Shown here piece by piece: positions 1-37,558 of a stretch of DNA of 37,558 nt (the first letter of the stretch is position 1; each line of letters begins with the position of its first letter). The notes beneath the pieces are model-generated. The model saw nothing but the letters and a program-made list of their open reading frames with translations. It was not told the origin of the DNA and made no database searches. The stretch is from assembly GCA_013360565.1 (NCBI GenBank), contig JABWBI010000007.1, forward strand, positions 1 to 37,558, in the 5' to 3' direction. This DNA is from Candidatus Sumerlaeia bacterium. Its GTDB lineage: Bacteria > Sumerlaeota > Sumerlaeia > JABWBI01. The translations under genes and the position numbers were made by a program.

Positions 1-747
1 CTGGGCCACGTGCTCGGCCAGGCCATGGCTCTGGTCGGCGGTCCCGCCGGTGGTCAGCCGCCGCTCCCGCCGGGAATCCCGCGGGCTGAGCCCGGTCATC
101 TCCGGGACGTCTACACCTACGAAGTCCGGGACGGCGAGACGCTGACAGTCGAGCTCGAGTGCGAATTCGACGGCTATCTCTACCTCATCGACTCGCGCGG
201 ACAGTTGATCGCCGAGAACAACGACTACGGCAACATGCGCGCCGCTCGCATCGCAAACGCCGTCATCCCCGAAGCGGGCGAGTGCTGGATCGTCGTCACC
301 ACCTACGGGGCAGGCCAGCAGGGGGCCTACAGGCTCAGCATCGGCGCGCTGTCCGCCGCGCCCACCGACACGCCGATCGCCCCCGGGCAGACGATCGAGG
401 GGACCCTGGAGCCGGGCGATGAAGCACCGCTGCCGGGCGCGCTCACGTCGGGCCACGCGCCGATGCTTGTCGCCCATCGCCACAATGGTCATTTCCGCGA
501 CGGCTTCACCGTCACCGCGCAGCCCGGAGACACCCTCGAGGCCCGCGTCGAGGCCACGTTCGACACCTATCTCTACATCTTCGGCCCCGACGGCCGGGTG
601 GCCGCCTGGAACGACAACTCTGGGGGCACGCGCAACTCCATGATCGATCTGTCCGTCGAGCAGAGTGGCGTTCACCGCATCATCGTCACGAGCTATGCTC
701 CCCAGACCGGCGGACCTTACACACTCACCTTGTCGGCGCAGCCCTGA
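1..747 (+). CDS. Secreted protein with two PPC-like beta-sandwich domains (5' end cut by window)
   Basis: The reading frame is open to the first base of the window, so the true N-terminus is probably missing; a GTG at 10 is the first internal start-like codon. The visible part has two related halves. Counting from position 10, the first is at about residues 30-112 and the second at about 150-245. Each carries the pattern of bacterial pre-peptidase C-terminal (PPC) domains: a GETLTVE or GDTLEAR strand, an FDGYLYL or FDTYLYI strand, an acidic N-D-N/Y loop, and a final Y-x-L-x-I/L strand. PPC domains usually sit at the C-terminus of secreted proteases and other exported proteins, so an extracytoplasmic role is inferred. 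No catalytic domain is visible, and one may lie upstream. It ends 20 bp from the 3' end of the convergent tmRNA. Domain call is fairly confident, function unknown. Confidence 0.75.
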   Translation: MGHVLGQAMALVGGPAGGQPPLPPGIPRAEPGHLRDVYTYEVRDGETLTVELECEFDGYLYLIDSRGQLIAENNDYGNMRAARIANAVIPEAGECWIVVTTYGAGQQGAYRLSIGALSAAPTDTPIAPGQTIEGTLEPGDEAPLPGALTSGHAPMLVAHRHNGHFRDGFTVTAQPGDTLEARVEATFDTYLYIFGPDGRVAAWNDNSGGTRNSMIDLSVEQSGVHRIIVTSYAPQTGGPYTLTLSAQP

Positions 748-767
748 GTCGGCGGCGAGGGAAAAGG

Positions 768-1125
768 TGGTGGAGGCGGCGGGAGTCGAACCCGCGTCCG
801 AAGAGCTCGCCGGACAGGGACTACAGGCTTAGCCGAACTTGAGGATTCGCCACGGCGGCCAGGGATTCGGCGCCCAAGCCGCCGCCGCTAGTTCGTTGGG
901 GTCTCACCTCGGAGGGACGAACGGCCCTCGTCGGCCAGCCCGCTGGTCGACGCCTCGTCCGGGGACGCGGGCAAACCCCGGGGAGACGGGCCGCCTAATC
1001 AGGCAGCCAGAGCGAGAGTTTCGTCTGCACTCTTTGGTTGTGCCACCGTGGTTTACGAGACCAGATGACGTCCTCGGCCTGCCCCTGCCGCGGTGACCAC
1101 TCCCCGTCGAAACCGGAGCGCCCCC
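768..1125 (-). ncRNA. ssrA: tmRNA (SsrA), one-piece, tag ending ADETLALAA
   Basis: This is the transfer-messenger RNA that rescues stalled ribosomes and adds a degradation tag. Read on the minus strand it begins GGGGGCGCTCCGG followed by the conserved TTTCGACGGGG. It ends with a T-arm containing GGTTCGACTCCC and an encoded CCA at 770-768. The 5' GGGGGCG pairs over 7 bp with CGCCTCC near the 3' end (one G-U), closing the acceptor stem. A short reading frame at 1028-999 gives ADETLALAA and a TGA stop. The LAA end is what ClpXP recognises in known tags. GCA at 1028-1026 is taken as the resume codon by analogy with other tags; an upstream in-frame GCA would give a longer tag, AQPKSADETLALAA. Its length of 358 nt is typical of one-piece tmRNA. 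Very confident apart from the exact resume codon. Confidence 0.97.
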
Positions 1126-1143
1126 ACGGGCAGAGAGGTCATT

Positions 1144-1172
1144 CAGCTACCACGACTTTCGCTCCAGGTCAA
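1144..1172 (-). promoter_or_regulatory. Sigma70-like promoter of tmRNA
   Basis: On the minus strand, TTGACC (1172-1167) and TAGCTG (1149-1144) are separated by exactly 17 bp. The -10 element lies 18 nt before the mature tmRNA 5' end. That predicts a leader of roughly ten nucleotides, consistent with known RNase P trimming of pre-tmRNA. The site falls in the short gap after the stop of the upstream minus-strand gene. Inferred from sequence and position only. Confidence 0.55.
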
Positions 1173-1194
1173 GGGCGAGGCCACTCTGAAGTCC

Positions 1195-3897
1195 TCAATC
1201 CGCCCCCAGGAGGACCAGCCCCGCCGGCACCGGCGAGGCGTAGGTGAAGCGCACGGCATCGGCGGAGACGACCTGCGTGCCGGGGACGCTGCTGCGAAGC
1301 ACGACGGCGCCTGCCGTCCCGGCGTCGAAGATGAAACGCCCCAGGAGTACCCACTGGCTGCCGTTGATCGTTTGGTTCTGCGGCGTGCTTGTAGTACCTC
1401 CCGCGTGCGTGACTTCGTAAGGCGCCGCCGTCGCGCGGTTCGACGACGCGACCCACCAGGCATAGACATCATAGAACCCGGCCCGGGGGATCGACGGGCG
1501 CCATGTCGCCGACGATGCCCCGCCGTCGCCGAAGTGGTAGAGCGAGTTCGTGAGGTAGTGCCCGCTGTTGGCGGAAGAGGGCCACGATCCGGCGGTCGAG
1601 AACTCCGCATCGGTGTTGTCAATGATGAGATCGGGCGGCGCGGCGGAAAAGACCACTTCAACCTGCACGCTGCCATTGACCGTCTGCTGAATGCTGAGCG
1701 AGTCCCCGGTGATGGAGAAGGGAACGCTGGAGCCGTTCACGAGCACGTCGATGGGCTGCTCGGTGCTGGTCAGGCGGGCGGTCAGCCGCCAATCGGTGCT
1801 CTGAAGGAGATCGAACTCGAGCGCGGCGCGCCCCTGAGTGGGCGACCAGACCGCGTCAACCAGACGCGCCGGCTGCCACTGGGTGAGAAGCATCGGCGTG
1901 TCGCGGGCGAGGATCTCGGCAATCACCGGCGGGCCGATCCAGGCATTGTTGCGATTGCTCTCGCAGGAGTCGACGTAGTTCCAGAGCGTGGCGGTCGACT
2001 CCCCGAGGAGCGTGCGACCGAAGATGTGGGGGAAGGCCACGTAGACGGAGTTGCCGTTGTAGGTGGTCGTGAACGGATAGACCTGAGAGCCGTCGTACCA
2101 TGCCGGGTAGGCGGCGGCGTAGCGGTCTTCGTACTGCTGGAGTGCATTGCCGCCGAACTCGATGAAGGGGGCATAGGTTGTGTGAATCACACCGTCGGCC
2201 GAGAGGATGTTGGAGGCGCCCCACGGGTCCTGCGTGCCGAGGACCGCGCGGGTGAACGCCTCGTTCTCCATGAAGCCGAGGACGAGGCTCTGCGAGCCGA
2301 TCAGGCCCTGGGCCCGGGCCCAGTCGGTGTACCACAGGCGCGCAACATAGCCGACGCAGATGCGCGCGACGTGGGCCGCGAACTTCTCCTCGAGCGCCGA
2401 TTGCCCGAGCGCGCGGGCCATCTTCACGCAGGCGATGGTCCCGGCGAGCGTCGCCGCATAGGGATCGCCGGTTCCCGTGCTCCAGCCGTGGTCGCCGTTG
2501 ACCACCGTCATCCAGCACCAGTCGTGCCCGAGGTCGAAGTAACGGTAGATGCGCTGGACGGCATTCCAGCGGGTCGAGACGAAGGGCCAGTCGCCTGAGC
2601 GGGTGGCGTAGGCCTGGAGCCCGAGGAGGGGCAGCGCATTGCCCCAGTCGATGTCGTAGCGATGGGGGCCGACGCCGGTGATGTGGTACGTCCAGATGTA
2701 GGACTCGCCGGTGAAGGGCTCGGTCTCCTCGTTCCAGGGCTGCTTGGGCGTGCCCGGCGCGTAGGGTGGCATGGTGAACCCGGTCGAGAGATACGTGTTC
2801 CAGGCATTGGTGATGGCGGCCTGATTGGCGGGTGTCAACAGGGGCCACGCCACCGCAGCGTTGGTCATCCCGGCATAGGCCATGTCGACGGCATTGGTCA
2901 CCCACGGTCCGGCCAAGTGGCCCACCAGATCGTTGAGCAGTACCTGGCGCGCGGCTTGGCCAGGTGGGCGCAGGTAGCCACGCTCCTCGATGGGCGGCAG
3001 TGGCAGCTCGTAGGACGCGCTGGTGCCGCTGACGTGCGCGAAGGGCCCCTGCGCCGTCAGACAGTTCGTGTTCGTGATGCCGCCCTCGACCGAGGCGGGG
3101 TAGCCATGGCTCATGGCGAAGGCGAGCACGGGAGAGACGGGTGCGACGAACGGGCCTGAAGCGGTGAACTGCTCTGTGAAGCGCACGGCCTCTCGGCCGG
3201 ATGTGATGGCGGATGTGAATGACGTGAGCACGGGAATCTCGCGGGCCGCCCAGGTCTCGCAGTCGTCGATCAAGGCGCTGAGGGCCGAGGCCGGGAGATT
3301 CGCCGGCAAGCTGGCGATGCCGCGGGGAGTGAGAATGCGCACCTCGCCGATGCCGCCGGGGTCCTGGACGGTCAGGGTGTTCGCGGTCATGCTCCACGAC
3401 GCCGGATTGAAGCCGCTGCGGAAGGCGATGAGGATCGGGTTGCAGCTCGCACTCTGCGCGCGCACGAGAATCCAATGGCGCGTGCGGCCTGTCTGAGCGG
3501 GTTCGCGCTGAGCGATGAATGTCGAGCCGGTGAAGCGGATCTCCATCTGCGTCCCGAAAGTCGCCGAGAAGCCGGGATAGAGGAGCGTGTAGCGAATCTG
3601 AGAGGGCTCTCCCGGGCTGCCGCCGCTGATGGCGAGCGTCTTCTGCGTCGCGTCGAGGCTGACCACCGACGCGGTGCCGGTCCCGAGGCCGAAGGTCCCA
3701 CGCAGATCGGGCTCGGTCGGGAACGTCTCGAAATGGGTCGGCGTGACAAGCAGCGTGAGAAGGCCATCCTCGTTGATGCGTCCGAATCGGCCGAAGCCGT
3801 CCGGAAACGTCTCGGCCGAGCCACTCAGGCTGGCCATCAGCACGGCAACTGCGCTGATTCGGATCGCGGTGCACCGTCTCTGTCTGGAAATCCCCAT
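1195..3897 (-). CDS. Secreted 900-aa protein with helical glycosidase-like core and golvesin-C-like C-terminal domain
   Basis: The N-terminus is a classic signal peptide (basic MGISRQRR, a hydrophobic stretch, then ASLSGSAE), so the protein is exported. The start ATG follows a GAGGA ribosome site. The first ~270 residues look beta-rich. About residues 290-640 are rich in Trp, Tyr and Asp and alternate helix-like segments with motifs such as HRYDIDWGNALPLL, DLGHDWCWMTVVNGDHGW and YAATLAG. This resembles alpha/alpha-toroid polysaccharide-active enzymes, but no family signature is certain. Near the C-terminus (about 745-885), segments DNTDAEF, HYLTNSLYHFGDG and GFYDVYAWWV match golvesin C-terminal-like or carbohydrate-binding modules of secreted bacterial enzymes. 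A role on an extracellular polymer is inferred. It sits 20 bp downstream of the FG-GAP protein on the same strand. Function unproven. Confidence 0.75.
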   Translation of the reverse strand: MGISRQRRCTAIRISAVAVLMASLSGSAETFPDGFGRFGRINEDGLLTLLVTPTHFETFPTEPDLRGTFGLGTGTASVVSLDATQKTLAISGGSPGEPSQIRYTLLYPGFSATFGTQMEIRFTGSTFIAQREPAQTGRTRHWILVRAQSASCNPILIAFRSGFNPASWSMTANTLTVQDPGGIGEVRILTPRGIASLPANLPASALSALIDDCETWAAREIPVLTSFTSAITSGREAVRFTEQFTASGPFVAPVSPVLAFAMSHGYPASVEGGITNTNCLTAQGPFAHVSGTSASYELPLPPIEERGYLRPPGQAARQVLLNDLVGHLAGPWVTNAVDMAYAGMTNAAVAWPLLTPANQAAITNAWNTYLSTGFTMPPYAPGTPKQPWNEETEPFTGESYIWTYHITGVGPHRYDIDWGNALPLLGLQAYATRSGDWPFVSTRWNAVQRIYRYFDLGHDWCWMTVVNGDHGWSTGTGDPYAATLAGTIACVKMARALGQSALEEKFAAHVARICVGYVARLWYTDWARAQGLIGSQSLVLGFMENEAFTRAVLGTQDPWGASNILSADGVIHTTYAPFIEFGGNALQQYEDRYAAAYPAWYDGSQVYPFTTTYNGNSVYVAFPHIFGRTLLGESTATLWNYVDSCESNRNNAWIGPPVIAEILARDTPMLLTQWQPARLVDAVWSPTQGRAALEFDLLQSTDWRLTARLTSTEQPIDVLVNGSSVPFSITGDSLSIQQTVNGSVQVEVVFSAAPPDLIIDNTDAEFSTAGSWPSSANSGHYLTNSLYHFGDGGASSATWRPSIPRAGFYDVYAWWVASSNRATAAPYEVTHAGGTTSTPQNQTINGSQWVLLGRFIFDAGTAGAVVLRSSVPGTQVVSADAVRFTYASPVPAGLVLLGAD

Positions 3898-3917
3898 GGC
3901 AATCCTCGCCCCGCGAG

Positions 3918-6212
3918 TCAGTGCCGGCCGCGGTAGATGAGCAGATGCTCGTGGCTCAGCAGGGCAAGGTCATCAAGGCCGTCTTCGTCCAAGTCCCCGA
4001 CCGCCAGTTCCCGCGGCTCGACGGTGATTTCGCTCAGGCTCCGGTCCCAGTCGCCCCGGCGCTCGTTGACTGTCTCGAACACCTGAAAGCGCCAGAGCTC
4101 TTCCAAGCCTCCCTCCGCGCCGCGCCAGCGGTGAGCGAAGAGCACATGATGCCGGTGATCCGTGAGATGGGCGAGGAGGCCGCTGGCGCCCCAGGCGAGC
4201 GTCTCGACCCGGCCGAAGCGGCCATCGTCGAGCGGCGAGCCGAGCGTCGCCAGCTGCTCCAGCGGGGGATGGGTCACACCACCGAACAGAAGCACGACGG
4301 CGCCGGCTCCCTTGGCCGCGAGATCCGTGATCCCGTCGCCGTCCCAGTCACCGACCGCCAGCCGCTGCGGAGAGTCCAGATCGGTTTCCACCTCCCCGAT
4401 GACTTCCCATTGACCGTCGGCCCCTGGCGCGGCGACAGAGACGATCCCCGAGACCCGGTCCAGCGCGAAGATCATCGGAGGCCGCCCGGTGGAGCGAGCA
4501 AGCGCGCAGACGGCCACAATCTGTGCGCCGGGCCGGTCGACGACGATCTGGCCCCGCACCTGGGGGTTCGGGGGCGAGGTGAGCGAGAGAATCCTCACCA
4601 GTCCGGCCCGGGCGAGGAGCATCTGCGGACTGCCGTCGCCGTTGAGGTCCCCGACCCAGAGCTGGTTGGGCCCCACACCCTCGAAGAAGGTCGGCGGTAT
4701 CCGGAAGCGGCTGTCGAGACTCTCCCAAGACCCGGGTTGCGATGTGACGTACACCGCCGGTGGCCGGTACTGATAGAACAGAGTCATGTCCTCCGCCCCG
4801 TCACCGTTGACATCCCCCACCCAGATCGACGACGGGTCGTCGCTCGCGAAGCCCGGAAGCCTCAGCGTTTCCGCGGACGCCGCCTGTCCCGAGAGGAGGC
4901 CTGAGAACACCTGGGTGACCAGCGCGTCTGAGCTGTCCCGGCCGATGACCAGCAGATCCAACCCGGGGGCGGCATCCAATTCACCGCCCGCTGCCGCGAG
5001 CGGCCTGAGCGCAACAGGGAGTGGCTGAGGCGGAACGGACTGGGCGCCCGGCGGCGGCGCCAGGGCGACGGTGCCCTCCGCTCGGCTGATCAGCACCAGC
5101 CGCCCATCGGACAGCCGCTGTGCCGAATCCACCTCGTTGAGAGCGGACGGTGCGTGACGCCGCAGCGACCGCGCCGCGTCCGACCTGACGAGCAGCGCCT
5201 CTGCTCCGCCTCGGACCGGCAAGTACACCGCCTCCGGTCCCTCTCCCAGTGAGCCCGCCAGGAGGGAGATCTGATCAGCGGCGTCAGATTGCGGCAGGGC
5301 GACACGCTGCGGAGAGCCGAACGCCGCGGCTGACACGCTGCTGAGCGGTTCAGCGGGGGCGAGGAGTCTGGCGATGCCCGAGGCACTCTCGAGTGTGAGA
5401 AGCCCCATGCGACCGGAGATCGCAAAGGGGGCCCAATCGAGCGCGGCCCCGACCTCGATCACTGTCTCACCGCCCGCAGCGCCCTGCCCATCATTGAAGA
5501 GGACATGGACCCGGCTCGACTCGCGTGACAGCCAGAGCAGATCTTGGAACCCATCGTCGTTCCAATCGGCGAGCCGCGGCGCGTCGCTGGGCATCGAAGT
5601 CAACGGGACCGTCCAGCGCGTGGTCAGGGTGCGATCCTCCCCGGCCGTGACCAAGGCAACCCGGGCCGGCCGCTCGCGCGTCGCCGTGACCAGGAGCTCG
5701 GGCCGACCATCCGTGTCCCAGTCGGTGACGAGCACATGGCGAGCCGGCGCGCGCAACCGCCGCGCAGTCTCGAAAGTGCGAGGCTCGCTCTGGAAGAACA
5801 CAGCCCCGCCCCCTCGCTCGCTGCCGACGGCGATGTCCGCCAAGCCGTCGCCGTCGATGTCCCCCGCGGCCAGCTGATCCACCTGTCGTCCCGTGATGAG
5901 TTCGGCTTTGACGTGGATGCGCTCCGGCGGCATGTCGCTCTCGGCATCCGGCGAAGCGGCCGCAGCCTGGCTCTCCGTCATGCCGTAGAACAGATCGATC
6001 GTCCCGTTGGCATTGTTGACCGCCAGGATGTCCCGCCGCCCGTCGCCATCGATGTCCAGGATCGTCAAGTCCTGGCTCTGCTCGTCGACGCGGTAGATGA
6101 GCGGCCGTTCAAGTGGGACGGGGTTCTCCCGCCGCTCCGGGGCCGCCGCCTGCTGGGCGGGCGACAACGGCGAGAGGAGAACGGGGAGTGCAAGGGCAAG
6201 CAAACGGTGCAA
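3918..6212 (-). CDS. Exported FG-GAP/VCBS-repeat beta-propeller protein
   Basis: This 764-residue protein is built of repeated blocks containing the calcium-binding pattern D-x-D-G-D-G followed by D-L/I, for example DIDGDGRRDIL, DIDGDGLADIAV, DWNDDGFQDLLW, DVNGDGAEDM, DLNGDGSPQML, DWDGDGITDLA and DLDEDGLDDLAL. These are FG-GAP/VCBS repeats, which fold into a beta-propeller and bind calcium in integrin-like and bacterial surface proteins. The chosen start is TTG at 6212: it has a GAGG site 7 nt upstream and gives a clean signal peptide (LHRLLALALPVLLSPLSPAQQ). A TTG at 6272 in the same frame would add 20 residues in front of it and bury the signal. It lies 78 bp downstream of hslU. Surface or periplasmic location is inferred; ligand unknown. 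Confidence 0.85.
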   Translation of the reverse strand: MHRLLALALPVLLSPLSPAQQAAAPERRENPVPLERPLIYRVDEQSQDLTILDIDGDGRRDILAVNNANGTIDLFYGMTESQAAAASPDAESDMPPERIHVKAELITGRQVDQLAAGDIDGDGLADIAVGSERGGGAVFFQSEPRTFETARRLRAPARHVLVTDWDTDGRPELLVTATRERPARVALVTAGEDRTLTTRWTVPLTSMPSDAPRLADWNDDGFQDLLWLSRESSRVHVLFNDGQGAAGGETVIEVGAALDWAPFAISGRMGLLTLESASGIARLLAPAEPLSSVSAAAFGSPQRVALPQSDAADQISLLAGSLGEGPEAVYLPVRGGAEALLVRSDAARSLRRHAPSALNEVDSAQRLSDGRLVLISRAEGTVALAPPPGAQSVPPQPLPVALRPLAAAGGELDAAPGLDLLVIGRDSSDALVTQVFSGLLSGQAASAETLRLPGFASDDPSSIWVGDVNGDGAEDMTLFYQYRPPAVYVTSQPGSWESLDSRFRIPPTFFEGVGPNQLWVGDLNGDGSPQMLLARAGLVRILSLTSPPNPQVRGQIVVDRPGAQIVAVCALARSTGRPPMIFALDRVSGIVSVAAPGADGQWEVIGEVETDLDSPQRLAVGDWDGDGITDLAAKGAGAVVLLFGGVTHPPLEQLATLGSPLDDGRFGRVETLAWGASGLLAHLTDHRHHVLFAHRWRGAEGGLEELWRFQVFETVNERRGDWDRSLSEITVEPRELAVGDLDEDGLDDLALLSHEHLLIYRGRH

Positions 6213-6290
6213 GGCTGGACCTCGGAGGGTGATGAACCCCAGACCGTGGCCCGAAATCGCACCCGTTCTCAACGCTTTTTGGGTGCCCTC

Positions 6291-7700
6291 TCAGAGGATG
6301 AAACGGCTCAGATCCTCGCTCTGGGCCAGCTCGCCCAGGCGAGAGCGGACGAAGTCCGCATCGACGGTGAGCTGCCTCGGGCCGCCGTCCGGCGCGTCGA
6401 AGGCAACCTCCTCGAGCACCTTGTCCAGCAGCGTGTGAAGCCGCCGGGCCCCGATCTGCTCGGTGAGCCGGTTCACGCGCTCGGCCGTCTGAGCGATCTC
6501 GGCGATCCCGCCAGCAGCGAAGGTGACTTCGACGCCGTCAGTCGCCAGCAGTGCGGCCGCCTGCTTGGTCAGCGCATTCTCCGGCTCGACGAGGATGCGG
6601 TGGAAGTCTGCCGCAGTCAGGGGATCCAGCTGCGCCCGCAGTGGAAAACGGCCCTGCAGCTCCGGGATCAAGTCACTCGGCTTCGTCGCGTGAAACGCGC
6701 CCGAGGCGATGAACAGGATGTGGTCGGTCCGGACAACCCCATGCTTCGTGAAGACGGCCGAGCCCTCGACGATGGGCAGCAGGTCACGCTGCACTCCCTC
6801 GCGCGACACATCCGGACCTCGGGTGTCGCCCCCCCGCCCTGCGATCTTGTCGATTTCATCAATGAAGATGATTCCCAGCTCCTCCGCGCGATTCACTCCC
6901 GAGCGCACGGCCTTCTCGTCGTCGATGCGGCGCTCGATCTCCTGGCCCAGGAGGACTGGGCGGGCCTCCTCCACCGTCATCTCTCGTCGGCGCACCCGGC
7001 CCGGCAGCATTTTGTCGAGCATGTCCTGAAACTGAGATGCCGCCTCGTCACCGCCCGCGCCCGGCATGAAGGCCGTCACCTGGGGGCCGCGCTCGCGCAC
7101 CTCGATCTCCACACGCCGCGCCTCGAGCTCCCCCGCGGCCAGCCGCTGCCGCATCTTCTCTCGGCTCCGATGATAGCGCTGTGCGCGATTCTCCTCGGGA
7201 GTCTCGGTGCCGGCGGGCACATCGGGCACGCCGGACCGCTGCTCCTCCGCCCAGGGCTCATAGCCGGGAGGTGGAGGCAGCAGCGCGTCGAGCAGGCGCT
7301 CGGTCACCGCAGCCTGGGCTGCCGGTCGGATCTCCTCGGCCAGCTCGCCTCGCACCATGTTGACGGCGACTTCCGCCAAGTCGCGAACCATCGACTCGAC
7401 ATCGCGGCCAACATACCCGACTTCGGTGTACTTCGTGGCCTCGACTTTCACGAAGGGTGCTCCGGCGAGCCGGGCGAGGCGCCGGGCGATCTCGGTCTTC
7501 CCCACGCCCGTGGGACCGATGAGCAGGATGTTCTTGGGAGTGATCTCGTCACGGAGAGGCGGTGCCACGAGGCGGCGCCGGGTCCGATTGCGCAGGGCGA
7601 TGGCAACCATGCGCTTGGCCTGCCCTTGCCCCACGATGTATTTGTCGAGCTCGGTGACGATCTGCCGCGGCGTGAGGTCAAGAGGGGACCCGAAAGCCAT
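6291..7700 (-). CDS. hslU: ATP-dependent protease ATPase subunit HslU (ClpY)
   Basis: HslU is the hexameric AAA+ unfoldase of the cytoplasmic HslUV protease. It unfolds substrates and feeds them to the HslV peptidase. The N-terminus LTPRQIVTELDKYIVGQ is diagnostic of the family. The Walker A motif GPTGVGKT lies at residues 62-69 and Walker B IIFIDEID at 277-284, with the charged intermediate (I) domain between them, then the ELQGRFPLRAQL region. The C-terminus is EDLSRFIL, the tail that in characterised HslU docks into HslV and activates it. At 469 aa it is slightly longer than the ~443 aa of E. coli. The ATG at 7700 is preceded by GGAG; a GTG at 7712 is less likely. No hslV lies next to it; the upstream gene encodes a lipoprotein. 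The retained tail implies HslV exists elsewhere. Confidence 0.96.
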   Translation of the reverse strand: MAFGSPLDLTPRQIVTELDKYIVGQGQAKRMVAIALRNRTRRRLVAPPLRDEITPKNILLIGPTGVGKTEIARRLARLAGAPFVKVEATKYTEVGYVGRDVESMVRDLAEVAVNMVRGELAEEIRPAAQAAVTERLLDALLPPPPGYEPWAEEQRSGVPDVPAGTETPEENRAQRYHRSREKMRQRLAAGELEARRVEIEVRERGPQVTAFMPGAGGDEAASQFQDMLDKMLPGRVRRREMTVEEARPVLLGQEIERRIDDEKAVRSGVNRAEELGIIFIDEIDKIAGRGGDTRGPDVSREGVQRDLLPIVEGSAVFTKHGVVRTDHILFIASGAFHATKPSDLIPELQGRFPLRAQLDPLTAADFHRILVEPENALTKQAAALLATDGVEVTFAAGGIAEIAQTAERVNRLTEQIGARRLHTLLDKVLEEVAFDAPDGGPRQLTVDADFVRSRLGELAQSEDLSRFIL

Positions 7701-7740
7701 GGAACGCTCCACGATGAGGGACGTGAGCCGGCCGGGCAGG

Positions 7741-8421
7741 TCAGAGGTTGCGGAAATTGAGCGGGTTGGAGAAGTAGGTTCGCCTCAGCTCACGGGCGAT
7801 GCGCTGGCCAAGCTCATCCGCCGCGGCGAGCCACGATCCGAACCACTCCCGGTCGCGGTCACGTCTCTCCCACTCCGCCGTGGGTTCGCGGCCGGCCTGC
7901 TCCTGGGCGTGGAGGTCAACGACATCCCAGATCTGAACCTGATATTCGACGGTCGAGGCCCAGGTGTCGATGGTCCGGTTGTGCGCAGTCCGGGCGGCGA
8001 AGATCTGACCCGTGACGATCTTGTCGACCTCCAGATCACGGCCATAGTCCGACAGGGGGATCGCTCGCATCAGGGCATCGATCTGTGCATCGGTCATCTC
8101 CGGATGCTCGCGCTTGAGCGTGCGCGCCTGCTCGAGAAGGTAGCGCCGGAGATCGTAGGGAGGCACGACCACGACATTGTCGACCGTGTCCAGCTGGCGG
8201 GCCAGGCTCTCAGCCACCCACGCCCCGACATTTCGATTCTGCCGCACATCGGTCGAGCCGAACCACCAGCCCTCGTACGAAAAGGTCTGGCCGGTGATGC
8301 TCTCGGGAGCGCTGAACGGCATGACGGCGATGCGCACCGGACGCGATCCCGCATAGGGGGCACGGCCGCACGCGAGGAGCATGAGACTGAGCGCGGTGAG
8401 CGCGAGCAAGCGAACGGTCAC
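7741..8421 (-). CDS. CsgG/LpoB-like lipoprotein
   Basis: From GTG at 8421 the protein begins MTVRLLALTALSLMLLACGR, a textbook lipoprotein signal with lipobox LLAC. A GGAGG site lies 6 nt before this codon, which is why it is preferred over the GTG at 8463 that would add 14 residues. After lipidation the mature protein starts with a strand RIAVMPF. Later come VGAWVAESLARQLDTVDNVVVV and EVDKIVTGQIF. This order is seen in the CsgG/LpoB/TolB-N-like fold of periplasmic lipoproteins, where the strand-helix-strand core binds partner proteins. The match is by pattern only, and it is too short for a CsgG channel. Attachment to the outer or inner membrane is inferred. It lies between the kinase gene (69 bp upstream) and hslU (40 bp downstream), so the three may be co-transcribed. 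Confidence 0.7.
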   Translation of the reverse strand: MTVRLLALTALSLMLLACGRAPYAGSRPVRIAVMPFSAPESITGQTFSYEGWWFGSTDVRQNRNVGAWVAESLARQLDTVDNVVVVPPYDLRRYLLEQARTLKREHPEMTDAQIDALMRAIPLSDYGRDLEVDKIVTGQIFAARTAHNRTIDTWASTVEYQVQIWDVVDLHAQEQAGREPTAEWERRDRDREWFGSWLAAADELGQRIARELRRTYFSNPLNFRNL

Positions 8422-8490
8422 CAGGAACCTCCGGGCCACATGAGCAGCGGGAATCTGCACCACAGCGCGGGAGGACTCAACAGGAAAAGC

Positions 8491-11400
8491 TCACGGGCTG
8501 GCGGCGAAAGCGGTGTCGCTGGCGGTCATCTCGGAGAGCTCGTCGAGGACGTCCTCGAATCGAGCCCACCGCTCGCTGAGCTGCTTCTCGAGACACTTCT
8601 CCACCAGACGGCCGAGACGTGGAGACACGCCTGTCAGCGGCGGCGGCGCGGCGGTGAGATGCTGATAGGCGAGATTGCCCTCGGTGAAAGGGGGCCGGCC
8701 CATCAGCATCTCATAGAGGGTGATGCCAAAGGCGTAGATGTCGGCTCTCCCATCCACCTCATCCCCGCGGATCTGCTCGGGAGCCATGTAGAGCGGCGTT
8801 CCGACGATCTGATTTGTCAGCGTCGCGTCGGCCAGGCGGCCCGTGAGGACCTTCGCGATCCCGAAGTCGGTGATCTTCACTTCGTCCTCGGGGTGAATGA
8901 GAATGTTGGCCGGCTTGATGTCCCGGTGAACGATCCCGCGCCGGTGCGCATAGGCCAGCGCCTCGGCCATCTGACGGGCAAAGCGCAGCTTCTGGTCAGG
9001 CCTGAGCCCCGGGGCGCCCTTGATGTGGGTGCGGAGGGTTGGTCCGTTGACGAACTCCATGGAGATGAACCTCTGCCCTCCCAGAGCGCCAAAATCATGG
9101 ATCCGGATGATGTGAGGGTGAGTCAGCTGGCGCGCCGCGCGCACCTCCCGTTTCAGGCGCTCGACAATTTCCTCGTTCGCCGCGAGCTCGGGGGGAAGGA
9201 TTTTGAGCGCCACCGTCTCGTCGAGGGTCTTGTCATGGGCTCGGTAGACGCGGCCCATGCCTCCGACACCGACCTCCTCCTCGAGATTGAAGCGCTCTTT
9301 GAAGAGGTGATCTCCAATCGAAGCCAGGGCAGCGGCCGACGTCAGATTGGCTGTCGCAAACACCTGCGTTCTCACCTGCTCGACCAGATCCTCGTACCGC
9401 GTCCGGATGTCACGGAAGCCGATGTCAGCGCCGTAGAGGTTCTTCCAGGCCTCGAGGGCCTTGTCGGGCTGCCCTGCCTCCAGAAAGAGTTCCCCGAGTT
9501 GGTAGTGGAGCGGCTTCGAGGCGTCGTCCAGCGGAACCCCGTGCATCGACTGCCACGCCAAGTCGGGCATGCGCTTTTCCAGATAGGCCCGCGTCAGAGC
9601 CATCCGCACGGGCCGGAAGAGAAACACATCGTCCTGAATCGGCTGCAGAACCCGGAGCGCATCGTCGTGTCGTGACACGTCGAGATAGCGCTGTCCCAGC
9701 CTCAGGCGATTTTCGGCCGTGTCATGTTGCCGGACGATCTCCTCCTCACAGCGCAGAAGAGTCTCGATCAGATCGGTGCTCTTGGGGTCGATCTGCAGGC
9801 CCCTCTCACAGACTTCGCGTGCCCGCGTCAGCTCCCCCCGGTGGAGCAGCAACAGGCCGAGCGCCTGAATGGCGTCCAGGTTGCTCTGCCCGGTCGTGGC
9901 GGCGCGCTCGACCTTCTGCATGAGCGGCAATGTCTCCTCGCGCGAGACCTGCCGGATCACCGTCAGCTGAGACGCCGCCTCCGCCAGGTCGCCCTGATCG
10001 GTCAACAGGTCCGCCAGAAGCAGCCGCACGCGGTCGGCGCTCTCGCCCGGCAGCGTGTCGAGGAGCCGGGAGAGGAGCTTTGTGATCTGCGGGACGAGCT
10101 CGGGGTGACTCCGGACGGTCTGCCGCACCTCGGCCAAGCCATCGGAGATCTGCCCCGACTCGAGGAGCGCCCGCGCGAGGATCATCTGCGCCACGGCATC
10201 CCCTGTGCTCTCGCGTGCCACCTCGCGGTGCAAGGCGATCGTCTCGGGGTCATGCTTGCCCAGACGGCTCAGGGCGATCGAGAGGTGGCGCCGCCAGACC
10301 AGGGACTGAGGGTCTGCCTCTCGCAGCCGGTGATAGTGCGTCGCCGCCCGCTCGTAGTCTTTTGCCTCAAAGGCGGCTCGGGCCAACAGTTCGCGGGACT
10401 GCAGATCGGGAGCCGGCATGGCGCGTTCGATCTCGCACGCCCGGCGGTGCGCCTCGGCCGCTGAGCCCTGGTCCAGCAGCATCCGGATCACCACCAGCCC
10501 CATCACGGGATCATCGGGGTGACGCTCCGCCAGATCCTCCGCGAGCTCGTTGACACGGGGGTCATTGAGGCCAGACGAGGCACAGGCGAGGAGGAGCGCC
10601 CGGAGATCATCGGCCTGGGTGGGGGGATCATCGAGTAGACGCCGATAGGCCTCCCGCGCCATCTGGTCGCTCCGCCGGTTCCGGGCGCAGGCCAGACCGA
10701 ACGCCAGCCAGCGGCTCTGGCTCTCCGGTTCCCGCTGAGCGAGGCGGCCCAGAATCTCGGCCCTCTCCTCCGCCCGGCCAGAGCGCTCGAGGCACTCGGC
10801 CAAGGCCTCGAGCACCACGGCCGGGCAATCCCGCTGGGCCAGTGCCAGGACACCGCAGGCCTGCATGAGATCATCTCGCCTTCCCTGCTCGGCCAGGAGA
10901 CTGGCCAAGCGCACGACGACCGGTCCCGCCGGGGGCGGAGTGGACCGCAGGAGACGGCCCAGCGATTCATCGATGCCGCCTCCGCCTCGGCTGGCCGCGG
11001 CGAGCACTCGGACCGTGAGAGCATGAGGCTCGGCGGGACTGCCAGGAGGCAGAAGCCTTTCGACGGCTGTCACTTCATCCCACGCCTGCCGCGCGATGAG
11101 CCCCGAGGCCCGGCACAGCAGCGCCCACGGGTCGTGGGGCTTCGAGGCCAAGACCATCTCTGCGGCCGTGCCAACACCGGCCTCCGCCGTCAGGCCCTGC
11201 TCGACGGCGGCGCGACAGAGCGCCTCCGAGACCGTGGCACTTGCGCGGCCCAGGCGAACCTCCGCAGCCGCTATTCGCACGAAATCCCCGTCGAGCCTGC
11301 CGACGGCGACCTGCGCCTCGACCAGCAGACTGCCCATGCGCTGGTCGTCAGGATGGCCACGCACGAACTCTCTCAGGTGAGGCAGGGCCTCCTTCGCCCG

Positions 11401-13401
11401 TCCCCTGGCCATCAGGACTCGCCCAGTGACTCGCAGGAGATCGGGGTCCTCGGGATGAGCCTTGGCCATCTCGGCAAACAGACGAATCGCATCGTCGCTC
11501 TCGTCGCCAAGGGCGAGCAGGCAGCGCGCGAGTGCCCATCGGTTCTCGGGCGTGGGCCGAGCAGCCGCCAGCTCCTGCAAGAGCGGCTTGGACTCCGGGT
11601 CGAATCGGCCCAGGGCGCCGTAGGCCTCGGCGAGCGCGAGACGGGTCTCCGCATCGCCGGGCTTGGACTTGACGATGGGAGCGAGGAGGCGAATCACCTC
11701 GGCCCATCTGCCGGCGGCGCGCGCCTCCTGAATCTGGCGTCTCACCCGCCGTCCCCTCGAAATTGCACGGTGGCCGAAGCCGACGGCGATCAGAATCGCG
11801 ATGCCCGTGGTGACGTAGACCAGCATCCGGCGCCGTCGCTCCGGCGCCGTCACCTCTGCCAAGACATCGAGAGCCAGGGCATTCGAGGGATTGACCGCCA
11901 GAGCCTGCTCGGCAAGCGTCCGCGCCTGCTCTGTCTCTCCACCCTGCAGCGCCTGGCTCGCCAGCACGGCCATGCTCTGGACTCGGTCCGTCGCCGCCTG
12001 AATTGCGGTGGCGAGGCGCTCACGCTGGCCCGGCAGCCAGTGACCGGCATTGGCTGGATTCCCAGAGGGCGACACCCAGTGAAAATCCCCCACTTCACAC
12101 TCGACGCCCAGACGCACGGCCGTCGCGGACACCCGGCCTCGGCGGTCGACGAGGATGACGGCGTCGAGGTCCCCGCTTCCATCGAGGTCTGCGAGCAGTG
12201 GAGCTCCACTCAGCCTTCCCCCGAGCGAGACCGAGGGACCCCGCTCTCCCCCCGACTCATCGAATCGGTGAACTTCGAGTGCGCCGTCCGCATTGCCCTG
12301 GACCACAATGGCCGAGCGAGGGCCCGTGGCCGCGACGGAGGTCGTCGTGGCGGGAGCGCGGAGCAGCGACTCGCCCCACACCTCCTGGCGCGTGAGCCCG
12401 TCCATGGCCAGCACACGTCGCGGCGTCGTGGCGATGACCACACCCGACCCCGCCTCACCAACTGCGGAGAGGACGCCGAACATCGTCCCCGCCTCACCGA
12501 TCAGGCCATTGCTGAGTGCCACGAGCCCAGGGCCTGCGCCATCGACGCTCTCCTGATACCCCAGGATCACGAGCTGGCCCGCGTTGTCGGCGAAGATGAT
12601 TTCGCACCGCCCCCCACCGGCGGCACCTCCGTACACATCCGCCAGAGTGATGGTGGAAGCCAGCGCCGCCCGGCCGCTCCAGCCGAAGAGGCGCGTGCCT
12701 TCGCCCGTCAAGACGGCGAGCGAACCCACCCGGTCAGAGACGACGATGTCATCGAGCCCGTCTCCCGTCACGTCGCCGATGGACGGCCCGAAGCCGCTGC
12801 TCGTGACGAGAGGGACCGTGTGCCGAACGTGGGCCCCATTGCCCTGCGTCTCGCCAGTCAAAATGAGCATCTGAGACGGATTGGCGCCGACGATGACAAC
12901 TTCATCTCGCCCATCCCCGTCCAGATCGGCAACCGTGGGACGCGAGGTCACCTCCATGCCCAGCTCAAGGGTCTGGACGAGACCACCACTTGCGCCGTCA
13001 ATGACGTGCAGGCGCCCCCGTTCATCGGGGAGGAACAGATCGAAGGCCACATCTGCTCCCAGGGCCGCCGCCGCCCCTTCCTTCAGGTTGGCGCCATCCA
13101 CCCGGGCTCGCCAGAGGGGATCGCCCGTCGACCCGTCGATGGCCAGAAGGTCCCCCTGGAGGTCTGCCACAAAGACATCGAGCCCGCCGTCGGCGTCCAA
13201 GTCCGCCAAGAGTGGGGCCAGCGGATGGCTGAATCGCAGCTCCCGGCTCCACATCTCGACCTCGCCCTGCGCCCGCGCGATCTCGCCGTGGAGCGAAACG
13301 AGAGCCGCCGCGATGGCCAGGGCCATCGGACCACGCTGGAGGAGCGATGAGATGAAACCCACGGGGACGGGAAACCACCTGCGACTGTGGTCACTCCCCA
13401 T
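8491..13401 (-). CDS. Ser/Thr protein kinase with exported propeller, one TM helix, TPR array and C-terminal kinase
   Basis: About 1636 residues. A signal-like hydrophobic stretch near the N-terminus is followed by a propeller of FG-GAP or PQQ-like blades (about 50-440; ADLDGDGRDEVVIV, DVTGDGLDDIVV). A single membrane helix lies at about 525-544, followed by RRVRR, which predicts a cytoplasmic side after it. Residues 550-1330 are mostly TPR-like helical repeats. A complete Hanks-type kinase occupies about 1371-1623: glycine loop GVGGMGRV, Lys 1400 in VALKIL, HRDIKPAN with Asp 1494, DFG at 1512, and GTPLYMAPE. All catalytic residues are present. The gene order implies sensing outside and phosphorylation inside. 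The start is uncertain: ATG at 13401 has a close AGGA, and TTG 13428 and GTG 13422 are in frame upstream. The gene is divergent from modB. Confidence 0.9.
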   Translation of the reverse strand: MGSDHSRRWFPVPVGFISSLLQRGPMALAIAAALVSLHGEIARAQGEVEMWSRELRFSHPLAPLLADLDADGGLDVFVADLQGDLLAIDGSTGDPLWRARVDGANLKEGAAAALGADVAFDLFLPDERGRLHVIDGASGGLVQTLELGMEVTSRPTVADLDGDGRDEVVIVGANPSQMLILTGETQGNGAHVRHTVPLVTSSGFGPSIGDVTGDGLDDIVVSDRVGSLAVLTGEGTRLFGWSGRAALASTITLADVYGGAAGGGRCEIIFADNAGQLVILGYQESVDGAGPGLVALSNGLIGEAGTMFGVLSAVGEAGSGVVIATTPRRVLAMDGLTRQEVWGESLLRAPATTTSVAATGPRSAIVVQGNADGALEVHRFDESGGERGPSVSLGGRLSGAPLLADLDGSGDLDAVILVDRRGRVSATAVRLGVECEVGDFHWVSPSGNPANAGHWLPGQRERLATAIQAATDRVQSMAVLASQALQGGETEQARTLAEQALAVNPSNALALDVLAEVTAPERRRRMLVYVTTGIAILIAVGFGHRAISRGRRVRRQIQEARAAGRWAEVIRLLAPIVKSKPGDAETRLALAEAYGALGRFDPESKPLLQELAAARPTPENRWALARCLLALGDESDDAIRLFAEMAKAHPEDPDLLRVTGRVLMARGRAKEALPHLREFVRGHPDDQRMGSLLVEAQVAVGRLDGDFVRIAAAEVRLGRASATVSEALCRAAVEQGLTAEAGVGTAAEMVLASKPHDPWALLCRASGLIARQAWDEVTAVERLLPPGSPAEPHALTVRVLAAASRGGGGIDESLGRLLRSTPPPAGPVVVRLASLLAEQGRRDDLMQACGVLALAQRDCPAVVLEALAECLERSGRAEERAEILGRLAQREPESQSRWLAFGLACARNRRSDQMAREAYRRLLDDPPTQADDLRALLLACASSGLNDPRVNELAEDLAERHPDDPVMGLVVIRMLLDQGSAAEAHRRACEIERAMPAPDLQSRELLARAAFEAKDYERAATHYHRLREADPQSLVWRRHLSIALSRLGKHDPETIALHREVARESTGDAVAQMILARALLESGQISDGLAEVRQTVRSHPELVPQITKLLSRLLDTLPGESADRVRLLLADLLTDQGDLAEAASQLTVIRQVSREETLPLMQKVERAATTGQSNLDAIQALGLLLLHRGELTRAREVCERGLQIDPKSTDLIETLLRCEEEIVRQHDTAENRLRLGQRYLDVSRHDDALRVLQPIQDDVFLFRPVRMALTRAYLEKRMPDLAWQSMHGVPLDDASKPLHYQLGELFLEAGQPDKALEAWKNLYGADIGFRDIRTRYEDLVEQVRTQVFATANLTSAAALASIGDHLFKERFNLEEEVGVGGMGRVYRAHDKTLDETVALKILPPELAANEEIVERLKREVRAARQLTHPHIIRIHDFGALGGQRFISMEFVNGPTLRTHIKGAPGLRPDQKLRFARQMAEALAYAHRRGIVHRDIKPANILIHPEDEVKITDFGIAKVLTGRLADATLTNQIVGTPLYMAPEQIRGDEVDGRADIYAFGITLYEMLMGRPPFTEGNLAYQHLTAAPPPLTGVSPRLGRLVEKCLEKQLSERWARFEDVLDELSEMTASDTAFAASP

Positions 13402-13532
13402 CTTCCTGTCGGCACTGGCCACGATCAAACTCTTTTTGGCGGGGCGCCGAGCGGGTCGCGAGGGTCAGCCTTGCCATTCTGACACGCCGGGCCTCATTCT
13501 TCCTCCTTCACAAGACTGTCCCGAGCCCTCCC

Positions 13533-14204
13533 GTGTTTGAATACGATCGCTTCCTGTACCCCCTCCTGCTGAGCCTTCGCGTCGCCACCCTCGCCACGCT
13601 GGCGGCAGGCGTCCTGGGTTTGGCCATCGCCCATCTGCTCGCCAAGGGCCGCTTCTGGGGGAAGGAAGCGATCGATGTCCTGGTCACACTGCCGCTCGTC
13701 CTGCCGCCGGTCGTCACAGGGTACCTGCTGCTTGTGCTGTTGGGCAAGCAAGGGCCTCTCGGTGCCGCTCTGGCCCAGGTGGGGATCCACGTCCTCTTCA
13801 CCTGGCAGGCAGCGGTGATCGCGGCCACCGCCGCAGCGCTCCCCTTCATGGTCAAGACGAGCCGGGCGGCCTTGGAAGAGGTCGACCCCGAACTCGAGAT
13901 CACGGCCCATCTGCTCGGCTATGGCCGATGGGGCACCTTCTGGCACGTGTCGCTCCCGCTGGCTCGGCGGGGCATCATCGCCGGACTCGTCCTGAGCTTT
14001 GCGCGGGCGCTGGGCGAGTTCGGCGCGACCCTGATGCTGGCCGGAAACACGCCGGGCCGGACGAACACACTCGCCCTGGAGATCTACGCCGCCAGTGAAT
14101 CGGGGGAGACGGGGCGCGTCTGGCTCCTCGTGGTGGCTCTCATCCTCGTCAGCTTCGTGATCCTGTACACGGCCAATCGACTCACTGCCCGCGATCCGCG
14201 TTGA
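13533..14204 (+). CDS. modB: Molybdate ABC transporter permease ModB
   Basis: This is the inner-membrane permease subunit that forms the channel for molybdate, working with periplasmic ModA and ATPase ModC. The 223-aa protein has about five or six hydrophobic helices. The PLVLPPVVTGYLLLVLLGK segment is typical of ModB, and the EAA loop, which contacts the ATPase, is visible as EITAHLLGYGRWGTFWHVSL. The C-terminal part FARALGEFGATLMLAGN is also family-specific. The start is a GTG with no strong ribosome site. Neither modA nor modC lies beside it: upstream is the divergent kinase gene and downstream a HAD enzyme. The transporter is therefore split or this permease borrows partners encoded elsewhere. 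Tungstate or sulfate transport is possible but less likely given the motif match. Confidence 0.9.
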   Translation: MFEYDRFLYPLLLSLRVATLATLAAGVLGLAIAHLLAKGRFWGKEAIDVLVTLPLVLPPVVTGYLLLVLLGKQGPLGAALAQVGIHVLFTWQAAVIAATAAALPFMVKTSRAALEEVDPELEITAHLLGYGRWGTFWHVSLPLARRGIIAGLVLSFARALGEFGATLMLAGNTPGRTNTLALEIYAASESGETGRVWLLVVALILVSFVILYTANRLTARDPR

Positions 14205-14259
14205 CGATGCAACCGCACTTCGCGTCCGATGTCATATACGCAGTGCAGAATGGAATCCG

Positions 14260-14292
14260 CCGGCGCCAAGAAATCCTTTACAGCGGCGCCGG
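14260..14292 (+). other. GC-rich inverted repeat between modB and HAD gene
   Basis: CCGGCGCC at 14260-14267 is the exact reverse complement of GGCGCCGG at 14285-14292, separated by 17 nt. It would fold into a strong hairpin in RNA. There is no T-run after it, so it is not a classical intrinsic terminator. It could act as a transcript-stabilising or attenuating structure between the two genes, or be a chance feature of GC-rich DNA. Confidence 0.4.
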
Positions 14293-14330
14293 TGCTTCTC
14301 CATACACAGGGTCCCCGAGGTGCCCGCCCC

Positions 14331-15020
14331 ATGTCCCTTGCGCCTTTCGCCGTGATCTTCGATGCCGACGGCGTGCTGTTCGACTCCGAGCGGCTGAGTC
14401 TCGCTGCCTTCCTCGAGACGGTGGCTGAGTTCGGCGCCCAGCTCGACGGGGACGACATCGTTGCGAACTGTGGCCAGACCGACGCGGCCATTCTCACGTA
14501 TCTCGCTCGCCACCATGGCGCGGAGATCGAGTACGAGGCGTTCAAGGCCCGCAAGTTCGAGAAGTACAGGGAGAAGGTCGCGGAGGAGCCTGTGGAGGTC
14601 TTCGAGGGCGTCGTCGACCTGCTCGACGCGCTGACCCAGCGGGAGATCCCCTTCGCCATCGCCTCGTCGGGCTCACCGGAGAAGATCGAGTTCAATCTCT
14701 TCCAGACCGGCCTCGCCGACCGCTTCCGCGTGCTCGTCAGTGGCGAGGAACTCGGGACGTCCAAGCCGGAGCCTGGTATCTTCATCCACACCGCCCAGCT
14801 CCTCGAAGTGTCGCAGAACCGCTGCGTCGTCATCGAGGACTCCGTCAACGGCGTCTCCGCCGCCAAGGCGGCCAACATGACCTGCGTCGCGGTGACCAAC
14901 ACCTTCCACCGGACGCAGCTCCGGCATGCCGATCTCGTGATCGACAGTCTCACCGAGCTGAGTTTTGTTCGCCTCCACGACCTCGCCCTGCGCCACCACG
15001 TTCAGTCCGTGCTCGGCTGA
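14331..15020 (+). CDS. HAD-superfamily hydrolase, beta-phosphoglucomutase/phosphatase-like
   Basis: A cytoplasmic HAD enzyme of the beta-phosphoglucomutase-like group, which hydrolyse or move phosphate on small metabolites through an aspartyl-phosphate. Motif I is DADGV with nucleophile Asp 11 and acid/base Asp 13. Motif II is the ASSGS segment, the motif III lysine is in TSKPEP, and motif IV is VIEDSVNGVSAA. The helical cap lies between motifs I and II. Length (229 aa) fits the family. An upstream in-frame ATG at 14229 would add 34 residues with no domain character and span the inverted repeat, so ATG 14331 is chosen. It ends one base from the stop of the convergent SprT-like gene. The substrate cannot be read from sequence; sugar phosphates or 2-phosphoglycolate are the usual ones. 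Confidence 0.88.
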   Translation: MSLAPFAVIFDADGVLFDSERLSLAAFLETVAEFGAQLDGDDIVANCGQTDAAILTYLARHHGAEIEYEAFKARKFEKYREKVAEEPVEVFEGVVDLLDALTQREIPFAIASSGSPEKIEFNLFQTGLADRFRVLVSGEELGTSKPEPGIFIHTAQLLEVSQNRCVVIEDSVNGVSAAKAANMTCVAVTNTFHRTQLRHADLVIDSLTELSFVRLHDLALRHHVQSVLG

Positions 15021-15021
15021 C

Positions 15022-15699
15022 TCAGCCCCGTTCTCCTCTCGTCCACTTCGCCAGGTGGGCCAAGGCCCGATCGAGACCTGGGTAGCGCCGCTCCGCCGCC
15101 TTGAACTCGGGCGAGTGCACGAGGCGCCGGCCATCGGGCGCGATGCGCACGGGGTGAACGGCGTGGAGGAGCTCGTGGAAGACGATGTACTCGAGGAAAA
15201 ACCGGGGCGTCCGCCGCGAGTCGAGCTCGGGATGAATGCGTATGGTGTCTGACGCCGCGTCATAGGAGCCAAAGACGATTGAGCGGCGGTTCCGGCCGCG
15301 TGGCACTCCGGTCTTTCCCCAGGAGATGCGGGTCCGGAGGGTGCCCCCGAAGTGCTCACGATTGACCGCGTCGCAGATGACCTGGAGATCGAAGTGCTTT
15401 CCCAGTGGCTGCAGACGAGGCCGCCGGCGGCGGCCTGCGGGCATCTCCCTCCGCGCGGCCTCCACAAACGATCGCAGCGCCCGCGCGGTGGTCCTGTGAG
15501 GCCGCCTCAGATGCGTGGCGAGCAGGCGCAGTGTCTCCTCCGAGGCGAGCCGGAAGCACGGATGGAGCGACAGGCGCCAGCCCTCGCCGCGGCGCCACTG
15601 GCCACGGACGGGCTGCGCGTCGGTGCCGTCGAACGTCAGGTCGATCTCGTCCCCGGCAAGGACCTCCAAGAGGCGGGTGCATTTGTCATCGGAGCCCAT
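15022..15699 (-). CDS. SprT-like zinc metalloprotease-domain protein
   Basis: A 225-aa basic protein whose C-terminal half carries the zinc-binding motif HELLHA (His 175, Glu 176, His 179), with a third candidate ligand at His 195 (LVHSPEF). Just before it are the strands RISWGK, SIVFGSYD and DTIRIHPELD, the arrangement of the SprT/Spartan-like and M48-related domain. In eukaryotes Spartan degrades DNA-protein crosslinks; bacterial SprT-like proteins are mostly uncharacterised. The N-terminal ~95 residues have an arginine-rich linker and no clear domain. The frame stays open for another 189 codons upstream, but that part overlaps the opposite-strand NUDIX gene and lacks conserved character, so ATG 15699 is used. 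Zinc protease activity is inferred from motif only. Confidence 0.75.
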   Translation of the reverse strand: MGSDDKCTRLLEVLAGDEIDLTFDGTDAQPVRGQWRRGEGWRLSLHPCFRLASEETLRLLATHLRRPHRTTARALRSFVEAARREMPAGRRRRPRLQPLGKHFDLQVICDAVNREHFGGTLRTRISWGKTGVPRGRNRRSIVFGSYDAASDTIRIHPELDSRRTPRFFLEYIVFHELLHAVHPVRIAPDGRRLVHSPEFKAAERRYPGLDRALAHLAKWTRGERG

Positions 15700-15747
15700 C
15701 GCGCAAATCCATTGCACGTGCACACCCGAGTGGTCCAGTCTCCGGGC

Positions 15748-16254
15748 ATGATTGCCCCGGAGTACCTGCCTGTCTGCGACGAGACCAACCGCGTCATCGG
15801 CCGTGCTTCCCGGGCAGTTGTCCATGCGCAGGGACTGCGTCACCGGGCTGTGCACGTCGTCCTGCTCAATTCGAAGGGCGAGATCTTCCTCCAGCGCCGC
15901 GGCCCTCAGAAGGACACATTTCCCGGGGTCTGGGACACGAGTGTGGGCGGCCATGTGCTTCCGGGCGAGGAATTCGACGAAGCCGCTGCCCGCGAGCTGG
16001 CCGAGGAGCTGGGGATCGAGGGGCAGCCCACTCGAATTGGAGACCATCCGGCCTGCGAGGAGACCGGCATGGAGTTTGTCGCCGTGTACGAGTTGGTCAC
16101 GGACCAGCCACCGCGCTGGGATGGCATCGAAGTCGCCGATGGGCAGTGGATGTCTCCCCCGGCGATCGCCGTGGGGCTCGCCGATGGCTCGCTCTCCGCG
16201 ACACCCGCGTTCTGCCGGACATTCGAACTGTGGCGCCGAATGAGAGGTCGATGA
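15748..16254 (+). CDS. NUDIX hydrolase, Idi/YfcD-like
   Basis: NUDIX enzymes hydrolyse nucleoside diphosphates linked to another group. The complete Nudix box G-x5-E-x7-R-E-L-x-E-E-L-G-I is visible at GHVLPGEEF through REL and EELGI. The N-terminal half, with CDETNRVIGRASR followed by HRAVHVVLLNSKGEIFLQRR, is typical of the isopentenyl-diphosphate-isomerase-like NUDIX subgroup (YfcD type), most of whose members are hydrolases of unknown substrate. Length 168 aa is normal. The start ATG 15748 lacks a good ribosome site but aligns with the usual N-terminus. It is divergent from the SprT-like gene (48 bp apart) and 10 bp upstream of the PtsN-like gene, so it is probably the first gene of the long plus-strand operon. 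Confidence 0.9.
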   Translation: MIAPEYLPVCDETNRVIGRASRAVVHAQGLRHRAVHVVLLNSKGEIFLQRRGPQKDTFPGVWDTSVGGHVLPGEEFDEAAARELAEELGIEGQPTRIGDHPACEETGMEFVAVYELVTDQPPRWDGIEVADGQWMSPPAIAVGLADGSLSATPAFCRTFELWRRMRGR

Positions 16255-16264
16255 GTCGCACCCC

Positions 16265-16753
16265 ATGAAGCTCGCCGATCTGCTCCATCAGGATGTCGTC
16301 GTGGATGCCATGCAGGCCACGGACGCGACGCAGGCCATTGACGAGCTTCTGGCCCGGCTGGTGTCCACCGGCCGTCTTCGCGAGACCGACCGCGCTCGCG
16401 CGCGCGAGATCGTCCTGGCGCGCGAGCGCTCCATGTCCACCGGCATCGGGCACGGGGTCGCCATCCCTCACGGCACGGTGCCCGGTCTCGACGGCGTCCT
16501 CGGAGCTCTGGGGCGGTCAACGGGGGGAATTGAGTTCGCCGCGCTTGACGGCAATCCGGTTCACATCGTCGTCCTCGTGCTCGTGGGCGAGAGCGCCTAT
16601 CGCCAGCACATCCGCACGCTCGCCATTGTCAGCCGCCTGCTCAACAGTGCCTCGCTCCGCGCCCAGCTCCTCCAGGCCACGGAGCCCGCCTCCATGATGC
16701 GTGCCATCGAGGCCGAGGAGAGCAGCGGGTCGCGCCTGAATCAGGCCCTCTGA
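16265..16753 (+). CDS. ptsN: PTS fructose/nitrogen-type EIIA domain protein (PtsN-like)
   Basis: A single EIIA domain of the fructose/mannitol family (162 aa). The phosphorylatable histidine is His 69 in GIGHGVAIPHGTV, the expected context. The remaining helices and strands (PVHIVVLVLVGESAYRQHIRTLAIVSRLL) follow the family. Stand-alone proteins of this kind usually act in regulation (the nitrogen PTS, affecting potassium and nitrogen homeostasis) rather than sugar uptake, and receive phosphate from HPr/NPr. No EIIB, EIIC, HPr or EI gene is nearby, supporting a regulatory role. The gene ends 10 bp before the O-antigen-ligase/TPR gene, so it is likely co-transcribed with an envelope or carbamate-kinase operon. 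The symbol is given by similarity of architecture only. Confidence 0.85.
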   Translation: MKLADLLHQDVVVDAMQATDATQAIDELLARLVSTGRLRETDRARAREIVLARERSMSTGIGHGVAIPHGTVPGLDGVLGALGRSTGGIEFAALDGNPVHIVVLVLVGESAYRQHIRTLAIVSRLLNSASLRAQLLQATEPASMMRAIEAEESSGSRLNQAL

Positions 16754-16763
16754 GCGCGCGGCC

Positions 16764-19703
16764 GTGGAGCGTCTGTCGCGTCTGGCCCGGCGCACGGCGC
16801 ACCTGCTGCTGCTCGAGGCCTTCGCGCTCACCTTCCTGGTCTTTCCCCTTCAGGCGACCCAGGACGCGCTGAGGCGGCTGCGGGAAGTGGTCATGCAGCC
16901 CTGGCTGGTCTCTCTTCTGCAGCGGCTGCGGATCAACCCGGAGACATTCTGGGCCTATGACGTCGAGGCGGCCTTCAACTCCGGCCACGAGCCGCTCGTT
17001 CTGAAGGAAGGGCTGTTCAAGTTTGCTCTCATCCTCGCGGTCGTCGCCTGGCTCCTGTCGACCCTGACACGATCTATGCCGCCCCAGCCGCGCCGGACGG
17101 CTCGCCACCGCCTCATCTGGTTTCTGGCCGCGGTCGGCCTCCTCGGTGTCAGCCTGATTCTGGGGACACTCGGCTCCCAGGGCGAGAGGCGCATGGTCTG
17201 GCTTCAGTCGCGCGCCTTCTTCACTGCGCTGGCGGGGCTGGCATTCTTCGCGCTCCTGCAGGATTTCCTCCGCTCGCGGCGCAGTGCGGAGCGGTGGATT
17301 GGCCTTCTCTTCGCGATCACCACTCCAATTCTGCTGATCTCACTGACCCAGCACCTCGGCGGCGTGCTTCTGCCAAGCGGCACGATCGCCGTTTTCGGCC
17401 TCATCCCGCTCCCCCAGGCCGCGGGCTACGAGCGCAACGCCATCGGCTCGCTCATCGGACACAACAACGGCGCGGCACTCGTGGCCGTGCCTGGACTCTG
17501 CCTGGCCCGGGCCGTTTGGTCGAGGACGCGGCGGGTGTGGCTCCGCACGTTTCTCGCGGCCTGGGTGATGCTCGCGCTCTGGGTCGTCATCCGATCCCAG
17601 AGCCGCAGCGTCATCATCTCTCTCACCGGAGGGACAGCCCTCTGGTTCGCTCTCTCCCGATGGGCCTTGCCTCGGACCGAGCGGCCACCGCGCAGCGGCC
17701 GCGCGACGTTCTGGATCGCCACGGCTGTCGCCGCCCTGGTCGCCCTGCAGACGTTCGACAGCCCCCTGCGCGGCTCCCAGTCCCTTGGCGAGCGGATGAG
17801 CCGGCTTGTGTCCCTCAGCGATCTGATGAGGGACACGCGCATGCGGACGCTGGTCACCGGGATGCCGGCCTTCTTCGATCGCCCGCTGATGGGCTGGGGC
17901 ATCGGCTCGTTCGCCTGGATCTACCCCTGGTATCAGGGTCAGCACTTCCAGGACCCGCGCCACGAGAACACGCGCCTCCACCCGACGACGCTGCTGACGC
18001 CGCAGGCACACAACGATTGGCTGCAGCTGAGCATTGAGCTCGGACTTCTGGGCCTGGTGCTCGTCCTCGCGGGCCTGTGGCTCCACTGGGGCCGGGGATG
18101 GCGATTTGCCCGGGACGGCTGTCCAGCCGCTGCCGCCCCGTTCGTCCGCGGCGCCCTCTGCGCGGGCCTGATCCTCGCCATCCAAGCCGGCCTCGACTTC
18201 CCCATGCACGTGATCCCGACAGCGCTGCTCAGTCTGCTCGTCGCCGCGCTCACAGCAAACGCCCCGGAGATCTGGGGGACACCGCGCTTCTCGAGACCCC
18301 GGCCTCTGACTCCGGCTGCGCGCATGCTGAGATGGAGCGCTGTCGCCGCTCTGCTGCTCTTCTCTCTCTGGCCGGCTCGCTGGTGGGCCGGACCACGCCA
18401 CTCGATGAATCCGGCGCACATGGCGCCCTCGCTCAGCCGCGTGATGCGGCCCGTTCTCGGAGAAATGCTCGCCGAGGCGCGCCACGTCGCGGCGCAGGCG
18501 CGAATGGATCTCTACTTCCGCGACCGCTCCCTGCGGGGAACAGACACGGCACTCTGGCTCCTCACGGATGCTCGCCGCCAGCTGCGCGATGCGATTCAAA
18601 TCACGCCCGCGGGCGGCGCGCTGCACAGCCGGATGGGAGAGGTCCTGACCTACCTCGGCGAGTGGAACCCGGCGCTCTACCACGCCGCGCTCGACGAGTT
18701 CGCCATCGCCATCGAAGACGTGCGCAACTACACGACCTACTACTACATGGGCGAGTGCCATCAGGGCATCGCCCTGGCCCACCGCGCCTCCGCCGAGGCC
18801 GCGGCCGCCGAGGGGGACACCGCACGGGCAGCGCGAGAGCGTGCCGAAGAGCGCCGCCACTGGGTCGCGGCGATGCGCAACTACAACGCCGCCCTGGTCT
18901 ACAATCCGGGCGACCCCTACTCGGCGGACACTCTCGCCAAGATGCTCATCGGAGAGGGCGAGTGGGACCAGGCCGCCCGCATTGTCCGCCTCCTCCGCCG
19001 GTGGAGCCCGGACTGGTACCGCGAGCGGTGGTACAACCGGGCACTCAACGACATCGCACTCGCCGAGTGGGATCGTGCCCTGCCCACACTGCGGCTCCTG
19101 CGCCAGGTCGAACCGGATGACCGGGTGGTGCTGGCCAGCGCCGCCGTCTGCCTCATGCGTCAGGGAAGTCTCGAGGAAGCACGGCGGACGATCCGGGAGG
19201 TGCATCTGCAGTTTCCGGAGGACCGTGATCTCGACTTCCTGGACGTGGAGCTGTTGGTCGAGGGGGGGGATCTGGAAGGGGCTGTGGCCCGGGCACGGGA
19301 GATGCCCCATCGAACCCCTCATCTGAATCTGCTGTGCCTTGAGCACATTGCGCTCACGAAGCTGGGACGTCTGGACGAGGCCCGCGAGGTGTACAGCCGC
19401 ATCCGCAGCATCGTCCTGGCGCGGGGTCAGCCCGAAGCCGCCGCACTGAGCATCCTCGGCGACCTCGCCTGGGATCTTTTCGAGGATCGTGCCCTGGCCG
19501 CGCAGTTCTACGAGTCGATGGGCACCCACCCGCTGCTGCCGCCTATCCTCTCGAAGTACCGTCTGGCGCTCCTGGCAGCGGAGCGGGGCGACCGGGATCG
19601 AGCCCGCGAGCTGCTGGCGAGCTTGGGAAACCTGCTGGCGACTCATGAGCCGTCGATGGCACTGTGGCGGTCGCTGGAGGGAGAGACTTCCCATGAACTT
19701 TGA
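16764..19703 (+). CDS. O-antigen-ligase-like (Wzy_C) membrane protein fused to TPR domain
   Basis: A 979-aa inner-membrane protein. The first ~530 residues contain around a dozen hydrophobic helices. Between them lies an extended extracytoplasmic loop with GMPAFFDRPLMGWGIGSFAWIYP and the segment AHNDWLQLSIELGLLG, the arrangement of Wzy_C / O-antigen ligase proteins, which join or polymerise glycans on lipid carriers in the periplasm. From about 590 to the end it is soluble helical TPR-like repeats (YTTYYYMGECHQGIALAHRA, NYNAALVYNPGDPYSADTLA). This ligase-plus-TPR fusion is known from several phyla. The TPR part likely recruits partners. The start is GTG 16764, 10 bp after the EIIA gene. Its 3' end overlaps the carbamate kinase start by 11 bp. 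The glycan substrate is unknown. Confidence 0.85.
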   Translation: MERLSRLARRTAHLLLLEAFALTFLVFPLQATQDALRRLREVVMQPWLVSLLQRLRINPETFWAYDVEAAFNSGHEPLVLKEGLFKFALILAVVAWLLSTLTRSMPPQPRRTARHRLIWFLAAVGLLGVSLILGTLGSQGERRMVWLQSRAFFTALAGLAFFALLQDFLRSRRSAERWIGLLFAITTPILLISLTQHLGGVLLPSGTIAVFGLIPLPQAAGYERNAIGSLIGHNNGAALVAVPGLCLARAVWSRTRRVWLRTFLAAWVMLALWVVIRSQSRSVIISLTGGTALWFALSRWALPRTERPPRSGRATFWIATAVAALVALQTFDSPLRGSQSLGERMSRLVSLSDLMRDTRMRTLVTGMPAFFDRPLMGWGIGSFAWIYPWYQGQHFQDPRHENTRLHPTTLLTPQAHNDWLQLSIELGLLGLVLVLAGLWLHWGRGWRFARDGCPAAAAPFVRGALCAGLILAIQAGLDFPMHVIPTALLSLLVAALTANAPEIWGTPRFSRPRPLTPAARMLRWSAVAALLLFSLWPARWWAGPRHSMNPAHMAPSLSRVMRPVLGEMLAEARHVAAQARMDLYFRDRSLRGTDTALWLLTDARRQLRDAIQITPAGGALHSRMGEVLTYLGEWNPALYHAALDEFAIAIEDVRNYTTYYYMGECHQGIALAHRASAEAAAAEGDTARAARERAEERRHWVAAMRNYNAALVYNPGDPYSADTLAKMLIGEGEWDQAARIVRLLRRWSPDWYRERWYNRALNDIALAEWDRALPTLRLLRQVEPDDRVVLASAAVCLMRQGSLEEARRTIREVHLQFPEDRDLDFLDVELLVEGGDLEGAVARAREMPHRTPHLNLLCLEHIALTKLGRLDEAREVYSRIRSIVLARGQPEAAALSILGDLAWDLFEDRALAAQFYESMGTHPLLPPILSKYRLALLAAERGDRDRARELLASLGNLLATHEPSMALWRSLEGETSHEL

Positions 19704-20652
19704 CAACGGACTCGTCCTCGCCCTGGGCGGCAACTCGATCGTCCGGACGGGGGAGAAGGGAACGATCACCGAGCAGTGGACGCACACCGACGAGACCATG
19801 GCGGAGATCGCCGCGCTCTGGGAGCGGCACCGCTGGCCGCTCGTGATCACACACGGGAATGGTCCACAGATGGGGCGCATTCTTCTGCGGAGTGAACTGG
19901 CGGTGAAGGAGGTGGATCCGCTGCCCCTGGATGTGTGCGTGGCGGACTCTCAGGCGGGGATGGGGTACATGATCCAGCAGGTGCTGGGGAACCATCTGGC
20001 GCGACGGGGCGCGGGGGCGGTGATCGTCACGGTGATCACACGGGTGGAGGTGGACGCGTGCGATCAGGCGTTTGGAAACCCGACGAAGCCGATCGGGCTC
20101 TTCTACAGGGCAGACGAGGCGAGGCGGCTGATGAGCGAGCGTGGCTGGGAGATGCGGGAGGATGCAGGACGGGGCTGGAGGCGAGTGGTGGCATCGCCGG
20201 TGCCCCGGCGGATCGAAGAGATCGGCGCCATCCGGCACCTGGTCGAGCGAGGCGACATCGTGATCGCGGCCGGCGGCGGTGGGATCCCCGTCGTCCGTCG
20301 TCCCGACGGGGCCTTGCAGGGCGTGGGCTGCGTGATCGACAAGGACCTGGCCTCGGCCCTCCTGGCCCAGGAGATGGGCTTTCGGCGTCTGGTCATCATC
20401 ACCGGCGTCCCGCGGGTGTGCATCGACTGGGGGAAACCGACTCAGCGCGAGGTCGCGCGTCTGTCCGCTGCGGAGGCTCAGCGGCATCTGGACAGTGGGC
20501 AATTCCCCGCGGGGTCAATGGGGCCGAAGATCGCGGCGGCCATCGACTTCGCGAGCCACAGCGGCACGGCCATCATCACCCAGCCCGGCGACATCGAGGC
20601 CGCTCTCGCGGGCAAGGCGGGCACGTGGATCACGCAAGAGGGTGCAGCATGA
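19693..20652 (+). CDS. arcC: Carbamate kinase
   Basis: Carbamate kinase makes ATP from ADP and carbamoyl phosphate (reversibly), normally the last step of arginine deiminase or agmatine or allantoin breakdown. The 319-aa protein carries the amino-acid-kinase fold signatures: LALGGNSI near the N-terminus, THGNGPQ, the AGGGGIPVV segment, and VIDKDLASALLA, followed by FPAGSMGPKIAAAIDF at the C-terminal active site. The start ATG 19693 has a strong GGAGGGAGAG site and overlaps the upstream gene. The next gene's ATG overlaps its stop (ATGA). No arcA, arcB or arcD is nearby, so its carbamoyl phosphate source is unclear. Co-transcription with a glycan ligase and TPR proteins is unusual. Confidence 0.95.
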   Translation: MNFDNGLVLALGGNSIVRTGEKGTITEQWTHTDETMAEIAALWERHRWPLVITHGNGPQMGRILLRSELAVKEVDPLPLDVCVADSQAGMGYMIQQVLGNHLARRGAGAVIVTVITRVEVDACDQAFGNPTKPIGLFYRADEARRLMSERGWEMREDAGRGWRRVVASPVPRRIEEIGAIRHLVERGDIVIAAGGGGIPVVRRPDGALQGVGCVIDKDLASALLAQEMGFRRLVIITGVPRVCIDWGKPTQREVARLSAAEAQRHLDSGQFPAGSMGPKIAAAIDFASHSGTAIITQPGDIEAALAGKAGTWITQEGAA

Positions 20653-21578
20653 GAACCACGGAGTGGACAGTGACGCGCGGCGTCAGGGACCTGGCTCTCG
20701 CGGTGATGGTGGCCTCAGCCCTTCTCGGCGGATGCCGGAGTGTGCCGACGCCCCCAGAGACTCGGCCTCATGAGTCGCTGATGACAATCCTCGCGGAGCT
20801 TCAGCTTCACCGGGGCGAAGACGTCTACCGGTTCGGCTACCCGGCCGATGTCACGGGGCAGAACGTCTTCCGCGCTTCGCTGATTCGGCTCGTGAACTGG
20901 GAGCAGCAGCGGCCCGGGCAGTGGGAGGACATTGTCCGCTATGCGAAGGGACTCGCGTTCGAGGCCCTCGGGGAGTTCGAGGAGGCCGCCGCCCAATTCG
21001 GGCGGGTGGCGGTCCTCGACACCGAGCTCTCCGAGGCCGCGGCCGAGCGGCTGCAGGTCGATCTGCGTCTGGCGGAGCTGGCGAACTTCGAGCCTGAGGG
21101 GGAGACCCTCGCCCTCTTTCTCCTCTCGATGGCCGAAAACGTCGACCGGTGGCGCCGGGAAGCCGCGCTGCGCGAGGGTACGGAGTGGGAGGCTGTGGCC
21201 CGGCACGGCTGGGAGCAGGCGGAGATGAGGCAAGCCGAGATTCTCCGGGAGGTGCGCTTCAGCATCGAGCGCGGCGACGAGCGTTACCGCGAGGCCTGCC
21301 AGCAGCTCATCGAGCATCACGCCGACAGCCACCGCGTCCACCAGCACTGGCTGCGTCTGGGCGATCACCATCGAGATCTCGCCGAGCGGCTGGCCGTCTT
21401 CAGCCCGCCCAGCCAGACGGCTTTCGATATCGACACGTTTGAGCAGCTCGTCGGCGCGGCGAGGACGATCTACCTGCAGGTCGAGCGCGCCGATGGGTTC
21501 CGGGAGAAGCTCGAGGCACGCGCCCGGCTCGCGGCCCTCGAGCAGTTCGCCCAGCGCGTCCGCGAGGATGCGCGGTGA
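20649..21578 (+). CDS. Lipoprotein of unknown function, helical repeat-like
   Basis: A 309-aa protein with a lipoprotein signal peptide (MRTTEWTVTRGVRDLALAVM then ALLGGCRS; lipidated Cys in LGGC). The mature part is almost wholly charged helix and resembles degenerate TPR or coiled repeats (YAKGLAFEALGEFEEAAAQFGRVA is a TPR-like pair). It would be anchored in a membrane facing the periplasm. ATG 20649 overlaps the carbamate kinase stop by 4 bp, and its own stop overlaps the GTG of the next gene, so translation is probably coupled. No family recognised. A scaffold role with the downstream exported repeat protein is a guess from context. Confidence 0.75.
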   Translation: MRTTEWTVTRGVRDLALAVMVASALLGGCRSVPTPPETRPHESLMTILAELQLHRGEDVYRFGYPADVTGQNVFRASLIRLVNWEQQRPGQWEDIVRYAKGLAFEALGEFEEAAAQFGRVAVLDTELSEAAAERLQVDLRLAELANFEPEGETLALFLLSMAENVDRWRREAALREGTEWEAVARHGWEQAEMRQAEILREVRFSIERGDERYREACQQLIEHHADSHRVHQHWLRLGDHHRDLAERLAVFSPPSQTAFDIDTFEQLVGAARTIYLQVERADGFREKLEARARLAALEQFAQRVREDAR

Positions 21579-23608
21579 AAACTGCGGCCTTCATCGCCCT
21601 CGTGCTCTGCTGCGCGGCGGTGCCGGCGCAGCAGAGCGACCTCGACACGGCAACGGCCCAGGCCTGCACCGCGACGCTGCTCGGCGACCGGGATGGTCTC
21701 CGCAGCGCCCGTGCAATGCTCGAGCGCATCGAGTCACATTGGCAATCAGCGGGTCTGGGGACGACGGGTCTCGCCGACAACGTGGCCACACTCGCCAACG
21801 TCCTCATCCACGGGCGCACTCCAGCGTTCACCCAGGCACAGCGGCGGATCGCCCGCTCCGCCAACACGCCCGAGGAGCGCGCACTGCTCCGGGCTCTGGG
21901 CGACTCCCTGCCCTGGCCCACCATCACTCGCCTGCGGTGGGAGAATCGCTACAACCGCGCGGCGGGTACCGTGAACTGGGTGATTCGCCGCGCCCAGCAG
22001 CTGCTCACGGGCCAGTTCCAGGCCTTCTTCCAGATGGGCAATGACGTGGTGTTCGCCCAGCCCCGGCTGCGCCGGGCGACGACCCGCGAGCGGAAGATCT
22101 TCGTCCTCGCCGAGCGGCTGGCCAGCGAGGCCCCCGGGACGGTCGAGGCGCTCCGCGCCCGAGACGAAGCCCGCACCCTCGCCTCCAAGATCGAGCGAGC
22201 CCGCCGCCGTGACCACCTGCGCCGCATCCGCGTTGCTCAGGAACAGGGGCAGTGGGAGACGGCGGTCGCACTGGCGCAGGGAGGGCTGACCCTGTGGCCC
22301 TCCGATGACGACTTTGAGCGCCTCCTGCGCGAGTCCGACCACCGGATTGGCCTTCGCACGCGCTCTTGGCAACGTTCGCTCGAGGTCGACCCCGTCGCAG
22401 ACGCCAACCTGAGCGCCGAGCAGGCCGGGATCGCCGCTGAGGCACTGCGGCTGTCACTCCGGGGCCGGCCTGCACAGGCCCGTGAGGCGCTCGTCGAACT
22501 GGCCCGCGACATGCCAGCCGCGCCGGTCTCGGACGACGCGCTCCTCTTGGCGGCGATCATGGAGCAGTCCATGGGAGAGAGTGCCTCCGCCCGCGCCCGG
22601 CTCACTGCGCTGTCAAGCCAAGATCGAGACAGCGCCTGGATCGCGGAATCCCTCGGCAATTCATTCCCGTTCGCGCTGGATCACGAGGTCGAAGCGGCCA
22701 TGGCGCGGCGCCGGGAGCTCTCGCGCCGATTCGTCTGGCAGGGGGCCCGCAGTGTGGATGAAAATCTCTATCTCGCCAGCTCCAGCGCCATCAGTCAGGG
22801 CTTGGCTGCGCCTGCGGCGCTCGGGGCGTTCTTCTTCATCGACTCGGCATTCCGCGGGGTGGCCCTCGCCGTCCACAATCCTCTCGGGGCTGAGGCCATC
22901 GTCGACGCGCTGGCGCGCCTCGAGCGGCGTCAGGGAACGCTGAGCCCCGAGCTGCGCGCCATGCAGCGCGACCGGCTCCGTGACCTCGGCGCCCTCGACC
23001 GGGCACTGGCCGTCCACGAGGAGCTCCCGCAGCCGGATCCAGGTCTCGCCCGCCGCCTCCGTTCGCAGATGGCCCGCCAGATGCTCGAAGTTGCCCGGGG
23101 CGAGAGCAATTCCGAGACGCAGCGCCGGATGCTCGCGCACGTCGCTGAGACTTACTCTGGAACCGATGCCGCGCGAGAGGCTCTGACGCTGATGCGCACG
23201 TCACCCTTCCCGGGAGCCCATCTGACCGCAGAACAGGTTCGAGCCGAGATCGAGACTCTCCGCCAGGCGGGGTGGCCTCTGGCCCCGTCGCTGACGGATG
23301 GCCGCACCGGCAATGGCGAAATCGACGGCGTGGGTGTCACTGTCGAGCCGGACGGCACCATCCACTACCGCCGGCGCAATGCAGAGGAGTGGGAAGAGGC
23401 GAGGGCCGCCGGGGGAGATGGAGCGCGGCTCGCTGCCGTTGCCGCAGCCCTCGAGCGGCAGAGCCGAGCGGTCTCAGCCCTGGAGGAGCGCGAACGCCCC
23501 CACGTTCCCCTGGAGGTCACCGGCTCGCTCGGTGCCTCGGGCATCTACGCCGTGCCGCAGCTGCAGCGATTCCGCCATGTCGATGAGGACCTCCCCCTCT
23601 ACGAGTGA
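21575..23608 (+). CDS. Exported 677-aa alpha-helical repeat protein
   Basis: Starts at GTG 21575, overlapping the previous stop. The N-terminus MKTAAFIALVLCCAAVPAQQ is a Sec signal peptide cleaved after AVPA, so the protein is periplasmic or secreted. The remainder is long amphipathic helices rich in Ala, Arg and Glu, resembling TPR/HEAT-like solenoids (for example AQEQGQWETAVALAQGGLTLWP, ALAVHEELPQPD). The last ~110 residues change to a region with GVGVTVEPDGTIHYRRRN and a tail ending DEDLPLYE, which may be a separate interaction module. It is the last gene of the plus-strand operon and converges on the Rieske gene 6 bp away. No enzyme motif found. Function unknown. Confidence 0.75.
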   Translation: MKTAAFIALVLCCAAVPAQQSDLDTATAQACTATLLGDRDGLRSARAMLERIESHWQSAGLGTTGLADNVATLANVLIHGRTPAFTQAQRRIARSANTPEERALLRALGDSLPWPTITRLRWENRYNRAAGTVNWVIRRAQQLLTGQFQAFFQMGNDVVFAQPRLRRATTRERKIFVLAERLASEAPGTVEALRARDEARTLASKIERARRRDHLRRIRVAQEQGQWETAVALAQGGLTLWPSDDDFERLLRESDHRIGLRTRSWQRSLEVDPVADANLSAEQAGIAAEALRLSLRGRPAQAREALVELARDMPAAPVSDDALLLAAIMEQSMGESASARARLTALSSQDRDSAWIAESLGNSFPFALDHEVEAAMARRRELSRRFVWQGARSVDENLYLASSSAISQGLAAPAALGAFFFIDSAFRGVALAVHNPLGAEAIVDALARLERRQGTLSPELRAMQRDRLRDLGALDRALAVHEELPQPDPGLARRLRSQMARQMLEVARGESNSETQRRMLAHVAETYSGTDAAREALTLMRTSPFPGAHLTAEQVRAEIETLRQAGWPLAPSLTDGRTGNGEIDGVGVTVEPDGTIHYRRRNAEEWEEARAAGGDGARLAAVAAALERQSRAVSALEERERPHVPLEVTGSLGASGIYAVPQLQRFRHVDEDLPLYE

Positions 23609-23614
23609 CAGTCA

Positions 23615-23908
23615 TCACGCCTTCAGAAAGACCGTCCCATCCTTGACCTCGATCTCGAAGCACCGGTGATCCTCTCCGGTGGTCGAGCACTTGCCCGAGG
23701 TCAGATCGATCTCCCAGCCGTGCCAGGGACAGATGAGTGTGCTGCCATCGAGCTCCCCCTCGTCGAGCGGTCCTCCCATGTGTGGACAGTTCGGCTCGAT
23801 GGCATAGATCGTGCCCCCGCAGTTGATCAGGGCGATCTCCTGCCCTCCCGCCTCGACGCGGATACCGCGCCCCTCGGGGATGTCGGCGACTTTGGCCAGC
23901 TCCGTCAT
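23615..23908 (-). CDS. Rieske [2Fe-2S] ferredoxin
   Basis: A 97-aa soluble Rieske-type electron carrier. The two cluster-binding motifs are present in order: CPHMGG (Cys and His) and CPWHGW (Cys and His), joined by a short linker. Size and the N-terminus MTELAKVADIPEGRGIRV match ferredoxin components of ring-hydroxylating dioxygenases and NirD-like or stand-alone Rieske ferredoxins. No oxygenase or nitrite reductase lies nearby, so its partner is unknown. Start ATG 23908 has a GGAGG site about 10 nt upstream; an in-frame start at 23965 would add 19 non-conserved residues. It is downstream of the methyltransferase on the same strand (85 bp gap). Confidence 0.93.
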   Translation of the reverse strand: MTELAKVADIPEGRGIRVEAGGQEIALINCGGTIYAIEPNCPHMGGPLDEGELDGSTLICPWHGWEIDLTSGKCSTTGEDHRCFEIEVKDGTVFLKA

Positions 23909-23993
23909 GACTCGGATCCTCCACGCACCGCGAGAGATGATGGCGGATTGACCCGCAGGCCCCACCGGGCTGTCAAGCCCGGAGGGACGGGCA

Positions 23994-24671
23994 TCACTGC
24001 GCGTCCAGAATCAGGCTCCCGGCCTCGCGGAAGGCGAGATAATCGGCATGAGTCAGGAACCAGGGACTCGGCGTGAACTCGCTCTCCGAAAGCGGGGGCC
24101 TGGGATCGCGGACGTGAAAGATCTCGACGCGTGAGAAACCGGCTCGTTCGAGACGCCGCCGCCAGAGGGGGGGATGGAGGAGGTGAACCTTCACCTTCAG
24201 GGCGTCGATCCACTGACTGGCGACCGGGCTCCCCCCGTAAAGATCCATCATCACAATGAATCGCCCCTCCGGGGCGAGAACCCGCCGGACCTCGCGGAGG
24301 GCGAGGTTCACGTCGGGGACGTAGTAAAGGGACTCCACGCTGAGGGCGCGGGAGAACGTCGCATCCCGGAATGGGAGGGCCGTCATCGACGCTCCGACAA
24401 GCGCGACGCCGGGCGCCGGCCGGGCTCTGGCAAGCATGCCTCGGCTCGCCTCGACCCCGACAACCCGGCCCGCGCCGCGCTCGCGCATGAGGTGACATGC
24501 CCAGCCGACGCCGCAGCCGAGATCCAGCGCATTGTCCCCGGATCCGATCGGCACTCGCTCCAGGGCCTGCTCGACGGCCGCCCGGTGGCCCACAGCCATC
24601 CGCTCGCCGCGGCCCTCGGCCGCCCACGTGTCGAACTCCTCGCGGACGCGTCGCTCCGCCCGGTCGCTCAT
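23994..24671 (-). CDS. Class I SAM-dependent methyltransferase
   Basis: A 225-aa cytoplasmic methyltransferase of the Methyltransf_11 type. Motif I, ALDLGCGVGWA, lies at residues 48-58 and holds the glycine-rich SAM loop. An acidic strand-end residue for the ribose follows in VVGVEAS. Motif ALPFRDATFSRALSVESLYYV corresponds to the post-SAM region, and LREVRRVLAPEGRFIV to motif III. The C-terminal half (about 150-225) is variable and would set the substrate, which cannot be named. It is divergent from the iron-sulfur A-type carrier gene, sharing a 90-bp promoter region, and may be co-transcribed with the downstream Rieske gene. Confidence 0.9.
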   Translation of the reverse strand: MSDRAERRVREEFDTWAAEGRGERMAVGHRAAVEQALERVPIGSGDNALDLGCGVGWACHLMRERGAGRVVGVEASRGMLARARPAPGVALVGASMTALPFRDATFSRALSVESLYYVPDVNLALREVRRVLAPEGRFIVMMDLYGGSPVASQWIDALKVKVHLLHPPLWRRRLERAGFSRVEIFHVRDPRPPLSESEFTPSPWFLTHADYLAFREAGSLILDAQ

Positions 24672-24686
24672 GAAACCTCACCTTCG

Positions 24687-24721
24687 CGAAAAATGGGTCT
24701 TGTCGAATTCCACCCTTTTCG
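24687..24721. promoter_or_regulatory. Imperfect dyad in the methyltransferase / A-type carrier promoter region
   Basis: CGAAAA-AT-GGGT just upstream of the promoter elements and ACCCTTTTCG at 24712-24721 are inverted copies apart from two extra bases in the left arm. The right arm lies inside the spacer of the predicted carrier promoter. An operator for a regulator of the divergent pair is possible; no known regulator consensus was matched. Confidence 0.3.
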
Positions 24722-24728
24722 GTACCAT
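24700..24728 (+). promoter_or_regulatory. Sigma70-like promoter of the A-type Fe-S carrier gene
   Basis: TTGTCG (24700-24705) and TACCAT (24723-24728) are separated by 17 bp and sit 27 bp before the TTG start codon. This gap is noticeably A/T-rich for the window. Each hexamer matches four of six consensus bases. Supported by spacing and position only. Confidence 0.45.
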
Positions 24729-24755
24729 ATTCGCAATCACAGTTTGGAGAACGCG

Positions 24756-25088
24756 TTGCCCATGGGCCTCACGCTCACCGAGACCGCTGCCGCCGCTGTC
24801 AAGCGGCTCCTGGAAAAGGAGCAGAAGCCCGCCTGGGGACTCCGCATGGGAGTCACCGGCGGCGGCTGCGCCGGCATGAACTACAGCATGGCCATTGAGG
24901 AGACCCCGAAGGAGGGCGATGTCGTCAGCGAGTGCCACGGAGTCCGTGTCTTCGTCGACCCGAAGAGCTACCTCTACCTCAACGGTGTCGAGGTGGACTA
25001 TGTCGAATCCATGATGGGCAGTGGCTTCAAGTTCTCCAATCCCAATGCCTCCAAGTCCTGCGGCTGCGGGACATCGTTCGCCGTCTGA
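24756..25088 (+). CDS. A-type iron-sulfur cluster carrier (HesB/IscA/ErpA family)
   Basis: A small carrier that takes [Fe-S] clusters (or iron) from the assembly scaffold to target proteins. The three conserved cysteines are present: Cys 36 in GGGCAGMNY and Cys 100 and 102 in SCGCGTSF (numbered from ATG 24762). The rest (VFVDPKSYLYLNGVEVDYV, GSGFKFSNPN) follows the family closely. TTG 24756 is 6 nt after GGAG, while ATG 24762 is 12 nt after it; the reported start is TTG, adding two residues. It converges with the radical SAM gene (7 bp between stops). IscS is encoded 0.9 kb further on, consistent with a dispersed iron-sulfur assembly set. Which A-type subtype it is cannot be told. Confidence 0.93.
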   Translation: MPMGLTLTETAAAAVKRLLEKEQKPAWGLRMGVTGGGCAGMNYSMAIEETPKEGDVVSECHGVRVFVDPKSYLYLNGVEVDYVESMMGSGFKFSNPNASKSCGCGTSFAV

Positions 25089-25095
25089 GGCGCGC

Positions 25096-25884
25096 TCACT
25101 CGCCGCCGTAGGCGATGGCAGGAGTGCCCGTCTCCCGCTGGATGCGAGCGGCGATCTCTCGCAGTCTTTCCCCGTCCACAGGCCTGACGCCGGAGAGCGG
25201 CGGCTCGCGGTCAAGCGTGTAGACCTGGATCTCGATCGGGCGAATGAACCTGAGTCTCTCGATGAGCGCCCCCACTGCCGCCTCTGTCGCGTTGTCCACC
25301 TTGCCGGTGATGAACATCGACTGAATGGTGACACCCGAGATCTTCGCGATCCCCGCCACGACCTCGTCCAGAGTCACTCCAAAGGGCACATCGATGCGCC
25401 GCCAGAGGGACTCCTCTCCTGCATCGAGCTTCAAGCACCGGATGTCGAACTGACTGATAACATCTCTGATCCGAGCGCTCTGGACATGGCGCGCATTGGA
25501 CAAGAGGGCCATCCTCGCCCGGGGCATGAGCTGGTCTCGGAGCCGCCGCGTCTCGACCGTGATCTCTCCGAAGTCTGGGTGGTCCGTCGGCTCTCCATTG
25601 CCGGCAAAGGTGATGGCGTCGAGCTGCCGCCCGGCGGCCCTCTCCCGCTCGAGCCCCGTCCGGATCTCCTCCAGAATCTCACTGGTGGGCGGCATGTACT
25701 CGGGCCGGTCCTGGGGCGATCCGTAGAAGACTCTGGTGAGCCCGCGCTCACAGTAGATGCAGCCGAAAGAACAGTGCTTCACGGCCGTCGGAGAGATGTT
25801 GACTCCCAGCGACCATCCCAGCCGCCGGCTGCGGACAGGGCCGTAGACGTACCGCTGTTCGAGCCCGAGTCGCTGCATGCTCAC
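25096..25884 (-). CDS. Radical SAM protein, COG0731 (TYW1-like) family
   Basis: A radical SAM enzyme binding a [4Fe-4S] cluster through the motif CSFGCIYC (CxxxCxxC). The N-terminal YVYGPVRSRRLGWSLGVNI before it is diagnostic of the COG0731 family, bacterial relatives of the archaeal/eukaryal wyosine enzyme TYW1/Taw1. The TFAGNGEPTDHPDF segment is the SAM-binding GGE-like motif, and LKLDAGEESLWRRID a later conserved strand. Length 262 aa. Start GTG 25884 or ATG 25878, two codons apart; neither has a clear ribosome site. It is divergent from iscS (87 bp). In bacteria its substrate is unknown; tRNA modification is only suggested by the family. Confidence 0.88.
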   Translation of the reverse strand: MSMQRLGLEQRYVYGPVRSRRLGWSLGVNISPTAVKHCSFGCIYCERGLTRVFYGSPQDRPEYMPPTSEILEEIRTGLERERAAGRQLDAITFAGNGEPTDHPDFGEITVETRRLRDQLMPRARMALLSNARHVQSARIRDVISQFDIRCLKLDAGEESLWRRIDVPFGVTLDEVVAGIAKISGVTIQSMFITGKVDNATEAAVGALIERLRFIRPIEIQVYTLDREPPLSGVRPVDGERLREIAARIQRETGTPAIAYGGE

Positions 25885-25971
25885 GAGTCAACCACGGCGC
25901 GGAGCCCCGGGCAATCCCTTCCCCACTCCTTGCCGTTGCGGCGGGAAATGGGCTGTGCTGGTCTGGCTCCG

Positions 25972-27186
25972 ATGAAGCGCCCCATTTACCTCGACAACCA
26001 CGCCACGACTCCCGTTGACCCACGGGTCCTTGAGGCGATGCTGCCGACCTTCAGTGTTGATTTCGGCAACCCTGCGAGCCCCAACCACGCCTACGGCTGG
26101 GAAGCGGAGGAACGTGTGCAGATCGCCCGCGAGCAGGTGGCTGCCGTGATCGGAGCGGAACCCGAGGAGATCATCTTCACCAGCGGCGCGACGGAGAGCG
26201 ACAATCTGGCGATCCGGGGAACCGCTCTGGCCCAGCGTCCACGGGGTTCCCACATCATCACTGCCGCGACTGAGCACCGGGCCGTGCTCGATCCCTGCGC
26301 CCGCCTTGCCCGGGAGGGCTTCCATGTCACGGTGCTGCCTGTCCAGTCCGGCGGGCTCATCGACCTCGCCGCTCTCGAGGCGTCGATCACGGATGAGACG
26401 ACGCTCATCTCGATCATGGCAGCCAACAACGAGATCGGCGTGCTTCAGCCGCTGCATGAGATCGGCGCCCTGGCGCGAGCCCGCGGTGCCCTGTTCCACA
26501 CCGACGCCGTCCAGGCTTTCGGCAAGGTCCCGCTGGATGTCGATGCCGCCAAGATCGATCTCCTCTCCATCTCGGCGCACAAGGTGTACGGCCCGAAGGG
26601 GGTGGGAGCCCTCTACGTCCGCCGCCGCGGACCCCGCGTCAGGCTCACGCCGTTGATCGACGGCGGAGGTCACGAGCGCGGCCTGCGTTCGGGCACGTTG
26701 AATGTCTCCGGCATTGTGGGGCTGGGCAGAGCAGCCGAGCTCGCCGCTGCCGAGATGGATCAGGAATCCCGCCGGCTCCGGCTCCTGCGCGATCGCTTGC
26801 TCGGCCGGCTTCGGGAGGGGCTGCCCGAAGTCCATGTCAACGGCACCCTGGACTCCCGGCTGCCTGGAAACTTGAATGTCTCATTCGGCCAGCTCGAGGG
26901 GGAAGCCCTTCTCCTGGCGCTGAGTGACATTGCGCTCTCGACTGGCTCCGCCTGCACATCCGCCCAGCAGGAACCCTCGCATGTTCTGAAGGCCCTTGGG
27001 CTCAGCGAGGCGATGGTCAAGTCGTCCGTGCGCTTCGGCATCGGCCGCTTCAACACGGTCGAGGAGATCGACTTTGCCGCCAGCCGTGTCGCTGACGAGG
27101 TCCGGCGACTCTTGGCGCTCTCCCCGTTGACCGCTCACCGTCAAGCGGGGCTCGACTCACCCGCCGAGGATTGGCCGAGCCGCTGA
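25972..27186 (+). CDS. iscS: Cysteine desulfurase, NifS/IscS type
   Basis: A PLP enzyme that removes sulfur from cysteine as an enzyme-bound persulfide for Fe-S clusters and thiolated cofactors. The 404-aa protein has YLDNHATTPVDP at the N-terminus, TSGATESDN and the HTDAVQAFGK segment. The PLP lysine is Lys 204 in SAHKVYGPKG, and the catalytic Cys 328 sits in STGSACTSAQQEPSHVL, the group I loop. No IscU, IscR or HscAB gene is adjacent, but an A-type carrier lies just upstream across the radical SAM gene. ATG 25972 aligns with the family N-terminus; ATG 25948 in frame adds eight residues. The C-terminal ~20 residues are not conserved. It converges with the ferredoxin gene. Confidence 0.95.
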   Translation: MKRPIYLDNHATTPVDPRVLEAMLPTFSVDFGNPASPNHAYGWEAEERVQIAREQVAAVIGAEPEEIIFTSGATESDNLAIRGTALAQRPRGSHIITAATEHRAVLDPCARLAREGFHVTVLPVQSGGLIDLAALEASITDETTLISIMAANNEIGVLQPLHEIGALARARGALFHTDAVQAFGKVPLDVDAAKIDLLSISAHKVYGPKGVGALYVRRRGPRVRLTPLIDGGGHERGLRSGTLNVSGIVGLGRAAELAAAEMDQESRRLRLLRDRLLGRLREGLPEVHVNGTLDSRLPGNLNVSFGQLEGEALLLALSDIALSTGSACTSAQQEPSHVLKALGLSEAMVKSSVRFGIGRFNTVEEIDFAASRVADEVRRLLALSPLTAHRQAGLDSPAEDWPSR

Positions 27187-27243
27187 TGCACAGAGCCCCC
27201 CGCCCGGAGGCGAAGGGCCCGAAGCTTTCGACGTCCGGTGCGA

Positions 27244-27660
27244 TCAGCGATCCGCCGGCTTGACCGAGAGGTCCTTCGCTTTGCCCTTCTCCTTCGATGC
27301 CTCCTCGGCGGAGTCCATCGGGGACTTCTTCTCCGCGATGTTGGGCCACTTGGCAAAGCCGGGACCGGTGATCGCCGCGACCACGTGCTCCGGCCAGCCG
27401 GTCGTGTCGGCGGCCCCCGGGTCCTTGGCGCCGGTGACGACCGCATTGAACTCCAGGTACCACTTCATGTCGTCGGGGCAGTCGTGGTCGGCGAAGATTG
27501 CGGTGACGGGGCACTCGCTCTCGCATGCGCAGCAGTCGATGCACTCATCGGGATTGATTGCGAGAGTGTTCTCACCCTCGTAGAAGCACGAGACCGGGCA
27601 CACATCCACACAGTCGGTGTACTTGCACTTGATGCATGCCTCAGTGACAACGTAGGCCAT
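27244..27660 (-). CDS. fdxA: 7Fe-8S ferredoxin (FdxA type) with a mid-C-terminal insertion
   Basis: Low-potential electron carrier. The N-terminal ~60 residues match FdxA / Azotobacter ferredoxin [22 protein letters not shown] followed by [14 protein letters not shown], giving the nine-cysteine pattern for one [3Fe-4S] and one [4Fe-4S] cluster, plus an extra Cys (DCCAC). The usual tail [10 protein letters not shown] then WPNI is interrupted by about 28 residues ([20 protein letters not shown] and onward). After WPNIAEKK comes a Lys/Glu-rich extension. Length 138 aa versus about 106 in the classical protein. ATG 27660 has a GGTGGAG site 8 nt upstream. It lies downstream of the ACIII and membrane-protein cluster on the same strand (116 bp gap), possibly the last gene of that transcript. 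Confidence 0.93.
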
Positions 27661-27776
27661 TTCACACACTCCACCTTCAGATCAGCGTGACCCCCTCCTG
27701 CGAACCTGAGCTGCGAGGATCACTCTGCCTGTCCTTCCTCGCATTGCCTCTCGCGGGGTGTCAAGGGCGAACCCGA

Positions 27777-28112
27777 TCAGTGGCCCTGCATCCACATCGT
27801 GAGCTCGCGCCAGGTGATCAGCGTCAAACTGAGCGCCACGCTGACCGCCGCCGCCATCGGCCCGTGGCGCTCTACGGCCCGTGGAAGCCGGCGCACGAGG
27901 GGTGTCAGCGCAGAGCCCAGAAGAGCTCCTGCTCCCAGTGCCAAGGCCGTCTCGCCAAACCACTTCATCGCGACGCCGCTCGGCGGGCGGGTCCATGTCC
28001 AGAGGCCCGACTCCGGCAAGTAGTGGAAGACCGGAAGGTCGAGCACCGGCCACAGAGCGTAGAGCACCGATCCGAAGAGTGGCACGAGCCAGAGAGCGGG
28101 TGACGGTCGCAT
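27777..28112 (-). CDS. Small integral membrane protein, unknown
   Basis: A 111-aa protein beginning MRPSPALWLVPLFGSVLYAL with three predicted membrane helices: about 7-25, 48-68 (FGETALALGAGALLGSAL) and 82-100 (MAAAVSVALSLTLITW). Between helices 1 and 2 is a Trp/Pro-rich segment (GLWTWTRPPSGVAMKW). Its ATG overlaps the stop of the upstream membrane-protein gene (TGATG), so the two are translationally linked. No family recognised. Its position after ACIII genes and a copper/cytochrome-maturation-like membrane protein suggests a respiratory accessory role, which is inference. A chance frame is unlikely given the hydrophobic pattern and overlap. Confidence 0.65.
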   Translation of the reverse strand: MRPSPALWLVPLFGSVLYALWPVLDLPVFHYLPESGLWTWTRPPSGVAMKWFGETALALGAGALLGSALTPLVRRLPRAVERHGPMAAAVSVALSLTLITWRELTMWMQGH

Positions 28113-28561
28113 CAGACGCTCTTCACCATGACCATCACGAGGCCGGAAACCACGTTGTGGGCCGCGGCCAGCACGAGAATCAGCACCAAGGCCAGGTGAC
28201 CACGCCACACAGTCCCATCCACGGCGATGTCTGCCCGCCGAAAGTGCATCCAGGCTGTCCATGCCAGGACAACGAGGAGCGCCCCGGCCCGCTCCTTGAC
28301 TTCAAAGAGGGCTGTCAGGATGGGATAGTGGACATCGAAGACAGGTCCCCGGACCTCCACACGGAACTCGGGATAGATCACCGCGCCAGTGACGAAGGCG
28401 ACCACCGTGACCCGGAGCAGTACCGAGGCAAAGATGCGTGGACGATGACGCCGAGGTGACGCGCCTGGGCCGGAACTCCAGGCCGCCAGTAACAGGTGTA
28501 TCGCCAAGGCCAGCACCGCGAATCCCGCGAGAGCGTGAACCACCAGGATGGCCCGTGTCAT
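28112..28561 (-). CDS. Four-helix membrane protein, unknown
   Basis: A 149-aa hydrophobic protein with helices near residues 4-27 (ILVVHALAGFAVLALAIHLL), 48-64 (LLRVTVVAFVTGAVIY), 88-106 (GALLVVLAWTAWMHF) and 120-145. Histidines fall within or beside helices (VHALAG, AIHLLL, FDVHYP, WMHF, AAAHNV), which might bind heme or metal, though this is only suggestive. The loop PEFRVEVRGPVFDVHYPILTALFEVKERAG looks conserved-like but no family could be assigned. The frame also offers GTG 28564 one codon earlier. It lies 14 bp after the DsbD_2-like gene stop and overlaps the next gene by the TGATG arrangement, so co-transcription with the ACIII cluster is likely. Confidence 0.68.
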   Translation of the reverse strand: MTRAILVVHALAGFAVLALAIHLLLAAWSSGPGASPRRHRPRIFASVLLRVTVVAFVTGAVIYPEFRVEVRGPVFDVHYPILTALFEVKERAGALLVVLAWTAWMHFRRADIAVDGTVWRGHLALVLILVLAAAHNVVSGLVMVMVKSV

Positions 28562-28574
28562 CACGCTTTGACGC

Positions 28575-29294
28575 TCAGTAGAGCATGATACCGGGGATCA
28601 GATGCAGATGGCCGATCAGGCCTGCGCCAGCGGCACCCCGCAGCACCATCAGCACTCCCAGCAAGAGCACTGTCCCCGCGGCGAAGCGTGGCAACTGCGC
28701 GCGGACGCGTGGCCCGAGGAAACCCGCCAGTCCACCGGCGACCAAGAGAGCGGGCACCGTCCCTGCCCCGAACACGGCCATCACCGCCGCGCCGTGCAGC
28801 GGACTGCCCGTGGCGGCTGCTCCGGCCAGCATTCCCCACACCAGACCACAGGGCAGAAGGCCCCAATACAGACCGAGGGCCACGCCACTGAGCGGCCGCC
28901 GCGAGGCCAGACCACGCACGAATCGACTCACAGCGCCCTGGCTGACGGTCAGCGCATGACGCCAAGGGAGCCAGCCGAGCAGGACAAGGGCAAAGACAAT
29001 CATCGCCACTCCGCCGAGCACCGAGGCGGCACCGTGAACGCCCACAGCCATGCCACTCGTGTTGACCGCGGCGCCGGCAAGCCCGGCCAGGACGCCCAGC
29101 AGCGCGTAGGTGATGATCCGCCCCACGTGGAGCGGAAGCTGAGCCCACGGACCACCGGAACGGGAGCGCATGCCCTCGGCAACGGCGACCAGCGGCCCGC
29201 ACATCCCCAGACAGTGAAGGCTGCCGATCAAGCCGCCGGCGAGCGCCCCACCCAGCGTCAGGGCTGTCGGCGCGACTTGGCAGCATGACTCCAT
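28575..29294 (-). CDS. DsbD_2/TauE-SafE-like membrane protein (cytochrome/copper maturation type)
   Basis: A 239-aa inner-membrane protein with about six helices. Two signature motifs are visible: GSLHCLGMCGPL in the first helix and GLLPCGLVWGML later, each with cysteines placed as in the DsbD_2 (cytochrome c biogenesis transmembrane) family often annotated as sulfite exporter TauE/SafE. Members are typically encoded next to cbb3 or caa3 oxidases and ACIII, and are thought to help move reductant or copper across the membrane. ATG 29294 sits 2 bp after the actF stop, so it is in the same operon. That location supports a role in respiratory-complex assembly rather than sulfite export. Exact function is not established. 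Confidence 0.82.
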   Translation of the reverse strand: MESCCQVAPTALTLGGALAGGLIGSLHCLGMCGPLVAVAEGMRSRSGGPWAQLPLHVGRIITYALLGVLAGLAGAAVNTSGMAVGVHGAASVLGGVAMIVFALVLLGWLPWRHALTVSQGAVSRFVRGLASRRPLSGVALGLYWGLLPCGLVWGMLAGAAATGSPLHGAAVMAVFGAGTVPALLVAGGLAGFLGPRVRAQLPRFAAGTVLLLGVLMVLRGAAGAGLIGHLHLIPGIMLY

Positions 29295-29296
29295 GG

Positions 29297-30583
29297 TCAG
29301 AGCGCGATCGGCGGGATACGCTGCGGCACGGGCACGATGACGGCGCGGCGCAATCCCTGCAGCATCGCGAGGCCGTACAGCCCAGCGAAGCCGGCCGTGA
29401 TGAGGACAAGGGACAGAATCTCGCGACCCGCCAGGGCCACCTCGCCGAAGTGGAAGATGGGGGGCATGACGAGCAGATTGCGCTCGGTGAACCCGATGAA
29501 GAGAATCCACAGGGCCAGGATCGAGAGCAGTCCCGGGATCATCTTGATCTTCTGATTGAGGAGAATCAGGAACGGCCCGAGGAACCCGCCGAAGAACACG
29601 AGGAGACTCACCGGCCGCCAGAAGCTCTGATCCGGCCCCATGCGGTGGAGCAAGTAGGAGACCTCCTCAGGCAGATCCCCATACCAGATTGTCAGGTACT
29701 GCGCGAATCCCGTGTAGACCGACAGAATGCAGAATCCGAACATGATCTTCGCGAGGTCGTGGAACTGCCGCTTGCCCAGTTGCGACTCGAGCCCAAGCCG
29801 GCCCCGGAGCAAAGTCGACCAGACCACGAGGGCGGCGAGGCCCATGTAGATGGTCGTCACAAAGAAATAGCCCCCGAACATTGTCGAATACCAGTGCGGC
29901 TCGAGTGACATGACGAGGTCGAAGGCGAGGATCGAGTAGCCGAACGCATAGCCCAGGATCAGCAGGGCGCCCCACACCGTCCCCCTGCCGCGGGTGATCC
30001 GCTTCTCCTCGTCGAGGCCACGCCAGCCCTTCGGCGGCGGCGTCCCGCGCTGCTCGGCCAGCGCGCCGCGGTCCAGGCGCAGCACCGTCATCGCGAACCT
30101 GAAGCTGAGCAGCATCAGCACCACCAGCACGCCGAAGTCGCGCACCAGAAGCTGCGGGAGTCGAAGCCACCACCCCTTGAACCCATGGAACTGCACATGG
30201 CTGTCCGCGTGGAACTCACTCGCCCAGGGAATCACCTGCGACGCCGTCAGCGCCACGACGATGAAGAGCAGCAGGTTCAACGGGAGATAGGCCATCTGAA
30301 CCAAGCCGAGACGCGCGACCTGCGGTCCCCACTGGGCCCGGACGACATGGGTGATCGCCGCGAAGACGATCCCTGCCTGCGCGAGACCACCCCAGAACAG
30401 GAAGTTCACGTAGAAGAAGGGCAGCGCGCGCCGCTCGCCCTCGAGCCCCAGGTAGAACCCAGCGGCGCCGAGCAGCGCGAGGACGATCAGAGGGACGTCC
30501 CAGCGCGGCACGCGCGCCGAGGCCCGGCGGGTCAGCTCGCTCCACTCTCGTGGCGACAGAAGATCGTCGTGATGAGCCGACAT
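29297..30583 (-). CDS. actF: Alternative complex III, membrane subunit ActF
   Basis: ACIII is a quinol:cytochrome c (or oxidase) oxidoreductase that replaces the bc1 complex. ActF is one of its two polytopic quinol-site-type subunits, related to ActC. The 428-aa protein has about ten helices with the family pattern FDLVMSLEPHWYSTMFGGYFF, an Asp/Glu-plus-aromatic signature shared by ActF proteins, and a conserved LVMPPIFHFGEVALAGREI near the C-terminus. The start ATG 30583 overlaps the actD stop (TGATG). In the usual order actE, encoding a monoheme cytochrome c, stands between actD and actF; here actD and actF are directly joined. Confidence 0.93.
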   Translation of the reverse strand: MSAHHDDLLSPREWSELTRRASARVPRWDVPLIVLALLGAAGFYLGLEGERRALPFFYVNFLFWGGLAQAGIVFAAITHVVRAQWGPQVARLGLVQMAYLPLNLLLFIVVALTASQVIPWASEFHADSHVQFHGFKGWWLRLPQLLVRDFGVLVVLMLLSFRFAMTVLRLDRGALAEQRGTPPPKGWRGLDEEKRITRGRGTVWGALLILGYAFGYSILAFDLVMSLEPHWYSTMFGGYFFVTTIYMGLAALVVWSTLLRGRLGLESQLGKRQFHDLAKIMFGFCILSVYTGFAQYLTIWYGDLPEEVSYLLHRMGPDQSFWRPVSLLVFFGGFLGPFLILLNQKIKMIPGLLSILALWILFIGFTERNLLVMPPIFHFGEVALAGREILSLVLITAGFAGLYGLAMLQGLRRAVIVPVPQRIPPIAL

Positions 30584-31122
30584 CACTTCACCTCCGCGCC
30601 AGCAGCTGCCAGGATCCGGGCCACCTCGGCCGAGCTCTCGGGCGCCGTCGTCACAATCAGCACGTAGTGGTCCTCCGTCGCGCGGTCGTCGAAGTGGGGA
30701 TCGCCGTGGCGCTGGGGCAGCCCGCAGAGCACCACGACGCCCAGGAAGGTCAGGATGCCGGTGAAGAGCACCATCATCTCGAAGCCTGGCACGAAGAAGG
30801 GCGGCCACGAGACGAGAGGCTTGCCCCCGGTGATCTGACCGAAGCCGCCACCGTTGATCGATGCCGGCACGACCTCATTGACGAACGAGAGCCCGTGCGC
30901 CCAGGCCGGAAACATGAAGCCGAGTCCGACGCCGAAGAGCCCTCCGGCCAGCGAGAAGAGCCAGTTCACCGGTGTCGGGGGAATCGGGAGGGCGTCGAGC
31001 ACCTCGTGGTCGGGGACTGGCATCATGACGTCGAGCGCCATGTGCCCCTTGCCCTTGAGCGTCTCGATGGCGTCGAGCAGGCCATCGCGGCCGGCGAAGA
31101 CGCCGCTGATCGTGGCCGTCAT
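30583..31122 (-). CDS. actD: Alternative complex III subunit ActD (DUF3341)
   Basis: A 179-aa subunit with two membrane helices (PVNWLFSLAGGLFGVGLGFM and FEMMVLFTGILTFLGVVVL), a short N-terminal soluble domain with the SGVFAGRDGLLDAIETLK start, and a C-terminal soluble stretch DDRATEDHYVLIVTTAPES. The connecting GGKPLVSWPPFFVPGFE is typical of DUF3341. ActD is a peripheral-to-membrane subunit of ACIII that stabilises the complex and carries no cofactor. Its ATG overlaps the actC stop, and its stop overlaps the actF start, so it is tightly coupled. Length is normal. Confidence 0.92.
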   Translation of the reverse strand: MTATISGVFAGRDGLLDAIETLKGKGHMALDVMMPVPDHEVLDALPIPPTPVNWLFSLAGGLFGVGLGFMFPAWAHGLSFVNEVVPASINGGGFGQITGGKPLVSWPPFFVPGFEMMVLFTGILTFLGVVVLCGLPQRHGDPHFDDRATEDHYVLIVTTAPESSAEVARILAAAGAEVK

Positions 31123-32486
31123 CGGCGGGTCTCCTTCGAGGACGGTGCAGGCACCAGCTCTTTGATCTCCGTCATCGAGATCGAGGGCAGATGCTTGGCG
31201 AACAGGAGGAACAGCAGGAAGAACCAGGCGAACGAGCCGATCAGGATCGTGATCTCCACCCAGCTCGGGACATAGTAGCCCCAGTTGTACGGGATGTAGT
31301 CGGTCGAGAGCGAGGTGATGATGATCACGAAGCGCTCGAACCACATGCCCACATTGATGAGAATCGAGATGATGAACAGCCAGGCGATCGAAGTCCGGAC
31401 CCGCCTCCACAGGAAGAGGAGCGGAAAGACACAGTTGCAGATCGCCATGATCCAGAACGACCACCAGTAGGGGCCGAAGGGGCGGCCCCACGTCGGGTCC
31501 GTGAAGATCGTCTGCTCGTACACGTTGCCGGAGTACGCGGCGATGAAGAACTCGATCCCATAGGCGTACCCCACGACCAGCCCTGTGGCGATGGTCACCA
31601 GGGCCAGAGCCTCGAGGTGCGCCACGCGGATGATGTGCTTCACGTTGAAGACGCGCCGCAGGGGGATCAGCAACGTGATCACCATGGCCAGGCCGGAGTG
31701 AATGGCCCCGGCGACGAAGTAGGGGGGGAAAATCGTCGTGTGCCAGCCGGGGATGATGGACATCGCGAAGTCCCAGGAGACGACGCTGTGGACGGAGACC
31801 ACCAGAGGCGTCGCGATGCCCGCGAAGATGAGGTACGCCTTGCGGTAGTGCTGCCAGTGGGTCCCGCGGCCTGTCCATCCGAAGCACAGGACGTTGTAGA
31901 TCTTCCGCCGCAGGCCCGTCGAGCGGTCACGCGCCGCCGCGATGTCGGGAATCAGGCCGAAGTAGAAGAAGAGGAACGAGATGGTGAAATACGTCGACAC
32001 CGCCAGCACGTCCCACATCAGCGGCGACTTGAAGTTCGGCCAGAGATAGCGCTGGTTCGGGTACGGCATGAGCCAGTAGGCCTTCCAGACACGCCCGACG
32101 TGGATCAGCGGGAAGAGCCCCGCCGTCATGACGGCGAACACCGTCATCGCCTCCGCCGTGCGATAGACGGGCATGCGCCACCGGGCGCGGAAGAGAAAGA
32201 GCACGGCGCTGATCAGCGTCCCCGAGTGCGCGATGCCGACCCAGAAGACGAAGGTGATGATGTAGACGCCCCAGCCGTTGGGGTGCGTGATCCCGGCGAC
32301 ACCCAGGCCCACGAAGATCTGATACATCCAGGCGAGCATCGCGATGTTGAAGATGCCGAACAGCGTCAGCACCGACATCCAGTAGATCTTCCCGCCCGGC
32401 GCGAGGGTCGCGACGATGTCCCGGTTGATTTCGCGGTAGCTGAGCGCGGGCGGCTCGCTCACCGGGGCGGCGTGCGATTCACTCAT
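31119..32486 (-). CDS. actC: Alternative complex III, NrfD-like membrane subunit ActC
   Basis: The main polytopic NrfD/PsrC-like subunit of ACIII, 455 aa with about ten helices, where quinol is oxidised near the interface with ActB. Family-specific stretches are visible: FWVGIAHSGTLISAVLFLFRARWR, the VSVHSVVSWDFAMSIIPGWH motif, FVAGAIHSGLAMVI, and FERFVIIITSLSTDYIP. Several histidines and charged residues in helices are kept. ATG 32486 is chosen over 32534 because it matches the family N-terminus (MSESHA) and has GGAAGGGAG upstream. It overlaps the end of actB by 8 bp. Confidence 0.95.
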   Translation of the reverse strand: MSESHAAPVSEPPALSYREINRDIVATLAPGGKIYWMSVLTLFGIFNIAMLAWMYQIFVGLGVAGITHPNGWGVYIITFVFWVGIAHSGTLISAVLFLFRARWRMPVYRTAEAMTVFAVMTAGLFPLIHVGRVWKAYWLMPYPNQRYLWPNFKSPLMWDVLAVSTYFTISFLFFYFGLIPDIAAARDRSTGLRRKIYNVLCFGWTGRGTHWQHYRKAYLIFAGIATPLVVSVHSVVSWDFAMSIIPGWHTTIFPPYFVAGAIHSGLAMVITLLIPLRRVFNVKHIIRVAHLEALALVTIATGLVVGYAYGIEFFIAAYSGNVYEQTIFTDPTWGRPFGPYWWSFWIMAICNCVFPLLFLWRRVRTSIAWLFIISILINVGMWFERFVIIITSLSTDYIPYNWGYYVPSWVEITILIGSFAWFFLLFLLFAKHLPSISMTEIKELVPAPSSKETRR

Positions 32487-35400
32487 GAGCGTGCGTGCTC
32501 CCTTCCGTGGCCGGCTCAACCACAGACTCGTCATGCGGCGCGGCGTGCGTGTGGACGGCGATCTCTCCCTCGCGGACGACCTTCTTGAGATACGTCACAG
32601 ACGGGCGTGTGCCCAGATCGCCCAGCAGATGATAGCTGCGGGGGCCCTGGCGGATCGCGTTCACCTCGTGAGTGGGGTCGGCCATGTTGCCGAAGTGGAA
32701 GACCTTCGCCGGGCACGCCTGCGCACAGGCCGGTGTGATGGCCCCGTCCTCCGGCCGCGCCGCCTGGTACGCCTCATCGCCCTGGTCCAGCACGGCGCGC
32801 CGGGCGTCCTCGCGGCCCTTGCGGATGCGCTGAGTGCAGAATGTGCACTTCTCCATCACGCCGCGCTCGCGAACCGTCACGTCGGGGTTGAACAGGAGGT
32901 TGAGCGGCTCGGGGACGTGGTGGTAGTCGAACCAGTTGAAGCGCCGCACCTTGTAGGTGCAGTTGTTTGAGCAGTAGCGTGTGCCGACGCACCGGTTGTA
33001 GACTTGCCCGTTGAGCCCCTCGTAGGTGTGATACGCGGCGTGCACGGGGCACACGGGCTCGCACGGCGCGTTGTGGCAGTGCTGGCACAGGTTCGGCAGA
33101 TGCCGGACCTCGCCCGTGTCCTCGACGTACTTCTCGATCCGAAGCCACGACATCTCGCGGCCCTTGCGGATCAGCTCTTTGCCCACGAAGGGAACGTTGT
33201 TCTCCGCGTAGCAAGCCGCCACGCACGCCCCGCAGCCGACGCAGGCGTCCAGGTCCACCGTCATGCCCCACATGAACTGCTCGTGGACCGTCGCCTCGTG
33301 GCGCTCGTACATGCTCCGGAGATTGGACCCCGGCTGCCCCGTGTCAAAGTGAACGCCGGGGTAATCTGTCCGCTCGCCGGCGTGGGCCAAGTCGGTCGCC
33401 TGGGCCAGGGGACGGCCGAGCTGCGTCTGCATGAAAGTCGTCCGGACCAGCTCACCTGTGCCCGCCTGCGCGCGCGTCTCCACGGTGAAGCCGTGGAGCA
33501 CGAGGTTGTCGCCGCTCTGGGCGACATGGGCCAGCGGCATCGGATTGGCGCCCACCCCGGCCGCATAGCGCCCCATGCGCTCATGGCCGTTGCCGATCGG
33601 CACCGCGATCACGCCCTGCATCACCTGCTCGAGCGGCAGGACGGGCACGGTGATCTCCGCGCCGTCGCGTGCCAGCGTGATCGAATCCCCAAGTCCGACG
33701 CCCAGGCCCTCCGCCGTGGCGGGGTGAATCTCCGCCCAGGTGTCCCAGACCGCTGCGGTCGACGTCTCTGGAATCTCCTGGAGCCACGGCTTGTCGGCAT
33801 CACGTCCATCGACGAGAAAGGGGTGGGGGAAGAGAAGCGCGGTGATCGACCCGGATTCGACCGGATTCTGTGCAGGCAGAGAGGCGTCGCTCCGGAGCGT
33901 CACCGGCTGGCTAGGAACCGGGGCGATCAGAACCCCGCGCCTCTTGGCTTCGCGGAGGAATGCGGCAGGCGCCAAGCCCTCCATCACCTCGGGGTGCTCC
34001 GCGGCGAACGCCATCACCCGGGCGACGAAGTGATCCTCGGCAGACTTCAATCCATGGGGGAGTTCGGCGGACGGACCAAAGACACCGGTGTCGAGGATGG
34101 CATCGAGGAGAAAGACCGTGTCGGGGAAGGGACGCGAGTCGAAGCGCATGAGCCCCGCGTCCAGCTTGGCTGTCCCGGACCCGGCGAGATGTTGCGGATA
34201 CGGCTGGTCGTCCGGCAGCTGGCGTGGCACGGGCCGCATGGCGGGCTGAATGAGTCCGAGCGCGCTCGCCGAGCACTGGTGATAGCCCCACGTCTCGAGG
34301 AAGTGATGAATGGGCAGAACAAGGTCCGCCAAGTGAGCCGTCTCATCGTGCTGAGTTCCGAAGTGCACGACGGTCCCGGCGGCCTCCAGTGCGGCGCGGC
34401 CGCCGGGCATCAGAAACGCCGGATTCGCACTGTGCACGAGCAGCATCTCCACGGCACCGCTCTGGACGTCATCGAGCAGGGACTTCACCTCGCCGTGGCG
34501 CGCACCGCGCGGCGGCCGGGGCACCTGGGGGAAGATGATGGTCCGGCCCGTGCCCCCCGCGAGATGTGTCGCCAAGAGGGCCAATGCCCGGGCCTGGGCA
34601 CCGTCGGGGCCGGATCCATTGGCGATCACCAGCGGAGCCTCCGCGGCGGCAACCTCCTGGCCCAGCGCGAGAAGGGTCCGGGAGAGCTCGTCGCCCAGGA
34701 CCTGCTGCGCCGCCGCGAGGGGCACGGTCGAGAGGGCGTGTGCGGCCTCTCCGGCGCCGATGCCCTCGATGAGGACGCGCAGCGCGGCCGCCTCCTTGCC
34801 GGGGGCAAGCTTCACCCACCGGTCACAGGAAGCCGCAGTGCTCGACTGCCGCGGGCCGACGTAGATCGCCCTGCCCACCACGCCTTCGCGGTGGGCGTGC
34901 ATCTTCGTGAAGGCGCCAATCTGGGCGACGGGGTCCCCCCAAGTCTCCAGGAAGTCCGCACCGAACGAAACCAGGAAGGTGGCCTGATCGATCCGGTACT
35001 CCGGCACCCCCGAGTAGCCGAAGAGATCGCGGGCCGCCGCGGCGAGGTTCCCCTCCGGCTGCAGGCGAAGATTGACAGGCGGGCGAGTCCCCAGAGCCTG
35101 CGCAAACGCCTCGATCACTGCGGCGTCGGAGTCCGCGATCTCACCTGTCAGCCAGGCGATCGCTCCGGCCCGCCCCGCGTCGAGTCGCTCGCGGAACCAA
35201 ATTCGCAGCGTCTCCATGGCCTCGGGCCACTCGATCTCCGCGAGCTGGCCCCCGTCGGTGCGGCGCAGCGGCTTGGCCAAGCGATCTGGGTTGTAGAGAC
35301 CCTGAGTCTGCGCCGCCACCCGGGCGCTGATCGAGCCGTTCGACCCCGGGTGCTCGGGATTGCCTTCAAGGTTGATCACCCGCCCCTCGCGGCAGCGGGC

Positions 35401-35664
35401 GCGGACGCCCACGCCGCTGCCCGTCGGGTCAAAGACTTCCGTGGCGTTCCGCTCTACAACAAGAAGATCAAGGCGGTCAAAGTTGCCCTTCCGCTGCTTG
35501 CGCCATTCGTTGTTCGAGTCTTGGGCAGCACTGCCAACGCCAAAGCCCACTACCTCGCAGAGCCACCCTTGCGACTGCAAGTAGTAGACGCCCGGTCCTG
35601 ACGAGCGTTCCCCGGATTGACACAGTGTCAACGGCAGCGTCTTGGAATGGCTTGGTAGAGCCAT
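32479..35664 (-). CDS. actB: Alternative complex III iron-sulfur subunit ActB, atypical and probably truncated N-terminus
   Basis: ActB pairs a molybdopterin-oxidoreductase-like domain that has lost its cofactor with a four-cluster ferredoxin domain. Here the first domain is recognisable from residue ~74 (ATEVFDPTGSGVGV, then CREGRVINLEGNPEHP) to ~780. The ferredoxin domain starts at ~801 with CVGCGACVAAC, CQHCHNAPCEPVCP, CVGTRYCSNNC and CTFCTQRI, plus a late CAQACP, enough for three [4Fe-4S] and one [3Fe-4S]. Residues 1-73 show no Tat signal (no RR-x-F-L) and no PG-x-P-L-Y-Y lead-in, which the family normally has. Instead there is an unrelated piece containing SQGWLCEVVGFGVG. The frame crosses the break at about 35445 without a stop. 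The upstream actA gene is absent. The region before the break is probably foreign or misjoined. Confidence 0.85.
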   Translation of the reverse strand: MALPSHSKTLPLTLCQSGERSSGPGVYYLQSQGWLCEVVGFGVGSAAQDSNNEWRKQRKGNFDRLDLLVVERNATEVFDPTGSGVGVRARCREGRVINLEGNPEHPGSNGSISARVAAQTQGLYNPDRLAKPLRRTDGGQLAEIEWPEAMETLRIWFRERLDAGRAGAIAWLTGEIADSDAAVIEAFAQALGTRPPVNLRLQPEGNLAAAARDLFGYSGVPEYRIDQATFLVSFGADFLETWGDPVAQIGAFTKMHAHREGVVGRAIYVGPRQSSTAASCDRWVKLAPGKEAAALRVLIEGIGAGEAAHALSTVPLAAAQQVLGDELSRTLLALGQEVAAAEAPLVIANGSGPDGAQARALALLATHLAGGTGRTIIFPQVPRPPRGARHGEVKSLLDDVQSGAVEMLLVHSANPAFLMPGGRAALEAAGTVVHFGTQHDETAHLADLVLPIHHFLETWGYHQCSASALGLIQPAMRPVPRQLPDDQPYPQHLAGSGTAKLDAGLMRFDSRPFPDTVFLLDAILDTGVFGPSAELPHGLKSAEDHFVARVMAFAAEHPEVMEGLAPAAFLREAKRRGVLIAPVPSQPVTLRSDASLPAQNPVESGSITALLFPHPFLVDGRDADKPWLQEIPETSTAAVWDTWAEIHPATAEGLGVGLGDSITLARDGAEITVPVLPLEQVMQGVIAVPIGNGHERMGRYAAGVGANPMPLAHVAQSGDNLVLHGFTVETRAQAGTGELVRTTFMQTQLGRPLAQATDLAHAGERTDYPGVHFDTGQPGSNLRSMYERHEATVHEQFMWGMTVDLDACVGCGACVAACYAENNVPFVGKELIRKGREMSWLRIEKYVEDTGEVRHLPNLCQHCHNAPCEPVCPVHAAYHTYEGLNGQVYNRCVGTRYCSNNCTYKVRRFNWFDYHHVPEPLNLLFNPDVTVRERGVMEKCTFCTQRIRKGREDARRAVLDQGDEAYQAARPEDGAITPACAQACPAKVFHFGNMADPTHEVNAIRQGPRSYHLLGDLGTRPSVTYLKKVVREGEIAVHTHAAPHDESVVEPATEGSTHAHE
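35446..35664 (-). other. Non-homologous 73-residue leader fused in frame to ActB; possible nuclease-gene remnant
   Basis: On the minus strand this piece reads into actB but does not resemble any ActB N-terminus. It contains YLQSQGWLCEVVGFGVG, then a polar stretch, then FDRLDLLVVE. The layout of an N-terminal helix, a strand with Gly-Trp, and a later D-x-L strand resembles the start of VRR-NUC or resolvase-like nuclease domains, but the match is weak. It contains the left palindrome (35617-35631). Base composition drops in G+C beyond it. It may be a fragment of a gene from the mobile tail. Confidence 0.35.
35617..35631. repeat. Perfect palindrome TTGACAC-A-GTGTCAA (left copy)
   Basis: Seven-base arms TTGACAC and GTGTCAA around a single A. 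A matching palindrome with centre T lies at 36318-36330. Together they bracket the small HTH gene, 714 bp from outer end to outer end. Either a protein-binding site or a recombination site would fit. Confidence 0.8.
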
Positions 35665-35793
35665 TCTTCGGGTTCACATCGGCCAGTGGCCCGCCGCGAG
35701 TTGTCAAAATATTGGTCCCGGAACTCCTGCGGCGAATCGGGCACCACGGTGCACACTTAGGGTGTGGTCGGGAACCGAATCGCAATCGATCAG

Positions 35794-35806
35794 AACACTG
35801 TGGTCA
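35794..35806 (+). promoter_or_regulatory. Degenerate palindrome copy just upstream of the HTH gene
   Basis: AACACTGTGGTCA resembles the TGACACTGTGTCA palindromes with one inserted base. It lies just before the GAGGGGA ribosome site of the HTH gene, where an operator for self-regulation would be expected. A further half copy, TGACACTGGTAC, is at 36156-36167. Weak on its own. Confidence 0.3.
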
Positions 35807-35819
35807 CGAGGGGACGCAG

Positions 35820-36041
35820 ATGAGTGTGCCTAAGTTGCTTAGTTTGAAGGAAGCCGCGCAAGCCTTGGGTGGTGCCGTTACCCCCAAAGTCCTTCGGGCA
35901 GAAGTTCACTCCGGCGCGCTCAAGTGCGTGCGTGTTCGTCCGGGGCGCAACGCGAAGATTCTGTTTCGTGAGCGGGACCTTGTGGAGTGGCTCGAAGTCC
36001 ACGCCGCTTCGCGCCAAGAGGTGCCGCCATTCGACATCTAG
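35820..36041 (+). CDS. Small excisionase-type helix-turn-helix protein
   Basis: A 73-aa protein from ATG 35820, preceded by a good GAGGGGA ribosome site 6 nt away. The sequence starts LLSLKEAAQALGG, then a turn, EVHSGALKCVRVRPGRNAKI, then RERDLVEWLE. This is the winged HTH_17 / MerR-like fold of phage and transposon excisionases (Xis) and small regulators: helix-turn-helix first, then a wing with RNAKILF. It would bind DNA, most simply at the nearby palindromes. No integrase accompanies it in the window. Codon use (many Leu TTG and AAG choices) differs from the rest of the window, suggesting transfer. The longer frame from 35625 overlaps the palindrome and is not used. Confidence 0.75.
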   Translation: MSVPKLLSLKEAAQALGGAVTPKVLRAEVHSGALKCVRVRPGRNAKILFRERDLVEWLEVHAASRQEVPPFDI

Positions 36042-36446
36042 GCCAGCCAGCGGCAGGCCCAGATAGTGCCGCAGAGATGCACCAGCAGTACGGACGCGGC
36101 GGACGCTGATGTAGCTACACATCGTTGGCCGTGCCTTACAGGCAACAGAAGCATATGACACTGGTACGGGAAATGAAAACCGGGCACACGGTAAGTTTGG
36201 CGACCGATCCGTGGGCCCGGCAACGGAAACAGCCATGATTGTACAAGAACGCCTCAAGAAGAACCATTGTCCCACAAACAAGTCGGGCAATCCAAGACCG
36301 GGCCGGGCCACGCGCAATGACACTGTGTCAGCCGATCAGAGTCGTAGTAGCAGTACCTTTACGAAATCATGGGACATCCCCGCTGCCCACCCACGAACGC
36401 CGACCATACCGAGCAATCCTGTTTCCTACGCTCAAGCAACTGGTGA
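36042..36446. other. 405-bp stretch without a convincing gene
   Basis: Lower in G+C than the window average and not phased like coding DNA. Frames on both strands are short or compositionally unlike proteins. It carries the right palindrome at 36318-36330 and a half copy at 36156-36167. It ends at the left terminal repeat of the insertion sequence. No tRNA, CRISPR or terminator is visible. It could be a remnant of a mobile element. Confidence 0.6.
36318..36330. repeat. Perfect palindrome TGACAC-T-GTGTCA (right copy)
   Basis: Six-base arms TGACAC and GTGTCA around a single T. It shares the core of the copy at 35617-35631, which has one more base pair per arm. Spacing and shared core indicate these are a related pair rather than coincidence. 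Confidence 0.8.
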
Positions 36447-36469
36447 AAGGGGTGACCACCAAAGTCAGG
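36447..36469 (+). repeat. Left terminal inverted repeat of IS1595-like element
   Basis: Begins AAGGGGTGACCACCAA and continues AGTCAGG. It pairs with the reverse complement of 37536-37558 at 22 of 23 positions (the single difference is A versus G at position 17). Confidence 0.9.
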
Positions 36470-36517
36470 TCGTGTCGCGGTGCATTGTAGCCTGAGGGAG
36501 TCCTTTGGGAGACTCCT

Positions 36518-37540
36518 GTGGAACGCCAAGCGCAAATTTCTGCCTCGGCCGGCGCTGTTGCGCCTGCCGCAACGCCGCCGGGCCAAGCCGCGCTGCTTTT
36601 GCCCGTGCCCGCCAACCTCATCGAGTTCATGCAGCTCTATGGCTCCGATGACGCCTGCCGCAAAGTGCTCATCGAGGCCCGCTGGCCGAGCGGCTTTTCC
36701 TGCCCGCGCTGCCGCCATACCAGAGGTTACGAGCTTCGCGAATATCCGGTCATCGAGTGCGCCAGGTGCGGCCATCAGGCCAGCGCCACGGCCGGCACGC
36801 TCCTGCATGGCACCAAGCTGGAACTCCACAAGCTGTTCTTGCTGCTCTACCTGCTCGTGGCCGAGAAGGACGGCGCCAACTGCAAGCAGCTCAAGCGCCA
36901 GGTCGGCGTGAACTACAAAACGGCGCGGCTGTGGAAGCTGAAACTCTCCGACATGCTGCACTGCCGCGAGAAAGACAGCCTGATCGGCAAAGTCGAGATC
37001 GACGAGACCATCGTGGGCGGCGGCGACGACCAAAGCGTGGGACGCCGCCTGTCGTCAAGGCAGCGCTACGTGCTGGTGATGGTCGAGGACCGGGGCAATG
37101 AGTGCGGAAGGCTGCGGCTGGAGGCCATGGACGACGCGAAGAGCCAGACGCTGGCAACGGTGGTGCAGAGCAATGTGCAGAAGGGCGCGACAGTGCACAC
37201 GGACGGGCTTCGCGGCTACGGGGCTATCGAGGAGCACGAGATCGCGCACGAGCCTGAAGTGATCGGCGACCCGAAGCAGGCGAGCAAGAAGCTGCCATGG
37301 GTACATCGTGTAGCGAGCCTGCTCAAACGCGTGATTCTGGGAACGCTGCAAGGCTCGATCTCGATGGGCTGGCTGCCGTGGCTGTTGGCGGAGTTCGAGT
37401 TTCGCTTCAATCGGAGGCGGGCAAACAGGCGCCCCCTGCTGTTTGCGAGGCTGATGGAATTCGGCTTGAAAACCACCGCCCGGACGCGAAGATACTTCCT
37501 CAAGAAAGGCAAAATGTTCAGAGAAATGGGGCTATCCTGA
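36518..37540 (+). CDS. IS1595-family (ISXO2-like) transposase
   Basis: A 340-aa DDE-type transposase. Residues 55-95 form a zinc-ribbon with paired cysteines CPRCRH and CARCGH, typical of the IS1595 family N-terminus. The catalytic ISXO2-like domain follows: first Asp in VEIDETIVGG, second Asp in HTDGLRGY, then the PWVHRVASLLKR segment (His of the third motif), with FNRRRANRR near the C-terminus. GTG 36518 has GGGAG upstream. Gene and element ends agree: it lies 49 bp inside the left repeat and 18 bp from the right end. No frameshift or stop is seen, so it may be active. It moves the element by cutting at the terminal repeats; target preference is unknown. Confidence 0.93.
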   Translation: MERQAQISASAGAVAPAATPPGQAALLLPVPANLIEFMQLYGSDDACRKVLIEARWPSGFSCPRCRHTRGYELREYPVIECARCGHQASATAGTLLHGTKLELHKLFLLLYLLVAEKDGANCKQLKRQVGVNYKTARLWKLKLSDMLHCREKDSLIGKVEIDETIVGGGDDQSVGRRLSSRQRYVLVMVEDRGNECGRLRLEAMDDAKSQTLATVVQSNVQKGATVHTDGLRGYGAIEEHEIAHEPEVIGDPKQASKKLPWVHRVASLLKRVILGTLQGSISMGWLPWLLAEFEFRFNRRRANRRPLLFARLMEFGLKTTARTRRYFLKKGKMFREMGLS

Positions 37541-37558
37541 CCTTGGTGGTCACCCCTT
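37536..37558 (-). repeat. Right terminal inverted repeat of IS1595-like element
   Basis: Inverted partner of 36447-36469, ending with the last base of the window. 22 of 23 positions match. It starts 5 bp before the transposase stop codon ends. Confidence 0.9.

Follow-up and report, generated by a model that had tools for sequence, protein, structure and literature searches.

Mycobacterial PknB and PknD begin with the kinase and end with the sensor, and the same order is seen in the bacterial receptor Ser/Thr kinases of the literature cited below. A gene on a 37,558-nucleotide stretch of DNA from a Candidatus Sumerlaeia bacterium, the whole of which is called the window here, raises the question of whether a bacterial receptor kinase can be built the other way round and what such a protein might do. 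An earlier note, made from the DNA letters, had read the gene as a single-pass receptor of reversed order with an outside sensor at the N terminus and the kinase at the C terminus. This order turned out to be well supported by its conservation throughout the bacterial class.

Reading frame and domain order

The extent of the gene had been given correctly as 8491-13401; it is one uninterrupted gene encoding 1636 aa. The enclosing open reading frame spans 8491-13428 on the minus strand, and translation from an alternative TTG at 13428 would make the protein nine residues longer. From the N to the C terminus the protein consists of a signal-peptide-like end, a predicted 8-bladed propeller, a helical pair, one TM segment, TPR-like pairs and a PknB-like kinase (Table 1). 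Pfam analysis of the 1636-aa protein returned FG-GAP_3 at residues 159-221 (6e-12), a weak match to PQQ_2 (6e-5), many TPR families between 561 and about 1317, and Pkinase at 1372-1613 (2.8e-54, 184.7 bits). Two AlphaFold2 models were built on 28 orthologs and comprised residues 52-600 and 548-1632, i.e. nearly the whole chain.

Table 1. Coordinates of the features of the receptor kinase gene and its neighbours in the window.
Feature	Position	Strand	Remarks
Receptor-type Ser/Thr kinase gene	8491..13401	(-)	1636 aa from ATG at 13401
Signal-peptide-like N terminus	13270..13401	(-)	h-region MALAIAAALVSL; putative cleavage between ARA and QG; kind conserved among orthologs
Beta-propeller, predicted 8-bladed	12100..13245	(-)	residues 52-434; FG-GAP calcium-type motifs DLDADGGLD, DLDGDGRDE, DLDGSGDLD
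Helical (TPR-like) pair, predicted extracytoplasmic	11893..12033	(-)	residues 457-503; AlphaFold2
Single TM segment	11770..11826	(-)	residues 526-544, within continuous predicted helix 508-562
TPR solenoid, predicted cytoplasmic	9370..11757	(-)	residues 549-1344; 46 helices, about 23 pairs
Flexible linker, TPR solenoid to kinase	9313..9366	(-)	residues 1346-1363; pLDDT below 50
PknB-like kinase domain	8527..9306	(-)	residues 1366-1625; C-terminal
CsgG/LpoB/PelC-like lipoprotein	7741..8463	(-)	LLAC lipobox; begins 27 bp past kinase stop
HslU	6291..7712	(-)	AAA+ subunit of HslUV; 28 bp past lipoprotein

The earlier note had raised the possibility that the gene is a fusion of two genes with a missed frameshift between them. 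Such an artefact was ruled out because full-length orthologs stay in one uninterrupted frame in many genomes. In one genome (G018:C379; L029 plus a propeller at 5162-6235) the receptor kinase is split into two open frames of 858 and 706 aa on the same contig, which is probably a frameshift of that assembly.

In the model of residues 548-1632 (pLDDT 86.3, pTM 0.43) the 46 helices are followed by a linker without order and a domain folded as a kinase. Because of the pTM of 0.43, the global shape of the solenoid and the placement of the kinase are uncertain. The TPR stretch, estimated beforehand at roughly 780 residues, extended over about 796. The kinase has all sequence features of a Hanks-type (PknB-like) enzyme, i.e. 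a glycine loop (GxGGMGxV), the lysine K1400, the glutamate E1419, the HRDxKxxN motif (HRDIKPAN, 1492-1499), DFG (1512-1514) and an activation segment. K1400, E1419, HRD 1492-1494, N1499, the DFG and the GTPxYMxPEQ motif were invariant or nearly so among orthologs, which bears out the view that the catalytic residues are intact. The PknB profile matched the domain with an E value of about 1e-89, and PknA and PknB were among the best Foldseek matches of the kinase model.

The PknB/PknD plan of a kinase followed by a TM segment and an outside sensor was found neither in the window nor in any full-length ortholog. Common to both plans are a PknB-like kinase domain and one TM segment, and PknD also has an outside beta-propeller, which is six-bladed (PMC2877116). 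Here, in contrast, the order is reversed, the propeller is predicted to have eight blades, and about 800 TPR residues lie between the TM segment and the kinase. Planctomycetota also possess membrane Ser/Thr kinases with a Hanks-type kinase, long TPR arrays and a single span; in those of Ca. Uabimicrobium the TPR/WD40 arrays are C-terminal and mostly periplasmic (PMC11032199), whereas the TPR array described here is predicted to be cytoplasmic and is located between the TM segment and a C-terminal kinase. Among the papers covered by a literature search there was no bacterial Ser/Thr kinase with this reversed order, and a negative search is not proof of absence.

Membrane topology and the propeller

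The TM segment had been expected at about residues 525-544, and hydropathy placed it at 526-544 as the sole one found in the window protein. In the AlphaFold2 model it is held by a continuous helix of 55 residues. All 28 (near-)full-length orthologs of the class have one TM segment at the aligned position.

Signal-peptide features were assessed by a heuristic score in the 26 orthologs that were testable. The N-terminal hydrophobic core was at least 2.0 in 22 of them and 1.81-1.97 in the remaining four. The n-region was net-positive, or nearly so, in 25 by the count of the script, and 19 had an AxA-type motif near the N terminus. Thus signal-like features recur across the orthologs though the N-terminal stretch has no sequence conservation. 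The positive-inside rule did not discriminate, with 103 K/R before the TM segment and 113 after it. Because a signal-like N terminus is combined with one TM segment, the propeller is predicted to be outside and the kinase inside. The direction is derived from the export signal and from the need of an intact kinase for cytoplasmic ATP, since the K/R counts are similar on both sides. A topology in which the membrane does not separate the propeller from the kinase, which according to the earlier note would contradict its reading, was not supported.

If the N-terminal hydrophobic stretch were not an export signal, the protein would be entirely cytoplasmic save for a peripheral helix. The modest hydrophobic cores of the orthologs, of which only about half exceeded composition shuffles (p<0.05), and the positive charges on both sides of the TM segment would suit this view. 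Yet its position, the positive n-region and the AxA-type motifs recur despite the unconserved sequence, and FG-GAP/BamB-like propellers are typically exported. We consider a protein of this cytoplasmic kind highly unlikely.

Residues 52-600 were modelled with a mean pLDDT of 87.5 as 31 strands, followed by the helical pair and the TM-bearing helix. We read the 31 predicted strands as eight blades. The best company of the propeller in Foldseek were BamB, designed propellers and quinoprotein dehydrogenases, with a TM-score on target of 0.70 for BamB. The sequence of the propeller is weakly conserved, with 15-22% identity outside the family, and therefore the ligand may differ between lineages.

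Binding of a PQQ cofactor was rejected because the 11-residue PQQ motif ending in Trp is not repeated in the propeller; it occurred at most once or twice per ortholog and 12 times in 28 orthologs vs. about 3 expected. FG-GAP calcium motifs were above chance (38 vs. 0.2 expected). Because their number varied from 0 to 3 per ortholog, calcium as a shared requirement of the orthologs was rejected as well. A combination of a Ser/Thr kinase with PQQ-type propeller motifs is on record for the quinoprotein kinase RqkA/DR2518 of Deinococcus; the text cited describes neither a TPR solenoid nor an exported N-terminal propeller (PMC11007091). The near absence of the repeated PQQ motif sets the present family apart from it.

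Distribution, relatives and proposed function

About 290 genomes were scanned with a propeller profile, and up to six candidates were scored in each. Scores of 197-455 bits were reached in 36 of the 39 class genomes; the three without such a match (G005, G033 and G035) are incomplete (66-75% complete). The highest propeller score beyond the class was 109 bits, and no kinase was found in nine outside-class loci that were opened from among the best propeller matches. The receptor kinase is a class-wide core gene carried by nearly every sequenced member of the class. The 28 (near-)full-length orthologs range from 1517 to 1825 aa, and all keep the domain order and the single TM segment.

The most conserved part is the kinase, with about 58-84% majority-residue agreement per 60-residue block, and the least conserved is the propeller with 30-47%. 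Such a pattern is what one would see if the output is fixed while the input diverges. It bears on the idea of a membrane-anchored assembly scaffold, where propeller and TPRs would hold an envelope machine and the kinase would contribute housekeeping regulation instead of ligand sensing. A BamB-like 8-bladed propeller and a very long TPR solenoid are indeed protein-binding folds, as in BamB and TPR proteins, and a class-wide core-gene distribution would suit a structural role. However, a kinase that is best conserved and keeps its catalytic residues, next to a propeller that is conserved least, fits variable input and fixed output better, and we regard the scaffold as rather unlikely.

The TPR-kinase half has its closest relatives in HSP70-TPR-kinase fusions, in which HSP70 is N-terminal, the TPRs lie between and the kinase is C-terminal. 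The sister in the same genome (L047:2656-6663; G000:C326) has 1336 aa with HSP70 at 175-665 (627 bits) and Pkinase at 1068-1313. It contains the HSP70 phosphate motifs GIDLGTT and VGGSTRIP, and FDFGGGTFD at the place where DnaK usually has DLGGGTFD. Such proteins occur all over the class; those with a confirmed kinase were found in 23 genomes, one of which belongs to another class of the phylum. A tree of the kinase plus the preceding TPRs recovered the HSP70 kinases as a single clade (97/92), nested in a group that also comprises the propeller kinases (86/84). The window protein itself was absent from this tree, and its family was represented by G001 (49% identical). Tree rows labelled 'Other' amid the propeller kinases were mostly orthologs whose locus or contig was without the propeller part. 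Kinase and HSP70 in a single chain have been described in a Pirellula protein, where HSP70 is at the C terminus (PMC1262709), unlike the N-terminal HSP70, TPRs and C-terminal kinase of the sister. A third type of C-terminal kinase, L048:3225-6077 (G000:C80) and L123 (G001), has about 950-990 aa with TPRs and kinase; no TM segment was found in it, and its N-terminal 400 residues matched no Pfam family.

IRE1 and PERK have the same order as the receptor kinase, i.e. a signal peptide, a luminal sensor, one TM segment and a cytoplasmic kinase, and an origin of the IRE1 luminal domain from an 8-bladed PQQ/BamB-like propeller has been argued for (PMC3797127). Homology was nevertheless rejected, because no IRE1/PERK luminal domain was among the 60 best PDB matches listed and IRE1-specific features were not found: no IRE1-type RNase domain follows the kinase, as the chain ends about 23 residues past Pkinase. 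Further differences are the intact propeller in place of the IRE1 fold, the long TPR insert and the bacterial PknB-like kinase. The resemblance thus is one of analogy only.

On balance we favor the view that the protein is a class-specific core receptor kinase with an exported propeller as sensor, TPRs as relay and a cytoplasmic kinase as output, a reading that we hold to be fairly probable. Domain architecture, its conservation and the gene linkage are what the sequences show; beyond this we infer topology direction, sensing, signal direction, ligand, dimerisation and substrates, like the proteostasis theme, as follows. The exported N-terminal propeller would be tethered to the inner membrane on its outer side and would read the state of the periplasm or envelope, most likely by binding a partner in the periplasm. 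Candidate inputs are a protein partner, e.g. the neighbouring OM-type lipoprotein, an unfolded or exported protein, or a glycan. The helix that leads from the outside helical pair across the membrane into the first cytoplasmic TPR could pass on tilt, rotation or dimerisation. The TPR solenoid may position substrates or dimerise and in this way control autophosphorylation and output of the C-terminal PknB-like kinase, which would be under its control through the flexible linker.

In the sister kinase the same TPR-kinase half would receive its input from the N-terminal HSP70 chaperone. Because the sister shares this half and has an HSP70 input, a likely theme is that both kinases monitor protein quality, the propeller type in the envelope and the HSP70 type in the cytoplasm, with a kinase of the same type as output. 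The receptor kinase would then be a conserved envelope sensor and one of two sister kinases, with proteostasis as a possible common theme. A reversed receptor plan that is retained across a whole bacterial class, together with a defined HSP70-sensor sister, offers a concrete case in which to test how signals from across the membrane can reach a kinase by way of a long TPR solenoid, and whether bacteria use kinases to sense protein quality in envelope and cytoplasm.

Gene neighbourhood

The lipoprotein family (window 7741-8463; orthologs L165-L195) is class-wide, with conserved GWWFGARDRY...DYGRSLNVD motifs and a lipobox G-C that was nearly invariant in 20 orthologs. Its family assignment relies on weak matches to the PDB profiles 5t10 and 5t11 (E 0.001) and 9h80, named PelC (0.014), and to Pfam LpoB in two of 20 members. 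Of 34 genomes, 14 have the genes of the lipoprotein and HslU side by side in the same orientation. Only the window and G003 have the receptor kinase immediately upstream of the lipoprotein, and G003 repeats the order kinase-lipoprotein-hslU. The receptor kinase and the lipoprotein of G001 are separated by the gene of a hybrid histidine kinase in convergent orientation, and hslV is located away from hslU in that genome. Five genomes of family f13 (G015, G025, G028, G035 and G036) have an HSP70-type TPR-kinase directly upstream of the lipoprotein; in this family no hslU or hslV match was above cut-off, the receptor kinase being present nonetheless. The FG-GAP neighbour gene had no counterpart beside any ortholog examined. 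Because the lipoprotein is linked to the propeller kinase in the window and G003 and to the HSP70 kinase in f13, the partner common to both kinase types is the lipoprotein and neither HslU nor the FG-GAP protein.

The earlier note had suggested that kinase, lipoprotein, HslU and FG-GAP protein form one envelope-stress module and that conservation of the gene order should be checked. Of this proposal the lipoprotein-hslU pair persisted, and the full order held in G003; the linkage of the receptor kinase to the pair was confined to two families, and the FG-GAP gene dropped out. Accordingly, a class-wide kinase-lipoprotein-hslU operon was rejected, given also the lack of an hslUV match above cut-off in f13. 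A dedicated stress operon whose four products act together could still be argued from the close packing of the genes on one strand of the window (gaps of 27 and 28 bp), the G003 order and the recurring pair. But the restriction to two families, the unconserved FG-GAP neighbour, the f13 genomes that keep the kinase, and the interruption in G001 make it very unlikely. By analogy, one may also imagine a bacterial counterpart of the unfolded-protein response, in which the propeller kinase, built in the IRE1/PERK order, would report on protein quality in the envelope and the HSP70 kinase, with the shared TPR-kinase half, on cytoplasmic folding, both linked to the OM-type lipoprotein and the HslU unfoldase; we deem this quite unlikely.

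Elsewhere in the window a tmRNA was detected at 768-1125 on the minus strand (Rfam 146.7 bits). Its tag peptide as given by ARAGORN, AAAWAPNPWPPWRILKFG, lacks the usual ALAA at its end, and the tag frame may have been misread. A protein of 900 aa with a Golvesin C-terminal domain (117 bits) is encoded at 1195-3897 and had no counterpart near other orthologs of the receptor kinase. Positions 16764-19703 encode an O-antigen-ligase-like (Wzy_C) membrane protein with a TPR tail.
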